Below, in pieces: positions 1 to 64,000 of a stretch of 64,000 bases of DNA; position 1 is the stretch's first letter, and the number at the start of each line of letters is the position of its first letter. The stretch spans positions 1 to 64,000 of the forward strand of contig WGNM01000007.1 in NCBI GenBank assembly GCA_016124575.1. The letters are read 5' to 3'. The translations under genes were made by a program, and so were the position numbers. The DNA comes from Cryomorphaceae bacterium. Its GTDB lineage: Bacteria > Bacteroidota > Bacteroidia > Flavobacteriales_D > Sanyastnellaceae. Below the pieces are notes generated by a model. It was given only the letters and a program-made list of their open reading frames with translations, did no database searches and was not told where the DNA came from.

Positions 1-21
1 AATAATAATATGAAGGGATGA

Positions 22-47
22 TAAAAAAAATCCCCACATCGTGAGGC
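22..47 (-). terminator. Intrinsic terminator of the degenerate tRNA copy
   Basis: Read leftward, CCTCAC and GTGGGG form a short stem followed by a run of eight T. It is a diverged copy of the hairpin at 142-170. Confidence 0.55.
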
Positions 48-49
48 TT

Positions 50-127
50 TGGTGCGAGATACTGGGTTCAAACCAGTGAACCTCCCGAGGGTATTCGGGA
101 TGCTCTGAACCAGCTGATCAAATAATT
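50..127 (-). pseudogene. Degenerate tRNA (copy of tRNA-Val)
   Basis: This is the first-unit counterpart of the tRNA-Val gene at 171-248. The T arm is intact (ACTGG stem, TTCAAAC loop). The anticodon arm still pairs (TCCCGA with TCGGGA), but its loop is six bases with no normal anticodon placement. The D stem has a mismatch, and the 5' acceptor strand is replaced by AT-rich sequence that cannot pair with the 3' strand. It is probably non-functional. It could be a relic of a tRNA with another anticodon, because the anticodon stem differs from tRNA-Val yet is still complementary. Confidence 0.7.
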
Positions 128-141
128 ATATGAAAGGATGA

Positions 142-170
142 TAAAAAAAAAGCCCCACATAGTGAGGCTT
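142..170 (-). terminator. Intrinsic terminator after tRNA-Val
   Basis: Read leftward, AAGCCTCAC and GTGGGGCTT pair across a three-base loop with one unpaired base, followed by a long T run. It directly abuts the tRNA 3' end. Confidence 0.8.
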
Positions 171-248
171 TGGTGGGAGATACTGGGTTCGAACCAGTGA
201 CCCCCTGCTTGTAAGGCAGGTGCTCTGAACCAGCTGAGCTAATCTCCC
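171..248 (-). tRNA. tRNA-Val (anticodon TAC)
   Basis: All four arms fold. The acceptor is GGGAGAT with ATCTCCC. The D arm is GCTC...GAGC. The anticodon stem CCTGC/GCAGG encloses loop CTTACAA (anticodon TAC, valine). The T arm is ACTGG-TTCGAAC-CCAGT. The discriminator is A and the CCA end is encoded. The gene has a promoter at 264-293 and a terminator at 142-170, so it is probably a single-gene transcription unit. Confidence 0.95.
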
Positions 249-263
249 ATCGTTTTGGGATGG

Positions 264-293
264 CAAATATACAAGAATTTTAAATCAGCGCAA
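264..293 (-). promoter_or_regulatory. tRNA-Val promoter (Bacteroidota consensus)
   Basis: On the leftward strand TTG (at 293-291) is followed by exactly 19 bases and TATATTTG (271-264). This matches the Bacteroidota consensus TTG-N19-TAnnTTTG. The predicted transcript start is about ten bases before the mature tRNA 5' end. It is the best promoter match in the window. Confidence 0.8.
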
Positions 294-334
294 CAAATCA
301 CTCATTTTTTTCGAGAATGGTGTTAATTTGCCTC

Positions 335-1096
335 ATGCATCGGATTCTATCTTTCGCTAAATATTTAATAAGTGCCAAAGGTGTGCATGGCGCTCACAGC
401 GACTTCGTATATAAACTCTTTTTTGATGTTTTCAATGACGACAAAGTGTTCTATGCTTTCTCCAAAATCGAGAGTAAGAGAGCGAAATTGAAAAAGATGA
501 GTTCTGTAATTGAAGTAGTCGATTTCGGGGCGAAAGGTGACGGACAAACGGTCACAACGCGAGTTGTTTCTCAAATTGCAGCCAAATCTTTAAAACATCC
601 GCGCTACGCGCGACTGTTGTTTCGATTGGTGAATTTCATGAACTACACCGACATCCTCGAACTTGGCACTTCATTGGGCATAACGACGCTTTACTTGAGC
701 GCAGCTACAAAGGGTTCGGTTATTACTATCGATGCTAGCGAAGCGATATCAAAAATTGCCTCCGGCCTCAATGAGGAGCATCGAAAAATCAATTATCGGA
801 TGAACTCGTTCGATAAGGAGTTGCCAAATCTTAAAAATCAGTCTTTTGACTTCATCTTTATTGATGGTGACCACAAAGGTGAATCACTGCTGCGCTACTA
901 CGAGCTGTTGCGCCCGAGGTTAAAAGAAAACGGCTGCATCGTAGTTGACGATATCAATTGGTCGCCTGACATGTCTGCAGCTTGGAAACAGCTATGCGGA
1001 AAACCAGACATCAATTTGTCATTAGACCTTTTTGAATTGGGCATCCTTTTCTCCCGGCCAGGCATGGTGAAGCAACACCATGTAATTCGATACTAA
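335..1096 (+). CDS. Class I SAM-dependent methyltransferase (O-methyltransferase-like)
   Basis: A 253-residue soluble protein with a Rossmann methyltransferase core. Motif I ILELGTSLGITT lies near residues 106-117, and FDFIFIDGDH near 171-180 is the typical post-motif of O-methyltransferases. The substrate cannot be read from the sequence. An upstream in-frame ATG (317) would add six residues (MVLICL), but the conserved N-terminus of this Bacteroidota family starts at about MHRILSFAKYL, so I use 335. A box TTAATTTG ends four bases before that ATG, which would give an almost leaderless message. The gene converges on the DUF1761 gene through a shared hairpin. Confidence 0.8.
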   Translation: MHRILSFAKYLISAKGVHGAHSDFVYKLFFDVFNDDKVFYAFSKIESKRAKLKKMSSVIEVVDFGAKGDGQTVTTRVVSQIAAKSLKHPRYARLLFRLVNFMNYTDILELGTSLGITTLYLSAATKGSVITIDASEAISKIASGLNEEHRKINYRMNSFDKELPNLKNQSFDFIFIDGDHKGESLLRYYELLRPRLKENGCIVVDDINWSPDMSAAWKQLCGKPDINLSLDLFELGILFSRPGMVKQHHVIRY

Positions 1097-1122
1097 AAAA
1101 AAAGGCTCCCTTTCAGAAGCCC
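1095..1122. terminator. Terminator between methyltransferase and DUF1761 genes
   Basis: GGCT...AGCC forms a short stem. Read leftward it is followed by nine T, so it mainly serves the leftward gene ending at 1136. It lies directly after the stop of the rightward gene and may serve both. Confidence 0.6.
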
Positions 1123-1135
1123 TTTCATTTCAATG

Positions 1136-1636
1136 TTATCCCCATTGACATAAAATACCGCCCATCAAGGCCAATGTCAAAATCCAATATCCCACGTGAA
1201 TGAAGATGTACTTGAAACCTCTTCGCTCAAAAAGTGCGTTTATCCCGATTACCGGCATTACGAAAAACAATGCTTCAATCACTCCGTGCAAAACACCGTG
1301 TTTAAAGGTTCTAAAGCTGCTTCCAAATTGCTCCATCAAACCATTGAGCTGCTCAAACGCGGCTCCACTTCCTTCCATTATCCCTGGCTCACCAGCAAAC
1401 AATGAAAACAAGGCCGCTTGGTGGACGACAATAGGAAACATTATGAACGCTAAGAAAAAGCTGAAAACAAACGTCACTATGAAAATGACAGCCATGTTTC
1501 CTTGTTTCAATTTTTCTTCATTTACATCGGCCACACGCATCCAAGCATTTCCGAATACTTTTGGATTGTACCATATCATACCTATTAACAAAGGGACAAA
1601 GGCAGCGATTAAAACTGCAAGCATATTTGGCATCAT
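1136..1636 (-). CDS. DUF1761 family membrane protein
   Basis: About 166 residues with four likely membrane helices. It opens with the family signature: a hydrophobic helix (NMLAVLIAAFVPLLIGMIWY) followed by NPKVFGNAWM. The function of DUF1761 is unknown. The frame is open to an ATG at 1690, but the extra 18 residues are polar and not family-like, and TAACTTTA inside them resembles a -7 box, so I prefer the ATG at 1636. The middle part has a Gly/Glu-rich loop between helices 2 and 3. Confidence 0.7.
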   Translation of the reverse strand: MMPNMLAVLIAAFVPLLIGMIWYNPKVFGNAWMRVADVNEEKLKQGNMAVIFIVTFVFSFFLAFIMFPIVVHQAALFSLFAGEPGIMEGSGAAFEQLNGLMEQFGSSFRTFKHGVLHGVIEALFFVMPVIGINALFERRGFKYIFIHVGYWILTLALMGGILCQWG

Positions 1637-1791
1637 AACATTTTGGTTTTTTGGTTGGGATAAAGTTAAGATTCCCATCGAAACAGCCATATTTTCGGAA
1701 CAAGATTTGCTTAGAAAAACTCTTTTAACGAATCATTAGGAAAATCCTAATTCAGAAAAATGTACCTTTCAACTTCAAAAAACTGACGGAC

Positions 1792-2259
1792 ATGAAGAAA
1801 TTGATTTTAATGTTGTGCTTGGCTATCCCAATGATTGGCTTGTCACAAACCAGAAAGACCACCCAAGAAATGGATGGCAGAGTGCCAAACGAAGCCAAAA
1901 CTTATTATGGTGAAGTTTTAATCATCGATCAACAAGGACGACAAATCATCCGTGTCAATTTCGATGGTGCAACTGGCGCTGCTATTGCCGATAAAGAACT
2001 TCGCATTGAAATGGAGAACTTGAAAAAAACAAGTTTCGAAAATATCCTTCATGCGGTCAATACAGCTAGTTTGCTAGGTTGGTCAATAGGCGATTCGTTC
2101 ACCATCGAAACGAAACAAGGAAAAGAAGTGCATATCCTAATGTCGAAGGAACTTGAAAAAGTTGACATGGGGAACATTAAAATTGGCGGACAAGATTCCA
2201 AAGACGCTGGGTCGAAAGTCGCACCAAAACCTACTGGTGGAACTGAAAGAAAAAAATAG
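1792..2259 (+). CDS. Small secreted protein of unknown function
   Basis: A 155-residue protein with a clear signal peptide (basic MKK, hydrophobic LILMLCLAIPMIGL, cleavage probably after SQ). The mature part is hydrophilic and Lys-rich with no motif I recognise; the C-terminal 25 residues are low-complexity (Lys, Pro, Gly). It is probably periplasmic. A possible -7 box TACCTTTC lies at 1763-1770. The gene is monocistronic and ends at the bidirectional terminator 2280-2307. Confidence 0.65.
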   Translation: MKKLILMLCLAIPMIGLSQTRKTTQEMDGRVPNEAKTYYGEVLIIDQQGRQIIRVNFDGATGAAIADKELRIEMENLKKTSFENILHAVNTASLLGWSIGDSFTIETKQGKEVHILMSKELEKVDMGNIKIGGQDSKDAGSKVAPKPTGGTERKK

Positions 2260-2279
2260 GTTCACATCAAACGAATTGA

Positions 2280-2307
2280 AAAGTCCGCATTGCTGCGGAC
2301 TTTTTTT
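2280..2307. terminator. Bidirectional terminator
   Basis: AAGTCCGCA and TGCGGACTT form a nine-base perfect stem with a four-base loop (2281-2302), followed by a T run on the rightward strand. The T run contains the stop codon of the convergent folC gene. Confidence 0.85.
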
Positions 2308-3523
2308 ATACCACTTCGGCAACCACGAAAACGCTGCCTCCAATAAAAATCAAGTCGCTCTTGTCTGCATAAATCCGCGCTGCTTCATAAGCCTTACGAA
2401 CCGACTCAAATGCTTCACCGTGAAGTCCTTCTGCACCCGCTTTCTCTTGCAGGTCTTCAGGCGACAGCGCTCGAGGTATATCAGCAGCACAGAAATAATA
2501 CAAAGCATCATTTGGAAATAAGCGAAGAATCGGAGTAATATCTTTGTCTGACGACATGCCGATCACAATATGTAATTTCTCTTTCTGAATATTTTTCAAT
2601 TCCTGCATGGTCATTTGCAAGCCATCGTAGTTATGGCCGCAATCGGCTATCGTTAATGGACTTGTAGATAGCATTTGCCATCTGCCTGCGAAGCCTGTGT
2701 TCTCAGAAACGTTACCCAACCCTCTCACTACGTGCTCAGCTTGCACTTTCCAGCCTTTTTCTTGCAACACGCGCATCGTCAAAATGCAAATACGCGCATT
2801 GTCTTCTTGAAATGGTCCTTTTAAATCAAGAACGGGAACTCCTATGGTATGTTCGCGGATGGCATACAGGGCTGATGCGCTCGAACCTGCCTTGTCTTTG
2901 ATAACCTGCATGGCTTCAGTTCTTAAATCACCAACCACAACCGGAATTCCTAATTTGATGATTCCCGCTTTTTCAGCAGCAATTCTCTCTATCGTATCCC
3001 CTAAAAATTGGGTGTGATCAAGTCCGATACTCGTAATAACAGACACTTCTGGTCGCACAATATTGGTAGAGTCCAATCTTCCGCCCATTCCCGTCTCTAA
3101 CACCACGATCTCCACACCGATTTCTTTGAAATACCACATCGCCATGGCAAAGGTGATCTCAAAAAAACTCGGCTCCAAAGGTTCCCATGCATGCCGGTAG
3201 TTGGCAACAAAATCGATCACTGCTTCCCGCGGGATTTTCTGTCCGTTATGCCGAATTCGTTCCCGAAAATCTTTTAAATGGGGGGATGTGAAAAGCCCCG
3301 TTTCGTAGCCCGCTTCCTGCAGAATTGATGCGCACATGTTCGACACAGAACCTTTTCCGTTGGTGCCGGCTATGTGGACAAATTTCAGTTCTTTCTCTGG
3401 ATTGCCAGTTAAGTCAGCTAGCGCGATGGTTGTCGACAAATCTGCCTTGTACGCCGCCGCTCCAATACGTTGAAACATAGGGAGACGACCGAACAAATAC
3501 TCAAGCGTCTCTTGATAATCCAT
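2306..3523 (-). CDS. folC: Bifunctional folylpolyglutamate / dihydrofolate synthase
   Basis: A 405-residue Mur-ligase-family enzyme that adds glutamate to dihydropteroate and to folates in the cytoplasm. The ATP loop GTNGKGS is at residues 53-59. The family motif with HTQFLGDTIERIAAEKAGIIK is present, and so is the C-terminal glutamate-ligase domain (GRWQML, DCGHNYDG). Length is typical. The start lies one base after the stop of the upstream tonB-like gene, so it is the last gene of the exbB-exbD-tonB-folC operon; that grouping looks like co-transcription rather than a shared pathway. Confidence 0.93.
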   Translation of the reverse strand: MDYQETLEYLFGRLPMFQRIGAAAYKADLSTTIALADLTGNPEKELKFVHIAGTNGKGSVSNMCASILQEAGYETGLFTSPHLKDFRERIRHNGQKIPREAVIDFVANYRHAWEPLEPSFFEITFAMAMWYFKEIGVEIVVLETGMGGRLDSTNIVRPEVSVITSIGLDHTQFLGDTIERIAAEKAGIIKLGIPVVVGDLRTEAMQVIKDKAGSSASALYAIREHTIGVPVLDLKGPFQEDNARICILTMRVLQEKGWKVQAEHVVRGLGNVSENTGFAGRWQMLSTSPLTIADCGHNYDGLQMTMQELKNIQKEKLHIVIGMSSDKDITPILRLFPNDALYYFCAADIPRALSPEDLQEKAGAEGLHGEAFESVRKAYEAARIYADKSDLIFIGGSVFVVAEVV

Positions 3524-3524
3524 G

Positions 3525-4304
3525 TTATTTCAATTTAAAACGGAAAGTCATCTGGCCAGTTTGCTCAACAGGAGCGTCATCTTTGACCGTGAAAGTCGCT
3601 GTTAACGCCGCCTTTTCAGCCAACTGAAACAAGTAATTGCTGCTTGTTGTGCTTGCAGCAATATTCCGTTTGGTGCGCGTTACCTTGCCGCTTTTGTCGA
3701 CATAAATATCTAAAACAACGGTTCCTTCTTCCTTCGGTGATTCCGATAATTTCGGCTCTCCTTTCATGCCTCGATCTGCCAAACTCCAATCAATTCCCTT
3801 TCCCTGTACAACGCTTTTACCTGAAATATCGCCGTTCTGATTTCCTTCATTGCCCTTGCCGTCATTCTCTCCATCAGAACCGCCGCCGCCGCCTTTATTA
3901 ATTTGATTTAAAATATCATTCAAACCATTACTCACCGTAGGCTTAGGATCCTCTTTCGGCTTTTTCGGGTCCTTATTTGGCTTTGTTGAAGCGTTTACAG
4001 AAACATCAGACGTGCTTTGTGTTGCGACATCGGTTGTTGCACTCGCTTCTGCTTGCTGATTGCTCGATTCTGCCTGATCGTCTTGCGGAGTATCAGATGG
4101 ATTATCCGACTCCATGTCGCCTCCGGCAGATAAATCTGATCCGAAATCGGCCATGCCTATGGCTACAAATTGCTCACCTGGCGGTGGATCCTGTATTCGA
4201 AATGCAACCAAGAAAAAGCACAAAACCAATACAGCGGTGAAGATAACGCCCGATAACACTCCAGCTATCATACGATCTTTCTTTTCGATTTCTTCTCTTT
4301 TCAT
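3525..4304 (-). CDS. TonB-like energy transducer
   Basis: A 259-residue inner-membrane-anchored periplasmic protein. A basic N-terminus precedes one membrane helix (about residues 14-35). Next comes a long low-complexity linker rich in Ser, Asp, Gln, Lys and Pro with a run of five Gly. The C-terminal domain (about 180-259) has TonB-C-like features: VVLDIYVDKSGKVT and a final FRFKLK strand. With ExbB and ExbD it should couple the proton gradient to outer-membrane transport. It lies two bases after exbD. The linker is unusually acidic and Gly-rich compared with the Pro-Lys linker of classic TonB. Confidence 0.82.
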   Translation of the reverse strand: MKREEIEKKDRMIAGVLSGVIFTAVLVLCFFLVAFRIQDPPPGEQFVAIGMADFGSDLSAGGDMESDNPSDTPQDDQAESSNQQAEASATTDVATQSTSDVSVNASTKPNKDPKKPKEDPKPTVSNGLNDILNQINKGGGGGSDGENDGKGNEGNQNGDISGKSVVQGKGIDWSLADRGMKGEPKLSESPKEEGTVVLDIYVDKSGKVTRTKRNIAASTTSSNYLFQLAEKAALTATFTVKDDAPVEQTGQMTFRFKLK

Positions 4305-4306
4305 AA

Positions 4307-4702
4307 CTACTCATTTTTAGGACTGGCCCCGAGCATCACTTTCCAGTCATGCGATTTTGCCATTCCGATCATCTCAACAGTGGCTCCGGTAGGAACTTCT
4401 TTGTCGACCTGCAAGTACAGCACTTTATCTACTTGAGATTCCATGCGAATGAGCAACATGCTCTCTAACTCCTCTTTGGCAATCACCCCCCCATCAACAT
4501 AATATGTCAGGTCAGGTGTTATAGACAAAGTCAACTTTGCAGTTACCGAATTCACTCCCTTGCTTTGCGGCAAATCAACATTCACGCCATTCGACGCCAG
4601 AGTTGATAGAATAATGAAAAATATCAGCAATAGAAACACAAGGTCGGTCATCGACGACATGTTTCCCTCTACACTGACTCTATTTCGTTGTCCGAGATTC
4701 AT
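4307..4702 (-). CDS. exbD: Biopolymer transporter ExbD
   Basis: 131 residues with one N-terminal membrane helix (about 20-40) that carries the conserved proton-path aspartate (Asp20 in MTDLVFLLLIFF). A small periplasmic domain follows. It forms the motor with ExbB and drives the TonB-like protein. It is seven bases downstream of exbB and two bases upstream of the tonB-like gene, so the three are surely co-transcribed. Confidence 0.9.
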   Translation of the reverse strand: MNLGQRNRVSVEGNMSSMTDLVFLLLIFFIILSTLASNGVNVDLPQSKGVNSVTAKLTLSITPDLTYYVDGGVIAKEELESMLLIRMESQVDKVLYLQVDKEVPTGATVEMIGMAKSHDWKVMLGASPKNE

Positions 4703-4708
4703 AATTCG

Positions 4709-5425
4709 TTATTTACCTGGTTCTTCAAGAATATCTATGAACTCAATGCTCGAAGCCTCCATTTTATGGATAACCTTAGAAACCTTGGTTACAAGGTAGT
4801 TGTATGACATGTAGGCAATGATTCCAACAATCAATCCTACAATCGTTGTGATCATCGCTTGTTTGGTTCCTGAAGAAATGTCTTCAACACGAACAGTTCC
4901 TGCCGTTTCCATATCAAGAAACACTTGAACCATACCAATTACGGTTCCTAAGAAACCAATCATCGGCGCAGCCCCTGCAATAGTTGCTAAGGTGCCCAAA
5001 TTCTTCTCAAGATTGTATATCTCAAGTTTTCCAACGTTCTCGATTGAAACAGAAATATCCTTCAAGGGCTTACCAATTCTGCTAATACCCTTCTCTAACA
5101 TACGTGCAATTGGCGTTTGACTCGTTGCACACAAATTCTTAGCACTGTCTAGTTTGCCATCATGAATGTAATCTTTGATCTTATTCATGAAGTCTTTCTC
5201 CTCTTTCAGAGATTTCGACACGGCCAATGACCTTTCAATAAAAATGTAGATGGCTAGCACACTCAAAACGGCAAGAGGTATCATGATGTACCATCCTCCT
5301 TCCATGAGTAACTGAAAAATAGATACTTCCACCTCTCCAGGTGCATTTGATACTGTTTCAGCAGACTCAGCCGCTCCTCCTACAGTGATCCCTTGTTGTA
5401 CGGTTAATAGCAGGTTCATTTTCAA
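4709..5425 (-). CDS. exbB: MotA/TolQ/ExbB proton channel
   Basis: 238 residues with three membrane helices (about 46-64, 145-170 and 190-212). The conserved channel segment GAAPMIGFLGTVIGMVQVF is typical of ExbB/TolQ. It is the first gene of the leftward operon exbB-exbD-tonB-folC. The start could be Met1 or Met3. Upstream, TAATTTCA with a TTG 17 bases before it is a weak promoter candidate. Confidence 0.9.
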   Translation of the reverse strand: MKMNLLLTVQQGITVGGAAESAETVSNAPGEVEVSIFQLLMEGGWYIMIPLAVLSVLAIYIFIERSLAVSKSLKEEKDFMNKIKDYIHDGKLDSAKNLCATSQTPIARMLEKGISRIGKPLKDISVSIENVGKLEIYNLEKNLGTLATIAGAAPMIGFLGTVIGMVQVFLDMETAGTVRVEDISSGTKQAMITTIVGLIVGIIAYMSYNYLVTKVSKVIHKMEASSIEFIDILEEPGK

Positions 5426-5515
5426 CGTTTGATTTTAAACGATGAAATTAACCTTTTATGTCGCCAGCAACTAAGTCTTTTAAAAAGGTTATCAATAGCA
5501 CCCTATTGATAGCGA

Positions 5516-6976
5516 CTACAAGAAGAACATGAAGTAAAATACAGCCGCCCCTGCAAAATATCCAACAAGCGCTAAAAGGCTGATTTTCTTGGCGTACCAG
5601 ATGAAATCGATTTTCTCCAATCCCATAGCAGCCACACCTGCTGCTGAACCTATGATTAAGGCACTACCTCCTGTTCCTGCACAATAAGCCAGGAACTGCC
5701 AGAACAATCCATCATGGACAAAATTCATCTCCCAAGCGCCAGAAGCCATGGCATCAGGCACGATAGGATACATACCCATGGAAGCTGCAACAAGTGGCAC
5801 GTTATCAACGATTGCCGACAACACCCCAATGGCCAAATCAATAGCGAAAACGTTCGCTAAGGTTGTCTTCAACCACTCAGCCATCACTAGCAAATGTCCG
5901 ACCTCTTGAAGCGCCGCTACAGCCAGCAATATCCCTAAGAAGAACAAAACACTAGACGCATCAATCTTGCGCAAAACGGCTATAACCGAAAGTTGATTCT
6001 TGTCTTCTGTATTCTTGTTCCGATGCATAACCTCGGTTACCAACCATATGATACCCAGCGACATCATCATCCCCATGAATGGAGGCAAATGCGTTACTGT
6101 TTTAAAAACTGGAACGAATAACAAACCAAGTATCCCAATGATGAAAACAAAATTTCTCTCGAAATCGGTAGTAGGATTCAAATAATGCTCGGCCCCCTCT
6201 GCCTTTCGTGGTCTTTCAACATTGCCTTTCATCAAGAATGAAGATACCAGAAGAGGTGCGATCAAACAAACCAAACTCGGAAGAAACAAATGACTTATAA
6301 TGACACCCGTGCTCAATTGATTCCCTATCCACAACATGGTCGTTGTCACGTCTCCTATAGGCGACCAAGCTCCTCCCGCGTTCGCTGCAATGACGACAAT
6401 CCCCGCAAAATACCACCTGGTCATTTTGTCGTTGATCAGCTTCCTTAACAAACTAATCATTACAATCGTTGTGGTAAGGTTATCGAGCGCTGCAGACAAA
6501 AAGAATGTCAGCAACCCGACAATCCATAGCAACTTCACGGTATTCGTGGTTTTTATTCTATCGGTAATAACGCTGAAACCTTCGTGGGCATCTATCAACT
6601 CCACTATGGTCATCGCTCCCAATAGGAAAAATAAAATACTGGCTATCTCTTGAAGGTGGTGCAATAAGCGAAATTCATAAAATGAGGTTTCGTGATACTC
6701 CACTCCGTCTTGCCATCCTGTAGGCTCTTTCAAGGCATTGACCATGGCCGCTGCTTCGGTGTTACTCTCTCCAACAATACTCTCCGCGGGAGTTGTGATT
6801 GCCGTGTACTCTTCGTGTGAATGCTCCGGAATCTCATGCTTGCCTCCAATTACAAAAACTGCCCAGCAGAGCGTACCTGTGAGCAAAGCAAATGCAGATT
6901 TGTCGACATGAAGTGGGTGCTCAAGAGCAATCCCAAAATAGCCAACTACAAAAATTATGAGGATTAAAATTTCCAT
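5516..6976 (-). CDS. nhaD: Na+/H+ antiporter NhaD
   Basis: A 486-residue polytopic membrane protein of the ion transporter (ArsB/NhaD) superfamily, with about 12 helices. Conserved stretches include ALDNLTTTIVMISLLRK, GGAWSPIGDVTTTMLW and the second-half IVDNVPLVAASMGMYP, where the Asp-Asn pairs are typical of the ion path. It should exchange Na+ for protons, consistent with a marine habitat. A soluble loop between helices 2 and 3 holds an acidic, His-containing segment. The ATG overlaps the stop of the upstream dehydrogenase gene by one base (TAATG), so translation is probably coupled. Confidence 0.92.
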   Translation of the reverse strand: MEILILIIFVVGYFGIALEHPLHVDKSAFALLTGTLCWAVFVIGGKHEIPEHSHEEYTAITTPAESIVGESNTEAAAMVNALKEPTGWQDGVEYHETSFYEFRLLHHLQEIASILFFLLGAMTIVELIDAHEGFSVITDRIKTTNTVKLLWIVGLLTFFLSAALDNLTTTIVMISLLRKLINDKMTRWYFAGIVVIAANAGGAWSPIGDVTTTMLWIGNQLSTGVIISHLFLPSLVCLIAPLLVSSFLMKGNVERPRKAEGAEHYLNPTTDFERNFVFIIGILGLLFVPVFKTVTHLPPFMGMMMSLGIIWLVTEVMHRNKNTEDKNQLSVIAVLRKIDASSVLFFLGILLAVAALQEVGHLLVMAEWLKTTLANVFAIDLAIGVLSAIVDNVPLVAASMGMYPIVPDAMASGAWEMNFVHDGLFWQFLAYCAGTGGSALIIGSAAGVAAMGLEKIDFIWYAKKISLLALVGYFAGAAVFYFMFFL

Positions 6977-8205
6977 TACATGAGTTTTTTCAAAGCGATT
7001 TCAAACGCTGTTGCTGTAATATTCTGTTTACCTGAGCTGCGTTCATACGTAGCTTTCAATGCTTTCTCTATAGTTGCTGAGGTGTCGGTGAAAATGCCTT
7101 TGTCAGACATGTCTACATCACCATTCGACATTAGATACGCAAAAACTCGGGCCATGCCGCAGTTTGCAATAAAATCAGGAATAACTGACACCCGAGTGTC
7201 TGCATACTCCGCAATCGGTCCATAGAATATTGCTGAATCAGCAAAGGGCACATTCGCTCCGCTCGCCACAACCTGCAATCCACCAGCTATCATCTTCTCT
7301 ATTTGATCCTGAGCCACCAAGCGTGAAGCCGCACAAGGCAAAAACACGTCGGCACCTACCGACCAAACGTGCTCATTAACCTCATCAAAGGGCAACATCC
7401 CTTCTGCACGAAGGGCATTTCCATCTTTCCCTAAAAACAAATCTCGAACACGCTCGAAACTCATCCCGTCTTTCTCTATGAAGCCACCATTTCTGTCGAT
7501 AATCCCAACTATCTTCGCTCCCTCAGAAGCTAGGTAATAAGCGGCAGCAGAACCCACGTTACCCCACCCTTGCACGATGACTTTTTTGCCTTTCAAATCG
7601 CCACCGTATATGTTGTAAAAATGACGGACAGACTCGGCTACGCCATACCCTGTAATCATGTCTGCTACGCAGTATTTTCGATCTACAGCCGGACTAAAAT
7701 TCTCATCTTCTATGATCTTGATAACCCCCAGACGTAAATTTCCAATGCGCTTTACCTTTTGTGCCTCATTTGGTTGAAAATGTCCGTTGAACACCCCCTC
7801 TTGTGGATGCCAAACCCCGCAATCTTCGGTAATGGGAATAACTTCGTGTATTTCGTCAACATTGAGGTCACCACCCGTACCGTAATAGTGCTTCAACAAA
7901 GGAGTAACAGCTGCGTACCAACGCTCTAGCACTTCTTTCTTTCGCGGGTCACGTGGATCAAAATTGATTCCTGACTTGGCTCCTCCAATTTGAGGTCCTG
8001 AAACAGTAAATTTGATCTCCATGGTTTTGGCCAACGATTCTACTTCACGCTTATCCAACCCGAAACGCATCCGTGTGCCACCTCCTGCAGCACCACCTCT
8101 AAGTGAGTTGATTACAACCCAGCCGATAGCTTCGGTATAAGGATCTTTCCATTCAAAAACGATTTCGGGCTGTTTTGCCTCGTAGGCTTGCAAAAGTGAT
8201 TTCAT
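6976..8205 (-). CDS. Glu/Leu/Phe/Val family amino-acid dehydrogenase
   Basis: A 409-residue NAD(P)-dependent oxidative deaminase. The catalytic-lysine motif GGAKSGI is at 74-80, and the Rossmann motif VQGWGNVGSAAAYYL is near residue 210. It is shorter than hexameric GdhA (about 450) and carries the insert CGVWHPQEGVFNGHFQPNE, so it belongs to the Bacteroidota side group whose substrate (Glu, Leu or Val) cannot be told by eye. It overlaps nhaD by one base, and a -7 box TATTTTTG lies 20 bases before its start. Coupling to a Na+/H+ antiporter gene is unexplained. Confidence 0.85.
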   Translation of the reverse strand: MKSLLQAYEAKQPEIVFEWKDPYTEAIGWVVINSLRGGAAGGGTRMRFGLDKREVESLAKTMEIKFTVSGPQIGGAKSGINFDPRDPRKKEVLERWYAAVTPLLKHYYGTGGDLNVDEIHEVIPITEDCGVWHPQEGVFNGHFQPNEAQKVKRIGNLRLGVIKIIEDENFSPAVDRKYCVADMITGYGVAESVRHFYNIYGGDLKGKKVIVQGWGNVGSAAAYYLASEGAKIVGIIDRNGGFIEKDGMSFERVRDLFLGKDGNALRAEGMLPFDEVNEHVWSVGADVFLPCAASRLVAQDQIEKMIAGGLQVVASGANVPFADSAIFYGPIAEYADTRVSVIPDFIANCGMARVFAYLMSNGDVDMSDKGIFTDTSATIEKALKATYERSSGKQNITATAFEIALKKLM

Positions 8206-8224
8206 GCTAGATATAAAAACGGGT

Positions 8225-8232
8225 CAAAAATA
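8225..8232 (-). promoter_or_regulatory. -7 box of the dehydrogenase-nhaD operon
   Basis: Read leftward this is TATTTTTG, a perfect TAnnTTTG match, 19 bases upstream of the ATG at 8205. No clear -33 TTG is seen. Confidence 0.45.
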
Positions 8233-8252
8233 GGAAATGAAATGGGTGAGTC

Positions 8253-9368
8253 TCATTTTAATCTGGAAAGAAATACACTACCTGCACAATGGTTACTTAT
8301 AGCGCCTGTTACAGATGCGAGTACATTGATCTCTTCTCGATGCCTCAAAACACCTAGAAAGGCAAATATCATTGCTTCTTTGAAGTCGATCAGCTCATCT
8401 GATGGAACAACTACTTCCATTTGAAGACGTGTCTCGAGTTCTTTTCTCAAAAATGAATTGTGAATCCCCCCGCCTGTTACGAGCAATTTGCCTGATCTGT
8501 TTCGAAGTTCATGCTTTAGTCTGAGGACAATATGCTCGGTATATGTGCGTAATAAATCTCTTATCGGTAGTTCAACCATCAATGGCAAAACTTCTTGCTC
8601 CACCCATTCACGTCCGAGCGACTTTGGCCCTTCTTGAGCAAAAAATGGATGTCGTTCGAGTTTCTCCAACAATTCCTCATTAACATTCCCTCGGGATGTC
8701 AGCTCTCCCCCTGCATCAAAAGCAGCTCCTGTTCGACGAGCGAGATGGTTTAATACAAAATTAACAGGGCACACATCCCACGCGCGTCGCTGGCCGTCGA
8801 CGCTCATCGAAATATTCGCAAAGCCACCCAAATTCAGACAAGCGGCATACTCGTGAAACAAAAGTGCATCGCCAATTGGAACCAAGGGAGCACCTTGCCC
8901 TCCTAGGGCGACATCAGACACTCGGAAATCACCTACAACATCGCATCCGCTGATTGCAGCGACAACTGCTGGATGTCCGATCTGACTGGTGACACCAATT
9001 TCCGGTCGATGAAAAATGGTATGTCCGTGCATGGATACAAAATTAACATCCCGTGAAACGGCGTTCAACCACAATCGAATCTGCTCACCCGTCCATTGCG
9101 CATACGACCTATCCAACAAAACAAAATCTTCCCCGCTCAGTTGATGTGCCGTCTGCAATCGGTCTTGCCACACCTGCGGATAAGGCACTGTGGTCGCCCT
9201 TTCGATTGTGTAATCCCACGTATCTCCCTCTGTAAACCTACATAGGGCAAGGTCTAAACCGTCGAGAGATGTCCCCGACATAACCCCCAAAACTTGATAT
9301 TTCTTAGCTGTTTTCAAAGTCAATTGGCTTTTCGTAACGAATGGAGTAAATTTGCACGACCTATGCAA
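8253..9368 (-). CDS. anmK: Anhydro-N-acetylmuramic acid kinase
   Basis: A 371-residue sugar kinase of the ASKHA fold that phosphorylates and opens 1,6-anhydro-MurNAc in cell-wall recycling. Motifs are GVMSGTSLDG (28-37), a conserved HGHTIFH segment, the ALNLGGFANIS-like stretch (CLNLGGFANIS) and VTGGGIHN. The family usually starts 8-10 residues before the first motif, while this ATG gives 27. An in-frame TTG at 9323 would fit the family better and would move the gene off the divergent promoter at 9324-9354. The start is therefore uncertain. Confidence 0.88.
   Translation of the reverse strand: MHRSCKFTPFVTKSQLTLKTAKKYQVLGVMSGTSLDGLDLALCRFTEGDTWDYTIERATTVPYPQVWQDRLQTAHQLSGEDFVLLDRSYAQWTGEQIRLWLNAVSRDVNFVSMHGHTIFHRPEIGVTSQIGHPAVVAAISGCDVVGDFRVSDVALGGQGAPLVPIGDALLFHEYAACLNLGGFANISMSVDGQRRAWDVCPVNFVLNHLARRTGAAFDAGGELTSRGNVNEELLEKLERHPFFAQEGPKSLGREWVEQEVLPLMVELPIRDLLRTYTEHIVLRLKHELRNRSGKLLVTGGGIHNSFLRKELETRLQMEVVVPSDELIDFKEAMIFAFLGVLRHREEINVLASVTGAISNHCAGSVFLSRLK
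9324..9354 (+). promoter_or_regulatory. Acyl-CoA dehydrogenase promoter
   Basis: TTG (9324-9326), 20 bases, then TAAATTTG (9347-9354), close to the Bacteroidota consensus. It predicts a leader of about 45 bases before the ATG at 9404. It lies inside the longest reading of the divergent anmK gene. Confidence 0.7.
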
Positions 9369-9403
9369 ACGGATAGGCTTATTTTACGTTTAAATCCTCA
9401 ACA

Positions 9404-10546
9404 ATGAATTTTGAGTTAACAGAAGAGCAGATAGCCGTTAGAGATGCTGCACGTGATTTCGCACAGAATGTTTTAAAGCCGGGTGTAATTGACCGGGATG
9501 AACACCAAAAATTTCCAGTTGATGAAATCCGCCAACTAGGTGAACTGGGTTTTATGGGCATGATGGTAAGTCCACAATACGGTGGGTCAGGCATGGATAC
9601 TGTTTCTTACGTGTTAGCGATGGAAGAAATATCGAAAATTGATGCCTCCGCCTCTGTTTGCATGTCTGTAAATAACTCATTGGTATGCTGGGGATTAGAA
9701 ACCTTCGGATCAGAAGAGCAAAAACAAAAGTACCTTGTTCCACTTGCATCAGGACAAAAAATAGGCGCCTTTTGTCTCAGCGAACCAGAAGCAGGCTCTG
9801 ATGCAACAAGCCAGAGAACTACCGCCATCGACATGGGGGATCACTACCTTTTGAATGGCACGAAGAACTGGATTACAAACGGTTCTTCAGCGTCTACATA
9901 CCTTGTAATCGCACAAACGGATGTTGAAAAAGGCCACAAAGGAATCAATGCCTTCATCGTTGAAAAAGGGATGGAAGGATTCATCATCGGAGCGAAAGAA
10001 AACAAACTTGGAATTCGTGGGTCCGACACCCATACTTTGATGTTTCAAGATGTCAAGGTTCCAAAAGAAAACCGCATTGGCGAAGATGGATTCGGTTTCG
10101 GATTTGCAATGAAAACTTTGACTGGTGGACGCATCGGAATCGCTTCTCAAGCGCTCGGTATAGCAAGCGGTGCTTATGAATTGGCACTGGCCTATTCAAA
10201 AGAACGCAAAGCATTCGGAAAAGAAATCTCAAAACACCAGGCCATAGCATTCAAACTCGCAGACATGGCAACCGATATTGAAGCGGCTCGCATGTTGTGC
10301 CTGAAAGCAGCTTGGTTGAAAGACAACAAAATGTCGTACGACCAAGCCAGCTCAATGGCTAAGCTTTACGCTTCTCAAATCGCTATGAAGCACACTGTTG
10401 AAGCAGTGCAGATTCACGGTGGATATGGTTTCGTGAAAGAATACCACGTAGAACGCCTTATGAGAGATGCGAAAATCACGCAGATTTATGAAGGTACAAG
10501 CGAGGTTCAGAAAATTGTTATCTCGAGAAACCTACTCAAAGGGTAA
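9404..10546 (+). CDS. Acyl-CoA dehydrogenase (short/branched-chain type)
   Basis: A 380-residue FAD enzyme of fatty-acid or branched-chain amino-acid breakdown. Signatures are GAFCLSEPEAGSDA (FAD and substrate contact), WITNG, and QIYEGTSEVQ, where Glu363 is the catalytic base at the position used by short-chain acyl-CoA dehydrogenases. The C-terminal helical domain with KHQAIAFKLADMATDIEAAR is typical. Length is normal. It has its own promoter at 9324-9354. The exact acyl chain cannot be deduced. Confidence 0.93.
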   Translation: MNFELTEEQIAVRDAARDFAQNVLKPGVIDRDEHQKFPVDEIRQLGELGFMGMMVSPQYGGSGMDTVSYVLAMEEISKIDASASVCMSVNNSLVCWGLETFGSEEQKQKYLVPLASGQKIGAFCLSEPEAGSDATSQRTTAIDMGDHYLLNGTKNWITNGSSASTYLVIAQTDVEKGHKGINAFIVEKGMEGFIIGAKENKLGIRGSDTHTLMFQDVKVPKENRIGEDGFGFGFAMKTLTGGRIGIASQALGIASGAYELALAYSKERKAFGKEISKHQAIAFKLADMATDIEAARMLCLKAAWLKDNKMSYDQASSMAKLYASQIAMKHTVEAVQIHGGYGFVKEYHVERLMRDAKITQIYEGTSEVQKIVISRNLLKG

Positions 10547-10620
10547 CCCCTATATTTTTCATACACACTGTTGTGTTTATTGCTTGATTGTGAAAATGAT
10601 CAATGCATTGTTTGTGCGCG

Positions 10621-10628
10621 TATTTTTG
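10621..10628 (+). promoter_or_regulatory. -7 box before the beta-propeller protein gene
   Basis: TATTTTTG matches TAnnTTTG. Only five bases separate it from the chosen ATG (10634), so the transcript would be leaderless or nearly so. No convincing -33 element is seen. Confidence 0.4.
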
Positions 10629-10633
10629 TCTCA

Positions 10634-13066
10634 ATGTTGATACGTCGGATCATTCCCTTGCTCATCACTCTTGCACTCGCTGCGGGAGCAGTGCTATTCT
10701 TCCTTTCAGGTGAGAAAAATGAGCATGCTCTGAACAATCCGGTACAGCGGTTGCCCGCGAATACAACCAGTATCGCGCACATTGATGATCCGGCAATCGC
10801 GCTGGGAAAATTGAAGGCTCTCGAATCTGCAAATGTGCTTGGAGAAGGATTTGATCTGTTAAAGAAAGTATTCGCCGACTCGTCTTTGCTGATGCTAAAT
10901 CCCCCTTGCGCGATGTATGCAACGTCTCAAGGCTTTGTGCTGTCTGTTGGAGTTGCGAAAAACGTGTCGGCTGAAACGCTGATTAAAAAATGGTTCCCTA
11001 AAGCACAAAAAGAAACGGGTTACTGGAAATCAGATGGCCTTGCTATTTTCTCGAATGAAGAGAACATTTTCTTCACCGCAGGCTCAAGCGACTTGGTTAT
11101 CAATTCCACTCCAACAGCATCAGATAGTCTGTTGATGAGCACTTTAAAACTTGCTGGACGTGCCGATTTACGAATCGCAACGCTTTTGAATGAGAATGAT
11201 AATCTTCAAAACCTGCTTCATGGCGACCAAGCATCAGCCTCCGATGTCCATATCACCGCAAATGGCTTAGCATCTGAAACCGTATTACTCGGACAAAGTC
11301 AGATTGGAAATGAGTTGGCTGGACTTCCTGCTAGGTGGACAGAGATCATACCCGATAGGGTTTCGAGATTTGAAGGAATCGGATTTAAAAGTGGCGCCGA
11401 TGCGTCAGACAAAGTAATTGGCTCCTTAAATAAAGCGGCGTTTAACCGACAGTTGGCTGATCTGGAAACGAAATACAATACTTCCGCAGATGAGATGCTC
11501 TATGTGTGGTGGAACGCTGGTATCGGTTTGTTCTCTGCCAGTAAATCGAAGTTTGCAGTTATCGGCACTGCCGATCCTCTATTGGCTGCTTCTGCCTTTA
11601 TGAAGCTGCCAAATGCTCAATCTGAGAGCTCAAACATGGGTTTGGTAGTAACATGGGACGAATGTGAGCTTCTTAATCACCTCCTTTCTCCTTTTGCAAA
11701 GCAAGAATTCAAGGCCGCTCTGATTAACGAAGAGATCGTTCTGCTCGCATCCTCAGCAAGTGAGCTGAGTGTGGCTTCTGCCTTGCCAATTTTGAACTCC
11801 GAACATGTGCTCACCAGAGCACTTGAAAAAAACGAACACTATGTCTTCTACAATGAAACCAACGAGGGCGAATCGAATCTGCTCGGGCCTTGGTTCAAGG
11901 TGCAAAAAATTTGTGTGAGTGGAGAAAGCACCAATGGACATTTTTTCAGTTCGATTCAAAGCGGCAGCGAGGTGCATACTGCTGAAACGGCAACTCAAGT
12001 CGTATGGGAATATGCATTACCCAATGAAGCCAATCAATCGCCTGTGCTGATTCCTGATCATCGAAATGGCGGATTTTATGTTTTGGTGCAAGACAATCAA
12101 AATGTGCTGCATGCGATTTCTCAAAAGGGCACCCTGTTGTGGACGAAAGAAATTGGAGAATCCATTATTGGAAAAATCACTCCGATCGACCTGTATAAGA
12201 ATGGCAAGTGGCAAATTGCATTTACTACCAAAAAGGATATCCACTGCATCGATATCCAAGGTAGAAATGTGAAGGGCTTTCCTGTTGCATCAAATCACAC
12301 CATTACGTCGCCACTTTTTATTGCTGATTACGATGGCAACAGGAATTACCGCTTACTCGCGGGATGTGCGAACGGATCGATAATCAACATTCAAGGTGAG
12401 GGAATTAAAACTGCTGGTTGGCAGCATTCTCCGGCCGACGGTGCTGTGGTGCTGATGGATCACTTAAAAGTAGGAAACAAAGATTATCTATTCGCCGCAA
12501 GCGATAAAGGATCCTGCTACCTGCTCAAACGAGATGGCACCCCAAGAATGAAAACTTCGGCAACGGTCTCAGTACCTTTTGATTGCCCGAACTTCCGCTT
12601 AACGGGCGACATTTCTTCAAGCAGTATTTTATACCTCGACTCGCTGGGTCAAGTCTATGAAAGTGTTTTTGGAAAAGTGGGCTCAATTCCAAATGAATCA
12701 ATCTTGAGTGGCGCTGATCAGCTAGCTCTGACCGACCTCGACAACGATCGTTTGCAAGAATTTATTATCGGCAGAAACAATGCCATTGAGTGCTATCGCA
12801 CAGATGGTTCGCTGTTGTTCACTCATCCGCTCAATGGCGCTGAGTGCGATGATTTGGCGCTGTATCAGTTCGATAATCGCCAACACATCGGATTCAGTGT
12901 GCCTGCGAATGATGAGATCAACCTCATCGATCAAAATGGAAAACAACGAGCGGGATTCCCTCTAAAGGGTGGTTTTGGTTTTTCAATTCGCGACATCAAT
13001 CAAGACAGCCAGTTGGAATTGATCTCCATTTCTGGCAAAAAGGTAATCTTGTGTTACAAACTCTGA
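10634..13066 (+). CDS. Membrane-anchored protein with C-terminal beta-propeller-like region, function unknown
   Basis: 810 residues from MLIRRIIP. There is one N-terminal membrane helix (about 6-24). A region to about residue 450 resembles DUF3352-like extracytoplasmic proteins (ANTTSIAHIDDP opening, TSLL-type alternating segments). The C-terminal half carries repeated blades of the form LLWTKEIGESI..TPIDLYKNGKWQIAF, with WQIAF, DYDGNRNYRLL and DLDNDRLQEFIIG, like PQQ or FG-GAP propellers. Most of it should lie in the periplasm. The frame is open 21 residues further upstream, but that extension is Cys-rich and unlike a signal. Its stop abuts that of recG in a TGATCA palindrome. Confidence 0.7.
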   Translation: MLIRRIIPLLITLALAAGAVLFFLSGEKNEHALNNPVQRLPANTTSIAHIDDPAIALGKLKALESANVLGEGFDLLKKVFADSSLLMLNPPCAMYATSQGFVLSVGVAKNVSAETLIKKWFPKAQKETGYWKSDGLAIFSNEENIFFTAGSSDLVINSTPTASDSLLMSTLKLAGRADLRIATLLNENDNLQNLLHGDQASASDVHITANGLASETVLLGQSQIGNELAGLPARWTEIIPDRVSRFEGIGFKSGADASDKVIGSLNKAAFNRQLADLETKYNTSADEMLYVWWNAGIGLFSASKSKFAVIGTADPLLAASAFMKLPNAQSESSNMGLVVTWDECELLNHLLSPFAKQEFKAALINEEIVLLASSASELSVASALPILNSEHVLTRALEKNEHYVFYNETNEGESNLLGPWFKVQKICVSGESTNGHFFSSIQSGSEVHTAETATQVVWEYALPNEANQSPVLIPDHRNGGFYVLVQDNQNVLHAISQKGTLLWTKEIGESIIGKITPIDLYKNGKWQIAFTTKKDIHCIDIQGRNVKGFPVASNHTITSPLFIADYDGNRNYRLLAGCANGSIINIQGEGIKTAGWQHSPADGAVVLMDHLKVGNKDYLFAASDKGSCYLLKRDGTPRMKTSATVSVPFDCPNFRLTGDISSSSILYLDSLGQVYESVFGKVGSIPNESILSGADQLALTDLDNDRLQEFIIGRNNAIECYRTDGSLLFTHPLNGAECDDLALYQFDNRQHIGFSVPANDEINLIDQNGKQRAGFPLKGGFGFSIRDINQDSQLELISISGKKVILCYKL

Positions 13067-15172
13067 TCAACTGATCTGACTCCAATCTTTTCGAATTTGC
13101 ATCATGTCTGCCAAGCTCAACCTGATGGCGCTGTTTTCTGGAGCCGTTAAGCTTGGGTCTCTTTCAAGCAGCTCCATCGCCAAATGTCGCGCCGTGATTA
13201 GTATCTGTTTGTCTAAAACCAAATCGGCGATAGCCAAATTCAATTCACCGCTTTGCTGGGTCCCCATCAAATCACCGGGTCCGCGCAATTCGAGATCCAC
13301 TTCCGATAGCTCAAAACCATCGTTGGTCCTGCACATGGTCTCTACCCTGATCTTTGCCTCTTTGCTTATTTTCTCATCCGTCATCAATATGCAATAGCTC
13401 TGATCAGCTCCCCTGCCCACTCTGCCGCGGAGTTGATGCAATTGAGACAATCCGAAACGCTCTGCACTTTCAATAATCATGACGCTCGCGTTTGGAACGT
13501 TAACGCCAACTTCAATCACTGTGGTGGCGACTAAAATTTGCGTTTCCCCGCTGATGAATCTTTGCATCTCGTGATTTTTATCTTCACTTTTCATCTTACC
13601 ATGGACAATGCTAATCTTGTAATCAGGAAGCGGAAAACTCCGAGAAATGCTTTCGTACCCATCCATCAGATCTTTGTAGTCCAATGCCTGACTCTCTTCT
13701 ATTAGCGGATACACGATGTAAATCTGTCGGCCAAGTGCAATCTCTTCTTTAATAAACTTGAATACCTTCAATCGGGCACTATCCGTTCGATGCACCGTAA
13801 GAATGGGTTTTCTTCCCGGCGGCAATTCGTCGATTACAGATAAATCCAAATCGCCATACAAGGTCATGGCCAACGTTCGCGGTATAGGCGTGGCGGTCAT
13901 AACCAAGATATGAGGAGGCATTTTCGCTTTGTTCCATAAACGTGCTCGCTGTGCTACTCCAAAGCGGTGCTGTTCATCTACGATGGCCAATCCCAGTTGT
14001 TTGAATTCTACTTTAGGCTCTATCAGTGCATGGGTGCCAATCAAAATATTCAATGAGCCATCCATCAGCGATGCATGAATCTCCCTTCTAGCTGCGGTTT
14101 TCGTCGACCCGGTGAGTAATGAAACAGTAACGGGTAAGAACTCCAACGATGCGGAAAAAGACTCAAAGTGCTGTTTCGCAAGGATTTCAGTAGGTGCCAT
14201 TACCGCAACTTGGTATCCATTATCAATGGCCAACAAGGCGCATAGCAATGCAACTATCGTTTTGCCGCTGCCAACATCTCCTTGTAGCAATCGGTTCATG
14301 TGGTAACCGGTATTTACGTCTGATCGAATCTCTTTGATCACTCTTTTTTGAGCCTCGGTCAAGTCAAAAGCGAGGTGTTTATCGTAAAACTGATTGAACA
14401 ACTCCCCCACTTTTGCAAAGCGTGCTGCCGGAACATTTCGCGTTTGTTGCAATTTCTTCTTTATCAGCATAAGCTGGATGAAGAACAACTCATCGAATTT
14501 TAATCTGTTGCGGGCTTTTTCTGCCTCCTCGAGTGAAGGAGGGAAATGGATGTGCATCAGTGCTTCTTCTCTCGAATAGAATTTCAGTTTAGATACCAAT
14601 TCGGTCGATAGCGTTTCTGGAATCTGCGCCTTCAATGTGGGCAAAAGCACCTCCATCAGTTTGGAAATCCCGGTCGAATGGAGTCCTCTAGACGTCAGTT
14701 TCTCGGTCGTATTGTACACTGGTCTCAACCCCGAAGATCCTGAAAGTCGAAATTTATCTACTGTTTCTATCTCTGGATGAACAATGTTCCATGTCGACTT
14801 GAACTGGCTGATTTTGCCGTAAACGACATACTCGGTATTTGCACGTAACGAATCCTTAATCCACTTAGCTCCTTTAAACCAAACCAATTCAATCTGTCCG
14901 GTTCCATCTTCAAAAATCGCGGTGAGTCGCTTTGCTTTAGCAACTCCTACTTCCGAAACGCGGACGATTCTTCCCTTCAACTGCACCACGGCGGCATCTG
15001 AGTTCAATTCAGATACGGTATAAAATTTCGATCTATCTACATACCGAAAAGGCAGGTGATAAAGCAATTCTTTGAAGGTAAAGATGCCCAATTCTTTGCG
15101 CAAGACATCAGCCCGGGCCGGACCAACGCCTTTGAGAAATTCAATTGGGGTGTCTAATATCTGAGATGCCAT
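13067..15172 (-). CDS. recG: ATP-dependent DNA helicase RecG
   Basis: A 701-residue superfamily 2 helicase that remodels stalled forks and Holliday junctions. The N-terminal wedge/OB domain (about 1-180) includes FLKGVGPARADVL. Walker A GDVGSGKT is near residue 296, the DEQH box (DEQHRFGV) is near 395, the motif III segment MTATPIPRTLAMTLYGDLD follows, and motif VI is QLRGRVGRG. Length and order are complete. The ATG follows a terminator hairpin by about 12 bases, so the message is nearly leaderless or depends on read-through from pdhC. Confidence 0.95.
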   Translation of the reverse strand: MASQILDTPIEFLKGVGPARADVLRKELGIFTFKELLYHLPFRYVDRSKFYTVSELNSDAAVVQLKGRIVRVSEVGVAKAKRLTAIFEDGTGQIELVWFKGAKWIKDSLRANTEYVVYGKISQFKSTWNIVHPEIETVDKFRLSGSSGLRPVYNTTEKLTSRGLHSTGISKLMEVLLPTLKAQIPETLSTELVSKLKFYSREEALMHIHFPPSLEEAEKARNRLKFDELFFIQLMLIKKKLQQTRNVPAARFAKVGELFNQFYDKHLAFDLTEAQKRVIKEIRSDVNTGYHMNRLLQGDVGSGKTIVALLCALLAIDNGYQVAVMAPTEILAKQHFESFSASLEFLPVTVSLLTGSTKTAARREIHASLMDGSLNILIGTHALIEPKVEFKQLGLAIVDEQHRFGVAQRARLWNKAKMPPHILVMTATPIPRTLAMTLYGDLDLSVIDELPPGRKPILTVHRTDSARLKVFKFIKEEIALGRQIYIVYPLIEESQALDYKDLMDGYESISRSFPLPDYKISIVHGKMKSEDKNHEMQRFISGETQILVATTVIEVGVNVPNASVMIIESAERFGLSQLHQLRGRVGRGADQSYCILMTDEKISKEAKIRVETMCRTNDGFELSEVDLELRGPGDLMGTQQSGELNLAIADLVLDKQILITARHLAMELLERDPSLTAPENSAIRLSLADMMQIRKDWSQIS

Positions 15173-15177
15173 TTGGA

Positions 15178-15185
15178 CAAAAATA
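15178..15185 (-). promoter_or_regulatory. Possible -7 box of recG
   Basis: Read leftward it is TATTTTTG, five bases before the recG ATG. It overlaps the T run of the pdhC terminator, so it may be no more than that T run. No -33 TTG is found at the usual distance. Confidence 0.3.
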
Positions 15186-15212
15186 AAGCGATGAAATCAA
15201 TTCCATCGCTTT
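15185..15212 (-). terminator. Terminator of the pdhA-pdhC operon
   Basis: AAAGCGATG and CATCGCTTT form a perfect nine-base stem that extends three more pairs with one G-T wobble around loop TTGA. A T-rich tract (ATTTTTG) follows on the leftward strand. It lies 24 bases after the pdhC stop and directly before recG. Confidence 0.85.
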
Positions 15213-15235
15213 AATCTTTTAAATGCTACGAATGC

Positions 15236-16483
15236 TTAGGTCAGCATTGTAACAGGATTCTCTAAATATTGTCTCACTGTTTGTAAGAAAGCCGCACCAC
15301 TTGCGCCATCTACAACTCGGTGATCACAGCTAAGTGTTACCTTCATCACGTTACCTGGCACTACTTGTCCGTTTTTAACAACTGGCACCTCGCTAATCGC
15401 TCCAACAGCCATAATGCAGCTATCAGGTGGATTGATAATGGCAGTAAACTCTTCAATGCCGAACATACCCAAGTTCGAAATGGTGAACGTATTGCCCTCC
15501 CATTCTTGTGGTTGAAGCTTCTTGCTCTTCGCTTTATCTGCCAAAACTTTCACTTCATCATTGATAGACGACAAGCCTTTTGAATCAGCAAAGCGGATAA
15601 CAGGTACCAGCAAACCGTCTTCAACGGCAACAGCCACTCCAATGTGCACATGTTTGTTGTAACGAATGGTATCTCCCATCCATGCTGCGTTTACCGCAGG
15701 ATGTTGTTTCAATGCCAACGCCGACGCTTTAATCACCATATCGTTGAACGATACTTTAACGCCTTCTTGCGTGTTGATTGCTTTGCGCGCTGCAATGGCA
15801 TTGTCCATATCTATAGACAAAGTCAAGTAGAAGTGAGGTGCTGTAAACTTGCTTTCAGCAAGGCGGCGAGCGATGGTTTTGCGCATCTGCGATACCGTAA
15901 CATCTTGGAATTGTTCAACTCCATGAGCGGCTGCAGCAAATTGTTTGGTTGGGACGAAGTTTTCTACATCGCGTTTTACGATACGTCCGTTTTCTCCGCT
16001 TCCTGCAACACTTTCTATAGCTATCCCTTTGTCTTCTGCCATTTTACGAGCCAAAGGAGACGCTTTTAGCCTGCCGTTGCTTGATACTTCATGAACAGCA
16101 GCCACTGGCGCAGATTGCATTACAGGAGCAGCCACAGGCGCTGGCGCTGCAGACTGTGCAACGGGCGCAGGAGCTGAGGCTGCTTTAGGAGCTTCTGCTT
16201 CTGGAGCTGCGGAAGCTTGATTCAGCAACGCGCTAACATCTTCTCCCTTCGTACCTATGATACACAACAAGGAATCAACAGGAGCATTTCCACCTTCACC
16301 CACACCAATGTGCAGAAGGTAACCATCTTGATATGATTCGAACTCCATTGTCGCTTTGTCGGTTTCTATTTCCGCCAAAAGCTCCCCTGAAGCTACTTGA
16401 TCGCCAACTTTTTTATGCCATGCTGCTACAACACCTTCTGTCATGGTGTCGCTCAATTTGGGCATTTTAATGATCTCTGCCAT
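15236..16483 (-). CDS. pdhC: Pyruvate dehydrogenase E2 (dihydrolipoyl acetyltransferase)
   Basis: 415 residues. One N-terminal lipoyl domain has the lipoylated Lys43 in ETDKATMEF. An Ala/Pro-rich linker (about 90-135) follows, then a peripheral-subunit-binding domain (SPLARKMAEDKGI...GRIVKRDV). The C-terminal acetyltransferase domain has catalytic His388 in SCDHRVVDG. It passes acetyl groups from E1 to CoA in the pyruvate dehydrogenase complex. It lies 14 bases after pdhA and ends at the terminator 15185-15212. Only one lipoyl domain is present, fewer than in many Gram-negative E2 proteins. Confidence 0.93.
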   Translation of the reverse strand: MAEIIKMPKLSDTMTEGVVAAWHKKVGDQVASGELLAEIETDKATMEFESYQDGYLLHIGVGEGGNAPVDSLLCIIGTKGEDVSALLNQASAAPEAEAPKAASAPAPVAQSAAPAPVAAPVMQSAPVAAVHEVSSNGRLKASPLARKMAEDKGIAIESVAGSGENGRIVKRDVENFVPTKQFAAAAHGVEQFQDVTVSQMRKTIARRLAESKFTAPHFYLTLSIDMDNAIAARKAINTQEGVKVSFNDMVIKASALALKQHPAVNAAWMGDTIRYNKHVHIGVAVAVEDGLLVPVIRFADSKGLSSINDEVKVLADKAKSKKLQPQEWEGNTFTISNLGMFGIEEFTAIINPPDSCIMAVGAISEVPVVKNGQVVPGNVMKVTLSCDHRVVDGASGAAFLQTVRQYLENPVTMLT

Positions 16484-16497
16484 TTGTCAGATTCTTA

Positions 16498-17553
16498 TTA
16501 GTCTTTTACGTAAGGATAATCCGTCTGCGTATACACGTCGATGTACAATTCTGAAGGATCTGGATAAGGAGATTCTTCAGCGAACTGAACACTTTCTTCA
16601 ACCAAGGCTTTCACTTCATCTTGAATGACTGTGATTTGCTTTTCAGTTAACCACTTATTCGTTTTGATTGTTCTGAGAACAGATTCAATAGGGTCTTTCT
16701 CTTGATACTCAGCAACTTCTTCTTTGGTGCGATATTTCTGAGGATCCGACATCGAGTGTCCTTTATAACGGTATGTTTTGATATCCAACAAAGTTGGACC
16801 TTCACCTGTTCTTCCTCTTTCAGCCGCGCGAGCTATGGCTTCACTAACAGCTTCTGGACTCATTCCATCAACTGTTTCAGAAGCCATATCGTATCCCAAT
16901 GCAAGCTTGGTCAAATCGGTAACGTTAGATGTACGTTCAATTGACGTACCCATAGCGTAGTTGTTATTCTCAACAATGAAAATCACAGGAAGCTTCCATG
17001 TTGCCGCCATGTTGAATGTTTCGTGAAGTGATCCCTGACGTGCAGCACCATCTCCGAAGAAACATACGGTGACATGATCTTCATTGCGGTATTTATCCGC
17101 AAATGCAATTCCAGCACCGAGAGGAATCTGTCCGCCTACAATACCATGTCCACCAAAAAGATTGTGCTCCTTATCGAACATGTGCATCGATCCGCCCTTT
17201 CCTTTCGAAGAACCCGTCGCTTTGCCATACAATTCAGCCATTACATATTTTGGGTGAACGCCAAGCGCAAGGGGATGTGCGTGATCGCGGTATGCTGTGA
17301 TCACTCTGTCTGTTGGACGAATGGCGTCAACCATTCCGGCAAGTAGAGCTTCTTGACCGATGTATAAGTGACAAAACCCACCAAATTTCTGTTGGATGTA
17401 CAGTTGTCCGCATTTCTCTTCAAACTTTCGCATGAGGAGCATGTCACGGTACCACTTCACATACGTTTCCTTTGGAAAGCCAGAAGCTTTAGTTGGTGTA
17501 CTTTTTACACTTTTTGTTTGACGAGTCGTCTTCTTCACGGTAGATGTTGCCAT
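16498..17553 (-). CDS. pdhA: Pyruvate dehydrogenase E1 component, alpha subunit
   Basis: A 351-residue thiamine-diphosphate enzyme. The sequence shows GGSMHMFD, GGHGIVGGQIPLGAGIA and the diphosphate-binding motif GDGAARQGSLHETFNMAA (from about residue 166) ending in NNNYAMGT. The phosphorylation-loop-like YRYKGHSMSDP is also present. The first 23 residues are Lys/Thr-rich and poorly conserved. It heads the pdhA-pdhC operon. The E1 beta gene that this alpha subunit needs is not in the window. Confidence 0.93.
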   Translation of the reverse strand: MATSTVKKTTRQTKSVKSTPTKASGFPKETYVKWYRDMLLMRKFEEKCGQLYIQQKFGGFCHLYIGQEALLAGMVDAIRPTDRVITAYRDHAHPLALGVHPKYVMAELYGKATGSSKGKGGSMHMFDKEHNLFGGHGIVGGQIPLGAGIAFADKYRNEDHVTVCFFGDGAARQGSLHETFNMAATWKLPVIFIVENNNYAMGTSIERTSNVTDLTKLALGYDMASETVDGMSPEAVSEAIARAAERGRTGEGPTLLDIKTYRYKGHSMSDPQKYRTKEEVAEYQEKDPIESVLRTIKTNKWLTEKQITVIQDEVKALVEESVQFAEESPYPDPSELYIDVYTQTDYPYVKD

Positions 17554-17577
17554 GCCTTAAGAATTCCTATTAGATTA

Positions 17578-17585
17578 CAAATATA
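17578..17585 (-). promoter_or_regulatory. -7 box of the pdhA-pdhC operon
   Basis: Read leftward it is TATATTTG, a perfect TAnnTTTG match, 24 bases before the pdhA ATG. The -33 region lacks a clear TTG. Confidence 0.5.
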
Positions 17586-17612
17586 CGTACACCGAATTTA
17601 ACAGGTCTTTTT

Positions 17613-18104
17613 TCACCTACCTTTTTTAAGATCTTTCCACGAGAATCTTCCAGGAAGTAATATTCGGGCGTCTTCAAACCGACTTACCCGCAGATTTCCA
17701 GCAGCTAGTAGCAGAACTATTTCCGACGGCTGCTGGTCACCATACTCTGCAAATACTTGTCTGCATCCACCGCAAGGTGCAATGGGCTCCCCTGTTATCT
17801 CGCCAGCTGCAGTTGCAATAGCCACTGCGATAATCTTCTGATCGGGAAATTGCGATTTGGCTGCAAACAAGGCCACACGTTCTGCGCACAGTCCAGATGG
17901 ATAGGCAGCATTCTCTTGGTTCGACCCGATGATAATGTTGCCGTTTTCCAACAACACAGCTGCGCCGACTTTGAAATCTGAGTAAGGGGCATAGGCATGA
18001 CCAACTGCTCTTCGAGCTTCATTCACCAAGTGTTGATCTGCCGGATCCAATTCATTGAAATCATCGTACTCGGTGAATTCAAGTTCTATTTTTCTTTTCA
18101 GCAT
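17613..18104 (-). CDS. cdd: Cytidine deaminase
   Basis: A 163-residue zinc enzyme that converts cytidine and deoxycytidine to the uridine forms in pyrimidine salvage. The zinc and catalytic residues are visible as CAERVA (Cys73, Glu75) and PCGGCRQ (Cys111, Cys114). It also has the substrate motif AYAPYSDFKVGAAV. The size fits the homotetrameric type. It is separate from pdhA, with about 60 bases between them holding the pdhA promoter. Confidence 0.93.
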   Translation of the reverse strand: MLKRKIELEFTEYDDFNELDPADQHLVNEARRAVGHAYAPYSDFKVGAAVLLENGNIIIGSNQENAAYPSGLCAERVALFAAKSQFPDQKIIAVAIATAAGEITGEPIAPCGGCRQVFAEYGDQQPSEIVLLLAAGNLRVSRFEDARILLPGRFSWKDLKKGR

Positions 18105-18164
18105 GTTCGGGTTTATCTTTCAAACTATGTACTTAACATTTTCTTAACCAACACCTCTTTTTCT

Positions 18165-18172
18165 TATTTTCG
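18165..18172 (+). promoter_or_regulatory. -7-like box before the VTC gene
   Basis: TATTTTCG (one change from TAnnTTTG) ends six bases before the TTG start at 18179. The same TATTTTCG sequence precedes murF. Confidence 0.35.
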
Positions 18173-18178
18173 CATGCA

Positions 18179-18958
18179 TTGGATCAGGTACTGAATATAC
18201 TGCAAGGATTTCAACCGATCACCCTGGAACAAATGGATAGTGTTGCCTTAATGGATAGGCACGACACTAAATATGTGCTAAACAGGCATGATTTCGAGTT
18301 GATGCTTCCCGAACTCTCTTCTGAGTATCGGGTTTTAGACGTTAACGGAAATCGTGTGTCTAAATACGTTTCACAGTATTTCGATTCTAGCAATTTCGAG
18401 TTCTATCGTTTACACCAAACGGGAAAGAAAAATCGAGTAAAGATACGAATCCGGAGATATGTGGAATCAAACATCAACTTTCTAGAGGTCAAACTAAAAA
18501 ACAACAAGGGCAGGACAATTAAGCATCGGATGCCCGTTGGTGAACTTCGAAGTGTATTAACGTCGCATGATATTGCTTTCATTCGAGAACACGGCGAGCT
18601 CGATTTCGACCTTCATTCGGCCCTCATGAATAGTTTTAGCCGAATTACTTTGGTTCACAAGATAAAGCCTGAGCGTTTGACATTTGATTTGGAGTTGGCT
18701 TTTAAAAACAGCTCCGGATGCAACCTTGAGATACCAAACTTGGTTATTGCTGAGTTGAAACAAGAAAAATTCGACCGCAGCTCTCTGTTTCCGTCGCGAA
18801 TGAAAGTGAATCTTTTACGGCCCGAAACAATTAGCAAATATTGCTTGGGATTAGCGCTGCTCGAATCAAACGTAAAGAAGAATGAAATAAAACAGAAGAT
18901 TAAAAAACTCTCCACACTAACCGATCAAAACCTAATTTCAAAATTGATGTCTGCATGA
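18179..18958 (+). CDS. VTC-domain polyphosphate polymerase-like protein
   Basis: 259 residues forming a tunnel-type VTC domain. The phosphate-binding basic residues and metal ligands of the family are recognisable: DRHDTKYVL (26-34), RVKIRIRRY (86-94), FLEVKLKNNKGRTIKHR (101-117) and AELKQEKFDRSS near 196. It is cytoplasmic and should make polyphosphate from ATP or act on a related triphosphate. The start appears to be TTG, because FQPITLEQMDS is part of the family and no ATG precedes it in frame; an ATG at 18174 is out of frame and closes after six codons. It overlaps the DUF4956 gene by four bases. Confidence 0.8.
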   Translation: MDQVLNILQGFQPITLEQMDSVALMDRHDTKYVLNRHDFELMLPELSSEYRVLDVNGNRVSKYVSQYFDSSNFEFYRLHQTGKKNRVKIRIRRYVESNINFLEVKLKNNKGRTIKHRMPVGELRSVLTSHDIAFIREHGELDFDLHSALMNSFSRITLVHKIKPERLTFDLELAFKNSSGCNLEIPNLVIAELKQEKFDRSSLFPSRMKVNLLRPETISKYCLGLALLESNVKKNEIKQKIKKLSTLTDQNLISKLMSA

Positions 18959-19677
18959 GAACTTTCATTTACTGTATCACAGCAATCTTTGTCTGCGCAG
19001 CTTTCGTGCTTGCACCAAACGCGGCATTCAGCCAGACAATAGAAGTTCACCATGATGTTTTCGATGTTGATCACCTCATCGAACTTGGATGGAGATTGGC
19101 CCTCAATATATTCGTTATCCTTGTCCTCGTAAGATGGATATACTACCCCATTGCTAAAAGGAAGGATTTCCTCTTCACTTATGTATTGATCTCCATTTCA
19201 ATCTTCCTGCTTTGTTTCTTGCTCGCAAGTGTAAAAATAGATCTTGCATTCGCACTTGGACTTTTTGCGATTTTCGGGATCATACGTTATCGCACCGACG
19301 CCATTCCTATTAAGGAAATGACTTATCTATTTATTGTGATCGGAATGTCGGTAATGAATGCTTTGTCTGCAAGCTTCTCCGTTATTGAACTTGGATTGGC
19401 AAACGGTGTGATTTTGGCAGCAACATACGGGTTAGAAAAGGTTTGGCTGCTGCGTCATGAATCTCACAAAATCGTATTGTACGAGCGCATTGACCTTATT
19501 AAAGCTGGCAACAGGGAGGCTCTGAAAGCAGATCTTGAAGAACGTACTGGAATCAAAATCAATCGTGTTGAAGTGGGCCGCATTGATTTCTTGAGAGATA
19601 CAGCTTTGCTGCGGATCTACTTTTTCGAAGATGCTCAATTGCAGCATTTCGAAGAATCGAATAGCGGGGGTGATTAA
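18955..19677 (+). CDS. DUF4956 family membrane protein, partner of the VTC gene
   Basis: 240 residues: an N-terminal signal-like helix, then four membrane helices (about 48-65, 72-92, 96-112, 123-160). The DUF4956 hallmark GLFAIFGIIRYRTDAIPIKEMTYLFIVIG (split across the helix 3-4 loop) is present. A soluble C-terminal domain (about 170-240) is predicted in the cytoplasm. The ATGA overlap with the VTC gene shows coupled translation. The pairing of VTC and DUF4956 genes recurs in other bacteria, so a membrane channel or anchor for polyphosphate is a reasonable inference, not a proven role. Confidence 0.78.
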   Translation: MRTFIYCITAIFVCAAFVLAPNAAFSQTIEVHHDVFDVDHLIELGWRLALNIFVILVLVRWIYYPIAKRKDFLFTYVLISISIFLLCFLLASVKIDLAFALGLFAIFGIIRYRTDAIPIKEMTYLFIVIGMSVMNALSASFSVIELGLANGVILAATYGLEKVWLLRHESHKIVLYERIDLIKAGNREALKADLEERTGIKINRVEVGRIDFLRDTALLRIYFFEDAQLQHFEESNSGGD

Positions 19678-20156
19678 TTAATATCCTCAATTAAAACCAC
19701 AGCATAAGCACTTACGCCCTCTTCTCGGCCTACAAAGCCCAACTGCTCGGTGGTTGTTGCTTTTACACTGACCTTGTTTTCTGAAACGCCTAAAACCTCT
19801 GCAATTTTGGCTTTCATAAGCGGTATGTGGTCTTTGATCTTTGGGCGTTGCAAACAAACTGTGGCATCTATGTTACCGAGTTCGTAGCCTTTGGCGCGGA
19901 CAATCTCCATTGTTTTTGAGAGCAGAATTTTGCTGTCAATTCCTTTGTAAGTTTGATCTGTATCGGGGAAATGAAATCCAATGTCGCGTGCATCAGCAGC
20001 ACCTAGAAGTGCATCGCATATAACATGCAATAAAACATCTGCATCTGAATGTCCGTATGCACCTTTTGAATGTGGTACCAATATCCCACCCAACCAAAAG
20101 TCTGTAGATTCTCTTAATTGGTGAACGTCGTACCCAAAACCTATACGGAAAGACAT
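19674..20156 (-). CDS. ispF: 2-C-methyl-D-erythritol 2,4-cyclodiphosphate synthase
   Basis: A 160-residue enzyme of the non-mevalonate isoprenoid pathway. The metal ligands are seen as GYDVHQL (Asp10, His12) and HSDADVLLHVICDALLGA (His44), and the signature DIGFHFPDTD follows. The C-terminus has KATTTEQLGFVGR. It starts three bases after the porV stop, so it is probably the last gene of a porU-porV-ispF transcription unit. It overlaps the convergent DUF4956 gene by four bases. Confidence 0.95.
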   Translation of the reverse strand: MSFRIGFGYDVHQLRESTDFWLGGILVPHSKGAYGHSDADVLLHVICDALLGAADARDIGFHFPDTDQTYKGIDSKILLSKTMEIVRAKGYELGNIDATVCLQRPKIKDHIPLMKAKIAEVLGVSENKVSVKATTTEQLGFVGREEGVSAYAVVLIEDIN

Positions 20157-20159
20157 GAA

Positions 20160-21401
20160 TTAACCCTCGCTTTGACTGTTCCCTTTCAATTTTTCAAACT
20201 CCAATCGAAGTGTGAAACGAAGCGTATTGGCAAGAGGGTTTTGCTGGGTTGTGCTGATCAAATAAGATAGATCGATTGCGAAGACCGTGTATCGCAAACC
20301 AGCTCCCAGAGTAATGTACTGGCGGTTACCTTTCGTGTAATGTTCGTAGAAGTACCCTGTTCTGAAAGCGAACTGCTTGTCATACCAGTATTCCATTCCA
20401 CCACCAATGTTAATCTCACGAAGTTCTTCTTTCAAGATACTACCTGACTGAACCGTTACATTTCCATTGTCGTCGAATACAACATTTCCCGGTGCATCGT
20501 AAAAAGATTGAACCATGCCAGTAGCAACACCAACATTCGGGTCTTTTCCTGAAACTATTTCCGCACCATCTTCTTGGCTATACACAGGTTGTGTTGGCAC
20601 CAAAAGTTTATTTGCATCAACAGTGAAAGTGAGTTCATTGTACGTATCCATCTCTAAAGTTAGAGCAGTACCCAATCTCAAATTGGTTGGAATAAAATCT
20701 TGCTGAGCAGTTTCCGTATAGCTCATCTTCGCGCCAATGTTCGAAATATTCAAACCCCAGTTCCAAACAGCATCTTTATCGCCCAATTTCACATCATCGT
20801 TCGTGTAGAACATCGAAACGTCAACCGCTACAGATCGACCTGGCCGAGAGTCTACTCCCTGAACGTTCGTAGCTCCTGTAAGGTTTGAATTGATAAATCG
20901 CGCTCCAATACCTCCTGAAAAACGATTAGACAACTTTTGAGAAAATGCCAAATCTATGCTAAACTCTGCAGGTTTAAAATCGCGTATTACTGCACCTGTT
21001 TGATCGGTAAACGTGATATTTCCAAGGGAAAAGAAACGAATTGCTCCCCCTACTGCTTGATTTTTATTCAGTTTCTGATATCCAGATAGATAAGCCAAAT
21101 TCATGTCATCAACCAAAGCACGTAACCATGGAGAATAAGACATCATCACCTCAAACTCATTCTTTGCGAAAATCATTTTCGCAGGATTCCAATGTATGCT
21201 TCCCGCATCACCTGATAAGGCAACACCCGCATCACCTAAACCACCCGAACGTGAGTCAGGGCCAATCATCAAAAACGGAACCGCTGTGGTGATTGTATTC
21301 AACTGTACGTCTTGAGCTCTTTGGGCTGCCTGACTCAACTGCGCATTTACATTAAAAGCACTGAGTATGAGAGTTGTAGCTACTAAATATCTCCCTATCA
21401 T
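20160..21401 (-). CDS. porV: Type IX secretion outer-membrane shuttle protein PorV (LptO)
   Basis: 413 residues with a signal peptide ending at VNAQ, followed by a FadL-like outer-membrane beta-barrel. The family core ITTAVPFLMIGPDSRSGGLGDAGVALSGD and IHWNPAKM are clear. PorV carries cargo from the translocon to the PorU sortase on the cell surface. The frame is open for 12 more residues upstream, but MIGRYLVATTLIL is the natural signal-peptide start. It lies downstream of porU, matching their joint role in the attachment complex. Confidence 0.92.
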   Translation of the reverse strand: MIGRYLVATTLILSAFNVNAQLSQAAQRAQDVQLNTITTAVPFLMIGPDSRSGGLGDAGVALSGDAGSIHWNPAKMIFAKNEFEVMMSYSPWLRALVDDMNLAYLSGYQKLNKNQAVGGAIRFFSLGNITFTDQTGAVIRDFKPAEFSIDLAFSQKLSNRFSGGIGARFINSNLTGATNVQGVDSRPGRSVAVDVSMFYTNDDVKLGDKDAVWNWGLNISNIGAKMSYTETAQQDFIPTNLRLGTALTLEMDTYNELTFTVDANKLLVPTQPVYSQEDGAEIVSGKDPNVGVATGMVQSFYDAPGNVVFDDNGNVTVQSGSILKEELREINIGGGMEYWYDKQFAFRTGYFYEHYTKGNRQYITLGAGLRYTVFAIDLSYLISTTQQNPLANTLRFTLRLEFEKLKGNSQSEG

Positions 21402-21457
21402 GGATGAGTTATTAAATGGGTCGGCAAATATACGCATAATCGTTGTAAAAGGTTAGG

Positions 21458-24400
21458 TTATCGCAGGATGACCAGTTTTTCAAATTTCTCTGCTTTTTGT
21501 CCCTCCGGGGTGGTCACCTGGACACGGTAAACGTAAACACCTCTACCTATAGTATCTCCAAAATCATCTAATCCATCCCAAGCAATCGGATCGCTTCTAA
21601 ATCCATCTGTGCGAACAACGCGATTCAAGGTTTTGACCATCTTACCTGAAACCGAAAATACTTGTATCTGGACATCTAAAAAAGCGCAAGCCTGGTTGTG
21701 CTCGAACATAAACTCGGTATGTGTAGTAAAAGGATTCGGGTAATTTAATACATGATCCAAGGCCAAGTTAGCACTTGAAGCAACAACAAACTCTGTATAC
21801 ACCTCTGATGAATTGTTATGGATGTCCCAAACCTTCAAGTTAAGTGTATGCAGTCCTTCTGATAAATCATTCAACTGATAACGAATTGCACCACTTTGAT
21901 ATGTGTCGAGGTCAGACTCATAAAAGTCATTCAAAACAATTGGCGAAGCACTCTCACCATCCAATATGGCCTTGATATCATGTCCGATGCCGCTGCCTAC
22001 TGTATTGATCCCATTTTCATCACGCATAACGGCGTACAAAAGCGGATTTTCATTGGTAATACCTCCAAAAACAAACGTTGAATCGTTCAAATACAGATTA
22101 ACATCTGGACCAACGGTATTCAACTCGGCCCCTTCTAATGCGCCACCGATGAAAAAGTCTTCCGAAAAACCATGAGCATCGAGATCTCCAGCCACAGCAT
22201 AATAAGACACGCGTGCCTTTCCGAACTCGTAGTTAATGTCGCGTGGAACCACAAATGTAAATTCGAAATCACCATTTGTTACACTGGCCTTTCCTCTATA
22301 AACTATGTTCTTTGTTACCTCAAAAGTGTAAGGCTGAGCAGCACCATCATTGTTCAACGTTTGTACTACCGATTCTTTATCCCAAACTGTAGGATATACA
22401 AACCCATTCATGGTTGTCAGTTTGTTTCCTTGTTGGTCTCCAACAAACCCTTTGAATGTAACCTGCTGTAGCGATTTTAAAGTGTCGGGCTGCGCCGGAT
22501 CAATGGTCACTCCGTTGATTTCAGTGGTGTAAACTTCCATCTTTGGATAGGCCATTTCAAGCGCTACGTCTCCCAGCAAACTGAAATTCCGTTTGTTACT
22601 CGAATCATTTACTTGATTGTCATTCTTGGTCGTCTCTGAAATGAAACCCAAAGTCAGCGGCTCAAAAATTTCGTCTTCAAGAGCGACATCAAAAAATGCT
22701 CTGTTCAATTGTTGGTTCGAACCACTGAAAACAATTCTTGTTGTTGTCAACATTGCTATGCATCCTCCATTTGGATTGAGGATTAGCATCTCTCCTGCCG
22801 ACCTCACTTCTGGATCATCAAATCTTGCCAACTCGCATGTCGCTGTCATGAATACTGGCAAACGATTGATGTTTGTCCATTCTTGAATAGTCGTCGTATT
22901 CAATACCCGTTCGTGCGCCCAGCCTCTTTCACCTCCATGACCGATGTAGTTAACGATCAAAGAACCATTCTGCACTCTTCTTCGAATGGCCTCTTCCGCT
23001 TCAGGATAGCGCTCACCTCCTGGAGTAGAAACTTGCTGATATGCATCCATGTATATTTTGGCAACGTCATATTCATTGTAGAGGTCATATACGGTATTCG
23101 CATGTTCGTCAGAATTAACCATGTGAACCACTTCTGTTGGACCGCCATTTCCGTCCATATCATCAGTCACCAATGTTATCGTGTTTCTCCAAGCTCCAAA
23201 AGGAGATGGATTCTCATCGCCAACGCAATAGGCACCTCCATCAACGGTTGTATTGGAGGCCCTGTAAACTTTCACTTTATTCAAGTAAGCCATGGCTTCT
23301 GAAAGTGTTTCGGAAGGGATACGTCCGACACCTATTTGCATTTTATCGCCCAAGCCCTCTCCATAAATATCGTCGAGAAAACCGAAATAGTCATCGCTGA
23401 CATACGAGTTCGTTGGAGAAACCGAATTTGCGCTTTGATAAGTAATAACGTAAGGAGAATTGGCTGCTAGGTTTCTGTTCTGATAAGTGCCGTCTCCAAT
23501 TATTTGAAGGTATTTCGGAGCCAATGTTTCGTCACCATCCGCGCGATCGTATAACATCTTCATGAGCATCTTTATCGCTGTAGGGTCGTTTGACCCTGAA
23601 GAGAATTCATTGAATACTTGGTTGGTTGTTACAATGGCAATAGACAACCCATCATTTTCATGAATGGCTGCATATTCCTCGGCGGCGGCAACAAACCGAT
23701 CATTTGTTACCACTACAAGATCGATATCATTCAATGCGTGCAAATCTTGGTTATCTATCGCTCCGATAGCTGTTGGTGTGAGGTAGTTAAAATCTGAGAA
23801 GACTATAAACTCTTTGAGTACCTCAGTAGAGACAGTAAACTCTAGGCCATTGTTTCCGGCAGGACTTGCAGAAACGATTTCAGGGCGTGTATGATCTGAA
23901 ATGTCCCATATCAGGGAAGCTGGACTTGTATTGAGCAGACTGAATTTCGAAATATTTCCAACACCAACCGATGCTGGATCCCGGAACTGCATTTGACTGC
24001 CCACTTGAATCAGCTGACGGCGTGTTTGCAAACGAAAAAAGTCAAGCCACCCTTCAGCATCGGGGACACCTTTTATGAAATTAGTGACAACATTGAGCGT
24101 ATTCCCAGAAGAGGGCGTGAAAGTTATTCCCGCATTGGCGATGTTAGCGATGTTGGAAGTAGCTCCGTCTGACGTCGACGAAGGTGTTAATGTTAGCTCC
24201 TCGCTCCCTATTGAGACTTCAAAGGCACTCGGCGTTCCCAATGATCGCGCAGCCACACTGGCTTCGAAATACGCAGGCTCTGAAAGTAGGTTTTGGACGC
24301 TGAAAGGATAGGTGATTGATAGCGTCAAATCAAATCGATCACCAAAAAACTCACGTCCTGATTTATTGAGATTAACATTCTCTGTTTCAATAAACTGGTG

Positions 24401-25303
24401 ATCTGTAAAGGCATCAACGACGTTGTTCTCATTCCCTGTCTCCAATGCTGCCAGTTGCATTCTCAGCGGCTCAGGATCGTCAACACGCAAGAAATAAAAG
24501 GCTGAATCAGACCACGGATGTTTGGAATGCAAGAAACGTTGATCAACCTCATTGAAAACCCATGAATCAGGACCCTTTCCGTAAAATAATATGTAATCAT
24601 TTTGATCGAAGCTTCCGTCGGATTCACCAGCTACCACGATGGCATTCTTCCTTGGATCATCATACCTTTCAATACTGTTCGAAAAAGGAAGTTGCTCTCC
24701 CCCATTGCCGTATATGTTTATGCTCTGAGGGTTTACATTCGACACATCAACACCCAGCGAAATCAAAAAGTTCCTATCTAACTTGTATACCCCATCTCTC
24801 GATAGAGCGAATTTGTACCATTGTCCTTCAGCCAATACCGAATGATCTGCCCAAGAAAGCGACCTGTTCCCCCTTGTTTTTGCACCCGTCGGGCGCATGT
24901 TCGCTGAAACCAATTTATAAAAGCGACCATTTTCTTTCCAGACGGTCAAAACCCGAACTTGCAAAATGTTTTTCAGTCGGACGTTGACTGTTCGCGATTC
25001 AAAAATCAATCCCTCGGGTGCAAGTTTTTTTTGTCTTTCGGTCAGTTGGCTTTCCAGTAATTCCGTTTTTTCGACATCAAATAATTCGATTTCAGACCCC
25101 TCGCTGAAGAAAACTTCGGTTTCCCAATGCTTCCACGGAAGTTCATCGGGCCAAATTGCATCATCGAATCCAATGCTCCCGACAGGGGGCGGAGGCACAG
25201 AAGAAACATCCTTCCAATCTATTGAAACACTTAGGGAGACGTCACGTTGCGCGATACCGGGCAGCGACAAAAGTGACATTAAAAATATGAGAGTTTTGTT
25301 CAT
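21458..25303 (-). CDS. porU: Type IX secretion C-terminal signal peptidase PorU
   Basis: A 1281-residue surface sortase of the gingipain (C25) peptidase family. The signal peptide is at 1-18. The peptidase core has the catalytic histidine in YIGHGGERGW (near 787) and the cysteine in TATCELARFD (near 818). The C-terminal domain (about 1190-1281: LNYPNPFTTHTEF, WDGLDDFGDTIGRGVYVYRVQV) is a type A sorting domain, as expected for PorU, which is itself a T9SS cargo. It cleaves sorting domains from cargo. It is transcribed with porV and divergently from the porP-like gene. Confidence 0.93.
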   Translation of the reverse strand: MNKTLIFLMSLLSLPGIAQRDVSLSVSIDWKDVSSVPPPPVGSIGFDDAIWPDELPWKHWETEVFFSEGSEIELFDVEKTELLESQLTERQKKLAPEGLIFESRTVNVRLKNILQVRVLTVWKENGRFYKLVSANMRPTGAKTRGNRSLSWADHSVLAEGQWYKFALSRDGVYKLDRNFLISLGVDVSNVNPQSINIYGNGGEQLPFSNSIERYDDPRKNAIVVAGESDGSFDQNDYILFYGKGPDSWVFNEVDQRFLHSKHPWSDSAFYFLRVDDPEPLRMQLAALETGNENNVVDAFTDHQFIETENVNLNKSGREFFGDRFDLTLSITYPFSVQNLLSEPAYFEASVAARSLGTPSAFEVSIGSEELTLTPSSTSDGATSNIANIANAGITFTPSSGNTLNVVTNFIKGVPDAEGWLDFFRLQTRRQLIQVGSQMQFRDPASVGVGNISKFSLLNTSPASLIWDISDHTRPEIVSASPAGNNGLEFTVSTEVLKEFIVFSDFNYLTPTAIGAIDNQDLHALNDIDLVVVTNDRFVAAAEEYAAIHENDGLSIAIVTTNQVFNEFSSGSNDPTAIKMLMKMLYDRADGDETLAPKYLQIIGDGTYQNRNLAANSPYVITYQSANSVSPTNSYVSDDYFGFLDDIYGEGLGDKMQIGVGRIPSETLSEAMAYLNKVKVYRASNTTVDGGAYCVGDENPSPFGAWRNTITLVTDDMDGNGGPTEVVHMVNSDEHANTVYDLYNEYDVAKIYMDAYQQVSTPGGERYPEAEEAIRRRVQNGSLIVNYIGHGGERGWAHERVLNTTTIQEWTNINRLPVFMTATCELARFDDPEVRSAGEMLILNPNGGCIAMLTTTRIVFSGSNQQLNRAFFDVALEDEIFEPLTLGFISETTKNDNQVNDSSNKRNFSLLGDVALEMAYPKMEVYTTEINGVTIDPAQPDTLKSLQQVTFKGFVGDQQGNKLTTMNGFVYPTVWDKESVVQTLNNDGAAQPYTFEVTKNIVYRGKASVTNGDFEFTFVVPRDINYEFGKARVSYYAVAGDLDAHGFSEDFFIGGALEGAELNTVGPDVNLYLNDSTFVFGGITNENPLLYAVMRDENGINTVGSGIGHDIKAILDGESASPIVLNDFYESDLDTYQSGAIRYQLNDLSEGLHTLNLKVWDIHNNSSEVYTEFVVASSANLALDHVLNYPNPFTTHTEFMFEHNQACAFLDVQIQVFSVSGKMVKTLNRVVRTDGFRSDPIAWDGLDDFGDTIGRGVYVYRVQVTTPEGQKAEKFEKLVILR

Positions 25304-25418
25304 TTTTGGTTTTTCTTCTGAGGTAGAAGCAACAAAATAAACGAACTTGAAGTTCTCTTATTGCAAGAAGAGCAGATTTGCGGTGTTTTTTTTTTGTAAT
25401 ATTGCTCTCTTAGGAAAG

Positions 25419-26423
25419 ATGATGACCAAACCGATTGTGATGAAGCGACAGCTATTGTATGCCGGGATACTCCTCGGAATTGTGATGTGCATTCTGCCAG
25501 AAGCAAAAGCACAGGATCCGGAGTTCACGCAGTTTTATGCAAATCCGCTCTACCTGAATCCAGCCTTCGCTGGTACAGCTAGATGTCCGCGCCTTGTTAT
25601 GAATTACCGTAACCAATGGCCAGCCTTGTCTGGAACGTTTGTTACCACCAGTGCGAGCTATGACCAACACATTGAAACCATTTCTGGTGGTTTGGGGTTG
25701 TTGGTAATGAATGACCGTGCAGGAAAAACATTGAGCACTACTTCTGTGAGCGGTATTTATTCTTACCAGCAGCCATTGAGCCGTTATTTCTCTTTGAAAG
25801 CTGGTTTCCAAGCAACTTATTTTCAAAAATCAGTAGACTGGAATCAACTTCAATTTGGAGATCAGATAGATCCACGAAATGGATTTATTTACGAAACAAA
25901 AGATATCCCACGTGGTGGAACGGTGAATAATGTCGATTTTTCTGCTGGACTTTTAGGATTCAGTGAAAAATTTTATGTTGGCATGGCAGTTCACCATTTG
26001 AACGAACCAAACGAGTCGTTGGTTGTCGGAACTAGCCGTCTACCAATGAAATGGACTGGTCACGCTGGTGCTGTAATTCCAATTGATAAACGCAGCCGTT
26101 ACAGTGAATCGAACATCTCTCCAAACATTCTTTATCGTCGTCAGGGAGAATTTCAGCAACTTAATATTGGTCTTTACGTAAACAAGGGACCTGTAGTGGG
26201 CGGAATTTGGTATCGCGGTTTGGCTTTTAATACATATCGCGACGCATTTATCGTTCTAGTTGGTATTCAAACCGACGTCATCCGTTTTGGTTACAGCTAT
26301 GATGTAACTGTATCGGAGCTAACCCCAGCAACTGGTGGTTCGCATGAAGTTAGTTTAGGTATTCAATTCGACTGCAGGCCAAAACGTGTGAAATTCAGGA
26401 CAATATCTTGTCCGTCTTTCTAG
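25419..26423 (+). CDS. PorP/SprF family type IX secretion membrane protein
   Basis: 334 residues with a signal peptide (LLYAGILLGIVMCILPEAKAQ). The conserved PorP/SprF opening is DPEFTQFYANPLYLNPAFAG. Beta-strand repeats and YDVTVSELTPATGGSHEVSLG near the end are also typical. It should be an outer-membrane barrel that helps secretion or anchors a particular surface cargo. The frame is open from 25347, but a promoter-like TAATATTG at 25401-25408 and AGGAAAG before ATGATG favour 25419 or 25422; ATG 25440 is possible. It lacks the sprE or gldK-N neighbours often seen, and sits directly upstream of gldJ. Confidence 0.88.
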   Translation: MMTKPIVMKRQLLYAGILLGIVMCILPEAKAQDPEFTQFYANPLYLNPAFAGTARCPRLVMNYRNQWPALSGTFVTTSASYDQHIETISGGLGLLVMNDRAGKTLSTTSVSGIYSYQQPLSRYFSLKAGFQATYFQKSVDWNQLQFGDQIDPRNGFIYETKDIPRGGTVNNVDFSAGLLGFSEKFYVGMAVHHLNEPNESLVVGTSRLPMKWTGHAGAVIPIDKRSRYSESNISPNILYRRQGEFQQLNIGLYVNKGPVVGGIWYRGLAFNTYRDAFIVLVGIQTDVIRFGYSYDVTVSELTPATGGSHEVSLGIQFDCRPKRVKFRTISCPSF

Positions 26424-26469
26424 TTAGTTATAAGCTCGCAAACAAGGAACTTTTTTGAACCTGGAAATC

Positions 26470-28215
26470 ATGAAAAAGTTGATTAAATCATTTTCGCTCT
26501 TCGCTCCAATTGTAGCCATTCTAATTTTGGCTTCATGCTCAAAGGAGCGCTCAGGCTCTACAGGATGGGCGTACAACACACCTGTCAACGGAGGATTTGA
26601 GAAAACTCCATACTTGGAACAAGAAACCGGTCCTGGACTTGTACTCATTGAAGGTGGAACCTTCACAATGGGTCGCGTGGAAGATGACGTGGTTTTTGGT
26701 TGGGACAACATTCCTCGACGTGTAACCGTGAGTTCTTACTACATGGATGAAACCGAGGTTACGAATATTTTCTGGTTGGAATACCTTCACTGGTTAGAGC
26801 GCATCTACGGTGATAGCTACCCTGAAATCGTAAACAAAGCACTTCCTGATACATTGGTATGGCGTGAAAAAATGGAGTACAACGAACCTTACGTTGAATA
26901 CTACCTGCGTCACCCTGCATTCCGCGACTACCCAGTTGTAGGTGTAAACTGGTTGCAAGCTAACGACTTCTGCGCATGGCGCACTGACCGTGTAAACGAA
27001 TTGATTTTGATTCGTGAAGGTTTGCTAGTGCATAACCCAGAAGCTCAAGTAGACGAAGATCACTTCACTACGGATGCTTATTTCGCAGGTCAATATGAAG
27101 GTGAAAAGGCTGGCGACGGTCTTCCTGATTTCCGTCCAGGATCGAGCGGTTACAGAAATGTACGCATGGAAGATGGTATCCTACTTCCTCGCTACCGCCT
27201 CCCAACTGAAGCTGAGTGGGAATATGCTGCTTTGGGTCTGATAGGAAACTCATACCAAGAATTGATCACCGACCGCAAAACGTATCCTTGGAATGGACAC
27301 TACGTTCGTAACGACAACAATGGTGGACGTTTTTACGGTCAAATCAACGCCAACTTCGTACGTGGAGCAGGTGACATGATGGGGGTTGCTGGTGCATTGA
27401 ATGACAATGGTGATATCACTACTCCTGTTTACCAATACGCTCCAAACGATTACGGCTTGTACAACATGGCTGGTAACGTAAGCGAATGGGTAATGGATGT
27501 TTATCGTCCACTTTCTGCTCAAGACAAGTCTGAATTCCGCCCATTCCGCGGTAACGTGTATCAAACAAAAGTGCTCAACTCAGAGGGTGGCATTGATGAT
27601 AAATATGACTACACCGTTTACGACATACCAGGCGTTGAATATTTCTTGACTGAATACGGCAAGCGATCAGCAGGTAAGCTAACAGATACGGATCAAAACC
27701 TGATTGACAATCTTTTGAACTACTGTACTCAAGCGAAAGAAGACTTGAAAAACCGTTTGGAAGAAGAGGCGAATCAGCGTATTCAAGATGGCATGGACTT
27801 GATTGTTTCTAGCGATTCTCCAATAGCTCCAGATTTGCGTGATGGAATTGCTGATTATATTGAGCACACACCAGGTGATTTGCGTGTACGTGACGTTACT
27901 GTTGCAGAAAACATCGATCGCAGAAACTATCGCACTGCGGATAATATAGACTATCAAGATGGTGACTTTGAAAGTTCGATTTACTTTGGACAAGAAGATT
28001 ACCAAACCAACGAGAATAGAATGTACGACTGGGGTTCAACTACTTTGGTTAACAACCGTTCACGAGTGTACAAAGGTGGATCATGGAGAGACCGCGCATT
28101 TTGGGTAATACCTGGAAGCCGTCGTTTCTTGGATGAACGCCGTTCAAATTCAACTCTTGGTTTCCGTTGCGCTATGACGCGTGTTGGAAGTCCGGTTGGA
28201 TTGAGTTTTGAATAA
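26470..28215 (+). CDS. gldJ: Gliding motility lipoprotein GldJ
   Basis: A 581-residue outer-membrane lipoprotein needed for gliding and for stable GldK-type T9SS parts. The lipobox ILASC gives a lipidated Cys near residue 23. A formylglycine-enzyme/sulfatase-modifying-like fold follows: IEGGTFTMGR, the middle YRLPTEAEWEYAALG and NMAGNVSEWVMDVYRP, and the end VYKGGSWRDRAFW with GFRCAM. A GldJ-specific insertion with coiled-coil character lies at about 405-480. The ATG at 26470 gives a proper lipoprotein signal; the frame opens earlier only at a TTG. It is followed by a strong terminator. Confidence 0.93.
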   Translation: MKKLIKSFSLFAPIVAILILASCSKERSGSTGWAYNTPVNGGFEKTPYLEQETGPGLVLIEGGTFTMGRVEDDVVFGWDNIPRRVTVSSYYMDETEVTNIFWLEYLHWLERIYGDSYPEIVNKALPDTLVWREKMEYNEPYVEYYLRHPAFRDYPVVGVNWLQANDFCAWRTDRVNELILIREGLLVHNPEAQVDEDHFTTDAYFAGQYEGEKAGDGLPDFRPGSSGYRNVRMEDGILLPRYRLPTEAEWEYAALGLIGNSYQELITDRKTYPWNGHYVRNDNNGGRFYGQINANFVRGAGDMMGVAGALNDNGDITTPVYQYAPNDYGLYNMAGNVSEWVMDVYRPLSAQDKSEFRPFRGNVYQTKVLNSEGGIDDKYDYTVYDIPGVEYFLTEYGKRSAGKLTDTDQNLIDNLLNYCTQAKEDLKNRLEEEANQRIQDGMDLIVSSDSPIAPDLRDGIADYIEHTPGDLRVRDVTVAENIDRRNYRTADNIDYQDGDFESSIYFGQEDYQTNENRMYDWGSTTLVNNRSRVYKGGSWRDRAFWVIPGSRRFLDERRSNSTLGFRCAMTRVGSPVGLSFE

Positions 28216-28238
28216 TACTTCATTCATAAAATAGTATT

Positions 28239-28272
28239 GAAACCCTGCTTTTCGAAGCGGGGTTTCTTATTT
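28239..28272 (+). terminator. gldJ terminator
   Basis: GAAACCCTGC and GCGGGGTTTC form a ten-base stem with one T-G wobble and loop TTTTCGAA (28239-28266). A T-rich tail (TTATTTTC) follows. The tail overlaps the possible -7 box of murF, and the murF start codon is 13 bases after the stem. Confidence 0.85.
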
Positions 28273-28279
28273 TCGGGAC

Positions 28280-29569
28280 ATGGATATTCAGTTTCTCTAC
28301 CGCCTATTTTTGTCGTCGTCTGGAGTCACTACCGATTCGCGAAACTTGCAAAAAGGGCAACTTTTTTTCGCCCTCAAGGGAGACCGATTTGATGGCAACA
28401 ATTATGCTCAGGCAGCAATAGATGCTGGCTGCGTGGCTGCTATAGTAGACGACGCCACATTTGCCTCATCGGAAAACAAGAAATACCTCGTCGCAAATGC
28501 ACTGCTCGCCTTACAAGAATTGGCGAGCTATCACCGTCGACAAATGCGATGTGCCGTGATAGGTTTGACAGGTAGCAATGGTAAGACGACATCGAAAGAA
28601 TTGATTCGTGATGTATTGTCGACCACCTATAAAACCTATGCTACAAAAGGGAACTTGAACAACCACATTGGAGTACCTTTAAGCTTGCTGGAAATAACGA
28701 GCGATCACGACTATGCTATTATCGAAATGGGAGCGAATGCACAAAAAGAAATTGCATTTTTGAGTTCATTGTCGCTACCAGATTTTGGGTACATTACAAA
28801 TATCGGCAAGGCCCATCTGGAAGGGTTTGGTGGAGAAGAAGGCGTAAAGAAAGGCAAGAAAGAACTGTTTGATCAACTTCGTACACAAGGCAAACCCGTA
28901 TTTATCAATACCAATGATGCATTATTGATGGACATCTCTGAAGGTATGGATCGCATCTTGTATGGATCAGAAAATCACTTACCACTTGTTGAATATGTAA
29001 CTCAAGAACCGTTTCTGACCTTTCGGTGGAAGACAAATAATTATCAATCACCCGACGTGCTGACACAATTGAAAGGTGCATATAACATTTCGAATGTAGC
29101 CATTGCCATTGCCATAGGAACACACTTCGGCGTGTCGCCAGAGCAAATCAACATCGCATTGGCGAGCTACACCCCAGAAAACAATCGCAGTCAACTAAAG
29201 AAAACTGACCGGAATGAGCTGATTTTAGACGCCTACAATGCCAATCCGACAAGTATGGAGCATGCACTCCTTTCGTTTGAACGCAGTGAGGCGAAACATA
29301 AAATCTGCATTTTGGGTGATATGTTCGAACTCGGTGATTCATCTGACCGTGAGCACCAAGCAATTGTGGAGTTGACAGAGAAACTCGGTTTAAATGCCAT
29401 CTTTGTTGGCAGCCACTTTCGGCATCCTGCGCAAGCAGCCCAAAAGCATTGGTTTGCAGACACCGAAACATTGAAAGCGCACTTAACTGAAGAGCCACTT
29501 GGCGGACATCAAATATTAATCAAAGGGTCGCGCGGAATGCGGCTAGAGCAAATTGTAGACATACTGTAA
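28280..29569 (+). CDS. murF: UDP-N-acetylmuramoyl-tripeptide--D-alanyl-D-alanine ligase
   Basis: A 429-residue Mur ligase that adds D-Ala-D-Ala to the UDP-MurNAc tripeptide in the cytoplasm. The sequence has the N-terminal substrate motif TDSRNLQKGQLFFALKG, the ATP loop GLTGSNGKTTSKE (about 95-107), the conserved NNHIGVPLSLL, and the C-terminal DAYNANPTSM and LGDMFELG. Length is normal. It stands apart from a dcw cluster. The start follows the gldJ terminator very closely, with TATTTTCG (28268-28275) four bases before the ATG. Confidence 0.95.
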   Translation: MDIQFLYRLFLSSSGVTTDSRNLQKGQLFFALKGDRFDGNNYAQAAIDAGCVAAIVDDATFASSENKKYLVANALLALQELASYHRRQMRCAVIGLTGSNGKTTSKELIRDVLSTTYKTYATKGNLNNHIGVPLSLLEITSDHDYAIIEMGANAQKEIAFLSSLSLPDFGYITNIGKAHLEGFGGEEGVKKGKKELFDQLRTQGKPVFINTNDALLMDISEGMDRILYGSENHLPLVEYVTQEPFLTFRWKTNNYQSPDVLTQLKGAYNISNVAIAIAIGTHFGVSPEQINIALASYTPENNRSQLKKTDRNELILDAYNANPTSMEHALLSFERSEAKHKICILGDMFELGDSSDREHQAIVELTEKLGLNAIFVGSHFRHPAQAAQKHWFADTETLKAHLTEEPLGGHQILIKGSRGMRLEQIVDIL

Positions 29570-29584
29570 CGATTGGTATCTTTG
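29553..29584 (+). promoter_or_regulatory. tyrS promoter
   Basis: TTG (29553-29555), 21 bases, then TATCTTTG (29577-29584), a perfect -7 box. The start of transcription would be about 12 bases before the tyrS ATG. The -33 element lies inside the end of murF. Confidence 0.65.
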
Positions 29585-29601
29585 CAGACAAATTACACCA
29601 T

Positions 29602-30876
29602 ATGAATTTTGTTGAAGAGCTTCGCTGGCGCGGATTATTGCACGACATCACACCCGGTGCAGAAGAATTGTTGTTGAAAGAGTCTGTTTCAGGGTACGTT
29701 GGCTTCGACCCAACTGCTGACTCTTTGCACATCGGGAATCTGGTTCCTATAATGCTTTTGGTACATTTTCAGCGAGCCGGACACAAGCCAATGGTGCTAG
29801 TTGGCGGTGCGACAGGAATGGTAGGTGACCCAAGTGGTAAGACCGCAGAGCGCCAATTGCTGGATTTGGATGCCATCAACCACAACTTGAACAGTCAGCG
29901 CAAGCAATTGGAGCAGTTTCTAGATTTTTCAGACATTCCCAATGGCGCTGTGGTTGTAAACAACTACGATTGGTTTAAAGATTACTCGTTTCTCGATTTC
30001 ATTCGTGAGGTAGGAAAGTTCATTACTGTGAACTACATGATGGCCAAAGACTCAGTGAAGAAACGTTTGGAGACAGGCATGAGTTTTACAGAGTTCAGCT
30101 ATCAGTTGGTTCAAGGGTATGATTTTTACCACTTGTGGAAGAACGAGAATTGCAAGATTCAAATGGGTGGATCGGACCAGTGGGGAAACATTGTGACTGG
30201 CACTGAGCTCATACGAAAAATGGGCAGTGGGGAAGCATTTGCACTGACGGCTCCATTGGTAACGAAGGCCGATGGCAGCAAGTTTGGAAAATCAGAAGGC
30301 GGCAATGTATGGCTTGATCGCTCGCGCACCAGTCCATACAAATTCTACCAATACTGGATCAACTCATCGGATGCTGACGCAACCAAATACATTCGCATTT
30401 TCACCCTCAAAACCAAAGAAGAGATAGAAGCCATTGAGGCTGAGCATGCGCTTAACCCTGGAGCTCGGAAATTGCAGAAAGAAATAGCAAATGATGTGAC
30501 GCTGCGCATTCATGGTGAAGAAGGACTTCAGAACGCCATAGAAGCATCTGAAATTCTATTTGGAAAGTCAACCAAAGAGAGTTTGATGCGCTTGAGTGAA
30601 GATGATTTTACGAGCATTTTCGATGGCATTCCGACCAAAGAGATAACCAAACAGGATATTGAAGGCTTAACTATCGAAGATGCTTTGGTGGCAAAAGGCG
30701 GTTTTTTACCATCACTTTCAGAAGCGAGAAGAGCTTTGAAAGAGAATAGCATTCAAGTCAATAAAGAGAAGTTCGACGGCTCACGGGCATTGAATAGTAC
30801 AGACCTTATACTTGGAAAGTACATCTTGTTGCAACGTGGCAAGAAAACCTATTATGTATTGAGTGTTAAAGATTAG
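29602..30876 (+). CDS. tyrS: Tyrosyl-tRNA synthetase
   Basis: A 424-residue class I synthetase. The HIGH-type motif is HIGN (43-46), the tyrosine pocket is GFDPTADSLHIG, and the KMSKS-type motif is KFGKS near 229. The C-terminal S4 RNA-binding domain (about 350-424, SLSEARRALKENSIQVN) is present. It is the bacterial TyrRS type with normal length. It has its own promoter, and its 3' end overlaps the convergent transporter gene by four bases. Confidence 0.96.
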   Translation: MNFVEELRWRGLLHDITPGAEELLLKESVSGYVGFDPTADSLHIGNLVPIMLLVHFQRAGHKPMVLVGGATGMVGDPSGKTAERQLLDLDAINHNLNSQRKQLEQFLDFSDIPNGAVVVNNYDWFKDYSFLDFIREVGKFITVNYMMAKDSVKKRLETGMSFTEFSYQLVQGYDFYHLWKNENCKIQMGGSDQWGNIVTGTELIRKMGSGEAFALTAPLVTKADGSKFGKSEGGNVWLDRSRTSPYKFYQYWINSSDADATKYIRIFTLKTKEEIEAIEAEHALNPGARKLQKEIANDVTLRIHGEEGLQNAIEASEILFGKSTKESLMRLSEDDFTSIFDGIPTKEITKQDIEGLTIEDALVAKGGFLPSLSEARRALKENSIQVNKEKFDGSRALNSTDLILGKYILLQRGKKTYYVLSVKD

Positions 30877-31904
30877 TCGAGGGAGAAAAGAACAGAAACA
30901 TCTTTTCCTTCTACCATAAATAGTAGCACAACGAGCGACACAGAAACCACAAGACCGATGGTGGCTTTTCCTATATCTGAGAAAAGCATGTAGCTTAACG
31001 TTTTATCTGGTTTAGGCCCCAATCTGTAGCGCATTGCTATTTCCCGTCCGGCGAGTAAGCCGAGGAAAACCCACGTGGTACTCATCGGTAATTTTGCTTC
31101 CCAAAGTCCAAGTACATTTTGCTTGAAGAGCAATAAAACAAGTCCGTACGATAAATCAATAAACGTTGCTGATCGAATGTCTGCTGTATTCGATTTAGAC
31201 GTAACAATGCGTTGTATTGCCCCTCCCCTCTGATAGAAAATGACTCCCACCAGGGCTACCAACACCACAAGTGCAAAAATAAATTCTCCCAAACCAATTT
31301 GCTCTGGGCGGCCGAGATAGATGAAGATATTGGCCAAATCTTGGGTCAGCCATTGTGACCAAAGGAAGGCCGTAGAGAACCATTGAGCGGCAATCCAAAA
31401 TTTCTTCGATGTCCAAAAATTCGAGGAATTGTCAAGCGGTAAATCTCTAAATTTTTTCTCAGTCAATTTCGAAATAAGCAGGTAGAATACCAAAGCGAAA
31501 GAGATTGCCACTGCGTAACCAAGAAGAGATTTAAACACCATTCCGGGCAAGCTCTTGATGGAGAAAAAAGAAAGAATAAGAAAGGTAGTAGACACAGGAA
31601 TGCCTATACGTGTAATAACTAGGAGGACGATAGGTGGAAGGAGGTACCAGATTGTGAGTTTCTCGGGAATATCGATATTATCAAGGCGATCGAAGGTTAC
31701 ATCATTCCCACCAAGCCACTCACCCAAGCCGGAGTAACCGAGAATAAGAATGACCGCCATAATTCCACCGGCATATATCCAGAGCACCCACCACGGACGT
31801 TCTTGATTGGACGTCAAAAAAGTTCCGAGCGTCTGGATCACGTCGTTTCCTACTACAGAGTAGGCGGCTAGGGCAAAGCCCAAGATCATGATTAGGAAGT
31901 CCAT
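30873..31904 (-). CDS. PiT-like inorganic phosphate transporter homologue
   Basis: A 343-residue polytopic membrane protein with about nine helices. The duplicated PiT features are seen in altered form: GNDVIQTLGTFL near the start, GIPVSTTFLILSFFS in the first half and KLPMSTTWVFLGLLAGRE in the second half, where the P-x-STT repeats are the PiT hallmark. It is shorter than typical PiT permeases (400-500 residues), so substrate and activity are inferred. It is monocistronic, and a hairpin at 32008-32036 separates it from the next leftward gene. Confidence 0.75.
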   Translation of the reverse strand: MDFLIMILGFALAAYSVVGNDVIQTLGTFLTSNQERPWWVLWIYAGGIMAVILILGYSGLGEWLGGNDVTFDRLDNIDIPEKLTIWYLLPPIVLLVITRIGIPVSTTFLILSFFSIKSLPGMVFKSLLGYAVAISFALVFYLLISKLTEKKFRDLPLDNSSNFWTSKKFWIAAQWFSTAFLWSQWLTQDLANIFIYLGRPEQIGLGEFIFALVVLVALVGVIFYQRGGAIQRIVTSKSNTADIRSATFIDLSYGLVLLLFKQNVLGLWEAKLPMSTTWVFLGLLAGREIAMRYRLGPKPDKTLSYMLFSDIGKATIGLVVSVSLVVLLFMVEGKDVSVLFSLD

Positions 31905-32007
31905 CAGAAACCCGAGTCTCGATTTGCGGCGAAACTACTTCTACATGTTTAGAGTTGCAAGTAATTCATGTTAACAATGAGATATATCTTTCATTTTTCG
32001 ATAAAAC

Positions 32008-32036
32008 AACAATGGAGCCTGACAGGCTCCATTGTT
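32008..32036 (-). terminator. Strong hairpin after the LuxE/PaaK-like gene
   Basis: AACAATGGAGCC and GGCTCCATTGTT form a perfect twelve-base stem with loop TGACA. On the leftward strand it is followed by GTTTTATC, a modest T tract. The 250-base gap around it (31905-32153) otherwise holds only AT-rich sequence with two ATGTT(T/A)A words before the PiT gene. Confidence 0.7.
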
Positions 32037-32153
32037 ATCTTGGAAATCATGAGTTAAAAGTGAACCTGGAAGAAAACCTTCAACCCTATTTAAGTAATCA
32101 AAACAGATGGGTTTGATAGTAAGACACCCGAAAGATGCAATAGGTTGCATTGC

Positions 32154-33134
32154 TTAGTTGATTAACAGGTTGCAGCCGCGGACATCTGAATTATCGAACC
32201 GACCTAGAACCTCAAATCCACCACCATGTTTCTTCCCCAGGTCGGAAGTAGCGATAAAGCTGCAGCTATCGATATTGGCTAGATCGATAACATTTACCCC
32301 GCCAGTTGCGCTTTCCTTTGACATAGAGAAAGGGTCATCTATCTCGCGAATGAAGACATCCATCCATGGCGGACAATGGAATAAACCATTGCCATGAGAA
32401 TATGCTTGGCTAAGCAATTCGGTCATTCCATATTCACTATGAATCGCGTTTACGCCAAATGCTTCTTGGAGAATCTCATGCAGTTCAGACCGAACCAGTT
32501 CTTTTCTTCTCCCCTTCATACCCCCTGTTTCCATCACTATCAATTCTGGAAATTTCGATTGGTAGATTTCTGCCAAGTCGATTAGCGCAAAAGAAACACC
32601 GATTAGCAGCACCTTCTGCTTTGCCGCTTTGAGCTTTTCAAGGATGTTGATCAAATCGGTATGGTTATTCAAGTAGAAGCCCGACATCTCACTCTTGCTC
32701 AACCGAATCAATTCATCAACCATAAAGATTAATGAAGAACCCTTACGTTCGAGGTATGATGGCAGTAACCCAAGAATAACATAATCTTCAGGGTTTCCGT
32801 AGTGCAAGTTGAATGATTTCAAAAAACTCCAGCGATAGATATTTATGTCTTTAACAAAGTGTGTAGACACAGCATCTCCCGTTGTCCCGCTGCTTGTGAA
32901 TTCGATATCGACATCACCAGAAGAGCAAACCCGTCGTTTTTTAAAAACCTCAATGGGAAGGCAGGGAATCTGATCAACAGACTGTATATCATTCACACGA
33001 CAACCCAAAAGGGATAAATATTCATTGTAGACTTCACAATGATTGGCTTGATAACGAAATATTTGAATCGCCAAATCAGCGAAGTCTTCTTTGGAATTGA
33101 TACCTTTCAGTTGTTGTATTAGAAGATCTCTCAT
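32154..33134 (-). CDS. LuxE/PaaK-like acyl-protein synthetase or acyltransferase
   Basis: About 326 residues of the adenylate-forming LuxE/PaaK branch. Features are FRYQANHCEVYNEYL at the N-terminus, the Thr/Ser/Gly-rich ATP segment FTSSGTTGDA (about residues 78-87), VMETGGMKGRR, HSEYGMTELLSQAY, and the C-terminal TSDLG and GRFDNSDVRGC. It should activate an acid as an adenylate, but the partner is not visible; no luciferase or reductase genes are near. The start is uncertain: ATG 33134 fits the family, while ATG 33161 would overlap the divergent lipoprotein start codon, and the frame runs open to 33344. Confidence 0.78.
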   Translation of the reverse strand: MRDLLIQQLKGINSKEDFADLAIQIFRYQANHCEVYNEYLSLLGCRVNDIQSVDQIPCLPIEVFKKRRVCSSGDVDIEFTSSGTTGDAVSTHFVKDINIYRWSFLKSFNLHYGNPEDYVILGLLPSYLERKGSSLIFMVDELIRLSKSEMSGFYLNNHTDLINILEKLKAAKQKVLLIGVSFALIDLAEIYQSKFPELIVMETGGMKGRRKELVRSELHEILQEAFGVNAIHSEYGMTELLSQAYSHGNGLFHCPPWMDVFIREIDDPFSMSKESATGGVNVIDLANIDSCSFIATSDLGKKHGGGFEVLGRFDNSDVRGCNLLIN

Positions 33135-33159
33135 TTCGAAACGTGAAAGTAATTCATTC

Positions 33160-33657
33160 ATGAAACCAATCTTAGGATTTCTGTTGCTGATTAGTGTTTT
33201 TATTGCAGGTTGTTTGGAGCGCGCCGAATATCCAATTGAACCAGCCATCACATTCAAATCACTCGTAACCATCAACAACAGTGGTGTATTAACAATATCT
33301 TTCACTGATGGCGATGGAAATATCGGACTGTCACAAACCGACACCCTCCCTCCTTTTTGTCCAGATACCTGTGAATACTATTACAACCTATTTATGGAGT
33401 ATCAAGAACTTCAAATGGGAGAATGGACAACGATTGAATTGGACCCCGCGGCCGGACAAATTCCATTTTATTACAGGGTACCTGAGGTTAGTCCGTCAGG
33501 ACAAAACCCTTCATTGGTAGGAGACATTGCTATTGATTTGCCCATTTACTATCTGACAAGTTTGTACGACACGTGCAGATTTGAGATTCAATTGATAGAC
33601 CGCGACTTCAATCGATCGAACATTGTTTATTCGAACACGTTCGTCAAGCCAAACTAG
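33160..33657 (+). CDS. Lipoprotein of unknown function
   Basis: A 165-residue protein with a lipoprotein signal (LLISVFIAGC, lipidated Cys18) and an Ig-like beta-rich body. It carries the motif FTDGDGNIGL, which recurs in small Bacteroidota lipoproteins beginning with C-ERxxxYPIEPxI. No enzyme motif is seen; it is probably on the periplasmic or outer face. Its stop TAG overlaps the stop of the Na/Pi gene in a CTAG palindrome, and its start faces the LuxE/PaaK-like gene at most 25 bases away. Confidence 0.78.
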   Translation: MKPILGFLLLISVFIAGCLERAEYPIEPAITFKSLVTINNSGVLTISFTDGDGNIGLSQTDTLPPFCPDTCEYYYNLFMEYQELQMGEWTTIELDPAAGQIPFYYRVPEVSPSGQNPSLVGDIAIDLPIYYLTSLYDTCRFEIQLIDRDFNRSNIVYSNTFVKPN

Positions 33658-35339
33658 AATTTTCCTGCCAACCCTTCAGAAACGCTGATAATGTGATCGG
33701 CGATTTCCTCCATTGCTGTGAACGTATCGCTGTAAAAGAGTCCGCTTTCCAGAGAATACCTTCCTTTACCGACGTCTTTCAAGTGTTTGTTCCGAAGTTC
33801 ATTGCGCAGCTGGTTGATTGCCTCCTCTTTAGTACGCGCCTTTTCGAGCGTAACCATTTCAGTAGAGTCATCAAGGTTTTCGAGCATCGTATCGAACGCA
33901 TCTTCTAGGAGCAGACACATTCTTTTTAGATTTTGGCGTTGTTTAGGGACAAAGTACACCTTCTTCGTGTTCTTGTTCTCCAAATTCATAGCGATTTGGT
34001 AGTATATATCGCCAATTTTCTCAAGGTCATTGGCAGCAGTTAATAGTCCACGCACGCGCACACTAGTATTCGGCGACATTTCTTCTTTTGCCAGTTCAGT
34101 TAGATAGTTGGCGATTTCGATTTCATACTTATCCGTAACTTCTTCTGCAGATTTTAGTTCGTCGAGCAAAATAGAACGCTCGAGCGGATCGGTCGTATCG
34201 AGGAGTTTGGCCACACTCGCATTCATTTTAAGTGGCACCTTAGCAAATCTCGCGATCTCCTTATATGCTTCGAGCAGCGCCAATTCTGGAGTCCCCATCA
34301 CACCGCTACCAATGTATTCTAACTTGAACTCCTCCTTCTTTCCTTTCGCTGGGACCAAACGGATGGCGATTTTGGCAATGACCCCAGTGAGACCTACCAG
34401 CAAAAGCGTATTAAGCAGGTTGAACGACGTGTGAAACAACGCGACCAGCACCTTATCGTACTGACTGCCCGTAACCTTAACCAGCCCGAAGAGCATTGGA
34501 TTGAACACATATTGCAATCCACTGATGAAGACCGTTAGCAAAGGCAACATCCACAGCACACCAATCAAGTTAAAAATGAAGTGCGACCGAGCTGCTCGTT
34601 TGGCTTGAACGTTCGCCACAATGGCAGCTAAGTTGGCCGTTATGGTTGTTCCAATGTTCTCACCCAATACCATGGCAATCGCAAGTTCTACAGGAAGAAT
34701 ACCTGTTGACAAGAGTGTCAGAGTAAGCGCTATGGCTGCGCTTGAAGATTGAACTATGAGCGTTACCATGGTGCCTGTGCAGACAAACAGCAGAATCGAC
34801 AAAAAGCCCATATCGAGATAACCATCTAAAAAGGCCAGTGCTTCTGGGTGTTCTCTCAAATTTGGGACAGCCCTTTGGAGCGCCTGAAGGCCTAAGAAAA
34901 GGATGGCAAAACCCACCAAGGATTCACCCGTGTTTCGCAAGTTTTCCTTCTTGAAGAAAATCAGAGGCAGCGCCAGTGCGATGATTGGCAGCGCGTAATC
35001 GGCTACGCTCAATTTCCCGAGAGCTAGGGCTATTAGCCACGCAGTAACTGTTGTACCAATGTTCGCCCCCATGATAACACCTATGGCCTCTCTCAATTGA
35101 AGCAGTCCGGCGTTAACAAAGCTCACCACCATAACAGAGGTTGCTGATGATGATTGCACAATGGAGGTAGTTAGAAATCCGGTGAAAATCGCACGGCCTT
35201 GACTTTTGGTCATCGCACCTAGGATTTTGCGCATCGACGATCCAGCGGCACGCTGAATACCTTCACTCATGATCTTCATGCCGTATATGAAGAGCCCAAG
35301 TGCCCCAATAATGGTTAGTATGTCGAAAAAGATTCCCAT
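33654..35339 (-). CDS. Na+/phosphate cotransporter family protein with PhoU domain
   Basis: 561 residues. The membrane half has the duplicated QSSSA signature (VQSSSATSV from residue 61 and LIVQSSSAAIAL near 193) of the NptA/YjbB family. The C-terminal about 200 residues form a PhoU-like helical bundle (EEVTDKYEIEIANYLTELAKEEM, LEKIGDIYYQIA). It should move phosphate with Na+. The frame opens 26 residues earlier, but MGIFFDILTIIGALGLFIYGMK is the conserved start, and TATATTTG lies 16 bases before it. It sits near a second phosphate transporter gene (30873-31904). Confidence 0.88.
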   Translation of the reverse strand: MGIFFDILTIIGALGLFIYGMKIMSEGIQRAAGSSMRKILGAMTKSQGRAIFTGFLTTSIVQSSSATSVMVVSFVNAGLLQLREAIGVIMGANIGTTVTAWLIALALGKLSVADYALPIIALALPLIFFKKENLRNTGESLVGFAILFLGLQALQRAVPNLREHPEALAFLDGYLDMGFLSILLFVCTGTMVTLIVQSSSAAIALTLTLLSTGILPVELAIAMVLGENIGTTITANLAAIVANVQAKRAARSHFIFNLIGVLWMLPLLTVFISGLQYVFNPMLFGLVKVTGSQYDKVLVALFHTSFNLLNTLLLVGLTGVIAKIAIRLVPAKGKKEEFKLEYIGSGVMGTPELALLEAYKEIARFAKVPLKMNASVAKLLDTTDPLERSILLDELKSAEEVTDKYEIEIANYLTELAKEEMSPNTSVRVRGLLTAANDLEKIGDIYYQIAMNLENKNTKKVYFVPKQRQNLKRMCLLLEDAFDTMLENLDDSTEMVTLEKARTKEEAINQLRNELRNKHLKDVGKGRYSLESGLFYSDTFTAMEEIADHIISVSEGLAGKF

Positions 35340-35355
35340 TTCTAAGTTGAACCAG

Positions 35356-35363
35356 CAAATATA
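35356..35363 (-). promoter_or_regulatory. -7 box of the Na/Pi cotransporter gene
   Basis: Read leftward it is TATATTTG, a perfect TAnnTTTG match, 16 bases before the preferred ATG at 35339. It supports that start over the longer frame. The -33 TTG is not at the usual spacing. Confidence 0.5.
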
Positions 35364-35416
35364 CTGATGTAGGGCGGCTGAGTATTCATGTAACAAATTC
35401 TTAGCATTAGAAGCCA

Positions 35417-35566
35417 ATGTTACGTAATTGTTAAGCGTGTTATATAGCTGTTTTACAGTTATTTAGACACTGTTCAATGTTAATTTTTTATTGGAAACCT
35501 TACTTCCAGCCACCCGTATAAGGCTTTATGTTACTTTTATGTTAACTTTACATTAATATAATGTTG
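35417..35566. repeat. Cluster of TGTTA words, partly in 11-bp phase
   Basis: TGTTA occurs at 35418, 35429, 35438, 35478, 35529 and 35540, with a related TGTTG at 35562. The last group (35528-35571) reads as four 11-base units. On the leftward strand the words are TAACA. This AT-rich gap lies between the Na/Pi cotransporter gene and a small secreted-protein gene. A direct-repeat operator such as a Pho box is one reading; low complexity is the other. Confidence 0.4.
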
Positions 35567-35571
35567 AAGAT

Positions 35572-35988
35572 ATGCGTGTAGTAGTTTCCCTTTTCGTCCT
35601 CATACTGTCAATATCTGGAATATCACAAGACCACATTCAAGTGGGTGAATTGTTTTGTACAGCCGACAGTATTCCATTCACAGGGCTATATCGCACATAT
35701 CATCCGGATGGTACGCGCAGTGCGGTTTACACATTTGTGGCAGGCAAACTAAACAAGGGCGTGTTCTTTTACGATGAGCGTGGGATGTTGTGTATGACTG
35801 GTTTTTATACAGACAACCGACCAGATGGATTGTGGCAGAGCTGGTCAGGCAAAGGCACTGCATTATCAACAGCTCAGTATGACCAAGGAAAGAAAGTAGG
35901 AGAATGGACGATTAAAGAGACTGAAAAAGGTCCAACTTATAAGTTGATGTATGCCGACAACGAACTGATAGAAGCGCGACTGGAATAG
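35572..35988 (+). CDS. Secreted MORN-like (YwqK-type) repeat protein
   Basis: A 138-residue protein with a signal peptide (VVVSLFVLILSISGISQ) and about four MORN-like beta-hairpin repeats: FTGLYRTYHPDGTRSAVYTF, GVFFYDERGMLCMTGFY, PDGLWQSWSGKGTAL and VGEWTIKE. The family is often labelled YwqK antitoxin-like, but no toxin gene is adjacent and the protein is exported, so a structural or surface role is more likely. The phased TGTTA repeats lie directly before its start. Confidence 0.72.
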   Translation: MRVVVSLFVLILSISGISQDHIQVGELFCTADSIPFTGLYRTYHPDGTRSAVYTFVAGKLNKGVFFYDERGMLCMTGFYTDNRPDGLWQSWSGKGTALSTAQYDQGKKVGEWTIKETEKGPTYKLMYADNELIEARLE

Positions 35989-35994
35989 TAGTTC

Positions 35995-36023
35995 AAAAAA
36001 AAGGGGGCCTCGGCCCCCTTTTA
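35995..36023. terminator. Bidirectional terminator
   Basis: AAGGGGGCC and GGCCCCCTT form a nine-base perfect stem around a two-base turn (36001-36020), with A and T runs on the two sides. It ends both the MORN-like gene and the leftward lamin-tail gene. Confidence 0.9.
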
Positions 36024-36047
36024 TATTTTCAGCGATTTTATTCGTAC

Positions 36048-39000
36048 TTATTCACAAACTGTACCGAACGCGCCAAGGAACTGAAGAAGGTCACCAGCGT
36101 TGATGATACCGTCTCCGTTAAGGTCTTCAGGACAAGTGAAAGAGAACGTACATGACCCATCGTCTTGAGTAGCACCTGGGGTATAGTTGTCTGCATCTGG
36201 GTAAGTACAACCTGCGCAGCTTGTGAATTCACAAGAACCGTCATCAAGCGTTGCAACCGCATCGTAGTTACAAGCTGTTGGGTTCGTACAGCCAGCAGTG
36301 TTCGTTGAGTTCACAGCACCAGGAGTACCGTAAAGAACGAAAGAACTCTGCCAGTTAGCGGCAGCTGTGTTATCCAAAGCAGGATCGATCAACTCCAAAG
36401 AAGTACAAGCACCATCAGGAGCAAAAGGCCAAGGAGTAGTATCAGCATAAGACACAGTGTCAACAATGTTACCGAAGCCATCTTCAAGCGTGATGGTAGC
36501 AGAAGTATTGCTCAAGTTACCAAATTCGTTTTGGAACACTTGGTAACCGTTACCAGCGTATGACGCAGCATTCACAGCGATGATTACATATTCACCTGCC
36601 GCGATAACTGCACCTGATGGGAACGTGAAAGTGATCGGAGAGGTGAACGTAAATCCACCAACCTGAGCATCTGTTGCACCAGCGTTGTAAAGTTCTATAA
36701 ACTCCCAATCGAAGTCGTCACCTTGAGGAACACATGGGTTGTAGTGAATCTCGTTGATAACAATGGTTGGTAGCGTAAAGTAACACGACCCATCATCAAT
36801 TGTAGCTAGTGCATTGTAGTTAAGAGCCAAAGCGTCAGTACAACCAGTGTACGTACATGAGCCATCATCAAAAGTTGCAGCAGCATCGTAGTTGTCTGCA
36901 GCCGGATCAGTACATCCAGGAGTGTTACCACATGAACCATCGTCGATAACCGCTAGCGGATCGAAGTTCGGGAACGCATAGTCTGTACAGCCCCAACGTT
37001 GCACATCAAGCAAGTTACGTGGCTCAAGTTTGAACGCATTGAAAGAATAGTAGTTTGGACCTGTAACAGTGTATGTAACACCCAAGTCAACAGGAGTTAG
37101 AGCGATACCAAGGTCATCGATCACTGCGTTTCCAGTACCATCGCTGATAGCCCATTCTCCGAAACCAAGGTCACTTGCAGTAACGTCAGCAGTAAGTTGG
37201 ATAAGAACACCTTCCCACTGTTCGTCTGAAATATCGATTGTAGATAATAATTCAGCAGCAGGAAGCGGGTTACCGCTTGTAAGAACAATAGCAGTTGTGT
37301 TTGTAAGAAGCGTCAAGTTGAAAGACTCAGTAAGCGTACCTTCAACATCAACTTCATCGCCTAGGGCAACACCTGTACCTTGAACCCAAAGACCTGAGTA
37401 CGCGCCTGTACCATCTTGAATGGTGTAAAGACCAGAAGCATAAACAGCAGTAACAACACCATTGGTAACAACGAATGTACCAGCGAGGTTTGAATCGCCG
37501 TTAGCGTCTACATCAGACTGAAGTTCGAAGATGGTGTAGTTTGTTGCAACTGGTGCAGAAGAGTTTTGAGCACCAGGAGTTCCATTCACATCGTAAGAGG
37601 CTTGCCAGTTAAGCGGATCGCTGTTATCCAAAGCTGGATCGATCAACTCAAGAGAAGAACAGTTACCGTTAGCGCTCGGCCAAGGAGCGCCTGTATCGTA
37701 AGTAACCTCATCGATTACGTTTCCGAAAGCATCTAACAAAGCATCAGTTTCACCAGAGTTACCCAATGCCCCTGTGAAAGCAAATACTTGATATCCGTTC
37801 CCTGCATATGTAGCAGGGTTTAGAGCCAAAACTACGTATTCACCAGCAGCAAGAGTTGTTCCTGTAGGGAAAGTAAACGTGATACCACTAAAAGTGAATC
37901 CTTCTACATTAACAGCAATTGCTTCAGCATTGTATAGTTCAAGGAATTCGAAATCGGCATCATCACCTTGCGCAGTGCACGGGTTGTAGTAAATTTCGTT
38001 AATTACCAAGTTTGGCAATGTGAAGTAACAAGTCCCATTGTCTGAGTTAGCAGCAGCATTGTAGTTCAAAGCAAGAGCATCGGTACAACCCTCGATAATA
38101 CATGAACCATCGTCGAAAGTAGCAGCAGGATTGTAGTTAATTGCAACTGGGTTTGTACATCCAGGCACGGCATCACAAGAACCGTCGTCAATTACAGCAG
38201 CAGGATCGTAGTTCGGGAAGGCGATATTTGTACAACCCCATTTCTGAAGGTCACCAGCATTACGAGGCTGAACTTTGAAAGCGCTGAAGCTGTAGTATAA
38301 AGGACCAGTCATTGTGTAAGTATCACCAGGTGTAAGAGGTGTAGCTAAGAAAGCCAAGTCGTCACCAAGGATATCACCAGAAGTATCGTTCAAAGAGAAT
38401 TCTCCGAATCCAAGATCTCCGTTCACAACATCACCGGTAACAGTTACAAGAACACCTTCCCATTGTTCTGCATTTGCAGCTAAGGTAGTAAGCGCTTCGG
38501 CGGCTGGTAATGCGTTACCAAAAGAGTTAACAGTAATCGTTGTGTTAGTAAGCAAAGTCAAGCTAAACCATTCGATGATCATACCTGAAACGGTAACATC
38601 ATCACCTACGGCAACAGATGCACCTTCTACCCAAAGTCCAGAGAAAGCACCGGTACCATCTTGAATAGTGAAGAAATTGCTAGCAGGGTAAACAGCAGTT
38701 ACAACACCATTGGTAGTCAAGAAATCGCCATTAAAAGTGCTTTCATTGTTTACATCAACTGAACCTTGAATGGTTGCAATGGTTTCAACAGTACCAGACG
38801 CACATGGACCTGTGCTAGCTGCACCTGGGCTGCCAGTGAGGTTACAAGAAGGCTGCCAGCTAGCTGCCAAGGTATTGTCAAGGTTTAGGTCGATCAATTC
38901 AAGTGTTGGACCGAAACCATCAGGGCTGATAGGCCATGGAGCAGCATCATCAAAGGTAACTGAGTTAACTGTGTTACCGAGGTTATCTACAATTGCCACC

Positions 39001-40007
39001 ACTTCACCATTGTTGCTCAAGCCACCAGTGAAAGAAAACACCTGGTAACCATTGCCTGTGAAGAAAGGAGCATTTAGAGCAAGAACGATGTATTCTCCTG
39101 GAGCTATTGAAGCAGCCGGAAAGTTAAGCGTAACTCCAATCATTGCGTAACCGGTTAGGTCAACCGTTACCGCACCATTGTTATAAATTTCAACAAACTC
39201 ATAGTTTGAGTCGGGATAGCCCAAAGCATCGTTTGGGTTGTAGTTGATCTCAGTGATGATCAAGTTCTGGTTTGATGGAGCAGAAGTACCTGCGCATGCG
39301 CAACTACCGTCGTAAACATCACCCGTAGTCAACGGATTGCCATCGTCACAAGAGTCGCCAGAGAAAGCACAAGAGCCATTATCGATTGTAGCAGCAACAT
39401 CGTAGTTACAAGCCAACACGTTTGTACAACCAAGACAAGAGAAATCGCAAGAACCGTCGTCAACAGTTGCTAATGCATCATAGTTACAAGCGCCTGCATC
39501 GGTACAACCAGAAACTGCGTTCGCATCGAAACCAACTAGAACAAGGTCGCGAAGACGTTTTGCAGACGGGCTGTTCGCAGATGAAAAACGCAAAACAACG
39601 TTTGATCCGAGAGTAGACAAAACAGTAGGGCCCGAAGTAATGTAAGTTGAACCTGTTGGGGTTGGGGAATCAAAGGTTTGTGCAGTAAAAGTAGAACCTC
39701 CATCGTTAGACACTTCAACAGTGATTGGACCGTCGATACCTGAGCCAAATTTGGCCACCGAAAAAGTCAGCTCAACGCTACTATATGACGAAAGGTCGTA
39801 AGAAGAAGTGATTACTTGACCAGTTGTTGCTGTTACGTTTGCATAACCACCAGCAGCGGTTGAAAACGTCACATTGTTCACCGTCCAACCAGCTGGTGCT
39901 GATCCTGTGCGGAGATCTTCAGAAAAGATAGTAACCTGAGCTTGCACCGACAAAGCAGTGAAGATGGTTGCCAACACTAACCCGAAGTAGAAAAGTGGTT
40001 TTTTCAT
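36048..40007 (-). CDS. Large secreted lamin-tail-domain protein with Cys/Asp repeats
   Basis: 1319 residues with a signal peptide (1-24, ending QAQ) and a jelly-roll-like domain (about 25-165). Three lamin-tail domains start near 247 (LIITEINYNP), 664 (LVINEIYYNP) and 1079 (IVINEIHYNP). Two OB-like domains (TIQGSVDVN... and IFELQSDVDANG...) start near 406 and 825. About ten short repeats of the form C-T-(D/N)-x5-N-Y-(D/N)-x6-D-(D/N)-G-(S/T)-C are scattered between them. The C-terminus DLNGDGIINAGDLLQFLGAFG resembles a dockerin-type calcium loop, and no usual T9SS type A or B sorting domain is seen. It is probably a cell-surface or adhesion protein. Confidence 0.85.
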   Translation of the reverse strand: MKKPLFYFGLVLATIFTALSVQAQVTIFSEDLRTGSAPAGWTVNNVTFSTAAGGYANVTATTGQVITSSYDLSSYSSVELTFSVAKFGSGIDGPITVEVSNDGGSTFTAQTFDSPTPTGSTYITSGPTVLSTLGSNVVLRFSSANSPSAKRLRDLVLVGFDANAVSGCTDAGACNYDALATVDDGSCDFSCLGCTNVLACNYDVAATIDNGSCAFSGDSCDDGNPLTTGDVYDGSCACAGTSAPSNQNLIITEINYNPNDALGYPDSNYEFVEIYNNGAVTVDLTGYAMIGVTLNFPAASIAPGEYIVLALNAPFFTGNGYQVFSFTGGLSNNGEVVAIVDNLGNTVNSVTFDDAAPWPISPDGFGPTLELIDLNLDNTLAASWQPSCNLTGSPGAASTGPCASGTVETIATIQGSVDVNNESTFNGDFLTTNGVVTAVYPASNFFTIQDGTGAFSGLWVEGASVAVGDDVTVSGMIIEWFSLTLLTNTTITVNSFGNALPAAEALTTLAANAEQWEGVLVTVTGDVVNGDLGFGEFSLNDTSGDILGDDLAFLATPLTPGDTYTMTGPLYYSFSAFKVQPRNAGDLQKWGCTNIAFPNYDPAAVIDDGSCDAVPGCTNPVAINYNPAATFDDGSCIIEGCTDALALNYNAAANSDNGTCYFTLPNLVINEIYYNPCTAQGDDADFEFLELYNAEAIAVNVEGFTFSGITFTFPTGTTLAAGEYVVLALNPATYAGNGYQVFAFTGALGNSGETDALLDAFGNVIDEVTYDTGAPWPSANGNCSSLELIDPALDNSDPLNWQASYDVNGTPGAQNSSAPVATNYTIFELQSDVDANGDSNLAGTFVVTNGVVTAVYASGLYTIQDGTGAYSGLWVQGTGVALGDEVDVEGTLTESFNLTLLTNTTAIVLTSGNPLPAAELLSTIDISDEQWEGVLIQLTADVTASDLGFGEWAISDGTGNAVIDDLGIALTPVDLGVTYTVTGPNYYSFNAFKLEPRNLLDVQRWGCTDYAFPNFDPLAVIDDGSCGNTPGCTDPAADNYDAAATFDDGSCTYTGCTDALALNYNALATIDDGSCYFTLPTIVINEIHYNPCVPQGDDFDWEFIELYNAGATDAQVGGFTFTSPITFTFPSGAVIAAGEYVIIAVNAASYAGNGYQVFQNEFGNLSNTSATITLEDGFGNIVDTVSYADTTPWPFAPDGACTSLELIDPALDNTAAANWQSSFVLYGTPGAVNSTNTAGCTNPTACNYDAVATLDDGSCEFTSCAGCTYPDADNYTPGATQDDGSCTFSFTCPEDLNGDGIINAGDLLQFLGAFGTVCE

Positions 40008-40033
40008 CTTAATAAATTTGATTTAGGTATGTA

Positions 40034-40064
40034 CTTCCCATTTATTATTGGGAAGACAAAACTA
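40034..40064 (-). promoter_or_regulatory. -7 box and hairpin before the lamin-tail gene
   Basis: Read leftward, TAGTTTTG (40064-40057) matches TAnnTTTG. It is followed at once by CTTCCCA...TGGGAAG (40055-40034), a seven-base stem that would sit at or near the 5' end of the message. The leader is about 40-45 bases. Confidence 0.35.
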
Positions 40065-40174
40065 CAAAGTAGGGTTCAAAATCTCGTAGGATTGTTAACA
40101 CTTAATAATAAGATAAAGTACCGCATCGAATCGACAAGGAATTCAAAATATCGGATAAACAAAATTTCAAGGAC

Positions 40175-40777
40175 CTAAAACAGAGACAATTGATCAGGTA
40201 GGAGGGTGAACGACATACGGTGGTGCAGGGTAGTGCCATGCAAAGCGATAGCCTTTCTATGTTGCACTGTTGGATAACCTTTGTTTTGCTTCCAGTTATA
40301 CACTGAAAACTCATGGTCTAGCTTCAGCATTAATTCATCACGATAGGTCTTCGCCAGAATACTCGCCGCCGCAATCGATTGAAAACGTCCGTCGCCTTTC
40401 ACCATGCAGTCAAACGGAATTTCTCCAAAGGGTTTGAAACGATTTCCATCGATTATCAGAAACTCAGGCAGCATCTCTAACTTTTCAACAGCTCGGTGCA
40501 TTGCAAGAAAAGAAGCTTGCAAGATATTTATCTCATCAATTTCAGCAGGAGAGACAATCCCAACGGCGAAGCACAGCACATTTTCTTCAATTTCCGGGCG
40601 TAACGCTTCTCTTCTACGCTCCGTTAATTTCTTCGAATCATTCAGACCGATTATAGGTTTCTCGGGGTTGAGAATAACGGCCGCAGCCACTACCGGTCCG
40701 GCCAAGCAACCACGACCAGCCTCATCGCATCCTGCTTCAAGCAGCAAACCTGAAAAATTCTCAACCAAATCCATCAT
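40175..40777 (-). CDS. rnhB: Ribonuclease HII
   Basis: A 200-residue nuclease that removes ribonucleotides and RNA primers from DNA. The catalytic DEAGRG is at 18-23 (Asp18, Glu19), and [25 protein letters not shown] contains the other conserved acidic and basic residues. Length is normal. Its ATG overlaps the glycosyltransferase stop by four bases, so the two are co-transcribed. The gap to the lamin-tail gene (40008-40174) holds that gene's promoter. Confidence 0.95.
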
Positions 40778-41895
40778 CCAATGGTTTTAACAACCACCTC
40801 CCACATCCTCTCGGCAGAGAGATCCCAAGAAAAATCTTTCACTCGCGACTTGCCTTTAGCAACTAGATCTCGACACAGCTCAGGATCTTCGGCCAAAGAT
40901 TTCATTCCTTTCGCCATTTCTTCAACATCATCAGGATTAACCAGCAATGCTGCATTTCCCGCCACCTCAGGAATAGCTGTCCGATTGGAACTCAGAAGCG
41001 GCACTTCGCATGCAAAAGCTTCGAGAACAGGGATTCCGAATCCTTCAAAATACGGCACAAAAGTCATTGCATGAGCCGCCCCTACTACCTCTTGCAACTC
41101 TCCTCCAGACAGGCGGCCGAGAAATTGGATTTTCTCCTTCGATTCCAATTGGCTCACTAACTCCAGCAAAAACTTATCGTCCCAAAGTGGAGCTCCAATG
41201 AGTATCATCCGGAAATCTGAATGGCTTTTTGAAAAGCTATCAAAGGCCAGAAGTAGATTTCGAATATTCTTCCGCTCATGCAGAGATCCAACATATACGA
41301 AGTAAGGATTCCCATTGCTCACCCGCATTCTGGTGGTTCTGATTTGTTCATCTGTAGGCCTTTGAAAGCTCGAATTCACAGCATTTGATATCACGTGCAC
41401 CTTATCTATTGAGACATGATAACACCTTACAATATCATTGGCACTGTAGTTAGAAACCGTCACAATCGCATCTGCAGCATCTGCGAACAGCGGAGAATAT
41501 TTATTATAATACCGCGCTACTGCTTTTGGAAGCCATTCAGGGTGATAGACAAAATTTAGATCGTGCATCACCACGATTTGCTTGCAAGGAGCATTTAACG
41601 AACCGATGGCGTCGGGGGAAATGAAAATATCTGGTTTGATCTTCCGCAGCATGGCAGGCAAGGCAATATTGAACCAAATAGGAAAAAGCAGCACATGGCG
41701 AGTTGGTGGCCCTAGGTGATGAAGCTTGACATTTGGGCCAAAAGCGAATATTGGAGATGGTTTACGATCAAAAATAAAGTGAAATTCAACTTCGGGGTGA
41801 TTCGCTACCATTCGACGAAGGATTTCGAATGTGAACCACCCTATACCTTCAAGTTTATTCACCTGAAGAAGTCGAGTATTTACTGCAATCTTCAT
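40774..41895 (-). CDS. Glycosyltransferase family 4 protein
   Basis: A 373-residue GT-B fold enzyme. The nucleotide-sugar half shows [19 protein letters not shown] and the retaining GT4 signature [20 protein letters not shown], with the E-x7-E pair, then [16 protein letters not shown]. It should add a sugar to a surface polysaccharide precursor on the cytoplasmic side. It lies divergently from a flippase gene, and with the next three genes it makes a small polysaccharide block. Donor and acceptor are not readable. Confidence 0.9.
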
Positions 41896-41908
41896 AATAT
41901 TCAGACGC

Positions 41909-41916
41909 CGAAGATA
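41909..41916 (-). promoter_or_regulatory. -7-like box of the glycosyltransferase-rnhB operon
   Basis: Read leftward it is TATCTTCG, one change from TAnnTTTG, 13 bases before the ATG. The same sequence precedes tRNA-Leu. Confidence 0.35.
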
Positions 41917-41948
41917 AAGTAAATACCACCTTTCTTATTCGGCTTTTC

Positions 41949-41956
41949 TACCTTTG
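41949..41956 (+). promoter_or_regulatory. -7 box of the flippase gene
   Basis: TACCTTTG, a perfect TAnnTTTG match, six bases before the preferred ATG at 41963. This would give a nearly leaderless message. The divergent -7-like box at 41909-41916 shares the same short gap. Confidence 0.45.
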
Positions 41957-41962
41957 TCGTGC

Positions 41963-43408
41963 ATGCAGCGAAAATTCCTCTCTAATCTAAGCATACTGCT
42001 GTTATTGAACCTTTTGGTTAAACCGTTCTACCTGCTCGTAATCGAGGCAGGTGTTCAGAACGAGTTGGGATCTGCAATTTTCGGAAATTACTCTGCCCTT
42101 TTGAGTTTGACTTTTTTGTTGAACATCTTCCTCGACATGGGAGTGAATGGTTTTACTTCGAAGACCTTGGCATCAGAAGAGTCGAGCGCCGAAAAACTGC
42201 TTTCCGGAATTTTAGGACTGCGCTTATTGATGGGCGTGGTATACTTCATACTCCTTTTCGGAACAGCGATATTAATAGGTTACCAAGGAGATGACATCAC
42301 CTTGCTTTGGTATTTGGGGATAAACCAATTGTTGAGTGGAGGCGTGTTGTATTTGCGATCGATTTTAGCAGGGTTGATGGAGTTTAAGAAAGACGCTATT
42401 ATTTCGATCATGGACAGAGCGCTGATTGTGATCATCCTCATACCCTTTATACTTCTCAACATCGAAGGACTGCCTCCACTATCGATACAATTCTTCATAT
42501 ATGCCCAAACAGTGGGCTATGCATTGACATTGCTGTTGGCGTTGTTCTTCGTTTTGCGAAAAACCGGAAGGATTCGAATTAGTTGGCAACCCACCTTCAA
42601 TAGGCAGATATTAAAGAACAGCTTTCCTTATGCTTTGCTCGTATTGCTGATGATGTTTTACTACAAAACCGACAGCATCATGCTCGAGCGGATGTTGCCT
42701 GAAGGCGATTATTTTGCCGGTATTTACGCCCGTGGTTTCAGATTGTTTGAAGCTGGAAATATGATCGGATATCTATTTGCGGTATTGCTGCTACCGATTT
42801 TCTCGAAGTCTTTTGCGATGAAAAGAGCCATGGACAAAATTTTGGACCATGCATTTCGCCTAATGTTATTTGGCAGCACCATTGCCTTGTTTTGTTCATG
42901 GTTTTGGGCAGAAACCATTTTGAATTTGATTTATACCGAAGACATTTTGCCATCGATTGGTCCTTTTCAGGTGCTCATGACCTCCTTTTTCTTTTTGATG
43001 TTAGGACATTTATGGAGCACATTGTTGACGGCGCATGGCAGTTTGAAATCGCTGAACATGATTGCTATAGTTGCCGTTGTGGTGAATATTATTTTGAACT
43101 TCACCTTGATTCCCGAGTACACCGCTTTGGGATCGGCAGTTGCCAGTTTAATCACCCAAGCTTTGGCGGTAACCCTTCAGTGGTTGATTGCAATTAAGCG
43201 AACGGGCGTCAGACTGTCAACTCCCACCATCCGCTCGGGACTGGTATTTGTTGTAATAAGTGGGGTTTCTGCATGGGGGTTGACAATAATTCCAGTCAAT
43301 CCGCTGTTAAGCATGGTAGCATTTCCAATTCTCGCATTTATCATTGCTTGGTTTTTAGGCATATTTAGGTATGCGCATCTAAAAGCGATCTTGCAGGAAA
43401 AGGATTGA
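41963..43408 (+). CDS. Polysaccharide flippase (MOP/Wzx-like)
   Basis: A 481-residue membrane protein with about 14 helices, of the lipid-linked oligosaccharide flippase type. The sequence has NYSALLSLTFLLNIFLDMGVNGFTSK, YYKTDSIMLERMLPEGD and ALGSAVASLITQALAVTLQWL. It should move lipid-linked sugars across the inner membrane. The frame is open to a TTG at 41954, but that codon lies inside the -7 box, so I use ATG 41963. It heads a block followed by the Wzz-like and O-antigen ligase genes. Confidence 0.88.
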   Translation: MQRKFLSNLSILLLLNLLVKPFYLLVIEAGVQNELGSAIFGNYSALLSLTFLLNIFLDMGVNGFTSKTLASEESSAEKLLSGILGLRLLMGVVYFILLFGTAILIGYQGDDITLLWYLGINQLLSGGVLYLRSILAGLMEFKKDAIISIMDRALIVIILIPFILLNIEGLPPLSIQFFIYAQTVGYALTLLLALFFVLRKTGRIRISWQPTFNRQILKNSFPYALLVLLMMFYYKTDSIMLERMLPEGDYFAGIYARGFRLFEAGNMIGYLFAVLLLPIFSKSFAMKRAMDKILDHAFRLMLFGSTIALFCSWFWAETILNLIYTEDILPSIGPFQVLMTSFFFLMLGHLWSTLLTAHGSLKSLNMIAIVAVVVNIILNFTLIPEYTALGSAVASLITQALAVTLQWLIAIKRTGVRLSTPTIRSGLVFVVISGVSAWGLTIIPVNPLLSMVAFPILAFIIAWFLGIFRYAHLKAILQEKD

Positions 43409-43445
43409 GCATTGTATTACTTTAGCCAAAATTTTTAGAAAAATA

Positions 43446-44474
43446 ATGTCGGATCAGGAAAACAACTCGTCTAACGGCAACATGGATTCTACCAATCTAC
43501 TGGTATTCATGTTTAATTGGCGCTGGCAACTCATCGCTATTTGTTTCGCAGCAGCAGTCATTTCAGCCATTGCTTCATTCGTGATAGAAGAAAAATTCAA
43601 GTCGAACGTCGTTATGTTCGCTGCCACTCAGCACTCTATTGGCGAGCAGTTTTATGAAGAAACCAAGAAGAATGACTTGTTGGAATTTGGGGAAAAGGAA
43701 GACGCAGAACGCCTGCTTCAAATCTTGAATTCCGACCGCATTCGATCAAAGATTATTTCACGCTTCGATTTGTGGGTTCATTACGAAATCGAACCGTCAG
43801 AAGCAGGCGCCAATACGCTGATGCAGAAAGAGTATGAAAGCAACGTATCATCGCGAATGACCCGATTTGGTTCGATTGAAATCGAGGTTTTAGACAAGAA
43901 CAATGAAAAAGCAAGAGACATGGCAAACGCCATCGCTTTTTTGGCAGATTCTGTTGCCAATGAGATTCGTAACAACCGCGCGATGGATGCATTTAAATAT
44001 GCTGAAGAATCTTTGAATCAGGTAAAAAATGAGATCACCACTATGGAAGATTCGCTTGGGGTTTTGCACAACTTGGGCGTTTTTGATTACGACACTCAAA
44101 TTGAAGGATTGAATGAGCAATACGGCACTGCCATAGTAAAAGGCGAGCCATCACGCGCGCAGCAGATCAAAGAGCAAATGGAGAACATATCGCTGTATGC
44201 CAATGCTTTCAATAAGCTCACAACCTTGTTAGAAGCGGCTTATGACCGTGAAGCCATTTTGAAAAAACGTTACGACCTTATGAAGATTGATGCTACATCG
44301 CAGTTGTCGTCGACATTCGTTGTAGACTACGCGGCTGCATCAGACAAAAAAGCTTACCCTGTTCGCTGGTTGATCGTAGCCATGAGCACCGCATCAGCAT
44401 TTGTTTTCTCAGTGATCTTTATTCTTCTGATTGAGAATATCCGTCGCTTGAAACTGACAGGTGAGATTTCATGA
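43446..44474 (+). CDS. Wzz-like chain-length / polysaccharide co-polymerase protein
   Basis: 342 residues. One membrane helix lies near the N-terminus (about 28-48) and one near the C-terminus (about 305-328). The large periplasmic part between them is rich in coiled-coil sequence (about 180-270, e.g. EESLNQVKNEITTMEDSLG). The Wzz/GumC N-terminal pattern FNWRWQLIAICFAAAVISAI is typical. There is no cytoplasmic kinase domain. It should set polysaccharide chain length. It overlaps the ligase gene by ATGA. Confidence 0.82.
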   Translation: MSDQENNSSNGNMDSTNLLVFMFNWRWQLIAICFAAAVISAIASFVIEEKFKSNVVMFAATQHSIGEQFYEETKKNDLLEFGEKEDAERLLQILNSDRIRSKIISRFDLWVHYEIEPSEAGANTLMQKEYESNVSSRMTRFGSIEIEVLDKNNEKARDMANAIAFLADSVANEIRNNRAMDAFKYAEESLNQVKNEITTMEDSLGVLHNLGVFDYDTQIEGLNEQYGTAIVKGEPSRAQQIKEQMENISLYANAFNKLTTLLEAAYDREAILKKRYDLMKIDATSQLSSTFVVDYAAASDKKAYPVRWLIVAMSTASAFVFSVIFILLIENIRRLKLTGEIS

Positions 44475-45910
44475 CCTTGAGTCGGAACATATCTATTTTA
44501 CTTGCTGGTATTGGTTTTGCGGTTTGTCAGGCTGTAGCCATTTCCTTCGAATTCTATTTCCTTGCCTTGTTACCGGTGGTTTTGGGAGTGATTTGGACGG
44601 CATTGTTCCGCATGGATATGCTTCTGATGTTCATTGTAATGAGTGTTCCGGCGAGTATCAATTTAGAATCTTTGGAAATCGGAGGTGTTGGGTTTTACCT
44701 ACCAACCGAGCCCTTGCTCTTCGGTGTTCTCGTGATATTCATATTCAAGTTATTACTCGGAAACTCCATCGACAAACGCATACTTGTCCACCCGATTAGT
44801 TTTGTAATCTACCTCATGTTGGCATGGATATTTCTCACATCGATCACAAGTGAATTCCCCGTTGTTTCTTTCAAATTTCTGCTGGCGCGGATGTGGTTTG
44901 TTGCAGGCTTCTATTTCTTGATGGTGCATCTTTTCAAGAAGTTCAGTAATTTCAAGCTAATCAACATGCTCTATCTGTTTCCCTTGTTTATTATCATTAT
45001 ATACACGGTCAGCAGGCATGCGGGTTATGGATTTGACAAAACAGCTGGCCATTGGGTCATGGAACCATTTTTCAAAGACCATACTTCTTACGGAGCCGTG
45101 TTGGCGATGTATTTCCCTATTTTGGTATCGCTTATCATTCACCGTAAGGTCAACCCGCTTCTTCGTGTGTTTTTGATTATAGGCTTTGTTGTACTCACCG
45201 CGGGTATTATTCTTTCATATACACGGGCAGCTTGGGTAAGTTTAGTTGTTGCAGGTGGATTGTTTGCTTTGATGTTGCTGCGCATCAAACTGCGGACAAT
45301 GATTATTGCTTTTGCGGGAATAGCGTCGTTTGTTTGGATTGCACAAGACGACCTACTGATCTCGCTTGAGCGAAACGACCAAGATTCATCTGATGATTTA
45401 GCAGAGCACGTCGAATCGATTTCAAACGTATCTAGTGACGCATCAAATTTGGAACGACTTAACAGGTGGGAATGTGCGCTGGCAATGTTTGAGGAACGAC
45501 CTTTCGTGGGATGGGGCCCTGGCACCTATCAATTTGTTTACGCACCTTTTCAGCGAAGCAACAGCCTGACCATAATCAGCACCAACAATGCCGATGGAGG
45601 AAACGCTCATAGCGAATATTTGGGTCCATTGGCCGAGCAAGGTGTCCCCGGTACAGTAATTTTTATCATTCTTATTTTGGCTGTCAGCAGTTTGGCCTTT
45701 CGCCTTGCGTACACCTTGCCAAGTTATGAGTTGAAGAGCATCGTTTTCTCTAGCTACCTCGGTTGGGTTACCTATATAATACACGGCGTATTGAATAACT
45801 ATTTAGATACCGACAAAGCCAGCATGCCTTTCTGGAGTTTTATAGCAGCGTTGGTTGCGATCGATATTTTCTATAGAGAAGACGCCATTAGACAAGAAAT
45901 TGTTCAGTAA
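44471..45910 (+). CDS. O-antigen ligase / polymerase family protein
   Basis: A 479-residue membrane protein with about 12 helices of the Wzy_C superfamily. The large periplasmic loop (about 285-390) carries LNRWECALAMFEERPFVGWGPGTYQFVY and the signature NAHSEYLGPLAEQGVPGTVIF, with the conserved His and Glu of ligases. Whether it polymerises or ligates is not decidable. It is translationally coupled to the Wzz-like gene and overlaps the convergent phosphatase gene by seven bases. Confidence 0.85.
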   Translation: MTLSRNISILLAGIGFAVCQAVAISFEFYFLALLPVVLGVIWTALFRMDMLLMFIVMSVPASINLESLEIGGVGFYLPTEPLLFGVLVIFIFKLLLGNSIDKRILVHPISFVIYLMLAWIFLTSITSEFPVVSFKFLLARMWFVAGFYFLMVHLFKKFSNFKLINMLYLFPLFIIIIYTVSRHAGYGFDKTAGHWVMEPFFKDHTSYGAVLAMYFPILVSLIIHRKVNPLLRVFLIIGFVVLTAGIILSYTRAAWVSLVVAGGLFALMLLRIKLRTMIIAFAGIASFVWIAQDDLLISLERNDQDSSDDLAEHVESISNVSSDASNLERLNRWECALAMFEERPFVGWGPGTYQFVYAPFQRSNSLTIISTNNADGGNAHSEYLGPLAEQGVPGTVIFIILILAVSSLAFRLAYTLPSYELKSIVFSSYLGWVTYIIHGVLNNYLDTDKASMPFWSFIAALVAIDIFYREDAIRQEIVQ

Positions 45911-47130
45911 AATTTACAGGTGAGCAGCGCAGTGTCATCAACATAAGGCACATCACCACGGAAAAGGTTGAACGCGTTCAAAATTTTAACGTTGATTTCT
46001 TCTGCCGGAAGGTGTTGATTTTCTTTACTGATTTGACTCAATCGAGGAGTACCGAATTCTTCTTCGCTTACGTTTTCTTGCTCCACCAATCCATCGGTAT
46101 AACATATAAGCAAGGTATTCTCTGCAAGTGTCATGGTTCCTTTTTGGATATGTGGCAATTCGTCAAACATTCCCAAACCGATTGTCCCCATTGAAAGCAA
46201 ATCTAAGCCGCCAGCAGGGTGCACCAAAACAGGTGGATTGTGTCCGCAATTTATATACTCCAAAACACGAGTCGACCTATCGAACGTCCCTATAAAAAGC
46301 GTGATATACTTCTCCCCCATTGCACTTTTCATTACACGCTCATTGAGCAACTTCACGACTTCTTCGAGCGGTAAGTTGAGGTAATTGAAAAACGACATCA
46401 GATAGGCTTGAAAGTTCGCCATTAGGAAAGCTGCCGACACTCCTTTTCCAGACACATCGGCCATACAAAACATCACGCGGTTGCTATCGAGCTCAATAAA
46501 ATCGTAATAATCGCCTCCAACTTGTAGGTGTGGCTTGTAGATAGCAGACACATCGTATCGATCATCTTTCGGGAGCATGTCTGGAACGAGCATGCTTTGC
46601 ATTTCGGCAGCCAATTCAAGCTCTTTGCTTATTCGCACCTGACGTAGATTCTCTTCTGCAAGGCGTTTGTTTTGGATGGCGACAAGAACAATGTTGGTGA
46701 TTGTTTGAATGAACTTCATGTGTTTGATCACAGGACTTGTTCCGCGCTTGTTTTCCTCAACATCTCCAACAAGCAAGAATGCAATAGGCACATCGTTATT
46801 GTTTATTGGAATCACAATATCGAACGACATCATTTCACCTGTTGATGAAAGACTGAGTCCCATATTTTGGGTCGCATTAAATACCCCCGCATCTTCTATG
46901 TCGGGTGGTGCGCCATTCAGCCCAAAATGCAGCATCGACTGCCATTTGCCTTGATGACAATAAAGAATCAACTTTTCGATACCCAAAGAACCTTCAAGCG
47001 TAACGCGATACAGCCCAAGCAAACCATCCACGTCGAAATCACTATTGATGGCATGGGTTATTTCCAGCAGAGCGTTGAGCTTAAAATCATTTAACGCCTT
47101 TCTTGATGGCTTCTTTCTAGAATCTGTCAT
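45904..47130 (-). CDS. PP2C-type serine phosphatase with GAF-like domain (RsbU-like)
   Basis: 408 residues. The N-terminal part (about 20-165) looks like a GAF sensor domain. A linker helix follows, then a SpoIIE/PP2C domain with the metal motifs GGDYYDFIE, CMADVSGKGVSAAFLMA, YINCGHNPPVLV and CYTDGLVEQEN. Such enzymes usually reverse phosphorylation of anti-sigma antagonists; no partner gene is adjacent. It is the third gene of a leftward unit after efp and the LpxD-like gene, 15 bases from the latter. Confidence 0.88.
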   Translation of the reverse strand: MTDSRKKPSRKALNDFKLNALLEITHAINSDFDVDGLLGLYRVTLEGSLGIEKLILYCHQGKWQSMLHFGLNGAPPDIEDAGVFNATQNMGLSLSSTGEMMSFDIVIPINNNDVPIAFLLVGDVEENKRGTSPVIKHMKFIQTITNIVLVAIQNKRLAEENLRQVRISKELELAAEMQSMLVPDMLPKDDRYDVSAIYKPHLQVGGDYYDFIELDSNRVMFCMADVSGKGVSAAFLMANFQAYLMSFFNYLNLPLEEVVKLLNERVMKSAMGEKYITLFIGTFDRSTRVLEYINCGHNPPVLVHPAGGLDLLSMGTIGLGMFDELPHIQKGTMTLAENTLLICYTDGLVEQENVSEEEFGTPRLSQISKENQHLPAEEINVKILNAFNLFRGDVPYVDDTALLTCKFY

Positions 47131-47145
47131 TCAGTTGACCGGCTA

Positions 47146-48075
47146 TTACCGGAGTTTTTCGAGAATTTGCGGGATTTTCCGAATCATTGCAAGTTCACGG
47201 AATTTATGTCGTGCTTCTTCAGCAGGACTGCCAAAGTAGGTTATTCCAGGCTCCAAATCTTTCGTCACTCCGCTTTGTCCGAGAACAACCGCACCTTTAC
47301 CTATTGTAACATCGCTTGGCACACCAACTTGACCCCATAGAATAACATTGTCTTCTATTTGAACACAACCGGCTATACCCACTTGAGCGGCAAAGAGGCA
47401 GTTGCTTCCGATGATGGTGTCGTGACCTACGTGCACTTGATTATCAAGTTTCGACCCCGACCCGATTGTGGTTACTGCTGAAACTCCCCGATCGATGGTG
47501 CACAACGCTCCGATTTCTACTTTGTCTCCAATAAATATCCCACCGCAGGTGTGCATTTTATCGTAGCCTTCAGGACGGCGTTTGTAGTAAAAAGCATCGC
47601 CACCAACTACTGCGTTCGCATGAATGATACAGTCGTCGCCAATCACGACATCGTCGCCAATCACGGCGCCTGCATTGATAATTGTACGTTCACCTATCGA
47701 AACTCGGTTTCCGATAACTGCGCGATCATGAATAAGTGCTGAATCAGAAATCGAAGTTTCAGCACCCAAATTGCCTTTTGAAAAAACCGAAGGTCGGAAG
47801 TAGCGCGTCAGCTTGTTATAATCTCGAAAAGGATCATCTGAGACGAGGAGGCCTTTTCCTGGCGGACATTCCACATCCTTATTGATAAGCACTGTAGTAG
47901 CAGCACAGGCAAGTGCTTTGTCGTAGTACTTTGGATGATCTACAAAAACAAGATCACCGTTTTCAACCCGGTGTATTTCATTGATTCCCAGTACCTGATG
48001 GTCTGGATCTCCAATAAAGCGGACATCAAGTAGTTTAGCGATATCGGCCAAACTCCAGGCAATTGGGAATTTCAT
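47146..48075 (-). CDS. LpxD-like UDP-3-O-acylglucosamine N-acyltransferase (short paralogue)
   Basis: 309 residues. An N-terminal uridine-binding domain (about 1-95) is followed by a left-handed beta-helix of hexapeptide repeats, for example AVIGNRVSIGERTIINAGAVIG and VVIGDDCIIHANAVVGGDAFYY. The active histidine is probably in NQVHVGHDTIIG near residue 221. It could be the lipid A N-acyltransferase or a paralogue acting on another sugar nucleotide; the lpxC/lpxA neighbours of the usual lpxD are missing here. It starts two bases after the efp stop. Confidence 0.82.
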   Translation of the reverse strand: MKFPIAWSLADIAKLLDVRFIGDPDHQVLGINEIHRVENGDLVFVDHPKYYDKALACAATTVLINKDVECPPGKGLLVSDDPFRDYNKLTRYFRPSVFSKGNLGAETSISDSALIHDRAVIGNRVSIGERTIINAGAVIGDDVVIGDDCIIHANAVVGGDAFYYKRRPEGYDKMHTCGGIFIGDKVEIGALCTIDRGVSAVTTIGSGSKLDNQVHVGHDTIIGSNCLFAAQVGIAGCVQIEDNVILWGQVGVPSDVTIGKGAVVLGQSGVTKDLEPGITYFGSPAEEARHKFRELAMIRKIPQILEKLR

Positions 48076-48077
48076 GA

Positions 48078-48644
48078 TTATTTTTTAAGACGTTCAGTAT
48101 ATTCTCCAGTACGGGTGTCTACCTTGATTCTATCGCCTGTATCAACAAACAAAGGGACGCGCAATTCAACACCTAGGTCGATGGTAGCTGGTTTCATTGT
48201 ATTGGTTGCAGTATCACCTTTGATACCCGGTTCAGTGTACACAATTTCAGCTTCGATATGCGTAGGTAATTCACAAGAAAGAGGCAACTCTTCTTCTGCA
48301 TGAAACATGATCATACACACCAATCCATCTTTTAAAAATTGGGGTGCATTGATGATGTGTTCCTTTATTGCAATTTGCTCATAGGTATCAGCATCCATGA
48401 AGTGATAGCCCTCTTCATCTTTAAAAAGGAACTGATAGTTTCGCGTCTCTATGCGCACAGGTTCGATTTTCGCGCTCGCGTTGAAGGTATTATCAACCAC
48501 ACGGCCTGTGTTTAAATTTTTCAGTTTGGTGCGGACAAAAGCTGCCCCTTTACCTGGTTTAACGTGCAGAAATTCAACAACCTGCCATAGGTCACCGTTA
48601 AATTTGATACACAATCCGTTGCGGATTTCTGATGTACTTGCCAT
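48078..48644 (-). CDS. efp: Translation elongation factor P
   Basis: A 188-residue three-domain factor that relieves ribosome stalling at polyproline. The tip lysine that may be modified is Lys32 in VKPGKGAAFVRTK. The family ends at VDTRTGEYTERLKK. The frame opens upstream to 48734, but the preceding 30 residues overlap the 3' end of the neighbouring gene and are not EF-P-like, so the ATG at 48644 is the start. A -7 box is at 48666-48673. It is the first gene of the unit efp, LpxD-like, phosphatase. Confidence 0.95.
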   Translation of the reverse strand: MASTSEIRNGLCIKFNGDLWQVVEFLHVKPGKGAAFVRTKLKNLNTGRVVDNTFNASAKIEPVRIETRNYQFLFKDEEGYHFMDADTYEQIAIKEHIINAPQFLKDGLVCMIMFHAEEELPLSCELPTHIEAEIVYTEPGIKGDTATNTMKPATIDLGVELRVPLFVDTGDRIKVDTRTGEYTERLKK

Positions 48645-48665
48645 TACTTTTTCATTGAATGACCG

Positions 48666-48673
48666 CAAAAATA
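48666..48673 (-). promoter_or_regulatory. -7 box of the efp unit
   Basis: Read leftward it is TATTTTTG, a perfect TAnnTTTG match, 21 bases before the efp ATG and just after the stop of the upstream gene. No -33 TTG at the usual distance. Confidence 0.45.
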
Positions 48674-48684
48674 GTGAATCTTCG

Positions 48685-50784
48685 TCACAGGCGGACGCGC
48701 AATTGGACGCGTATTTCAGATCGTGCATTTCCATCGATCGCTTCCAATCCAGAGTTCACTGAATTTCTATCGGTATAAAGCCATCTCGCATACCTTACCC
48801 AGAGGTCAACACCGCGTCTGAGATGCCACTTCGTCATTGCATAAACGCGCGAACCCGTACCTGAATAAGCAGGAATACTAAAGAAATAGAGCACATCGTT
48901 CTCATAAGCATACAAGCGAGAATTGTATGAATCGGTATTAAACAGCGCGTACCGCATGGAGAACGTAAATGGAGAACCGATTTTTTTGAACAAGACATCT
49001 TGATAGAGCATAAAACCCTTCTCGGCAGCTTGACCCTCATGTTGGTACCTAATCCACTCGGCACGCGTTTTAAGCTGCAGATTCAAATGAGGCTTGTACG
49101 AAAAGTGAATTCTAAAATTCTCCTGCGTCCATGGATTTGTGTAATCTATTGGCTGATCAGTTTGCGGACTGTTTTTGTCTTTGCTTCTGAAGCGCCAACG
49201 GACATAGTACTCGCTCGTTTTGTTTGGTTTATGGCTCAGTTGAGCGAGGTATTCGTATCCTGACGTTGGTTGATCAGCTTGATACGAAAGCCAAGGAAAC
49301 GTGAAATAATCGGCATAGCCAGTGATTGTCCACTTACGAACAGGCTTGAAATCTATAGCTATATATGTCCCCTTCTCATTCGTAGGAGATGATCTCTCAG
49401 CGAAGACATTTGCGTAAAGATTCTGATAATTGCGTTGGAAATTTCTGTTGACAATGGCAACCGTCAATCGCTGATCCAGTGCCATAAGCACACCATTGAG
49501 CGTTGCCCATCCACCATTTTGCGACATCGCCGTTTCGCCGAAGAAATTCATGTTGCGCACAATCAAATTATAGTTAACTCCACCAACTGCATTGCGATTG
49601 GAGTTGAATTCAAACTGATTGTATATCTGCAAATTCCTATCAAGTTCAGCGCCCCATTGTGAGGCCATGTAGGTTGCTCCAATTGTCAACTTGCGCGAGC
49701 GATACGAAAGGTTACCACCCATTTGTTGTTCGCGAATAACCTTTCTATCGGCTAGTTCATTGAGTGTTCGGTGAAGACCCGACTGCTGAAAAGACGATAT
49801 ACTGACCCGAATTTCGGTGTCTGTTGAATCAATCTGAGTAACATTTGCGTCAATCAATTTGTTAGAATACAGCACCGTAAGTTCGGTTTTACCTTTCCCT
49901 AAAGTAATGGCACCACCCCTCAAAAATAGATTTTCACCCACTGCCGTGTACGGCCTTATTCCCAGTCCATTTCTTTTTACTGAAGCAATGAACGGCGACT
50001 TCCCAAATCCGAGGCCCGACCACAGCGTTAAACCTTGTCCGAACTGCGCTTGAAAATCTCCAACTACAAATTTCCTCAGCCATCCTTTTTCCTCGTAGTA
50101 GACATGTCCGCTGTAAAAATCGAACCCCCTCTTTTGCGTACCTTTAAAGAACTCCTCTCCTGGATCTTTCTCTGCTGTCATACCAATGCTCAGATTGTTC
50201 TTGTATCGGAAACGGTATCGTGCATAGATTCGATCTGGGGAACCGAGGTATCTTCTATTGGGGTTTTCGGCATACTCAGCATCCGAAATGGGAGCGTAAC
50301 CAGCTTGATCCTCTAATATCCGCGAATAGCGAAGAAAAAGATCATGCTCCCCCTCTTTCATGACTTCTTTGAACGTCCATTTCGTCGCCTCAATCGGCGG
50401 ATAAACCGTAACAAAAGGGAGTACTTGATAGATGGTGTATTGATCCCAGCCCTTGACCGCTTGCAGCTCAAATAATTCACGAAGCTCTCCAAATCTATTT
50501 ATATGAGCCAGCAGGTTCATGATTTGGGCATCTGAAAGCAAGTACAACTGCCGAAGTTCATTTGCATCAGCTTGATTCAGGTTGATAGGGCGCTCCATAT
50601 AGGTACTCAACACATCGAAAAGTGTGGTAAAATCAAGATCTGCACCTTCGTCGAGGTTTTCTACGATGGCTTCGATTCTTTGCTCGATGACCTGCTGTCG
50701 GATCACATCTTCATCTTCATCCTGCGCAGCAGCGGAGAAAGAAAAAAAGACCAGCACTATAATTAAAAATCGCTTAGCGGCCAT
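48685..50784 (-). CDS. Helix-hairpin-helix outer-membrane beta-barrel-like protein
   Basis: 699 residues. It starts with a signal peptide (FLIIVLVFFSFSAAAQ) and a helical N-terminal part with two ComEA-like helix-hairpin-helix elements (about 67-113, INLNQADANELRQLYLLSDAQI). The rest has many alternating amphipathic strands rich in Arg, Tyr, Asn and Gly, ending in RSEIRVQLRVRL, as in an outer-membrane barrel. The helix-hairpin-helix near the secreted N-terminus makes a DNA-uptake or DNA-binding surface role conceivable but unproven. It overlaps the upstream barrel gene by 11 bases. Confidence 0.75.
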   Translation of the reverse strand: MAAKRFLIIVLVFFSFSAAAQDEDEDVIRQQVIEQRIEAIVENLDEGADLDFTTLFDVLSTYMERPINLNQADANELRQLYLLSDAQIMNLLAHINRFGELRELFELQAVKGWDQYTIYQVLPFVTVYPPIEATKWTFKEVMKEGEHDLFLRYSRILEDQAGYAPISDAEYAENPNRRYLGSPDRIYARYRFRYKNNLSIGMTAEKDPGEEFFKGTQKRGFDFYSGHVYYEEKGWLRKFVVGDFQAQFGQGLTLWSGLGFGKSPFIASVKRNGLGIRPYTAVGENLFLRGGAITLGKGKTELTVLYSNKLIDANVTQIDSTDTEIRVSISSFQQSGLHRTLNELADRKVIREQQMGGNLSYRSRKLTIGATYMASQWGAELDRNLQIYNQFEFNSNRNAVGGVNYNLIVRNMNFFGETAMSQNGGWATLNGVLMALDQRLTVAIVNRNFQRNYQNLYANVFAERSSPTNEKGTYIAIDFKPVRKWTITGYADYFTFPWLSYQADQPTSGYEYLAQLSHKPNKTSEYYVRWRFRSKDKNSPQTDQPIDYTNPWTQENFRIHFSYKPHLNLQLKTRAEWIRYQHEGQAAEKGFMLYQDVLFKKIGSPFTFSMRYALFNTDSYNSRLYAYENDVLYFFSIPAYSGTGSRVYAMTKWHLRRGVDLWVRYARWLYTDRNSVNSGLEAIDGNARSEIRVQLRVRL

Positions 50785-51589
50785 TGTAAGTGAGTCCTAA
50801 TTGTGGGGAAAAGCCTAGCACCTGATGGTACGAAGAGGCAATATCGATCTGAAAACCTTTAAATCGGTAACCGGCGCCAAAAGAGAAAAGCGAATTACCA
50901 CCTGACACACCTGCTCTAACAAAAATATCATTTACCACCATGTATTCTAGTCCGGCGCCTACAATCACATCATAATCAATGCTTTTATCGAGCTGCGCTG
51001 TAAGTAATACACGTTCTGAAAACCGATAATTGCCACCGAACCTAAGAACAGCAGGAATTCGTTCATCATTAAACTCAGCAAGTTGCACCCGAATTGGATT
51101 GAAGATGTGAGCTGCCAGCGAAATATTATCGTTAACCTTATATAGCACCCCACCTTCCCATGTCAGTTTGCCCGTTGAGCCATACCCATTTCCAAGAGCA
51201 ACTTGCAGGTAATCGATTTGGACACCAATGTTGAAATTTTCGCTTAGTTTGCGGGCATAGCCGAATCCAAGTTTCTGTTCGCGGTAAGCTGAGTAGCCGT
51301 AACGAGAGAAGTTCAATCCAAAAACCCCATCGCCTATTGCTTTAGCGATGACCAAGTTCGCCGAGCTCAACTCGCTAACCAAGAAACGGTTATCATAAGA
51401 CACCCCTGCGGCAAAACCATTGATGCCTATCATGGCTGCTTGGTTCTGCATAGATGCCCAGACACCATTTAACGTCAATGAAGCCCCACCCATAGCCCGA
51501 GCCTGAGCGCCTGAAGCGATTGGATCGCCAGTGGCAGCGGCAATTAGGGTAGACACGGAAAAGGTCAAAAGACAAATCAACTTCCTCAT
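50774..51589 (-). CDS. PorV/PorQ-like small outer-membrane barrel protein
   Basis: 271 residues with a signal peptide (MRKLICLLTFSVSTLIAAATG). It has the PorV/UPF0164-like opening GAQARAMGGASLTLNGVWASMQNQAAM and regular beta-hairpin repeats (GVQIDYLQVAL, LTAQLDKSIDYDVIVGAGLEY). It is probably an outer-membrane transporter-type barrel, not PorV itself. The frame is open 11 residues upstream, but MRKL is the signal start. Its 3' end overlaps the helix-hairpin-helix gene, so the two are one transcription unit. Confidence 0.78.
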   Translation of the reverse strand: MRKLICLLTFSVSTLIAAATGDPIASGAQARAMGGASLTLNGVWASMQNQAAMIGINGFAAGVSYDNRFLVSELSSANLVIAKAIGDGVFGLNFSRYGYSAYREQKLGFGYARKLSENFNIGVQIDYLQVALGNGYGSTGKLTWEGGVLYKVNDNISLAAHIFNPIRVQLAEFNDERIPAVLRFGGNYRFSERVLLTAQLDKSIDYDVIVGAGLEYMVVNDIFVRAGVSGGNSLFSFGAGYRFKGFQIDIASSYHQVLGFSPQLGLTYNGR

Positions 51590-51723
51590 GGGTCGGGAAA
51601 TTAGTAAAAATGAGAGTGCCAAAGTTCAGTCATCTGACTTAATTAATTCAATGGTAACCAGAAAAATCATGAAAATGTAAAAATCCATGACCCGAATATT
51701 AGGTTATGAATTAGAAAAATATT

Positions 51724-51731
51724 TATCTTCG
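51724..51731 (+). promoter_or_regulatory. -7-like box of tRNA-Leu
   Basis: TATCTTCG, one change from TAnnTTTG, 19 bases before the mature tRNA 5' end. A TTG at the -33 position is not seen. Confidence 0.5.
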
Positions 51732-51750
51732 CAGCCCCAAATCAAGTTAA

Positions 51751-51832
51751 GCGGGTGTGGTGAAATTGGTAGACACGCCAGACTTAGGATCTGGTGCCGC
51801 AAGGTGTGTGGGTTCGAGTCCCTCCACCCGCA
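51751..51832 (+). tRNA. tRNA-Leu (anticodon TAG)
   Basis: A class II tRNA of 82 bases. The acceptor GCGGGTG pairs with CACCCGC, and the discriminator is A. The anticodon stem CCAGA/TCTGG encloses loop CTTAGGA (anticodon TAG, leucine). A long variable arm (TGCCGCAAGGTG region) and T arm TGTGGGTTCGAGTCCCTCCA are present. The CCA end is not encoded, unlike the tRNA-Val at 171-248. It is transcribed alone and ends at a terminator. Confidence 0.95.
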
Positions 51833-51839
51833 CGAAAAG

Positions 51840-51882
51840 AAAAGAGGGCCAACGCCGAAATGGCACTGGCTCTCTTTTAATT
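51840..51882 (+). terminator. tRNA-Leu terminator
   Basis: AAAAGAGGGCCA and TGGCTCTCTTTT form a twelve-base stem with one G-T wobble; an inner GCC...GGC may extend it. The T run at the end of the stem completes an intrinsic terminator. Confidence 0.8.
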
Positions 51883-51928
51883 TACAAGTAAATCGTAGAC
51901 ACGGAATCCCGTATTCAAACAAATCAGT

Positions 51929-53287
51929 ATGGAAATTACTCCAAAGCAGATCGATGATCTGAACATCCACCTCACGGTGAAACTGGGAAAAGAAGATTAT
52001 CAGGACGTTTATGAACAGGCACTAAAAAAGTACCGCAAGCAAGTGAACATGCCAGGTTTCCGCAAAGGGAATGTGCCAATGTCGCTTGTCCAACGTCAAT
52101 ACGGGAAATCAATTCTCGCGGAGGAAATCAACCGCATTCTAAATGACGGATTGTACAACCACATACAAACCAACAAGTTGTCGATCTTAGGCAACCCACT
52201 GCCTGTTGATACAGAAACACCGGAGGGCGATTGGGACAATCCTGACACCTTTGAATTTCAGTATGAAATCGGCTTGGCGCCAGAAATCGATTTGAACAAC
52301 GTAATCAAAAATCCGCCGGTGCGATTTGTTGTCAAGGCAGACGATAAGATGCTCGACGAGCATGTTGATGACTTGAGTCGTCGACACGGCAAACTTGAAG
52401 TGCGCGAGATTAGTGAAGAGCAAGACTTGGTAATTGCCAAACTTTCACAGCTTGATGAAGATGGCAATATCTTGGAGGGTGGGATTGAAAGCGAAACTAC
52501 CTTCCCTATCGACATTATAGAAGATGCTGATTTCAAGAAAAAGCTAATTGGATTGAAAGCAGGCGATGAATTCGCTGCTGACCCTATGAGCTTTTCTGAA
52601 GATCACGACACAGTGGCGAACCGTTTGGGAATTACGCATGAACAATTGCACCATATTAAAGGCGATTTCCGAGTTCATGTAAAAGAGATAAAGAGAATGA
52701 TTCCGCATGAAGTGAATCAGTCTTTGTTCGACAAAGTGTTCGGCGAAAACGAAGTAACAGACATCGAAAGCTTCCGCTCTAAGTTGGCAGAGCAATTGGA
52801 AAAGATGTTTGAGCGCGATACCGAGTTCCTTTTCAAACGTCAGTTTTCAGAAGGCATTCTCGACAATCTCGACACTCCACTTCCAGATGCATTTTTGAAG
52901 CGTTGGATTCAGATGACCAACGACAAGCCAATTACGGAAGAACAGATAAAACAAGAATACAGCGGTTACTCACGTCATTTGCGTTGGCAGCTCATCGAAG
53001 GTATCGTGATGCGTGAAAATGAAATCCGCATTACAGAAGACGATATCCAGCAGCAAGCCAAGGGAATGATCGGAGCGCAATACGCGCAATATGGCATTCC
53101 ATTGGAGGGGGAAATCCTCGACAACTTGGCGAAAAACTCATTGGCCGATCGCAAAGAACGTCAGCGCGTTATCGACATTCTTCAAGAGAACCGTGTAATT
53201 GAGGCATTGACATCGAAAGTAAACCCTGCAGAACAGCAGATTTCTTACGACGAGTTCTTGACTGTCGCCAGAGAAAATAAAATGTGA
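51929..53287 (+). CDS. tig: Trigger factor
   Basis: A 452-residue ribosome-bound chaperone. The ribosome-docking signature GFRKGNVP is at about 43-50. A middle FKBP-like domain (about 145-240) is degenerate (SQLDEDGNILEGG... lacks the usual GDxVTxDYxG core). The long C-terminal helical arms hold the substrate cradle. It is the first gene of the tig-clpP-clpX row. The degenerate prolyl isomerase part is common in Bacteroidota, so it is probably not a defect. The gap to tRNA-Leu holds a terminator and no clear promoter. Confidence 0.93.
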   Translation: MEITPKQIDDLNIHLTVKLGKEDYQDVYEQALKKYRKQVNMPGFRKGNVPMSLVQRQYGKSILAEEINRILNDGLYNHIQTNKLSILGNPLPVDTETPEGDWDNPDTFEFQYEIGLAPEIDLNNVIKNPPVRFVVKADDKMLDEHVDDLSRRHGKLEVREISEEQDLVIAKLSQLDEDGNILEGGIESETTFPIDIIEDADFKKKLIGLKAGDEFAADPMSFSEDHDTVANRLGITHEQLHHIKGDFRVHVKEIKRMIPHEVNQSLFDKVFGENEVTDIESFRSKLAEQLEKMFERDTEFLFKRQFSEGILDNLDTPLPDAFLKRWIQMTNDKPITEEQIKQEYSGYSRHLRWQLIEGIVMRENEIRITEDDIQQQAKGMIGAQYAQYGIPLEGEILDNLAKNSLADRKERQRVIDILQENRVIEALTSKVNPAEQQISYDEFLTVARENKM

Positions 53288-53319
53288 TAACTCTGTTAGT
53301 TCTTTCATATTGTTAACTT

Positions 53320-53348
53320 TTGACCGAGCGAAATACATTGTACATTTC
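53320..53348 (+). promoter_or_regulatory. clpP promoter candidate
   Basis: TTG (53320-53322), 18 bases, then TACATTTC (53341-53348). This lies just after tig and 19 bases before the clpP ATG. The TTG is also an in-frame codon that could be mistaken for a clpP start. Confidence 0.45.
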
Positions 53349-53367
53349 GGCTCATAAGAACATTAAC

Positions 53368-54045
53368 ATGATTCATCGCAAAGAATTTACCAAATACGCC
53401 GTGCACAATCACGGTATTAGCAGTCATTTTCTTGACGATTACGTCTCGAACGTATACGGAACGGAAAACATGACCCGGACAGTTATCGAAGAACGCAATC
53501 TTCCTTTCCGTGAAGTAGATGTATTCTCTCGCCTCATGGCAGACAGAATTATCTTCTTAGGAACCGCTATTGATGATTACATCGCCAATATCGTTCAGGC
53601 ACAATTGCTGTTTTTAGAGTCGGCTGATGCTACCAAAGACATTCAGATTTACATCAACTCTCCTGGAGGAAGTGTATATGCTGGATTGGGCATTTACGAC
53701 ACGATGCAGTACATCCGTCCTGATGTCGCTACCATTTGCACAGGAATGGCTGCTTCTATGGGAGCTGTTTTGTTAACCGCAGGAGCGGCTGGCAAACGAA
53801 CAGGCCTCAAGCACTCGCGTGTAATGATTCACCAGCCGTTGGGTGGTGCACGTGGTCAAGCATCAGACATCGAAATTACTGCTCGTGAAATTCAGAAATT
53901 GAAGCAGGAGTTGTATCAAATCATTGCCAATCACTCAGGACAAACCTATGAGAAGATTTGGGAAGACAGTGATCGTGACTACTGGATGAAAGCCGATGAA
54001 GCGAAAGCTTACGGAATGATTGATGAAGTCTTGGAGAAAAAATAA
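53368..54045 (+). CDS. clpP: ATP-dependent Clp protease proteolytic subunit
   Basis: A 225-residue serine peptidase of the ClpXP complex. The triad is visible as Ser130 (MAASMG), His155 (MIHQPLGG) and Asp204 (DRDYWM). An N-terminal extension of about 35 residues precedes the family core and is probably processed. The frame opens upstream to a TTG at 53320, but that codon is the likely -33 element, so ATG 53368 is used. It lies between tig and clpX, the usual order, with a terminator before clpX. Confidence 0.95.
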
Positions 54046-54089
54046 GACGTGATTCAATTTCTTTCACCACCTGTATTTTAAGTACCTTT

Positions 54090-54119
54090 GAAAGTCGTGT
54101 TCGCACGGCTTTCTTTTTT
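54090..54119 (+). terminator. Hairpin between clpP and clpX
   Basis: GAAAGTCGTG and CACGGCTTTC form a ten-base stem (one T-G wobble) with loop TTCG, followed by six T. It looks like an intrinsic terminator of clpP. A perfect -7 box TACCTTTG (54083-54090) overlaps its left edge. Confidence 0.75.
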
Positions 54120-54149
54120 GTCTTTCGAGACCTATTTATTAATTGCAAC

Positions 54150-55385
54150 ATGGCTGAAAAAGAAGTGAGTTGTTCCTTTTGTGGAAGGAAAAAACATGAA
54201 GTCAACATCCTCATTGCGGGGGTGACCGGACATATCTGCGACCACTGTGTGAGTCAGGCAGAAAACATTGTTAAAGAAGAACTTGCTGAGAACAAAAAAA
54301 CGCAAGCAGATTCTGCTTTAACACTTCAAAAACCAAAAGACATTAAACGCTTTTTGGATGAGTACGTGATCGGACAAGACGAGGCAAAGAAAGTGCTTAG
54401 TGTTGCCGTTTATAATCACTACAAACGTCTGCTTCAACCATTTAACAAAGAAACAGAAGATGTCGAAATAGAAAAGTCGAACATCATTCTTGTTGGAGAA
54501 ACAGGCACCGGAAAAACCCTTTTGGCGAAAACAATTGCCAAAATGCTGAATGTCCCCTTCTGCATCGCCGATGCTACCATCCTCACTGAAGCAGGATACG
54601 TAGGTGAAGACGTAGAAAGCGTTCTTTCTCGTCTGCTACAAGCTGCTGATTACGATGTTACAGCTGCTGAACGCGGCATTGTGTTTATAGACGAAATCGA
54701 TAAGATTGCGCGTAAAAGCGACAATCCTTCAATCACACGCGACGTGAGTGGAGAAGGTGTTCAACAAGCCCTCCTAAAACTACTCGAAGGTTCGCAAGTA
54801 AACGTCCCACCGCAAGGTGGAAGAAAACACCCAGAGCAAAAGCTCATCTCCGTAAACACAAAAAATATTCTCTTCATTTGCGGCGGTGCATTTGACGGTA
54901 TCAAGCAGATTATCGGACGCAGAACCAAGACCACGGCGATAGGGTACAGCGGCGCGGCGACTGAGAAAATCGAAGAACAAGACATCCTCAAATTCGTTTC
55001 CCCAACAGATTTGAAGTCTTTCGGTTTGATTCCCGAACTCATTGGCCGATTCCCAGTGATCAGCCACCTCGAATCACTCGATGCTGAATCGCTTCGACGC
55101 ATTCTCACCGAACCAAAAAATGCGTTGGTGAAACAATATGTGAAACTCTTCGAGATGGACCACGTGAAACTAAGTTTCGATAAAAAAGTGCTCGATTTCA
55201 TTGTGGAGAAAGCGGTGGAATATAAACTTGGCGCGCGCGGACTGCGTTCTATTTGTGAAGCACTTATGACCGATGCCATGTTCGAACTGCCAAGCAGTGA
55301 AGGGGAACACGAATTTAAAGTGACCCTGCAATATGCTCAAGAGAAATTTAGCAAGTCTAAAATTAGCCAACTCAAAGTGGCCTGA
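54150..55385 (+). CDS. clpX: ATP-dependent Clp protease ATP-binding subunit ClpX
   Basis: A 411-residue AAA+ unfoldase for ClpP. The N-terminal zinc finger has Cys8, Cys11, Cys30 and Cys33. Walker A GETGTGKT is near 115, Walker [12 protein letters not shown] follows, and sensor 2 is in [10 protein letters not shown]. The ClpP-docking IGF-like loop is IGRRTK-adjacent (KQIIGR). It starts 30 bases after the hairpin at 54090-54119, so it may be expressed partly independently of clpP. Confidence 0.96.
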
Positions 55386-55511
55386 AAATGAAACTGTTCG
55401 CAAAATTGTGAATTAATTGTGAATAACCCAAAGGACTAAAAAGGGCAATTCCGTCGATAGGTACTTAACTTCACAACGCGAATAACGATTTTTACATGAT
55501 TTCTTAATGAG

Positions 55512-55546
55512 CTGCCGTTTCTATTACGAAACGGCAGTTTGTTTTC
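55512..55546 (+). terminator. clpX terminator
   Basis: CTGCCGTTTC and GAAACGGCAG form a perfect ten-base stem (55512-55537) with loop TATTAC, followed by TTTGTTTTC. It lies 127 bases after clpX and right before mutS. Confidence 0.75.
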
Positions 55547-55559
55547 TACCCCATCGCAA

Positions 55560-58187
55560 GTGAGCTCAACGACTGAAAAACCAGACATAGTAGAAACCCC
55601 ACTAATGAAGCAATACAACAGTATCAAGGCGAAACACCCTGATGCCTTGTTGCTGTTTCGAGTAGGAGACTTCTACGAAACCTTTGGTGCCGACGCTGTG
55701 AAAGCTTCTCAGGTGCTTGGCATTGTTTTAACGAAACGCAAAAATGGTGCTGCTGCCTATGTAGAACTTGCAGGATTTCCTCACCACTCCCTCGATACGT
55801 ACTTGCCTCGATTGGTTCGTGCAGGAAACCGCGTAGCGATCTGCGATCAACTCGAAGATCCCAAAGCAACCAAAACCATCGTAAAAAGAGGAGTGACCGA
55901 ATTGGTTACTCCAGGAGTATCGATGAACGACAAGGTACTCGAAGTAAAATCAAACAACTTCTTAGCTGCTGTAGCCATTGGCGACAAAAAATCAGACGCG
56001 GGAGTTTCGTTTTTAGATATCTCTACAGGTGAGTTCTTTGTCGCAGAAGGCTCAATAAGTTACATCGACAAACTGCTGCAGAGCTTTCGACCGAGTGAGG
56101 TGCTTTATCCACGTAATCGTGATGCAGACTTCTTTGAGTCTTTTGGTGATCAGTTCTATTCATATCGCCTTGATGATTGGGTGTTTACTCAAGACTTCGG
56201 ACGTGAATCATTGTTGAAACACTTCCAAACCGGGTCGCTGAAAGGATTTGGTATTGATGACTTGAATCTGGGCATCATCGCTGCTGGTGCAGCCCTGCAC
56301 TACTTGGGAGAAACAAAGCACAAAGACACTGCCCACATCCGTTCAATAAGCCGAGTGGCTGAAGATTCGTATGTGTGGCTCGACAAGTTCACAATACGCA
56401 ACCTCGAACTTATTCACTCGCCGCATCCGGATGCAACTACACTGATAAATGTTCTCGATCATACAATCAGTCCGATGGGCAGTCGCATGCTCAAACGCTG
56501 GTTGATACTGCCTCTGCGCGACATCCGAGAAATCGATGCTCGTCTGAATGTGGTTACTCATTTTGTAGCCAATGAAGCCGAAATTGGCGCCATCGCAGAA
56601 GAGATGAAGTCGATTGGAGACCTTGAAAGGCTAATTTCAAAAGCAGCGACTTCACGCATCAATCCACGCGAAATGGTGCAGTTGCGTGACGCTCTGGCAG
56701 CCATTGAACCCATCCGCGAATACTGCTTGAATAACGGCCCGAAAGAGCTGAAACACCTTGGCGACCAATTGAACCCTTGCGTTGTAATTCGCGACCGGAT
56801 AACCAAAGAAATAAAAGACGATGCCCCGATGGCCATTCACAAAGGGGGAGTCATCAACGATGGTGTAGATGCTGAACTTGATGACTTGCGGACAATCGCA
56901 TTCCACGGCAAAGACATGCTGATGGCCATTCAGCAGCGCGAGATCGAAAACACAGGAATTACTTCCCTAAAAGTTTCGTACAACAATGTCTTTGGATACT
57001 ACATCGAAGTGCGCAATATGCACAAAGACAAAGTGCCTGAAACGTGGATTCGCAAGCAAACATTAACCCAAGCAGAGCGCTACATCACCGAGGAATTGAA
57101 AATTCTCGAAGGAAAAATTCTAACCGCGGAAGATAAAATCGGCGAAATCGAACAACAGGTTTTCATCCGCTTGGTGAACGAACTTGCAGGTTACCTGGCC
57201 CCGATTCAACTCAATGCCCAAATAATAGCACGCATCGACTGCCTTGTCGGTTTCGCGCGTACAGCGCGGAAATACAACTACTGCCGCCCTGAACTGCTCG
57301 ACAATACTATTCTCGACATCAAAGGAGGCCGACATCCTGTGATTGAACAGCACCTGCCTCTGGGTGAATCGTATGTCGATAACGATGTCCAACTCGATAA
57401 CGACACCCAACAAATCATCATGATCACGGGCCCTAACATGTCGGGTAAATCAGCATTGCTTCGTCAAACCGCGCTGATTACCCTGATGGCTCAGATGGGT
57501 AGCTATGTACCGGCCAAATCAGCTGCCATTGGTGTGGTAGATAAGATTTTTACACGCGTAGGTGCATCAGACAATATCTCAAGCGGAGAATCGACGTTCA
57601 TGGTAGAGATGAATGAAACAGCATCGATACTCAACAATGTTACCGATCGCAGTTTGGTATTGCTAGATGAAATCGGACGTGGTACAAGCACGTACGATGG
57701 TATTTCAATTGCTTGGGCCATAGCTGAATTCTTGCATGAGAACAATAAGTCGCTCGCAAAAACACTGTTTGCTACACACTACCATGAGTTGAATGAAATG
57801 GCAGGTATTTTTCCGCGTATTCACAACTACAATGTATCTGTTCGAGAAGTGGGCGGCAAGGTAATCTTCCTGAGAAAGTTGGCTCCAGGAGGCAGCAATC
57901 ACAGCTTTGGTATTCACGTAGCGCGTTTAGCAGGCATGCCTCCGCGGGTTATCAAACGCGCCGAAGAAGTGCTTAAACAATTGGAGCATTCGCATGCTTC
58001 TGAGCTGTCAAACAAAACCAAAGAAATAGCGCAAGATCAGGTGCAGCTAAGCTTCTTCCAACTCGACGACCCCGTTTTGAGCAGTGTGAAAGATGAGATT
58101 TTGGCTACCGACATCAACACCCTAACTCCTGTGGAGGCGCTGATGAAACTCAATGAAATCAAAAAAATGGTCATGGGGCGCTCATAG
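55560..58187 (+). CDS. mutS: DNA mismatch repair protein MutS
   Basis: An 875-residue mismatch sensor. The N-terminal mismatch-binding motif is in [11 protein letters not shown], the middle connector and lever domains are present, and the ATPase domain has Walker [10 protein letters not shown] (near 623) and [12 protein letters not shown]. The C-terminal helix-turn-helix follows. The conserved [13 protein letters not shown] must be inside the protein, so the start is either GTG 55560 (chosen) or the TTG at 55539 within the terminator T tract; the ATG at 55605 is too late. It overlaps the convergent ald gene by six bases. Confidence 0.93.
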
Positions 58188-59402
58188 CGCAGCAAGCAAG
58201 AGTTTTAGGCTTTTCCAAGGTAGCGAAAAGGCTTCTCCGATAATCTCATTTGTCAATGTACCATTGAACAGATAAACACCATTTCTCAATCCGTCATGAC
58301 GCTTGATTGAATTGGTACATCCACCATCACTCCCTATCGAAAGTAATATTGGAGCAAAGATATTGCTCAGCGCATAGCTGGCTGTTCTCGACACACGCGA
58401 AGCTACGTTTGGCACACAATAGTGCACTACTCCAAACTCCTTGTAAATTGGATTTTCATGATTTGCCACCCGAGAAGTCTCAAAGCACCCACCTTGATCA
58501 ATGCTTATGTCGACAATAACCGACCCATACTTCATGTTGCTCACCATTTCTGAAGTAACAACGCAGGGTGTCCGCCCGAACGGTGCGCGCAATGCACCAA
58601 TGGCGACGTCGGCATTTTGAAGTGCAGCCCTCAGCGCTTCTGGTTGAAAGGTTGATGTCCACATGCGATACCCAAGGTCGTTTTGCAGTCGACGCAACTT
58701 GTAAATACTGTTGTCAAAAACCTTCACACTTGCGCCCAAACCCAAGGCTGCGCGCGCAGCAAATTCACCCACTGCACCAGCGCCGAGAATTACCACCTCT
58801 GTAGGACGCACTCCACTGATACCGCCGAACATCAGACCTTGGCCCTTGTTCACATTGCTCAAATACTCCGCAGCAATCAAAACTGACGTATTGCCTGCTA
58901 TCTCGCCCATGGCGCGAACGACAGGAAAAATGCCCGTTTCATCTTTTATGTAATCCCATGCAATGGCTGTGATTTTTTTCGCCATCATGATTTTTAGTGA
59001 ATCGACAGGTTGAACCGTAAGCTGCAGTGCTGAAAACAATGTTTGCTTACCAGGCATCATCTCCACCTCTTCCATAGAGGGAGGGGCCACCTTCAAAAGA
59101 ATATGACTTTGGAATATTTCTTTTCTATCGTAAACGATTCGTGCTCCCGCCTCGCTGTAGTCGCGATCTTGAAAACTCGCCTCTTTACCAGCATTCGTCT
59201 CAACAAGTACTTCATGTCCGTTGCCCACCAATACAGCAACCGCCTCAGGAACCAATGCCACACGCTTTTCTTGAAACGATGTTTCACGAGGTATGCCAAT
59301 TGTCAAACGCTCATTTCGCTTACCGATTTCGAGCATTTCTTCTTGTGGCAACAATGCTGCTTCATGTGCTAAGGCACGAATGGCTTCCTTCTTCTGATCC
59401 AT
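58182..59402 (-). CDS. ald: Alanine dehydrogenase
   Basis: A 406-residue NAD-dependent enzyme converting L-alanine to pyruvate and ammonia. Features are [21 protein letters not shown], the catalytic His/Lys region, the Rossmann motif [37 protein letters not shown], and [16 protein letters not shown]. There is an N-terminal extension of about 32 residues before the fold, seen in Bacteroidota members. An ATG at 59414 would add four residues. A weak -7 box CAAATTTG precedes it. The family is close to transhydrogenase alpha, but the length supports alanine dehydrogenase. Confidence 0.88.
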
Positions 59403-59441
59403 GAGACGACACAAATTTGTACGTTAAGTGAAGGTACAAAA

Positions 59442-59861
59442 TCACACAAAAGACTCGACCACGATCTCACGTTGGTTATTCACTACTTTAATATGGATAT
59501 TTATTCCGTTCTCAGGCATGAGAAAACCCAAGCGCTCAGGCCACTCCACCAAACACAAGCCTCCTCCATCAAAATATTCCTCAATGCCAATATCCAAAGC
59601 CTCTTCAGGCGATTCCAAACGATACAAATCAAAGTGAAACACCCGCTTACCAGAAGATGTTTGGTATTCGTTGACAAGAGAAAAAGTCGGACTGCTTACT
59701 TCGTCTTCCACACCTATTGCGCGACAAAACGATTTAATTAGTGTTGTTTTTCCGCTTCCCATTTCACCGAAAAAGAGAACCACTCCACTTTCTGGCAGGA
59801 GTTTTTTCAGCGTTTCAGCGCAAACGTCGACATCGGCTAGCGTTTCAGCAACGATTTTCAT
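59442..59861 (-). CDS. tsaE: tRNA threonylcarbamoyladenosine biosynthesis protein TsaE
   Basis: A 139-residue P-loop ATPase of the t6A37 tRNA-modification complex. Walker A GEMGSGKTT is at 32-40, with SSPTFSLVNEY and LVEWPERLG, which are diagnostic. It starts one base after the porX stop and is probably co-transcribed with it. Confidence 0.93.
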   Translation of the reverse strand: MKIVAETLADVDVCAETLKKLLPESGVVLFFGEMGSGKTTLIKSFCRAIGVEDEVSSPTFSLVNEYQTSSGKRVFHFDLYRLESPEEALDIGIEEYFDGGGLCLVEWPERLGFLMPENGINIHIKVVNNQREIVVESFV

Positions 59862-59862
59862 G

Positions 59863-61419
59863 TTATCGCGGCGAGAGCGTTACGAATGGAATCAAGACCT
59901 CCTCCATCGAAACACCACCGTGTTGGAAAGTGTTTCTGTAGTAGTTGACGAAATGATTGTAGTTATTCGGATAAACGAAGAAATCTTTTCCCGTGGCGAA
60001 GACATAATGCGTACTCATGTTCATTTTCGGCAAGTAGGCTTTGTCGGGATTCGTTACTGCGAAAACCTCGCGTGCGTTGTAGTCGAGATTTCTACCTGCC
60101 TTGTATCTCAAGTTTGTATTGGTATTGCGGTCTCCAACCACTTTTATCGGGTTCTCAACCTTCACTGTTCCATGATCGGTGGTGATGATCAGTTTTGCAC
60201 CCATTGCGACAGCGCGGCGCAGCATTTCTTGCAGCGGACTATGATCAAACCATGATTGGGTGATTGAGCGGTATGCCGAGCTATCGTCAGCCAGTTCTTT
60301 GATAACTTCCATCTCCGTGCGAGCGTGCGAAAGCATATCAACGAAGTTGTACACGATCACATTCAGCTTGTTCCCTTTCAGTTCATGAAAAGAATCTAGC
60401 AATCGCTTTCCAGCATTGAGATTCGTCACCTTATTGTACGAGTGTTTCACATTCAAACCGTTGCGTTTTAGATTGGCTTCTAAAAACTCAGCTTCGTACA
60501 TGTTCTTTCCACCTTCATCATCTTCATTTTTCCAGTATTTCGGAAAAAGCCGTTCCATTTCACTCGGTAGCAATCCAGAAAACAGCGCATTTCGCGCATA
60601 TTGCGTCGCGGTTGGCAGAATGCTGTAGTACATCGATTCTTCATCGAGTCGGCAGAACTCATTCAACTTTGGCTGAATTACCTTCCACTGATCAAATCTT
60701 AGGTTATCTATCACAATCAAGAAAACTGGGGTATCTCCCGTTTGCTCAATGATCGGGCGTATCTTGTTTTTAAAAAGCGTATGACTCATGGTTGGCGCTG
60801 CCCCATCCCCTTGCAACCAATCGATGTAGTTTTCTTTTATGAAGCGCATGAATTGATCATTGGCCTCATTTTGCTGCATATCAAACACTTCCATCATTCC
60901 TTTGTCTTCAGAATTTTCCAATTCCAAATCCCAGAAAATCAGCTTTTTGTATAGGTCAGCCCAATCAGCGGCATCCATGTTCGACATCATGCGCATACCG
61001 ATTTCTCGAAACTCACGCTGGTAGTCAGACGTCGTTTTCTCGCTTACCAACCTCGTCTTGTCAAGGTTCTTCTTTACAGAGAGTAGAATTTGATTCGGGT
61101 TCACTGGCTTTATCAGATAATCACTGATTTTACTACCAATGGCCTCTTCCATGATGTGTTCTTCTTCACTCTTGGTGATCATGATAATTGGCAAAGAAGA
61201 ATCCAATTCCTTGATTTTCTGCAAGGTCTCCAAGCCTGAAAGTCCGGGCATATTCTCATCGAGAAATACAATATCGAAGTAATGTTCATCAACGAGCTCA
61301 ACAGCTTCGGCTCCATTGTTCACGGCAGTAACCTCGTATCCTTTTTGTTCAAGGAATAAAACGTGAGGTTTTAAGAGATCTATCTCGTCATCGGCCCAGA
61401 GAATGCGTACTTTCGACAT
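59863..61419 (-). CDS. porX: Type IX secretion response regulator PorX (receiver plus PglZ phosphatase-like domain)
   Basis: 518 residues. The N-terminal receiver domain has Asp10, Asp11, the phospho-acceptor Asp54 in FLDENMPGLSG, and a Lys near 104 in YLIKPVNP. The C-terminal half is an alkaline-phosphatase-like PglZ domain with the threonine nucleophile segment LPTATQYARNALFSG, a central YNFVDMLSHARTEME and metal residues in TTDHGTVKVENP. PorX with the PorY kinase controls T9SS genes and may hydrolyse nucleotides. The frame opens 18 residues upstream, but MSKVRILWADDEI is the receiver start. PorY is not adjacent. Confidence 0.93.
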   Translation of the reverse strand: MSKVRILWADDEIDLLKPHVLFLEQKGYEVTAVNNGAEAVELVDEHYFDIVFLDENMPGLSGLETLQKIKELDSSLPIIMITKSEEEHIMEEAIGSKISDYLIKPVNPNQILLSVKKNLDKTRLVSEKTTSDYQREFREIGMRMMSNMDAADWADLYKKLIFWDLELENSEDKGMMEVFDMQQNEANDQFMRFIKENYIDWLQGDGAAPTMSHTLFKNKIRPIIEQTGDTPVFLIVIDNLRFDQWKVIQPKLNEFCRLDEESMYYSILPTATQYARNALFSGLLPSEMERLFPKYWKNEDDEGGKNMYEAEFLEANLKRNGLNVKHSYNKVTNLNAGKRLLDSFHELKGNKLNVIVYNFVDMLSHARTEMEVIKELADDSSAYRSITQSWFDHSPLQEMLRRAVAMGAKLIITTDHGTVKVENPIKVVGDRNTNTNLRYKAGRNLDYNAREVFAVTNPDKAYLPKMNMSTHYVFATGKDFFVYPNNYNHFVNYYRNTFQHGGVSMEEVLIPFVTLSPR

Positions 61420-61531
61420 AAGGTTGTTTGTTTGTATGTTCACGGTCTCGATTCCATATCTTTGGCGAGACACTGCAAAGAAACGGAAAGAAGACGCATT
61501 TCTTGTCTGAAACTGTAATTGAAGCTAAAAG

Positions 61532-62758
61532 GTGGCTCTAAATAAACGTAAAATACTCAACGACCCTGTTTATGGGTTCATCGCTCTTCGATACGAGCGA
61601 CTGTTGGATCTTATAGACCATCCTTATTTTCAGCGCCTGCGGCGGATATCCCAACTTGGACTGTCTTCTCTTGTTTACCCTGGTGCTACGCACAACCGTT
61701 ACCACCACGCCATTGGCGCTGTGCATTTGATGCAGAATGCCATTGATGAAATCCGTTGGAAGGGACATGAAATAAGCGATCAGGAGGCCGAGGCGGTTTG
61801 CATGGCAATTCTTTTGCATGACATCGGACATGGTCCGTTTAGCCATGCGCTTGAGCACACCATCGTGCAAGGTGTGAACCACGAGTCAATCTCTGTTTTT
61901 ATCATGAACCTCATCAACGAGGAGATGAATGGCGCGTTAAATCTTACGATCGAAATTTTCAACGACCACTACCACAAGCGTTTTTTGCATCAGCTTGTAT
62001 CGTCGCAATTGGATATGGACCGCTTAGACTACCTCAGTCGTGATAGTTTTTACTCCGGTGTTACGGAAGGCAAAATTGGCTCGGAGCGCATCATTAAGAT
62101 GCTAAACGTTGTCGACGACACCCTGGTAATCGAAGAAAAAGGAATCTACTCAATCGAAAAATTCATCGTCGCTCGCAGACTCATGTATTGGCAAGTTTAC
62201 CTGCACAAAACCGTTCTTTCAGCCGAATTCATGCTGGTGAATGTCTTAAAGCGTGCGAAAGAACTGGTCAAAAACCAACAATCTGTTTTTGCCTCGCCGG
62301 CGCTCAAGCTTTTCCTTGAAAACGATTTTCAGCATCAAGATTTTTTAGCGGATGCCGCTGTGTTGGCTGCCTTTTGTGATCTCGACGATTACGATATTCT
62401 GGGTGCCATTAAAGTTTGGCAAAAGCATGACGACCGCGTGCTGTCAGAATTGTGCACACGGTTGATCAATCGCGACTTGTTCAAGATAGCCCTGCGCAAA
62501 GAAGCCTATTCTCAAGACGAAGTGAAAAAAGTCATCAAGCGGGTTGCTGCTCAATTGAAATTGACCGAGCACGAAGCAAGCTATTTCGTGATTCACGAAA
62601 CCGTCAACAACAGAGCGTATGACTCATCAGACAGCCCCATTCTTGTTTTGATGAAAAACGGTGAATTGCTGGATGTTGCCAAAGCGTCAGACCACCTCAA
62701 TCTATCGGCTTTAGCCATCAAGGTTGAGAAACACTTCTTAGCTTTTCCGAGCTACTAA
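61532..62758 (+). CDS. HD superfamily phosphohydrolase (dNTPase-like)
   Basis: A 408-residue protein of the YdhJ/dGTPase-like HD family. The metal ligands are seen as RYHHAIGAVHLM, LLHDIGHGPFSHALEH (HD pair near 94-95) and QLDMDRLDYLSRDSFYSGV. It starts with GTG at 61532, giving MALNKRKILNDPVYGFI, which is the conserved opening of the family. The substrate is probably a nucleotide but is not assigned. It ends one base before the convergent rng gene and lies divergently from porX. Confidence 0.88.
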   Translation: MALNKRKILNDPVYGFIALRYERLLDLIDHPYFQRLRRISQLGLSSLVYPGATHNRYHHAIGAVHLMQNAIDEIRWKGHEISDQEAEAVCMAILLHDIGHGPFSHALEHTIVQGVNHESISVFIMNLINEEMNGALNLTIEIFNDHYHKRFLHQLVSSQLDMDRLDYLSRDSFYSGVTEGKIGSERIIKMLNVVDDTLVIEEKGIYSIEKFIVARRLMYWQVYLHKTVLSAEFMLVNVLKRAKELVKNQQSVFASPALKLFLENDFQHQDFLADAAVLAAFCDLDDYDILGAIKVWQKHDDRVLSELCTRLINRDLFKIALRKEAYSQDEVKKVIKRVAAQLKLTEHEASYFVIHETVNNRAYDSSDSPILVLMKNGELLDVAKASDHLNLSALAIKVEKHFLAFPSY

Positions 62759-64000
62759 TTAAATTGTGATTTCTTCCATGTTCGAGTCGTACATGTGGTA
62801 CTCCAAGAACTGAAGAGATGAATTTGCTTCCAAGGTTATCTTCATTGAAAACTGCTTATTCCATTTTCCAATGATCGTTTTAAACCACCATCCTTTGGTA
62901 AGATAAGCTTCAACCATTGGGTGAACCAACAGCGTCAATGCTTTGTGCTTTCCTTCATCGGAAACAAACCGAAGGTTGTTTTCAAGGGTGTCGGTGAAAA
63001 GAATTGGTGCTTCTACGACTCCTTTTCCATCGCAAGACGGACATTTCTCATGCGTCTTGATGTTGGTGACTTCACGTACGCGTTGACGTGTGATTTCAAC
63101 AACTCCGAATCTGCTTGGGGGAAGAATATTGTGACGCGCTTTGTCGTCTTTCATCGCCTCTTTCAAGGCTTCGTACAACTGCTTTTGGTTTGCCTTATCA
63201 CTCATATCGATGAAATCGATACAGATAATACCCCCCATATCACGCAGACGTAGGATGCGAGCGATCTCTTTGGCACATTCCAGGTTTGTAGCTAGCGCAT
63301 TTTCCTCCTGGTTCTTCACCCCGCCTTTTCTTCCGCCGCTATTCACATCGATAACGTGCATCGCCTCGGTGTGTTCAATAATCAAGTAAGCACCACTTTT
63401 CAGGTTCACTTGTTTACCGAAAATCGATTTGATCTGCTTGTGAATGGAGAAGGCGTCGAACAAATCGTTCGATTTCATGTACTTCACAACCGCTTCTTTT
63501 TCAGGAGCTATGGTTCTTAAGTAGTGCTTCACCTCTCCTGCAACACTTTCGTCGTTGCAATAGATCGCAGAGAAATTAGGATTCAGAATGTCGCGGAGCA
63601 GCGCATTGGTTTTCGCCAATTCACCGAGCACTTTGGCTGGAACCTTCTTGTTCGACTTGAGATTCTCGTAGAGTTTTGTCCAACGTGTTACCTGCTCTTC
63701 TAAGTCGGCATGCAATTCAGCAGCTCCCTTGTTTTCGGCAACTGTCCGCACTATCACCCCAAAGTTGGGTGGTTTAATGCTTTGCATCAACCGGCGCAAA
63801 CGGGTACGTTCTGCCTCGTTGGTGATGCGTTGCGACATCGAAATTTTGTTAGAAAAAGGCACAAGCACGATGTAACGACCAGGGATCGTAATCTCCGACG
63901 TAAGGCGAGGCCCCTTTGCCGATATCGGCTCTTTGGCAACCTGCACGAGGATTTGTTGGCTGCTAGACACCTCATCCTTGATCTTACCTCCCTTATCAAT
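62759..64000 (-). CDS. rng: Ribonuclease G/E family protein (5' end outside window)
   Basis: The visible 413 residues cover most of the catalytic part of an Rne/Rng endoribonuclease. Conserved features are VIDVNSGG and IICIDFIDMSDK with the catalytic acidic residues, the RNase H-like fold, and the zinc-link motif CPSCDGKG. The C-terminus has no long scaffold tail, so the RNase G type is more likely than RNase E. The reading frame is open through the window edge (IDKGGKIKDEVSSS), so the S1 domain and start lie beyond 64000; it is not a pseudogene. Confidence 0.92.
   Translation of the reverse strand: MDKGGKIKDEVSSSQQILVQVAKEPISAKGPRLTSEITIPGRYIVLVPFSNKISMSQRITNEAERTRLRRLMQSIKPPNFGVIVRTVAENKGAAELHADLEEQVTRWTKLYENLKSNKKVPAKVLGELAKTNALLRDILNPNFSAIYCNDESVAGEVKHYLRTIAPEKEAVVKYMKSNDLFDAFSIHKQIKSIFGKQVNLKSGAYLIIEHTEAMHVIDVNSGGRKGGVKNQEENALATNLECAKEIARILRLRDMGGIICIDFIDMSDKANQKQLYEALKEAMKDDKARHNILPPSRFGVVEITRQRVREVTNIKTHEKCPSCDGKGVVEAPILFTDTLENNLRFVSDEGKHKALTLLVHPMVEAYLTKGWWFKTIIGKWNKQFSMKITLEANSSLQFLEYHMYDSNMEEITI

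Follow-up and report, generated by a model that had tools for sequence, protein, structure and literature searches.

The 1319-amino-acid protein encoded within the window (the whole stretch of 64,000 nucleotides that was analysed) ends in a dockerin-like calcium loop. In its genome, 46 open reading frames (ORFs) of at least 150 amino acids carry one or two such loops at their end, and the tail is the extreme C-terminus of bodies that are unrelated to one another. The loop profile gave at least 81 matches at E ≤ 1 in the same genome (150 of 167 candidates scored; best 3e-16), and this recurrence is far beyond chance. We tentatively consider the tail to be, in this genome, a C-terminal sorting or anchoring tag of dockerin-type calcium loops that docks to a shared receptor, a reading that we favor at a little less than an even chance.

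Architecture of the protein and of the tail set

The features of the protein and its context are collected in Table 1. Three lamin-tail stretches (Pfam LTD, E 4e-46) and ten D[DN]G[ST]C repeats, eight of them DDGSC exactly and the others DNGSC and DNGTC, bear out the preliminary description of a lamin-tail protein with ten DDGSC-type repeats. The OB-like domains that it mentioned are consistent with two stretches matching the ExeM/NucH profile (NF033681) at E 3e-12, which is far under the whole-protein cut-off. The suggestion that the Asp-rich repeats bind calcium found no support; the calcium-type loop sits in the tail. The C-terminal sequence is CPEDLNGDGIINAGDLLQFLGAFGTVCE. A Sec signal peptide, as expected of T9SS substrates, was recognized by a home-made heuristic. 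Relatives at E ≤ 1e-10, either orthologues or proteins sharing a domain, are present in all 114 genomes of the family; plasmid records gave no match, and phage records gave one weak match, to the repeats.

Table 1. Positions in the window of the tail-bearing protein, its parts and neighboring genes
Feature	Position	Strand	Basis
Tail-bearing protein with Sec-type start, 1319 aa	36048..40007	-	ORF; three LTD stretches; two ExeM/NucH-type stretches
Predicted Sec signal peptide, residues ~1-24, no cleavage-site call	39936..40007	-	Sequence and home-made heuristic
Best of three lamin-tail stretches, residues 665-770	37698..38015	-	Pfam LTD
Terminal DDGSC repeat of GCTY type, residues 1266-1286, directly N-terminal of the loop	36150..36212	-	
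One-loop dockerin-like C-terminal tail, residues 1292-1319, Cys near both ends	36051..36134	-	Loop profile; Dockerin_1 E 0.22
PorV-family protein (context)	20160..21437	-	NF033709 match C46:20196-21290
Peptidase_C25 protein (context)	21458..25303	-	Peptidase_C25 match
FGE-sulfatase-domain protein (context)	26455..28215	+	FGE-sulfatase domain

A T9SS block does lie close by, as had been noted, with the PorV-family and Peptidase_C25 proteins. The latter is presumably PorU-like, and we take the FGE-sulfatase-domain protein to be GldJ/GldK-like. Because the block, including the tail protein, is collinear in G402 and mostly so in G446 (both of the same family), the position of the tail gene near T9SS genes can be inherited synteny.

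Each tail unit consists of a cysteine, a 12-residue loop, a helix and a second cysteine, and such a clamped unit is present in 41 of the 46 tail ORFs. The stop codon follows 0 to 3 residues past the end of the loop model in 39/46, and the last cysteine is the penultimate residue in 32/46. Sec-type starts were assigned by our own heuristic to 40 of the 46 tail ORFs versus 103 of 231 other ORFs. Six loop-matching ORFs had been excluded before counting (three shorter than 150 amino acids and three in which the loop is distant from the C-terminus), and loci L002, L008 and L012, which have no tail, were left out. Among the 33 loci L083 to L115, 31 are tail-ended, including the own copy and one duplicate; L084 is incomplete and L085 is different. 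Alignment A2 holds 21 hand-picked two-loop tails trimmed at a cysteine. The rows of A3 were chosen by their Cys/Asp pattern, so that its invariant columns partly reflect this choice, and those of A4 by a motif without the last cysteine.

In 14 of the 24 one-loop proteins a DDGSC repeat stands immediately N-terminal of the loop, and 11 of these repeats are of the GCTY type. The GC.Y pattern occurs in 11/14 repeats adjoining a tail, in 7/81 repeats elsewhere in tail proteins and in 0/22 repeats in other ORFs.

Two-loop tails are dockerins

An AF2 model of a two-loop tail (pLDDT 95.6) had as its best Foldseek match 2y3n_B, a type II dockerin (TM 0.87, rmsd 1.0, 47% identity). All 34 motif-selected two-loop tails match both PF00404 and NF041540 at E ≤ 1, the first member, as an isolated tail, with 30.1 bits for PF00404 (cut-off 22.9) and 32.7 bits for NF041540 (cut-off 29). 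Among the 46 full-length carriers, 8 match PF00404 and 13 match NF041540 at E ≤ 1e-3. For NF041540, the isolated tail L016:3371-3538 scores above the cut-off, and full-length L001, L003 and L035:4914-6401 score below it. NCBI gives this family the product name 'GC-type dockerin domain-anchored protein'. The two-loop form is thus a dockerin, with a type II fold as modelled. It shares its repeats of calcium loop and helix with PF00404 and 2y3n (listed for Bacteroides cellulosolvens), but in our tails cysteines clamp each unit, the 1319-amino-acid protein has only one loop, and a cohesin was not recognized in the genome.

The 1319-amino-acid protein, with one loop in place of the two loop-and-helix repeats of a dockerin, stays under the PF00404 cut-off (12.2 bits versus 22.9), and NF041540, unlike with the two-loop tails, gave no match to its tail at E ≤ 1. 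The composite end, GCTY repeat plus one loop, was modelled with pLDDT 75; a fold search with it returned nothing at E ≤ 0.001 and four partial dockerin alignments at E 7-9. The tail had been described as dockerin-like and as a possible, undescribed sorting or docking signal. The likeness holds, and novelty has to be narrowed: judged from the profile scans, the two-loop form is already known as a dockerin, and it is the one-loop tail with its GCTY repeat that is nameless.

Tails stand in the place of T9SS signals in this genome

Searching the 1319-amino-acid protein with NCBIfam at E ≤ 1 gave no T9SS type A (TIGR04183), type B (TIGR04131) or type C (NF033708) signal, NF033681 being the sole family, so the earlier statement that neither a type A nor a type B domain is present is upheld and no hidden sorting domain was found. 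The genome-wide lists of scored matches, 150 for type A (out of 212 candidates) and 49 for type B, contain no match inside this protein or inside any of the 46 tail ORFs (0/46). The other 45 carriers were scanned with NCBIfam at E ≤ 1e-3, and among the first 25 of the 78 families found, choice-of-anchor families Q (3), I (2), B (1) and L (1) occur in the set of 46.

Homologous bodies exchange these ends. In an array of seven related genes (C43:199.4-216.6 kb), four have type A ends, two have two-loop dockerins and one has neither, and the aligned parts of tail members and type A members share 37-65% identity. Residues 410-593 of the 1319-amino-acid protein are related to the type A protein C31:8182-10377, and C19_6273 is related to C1:17786-20524 (type A, 42.7 bits). 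C8_55060 pairs with C4:123580-126741; both belong to choice-of-anchor L, and the end of C4:123580-126741 scores as a borderline type B signal (35.2 and 29.9 bits in two scans, cut-off 35). L085, a domain relative in another MAG, has a type A end. The absence of scored type A and B matches from all 46, the type A ends of paralogues and the choice-of-anchor carriers therefore place the tail in the sorting or anchor-tag position in this genome. The earlier proposal of a sorting or docking signal that replaces the T9SS domain fits this pattern and the mostly Sec-type starts, and it remains a candidate function.

It is quite unlikely that the tail is merely a calcium- and disulfide-stabilized module of secreted proteins with no role in sorting. 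Such a module would agree with our failure to find a partner in the cohesin and PorV-family searches, and similar modules are internal in type A proteins outside the order: G258 and G013 have internal dockerin matches (31.3 and 45.6 bits, cut-off 23) in proteins with type A ends, and therefore the module is no end tag there. L173:1473-5198 also combines an internal sub-threshold Dockerin_1 match with a type A signal in one protein. Against this stand, in the genome studied here, the extreme C-terminal position on unrelated bodies, the replacement of type A and B ends and the choice-of-anchor carriers.

As a candidate sorting tag, the tail resembles T9SS signals of types A, B and C in its C-terminal position on Sec-type proteins and in its interchange on homologous bodies. 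It differs in that no sequence match was found and in that its predicted fold is a helical dockerin, whereas type A is an Ig-like sandwich. It also resembles PEP-CTERM, GlyGly-CTERM and MYXO-CTERM, where, according to the accessible parts of the sources, one C-terminal tag is common to many unrelated proteins and homologous bodies bear other tags, as the excerpt of PMC3237569 describes for GlyGly-CTERM. Those tags consist of a motif, a membrane helix and a basic cluster, whereas the tail is an acidic loop with one short helix and has neither a membrane-length stretch nor a basic end. We know of no processing enzyme for the dockerin-like tail.

Distribution

The two-loop tail was found in 110 of 114 genomes of one bacterial family, in 15 of the 185 remaining genomes of the order and in 6 of 395 genomes sampled across the phylum. 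Type A signals occur in 114/114 and SprA in 110/114 genomes of that family, tail-poor genera included. The two-loop tail characterizes one family, and its occurrence does not follow that of T9SS. When checked, the suggested co-occurrence of tail and T9SS was thus not specific.

A loose first look at type A versus tail counts gave rho -0.68 over 88 genomes (26 of the 114, less than 80% complete, were excluded). By genus, the value was -0.39 (p 0.10, 19 genera), or -0.35 (p 0.14) after genome size. Comparing 397 kb of the tail-poor G452 with 376 kb of the tail-rich G446 gave 0 versus 2 tails and 8 versus 6 type A ends, which is too few. Replacement of type A by the tail across genera is only suggestive. 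Rather doubtful is the wider claim that in one family a cysteine-clamped dockerin, or a half-dockerin with a GCTY/DDGSC repeat, is a calcium-dependent C-terminal sorting tag that partly replaces T9SS type A.

The titles and abstract openings of papers found by literature searches did not reveal a dockerin tail as sorting tag in Bacteroidota. The Bacteroidetes studied in PMC5831590 and PMC6247017 were without dockerins, as far as the accessible parts of these papers state.

Search for a receptor

The nearest structure, a type II dockerin (2y3n_B), and the GH16, endonuclease I, reprolysin-like and carbohydrate-binding domains among the carriers bring to mind a cellulosome-like scaffold, in which cohesin-like modules of another secreted protein, itself with a T9SS signal, would receive the tails, and the tail proteins would either ride along or assemble outside. 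There is an annotated precedent: the accessible part of PMC8542988 describes, for Ca. Stygibacter (Cloacimonadota), several signal-peptide proteins with C-terminal dockerins, T9SS-type signals in the same bacterium and a scaffoldin with tandem cohesins. No such scaffoldin was found in our genome, where PF00963 gave no cohesin match at E ≤ 1. In the family, 19/114 genomes have a cohesin match at E ≤ 0.1, and just 5 above the cut-off, in tail-poor and tail-rich genera alike. A scaffold of this kind is unlikely, and a canonical cohesin was rejected as the receptor.

The alternation of tail and type A ends on homologous bodies in one array, in a genome that has T9SS, could also mean that the tail is one more kind of T9SS signal, recognized by the translocon itself or by a dedicated shuttle. 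Shuttles of the PorP/SprF-like type do this for type B signals. The accessible part of PMC12618676 describes CTD families that have dedicated shuttles. We hold this to be decidedly improbable, given the dockerin fold as opposed to the Ig-like sandwich of type A and the occurrence of the two-loop tail in just 6/395 genomes of the phylum sample. Also, the PorV family, the sole shuttle family counted, is not more numerous where tails abound, with 1-4 copies in the small tail-rich genera and mostly 4-7 in the others, and the idea of more PorV-like shuttles with more tails was dropped. G041 has one match to the two-loop model, with one loop only. The tail gene of this genome is part of a homologous array that also encodes a Plug-domain receptor and type A proteins, and no obvious partner or receptor candidate was seen there.

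A proposed calcium-dependent tag

In the reading that we prefer, a sorting or anchoring tag, the loops would bind calcium after Sec export, and the cysteines may close each unit by a disulfide. The folded tag would then dock, many to one, to one shared receptor, probably without a recognizable Pfam-type cohesin, that would place or hold the tagged protein at the outer surface. In the 1319-amino-acid protein, a GCTY-type DDGSC repeat may stand in place of the missing first loop of the pair, which would make a composite tag of similar length.

Dockerins are known as the plugs of multi-enzyme complexes. Here, dozens of proteins exported by a bacterium with a full T9SS have a dockerin module as their common end. 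The receptor is the target to look for; it would be expected in tail-rich genera and may be absent from tail-poor genera of the same family. If the tail does sort, these bacteria would have a calcium-dependent route for displaying proteins.

The tail and its carriers

The tail protein of the window has three lamin-tail stretches in a Pfam scan, two stretches that resemble the beginning of the nuclease profile ExeM/NucH in an NCBIfam scan, and ten D[DN]G[ST]C repeats, eight of which read DDGSC. Its re-translated sequence ends in CPEDLNGDGIINAGDLLQFLGAFGTVCE, a single loop unit that Dockerin_1 (PF00404) matches only at an E value of 0.22 in Pfam, and no T9SS domain was found among NCBIfam families at E≤1. 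The preliminary description of a lamin-tail protein with DDGSC repeats, a loop tail and no T9SS domain was right. A Flavobacteriales MAG encodes pieces of this protein at 93% and 89% identity (loci L083 and L084). The nearby T9SS genes belong to a block whose gene order is shared with relatives: positions 15239 to 41934, a span that starts before PorV and extends beyond the tail protein, are collinear in genome G402 and mostly so in genome G446, T9SS and other genes alike. A stretch encoded by the marine virus AG-345-P14 (MH319765.1, 63134-63277) is 54% identical to the DDGSC repeats (E = 2e-3).

In the whole genome, 14 sites fit a DNA pattern for DLNGDG, and a single-loop profile of 16 rows gave at least 81 matches at E≤1 (best 150 of 167 candidates scored). 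In the stretches around the profile matches, 46 ORFs of at least 150 aa end in the tail; a 15-bit rule splits them into 24 one-loop carriers, three or four of which have a weak second loop by eye, and 22 two-loop carriers. The tail is C-terminal in position, with 0 to 3 residues between the loop model and the stop in 39 of 46, and regular in composition: the unit is flanked by Cys on either side in 41, and the last Cys is the penultimate residue in 32. Among 70 12-residue loops, selected by a motif restricting positions 1, 2, 3, 12, and 13, D or N occupies the free position 5 in 67, and N, D, or S the free position 9 in 60. Such residues are typical of calcium-loading EF loops, and the tail loops may bind calcium. 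A Sec-type start was present in 40/46 carriers versus 103/231 other ORFs in the same home-made test, and of the six carriers without one, three extend past the start of their contig or stretch; the tail proteins would be located at the surface.

Three short ORFs of 50, 70, and 59 aa (3' ends C17:8791, C59:18440, and C38:5463; L028, L033, and L042) hold little beyond the tail and are either free tails or the result of gene breakage or misassembly. Directly downstream of a tail gene, ORF C31:57599-59365 (L017) carries a loop unit internally, with 274 residues still to follow, and may represent a reading frame that is fused or shifted.

The tail in place of T9SS signals

This genome of 3.68 Mb has at least 150 type A (TIGR04183; best 150 of 212 candidates scored) and at least 49 type B (TIGR04131) signals. 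The matches tested, 150 for type A and 49 for type B, all lie outside the 46 carriers. The tail alternates with these tags among related proteins. In an array on contig C43 (199413-216564; L035, L122), seven genes for related exported proteins lie in tandem, of which four end in type A, two in a two-loop dockerin, and one in neither, with 37 to 65% identity between tail and type A members over aligned parts; an eighth gene inside the array has an unrelated body and a one-loop end. By eye, the array adjoins the apparent end of a barrel receptor. Homologues of the repeated domain of the tail protein, and of two other carriers, end in type A or, borderline, type B, and the carrier and its type B-ending homologue are both choice-of-anchor L proteins. 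Choice-of-anchor families swap anchors between species; the Q, I, B, and L families match 3, 2, 1, and 1 of the 46 carriers at E≤1e-3 (best 25 of 78 families listed). The bodies are diverse, including MopE-type metal-binding, FG-GAP, carbohydrate-binding, GH16, endonuclease I, reprolysin-like, and lysyl-oxidase-like domains (best 25 of 60 families listed). Because the carriers lack type A and B matches, paralogues swap ends, choice-of-anchor families are represented, and the bodies are so diverse, the tail resembles a tag for sorting or anchoring in this genome.

Two forms of the tail

In 21 two-loop tails, hand-picked and trimmed at C1, columns D4, D15, C29, and D43 are invariant and C1 and C25 nearly so. 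Dockerin_1 and the GC-type dockerin family NF041540 each match all 34 pattern-selected two-loop tails at E≤1, and 8/46 and 13/46 full-length carriers, respectively, at E≤1e-3. The fold predicted by AlphaFold (pLDDT 95.6) has the type II dockerin 2y3n_B as its best Foldseek match (TM 0.87, rmsd 1.0), and 2y3n_B is again first with the sequence profile (E = 5e-10). Therefore, tails of the two-loop form are dockerins to which a Cys clamp has been added, and this would be a disulfide clamp of the loop units. The tail had been proposed as undescribed, which does not hold for this form, since the name "GC-type" is already in use.

Of the one-loop carriers, 14/24 have a DDGSC repeat whose end is no more than 12 residues away from the loop; this holds for 0/22 two-loop carriers. 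These terminal repeats are a distinct type: GC.Y occurs in 11/14 of them versus 7/81 other repeats of tail proteins and 0/22 in other ORFs (Fisher p 1e-8, the repeats being partly dependent on one another). Among 33 whole-protein loci (L083 to L115), mostly best matches of the tail-protein search and thus biased toward the tail, 31 have the one-loop tail at the end, two of these being the protein itself and a duplicate; the exceptions are L084, which is truncated, and L085, which belongs to a MAG named Bacteroidetes bacterium and has a type A end. Two relatives (L123, L124) from the genus g179, where two-loop tails are fewer, end in a GCTY repeat plus one loop, and the contig of a third (L125) stops before its gene does. 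We read the GCTY repeat and loop as a composite end module of about two-loop dockerin length, in which the repeat replaces the first loop. Its model has moderate confidence (pLDDT 75), and a fold search with it gave no convincing match.

Possible partners

The tails may have a shared receptor, and the many-to-one logic and tag swapping of GlyGly-CTERM (PMC3237569) offer a comparison for the set. Known shuttles are PorV for type A and PorP/SprF-like proteins for type B tags (PMC12618676); PorV-family copies number 1 to 4 in small tail-rich genera and mostly 4 to 7 elsewhere, large tail-rich genera included. In "Ca. Stygibacter" (Cloacimonadota), C-terminal dockerins are paired, by annotation, with a cohesin scaffoldin bearing a T9SS-type CTD (PMC8542988), whereas a PF00963 search found no cohesin in the present genome; across the family, 19/114 genomes match at E≤0.1, five over the cut-off. 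Given this precedent, a scaffold whose cohesins diverged beyond PF00963 and which receives the tails is a serious rival to a sorting tag. No dockerin tails acting as sorting tags in Bacteroidota were found in the literature, as searched by title and start of abstract.

Distribution

With 16 candidates scored per genome, the two-loop profile matched 6/395 genomes of a phylum sample, this one included. Among 299 genomes sampled from the order (up to 22 candidates scored in each), it matched 110/114 genomes of the family and 15/185 others, so the tail is restricted to a lineage. Outside the family, the single match in genome G041 is a one-loop protein, 35% identical to C43_209463 of the present genome over 379 residues, and its gene lies in an array (C3, L173) that is homologous to that on C43 and also encodes type A proteins and a Plug-domain receptor. 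In one protein of G041, a type A signal coexists with a Dockerin_1 match that is internal and below threshold. Outside the order, the matches inspected (G258, and G013 from a genus that also includes G034 and G131) are also internal, in proteins ending in type A. End-tag use that replaces the T9SS signal is therefore, as far as seen, a feature of this genome and its family.

Coordinates of the tail protein and of the proteins outside the family
Feature	Location	Strand	Remark
Tail protein	36048-40007	-	ORF of 1319 aa, Sec-type start
Internal sub-threshold dockerin match with type A signal, outside family	L173:1473-5198	-	
Internal sub-threshold dockerin match with type A signal, outside family	L174:1539-5261	-	
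Internal sub-threshold dockerin match with type A signal, outside family	L175:8195-13759	-	

The 88 family genomes with a completeness of at least 80% fall into 19 genera; the mean number of two-loop matches is at least 21 in 11 of these and 0 to 2 in g177 and g186. The fewest type A candidates were seen in the most tail-dense small genera, and over the 19 genera tail and type A show a weak trend (rho -0.39, p 0.10). The proposed co-occurrence of tail and T9SS proved unspecific: the two-loop tail is largely bound to the family, yet type A signals (114/114 family genomes) and SprA (110/114) extend to the tail-poor g177 and g186. The tail is therefore a lineage trait inside a T9SS world, rather than a plain T9SS signal.
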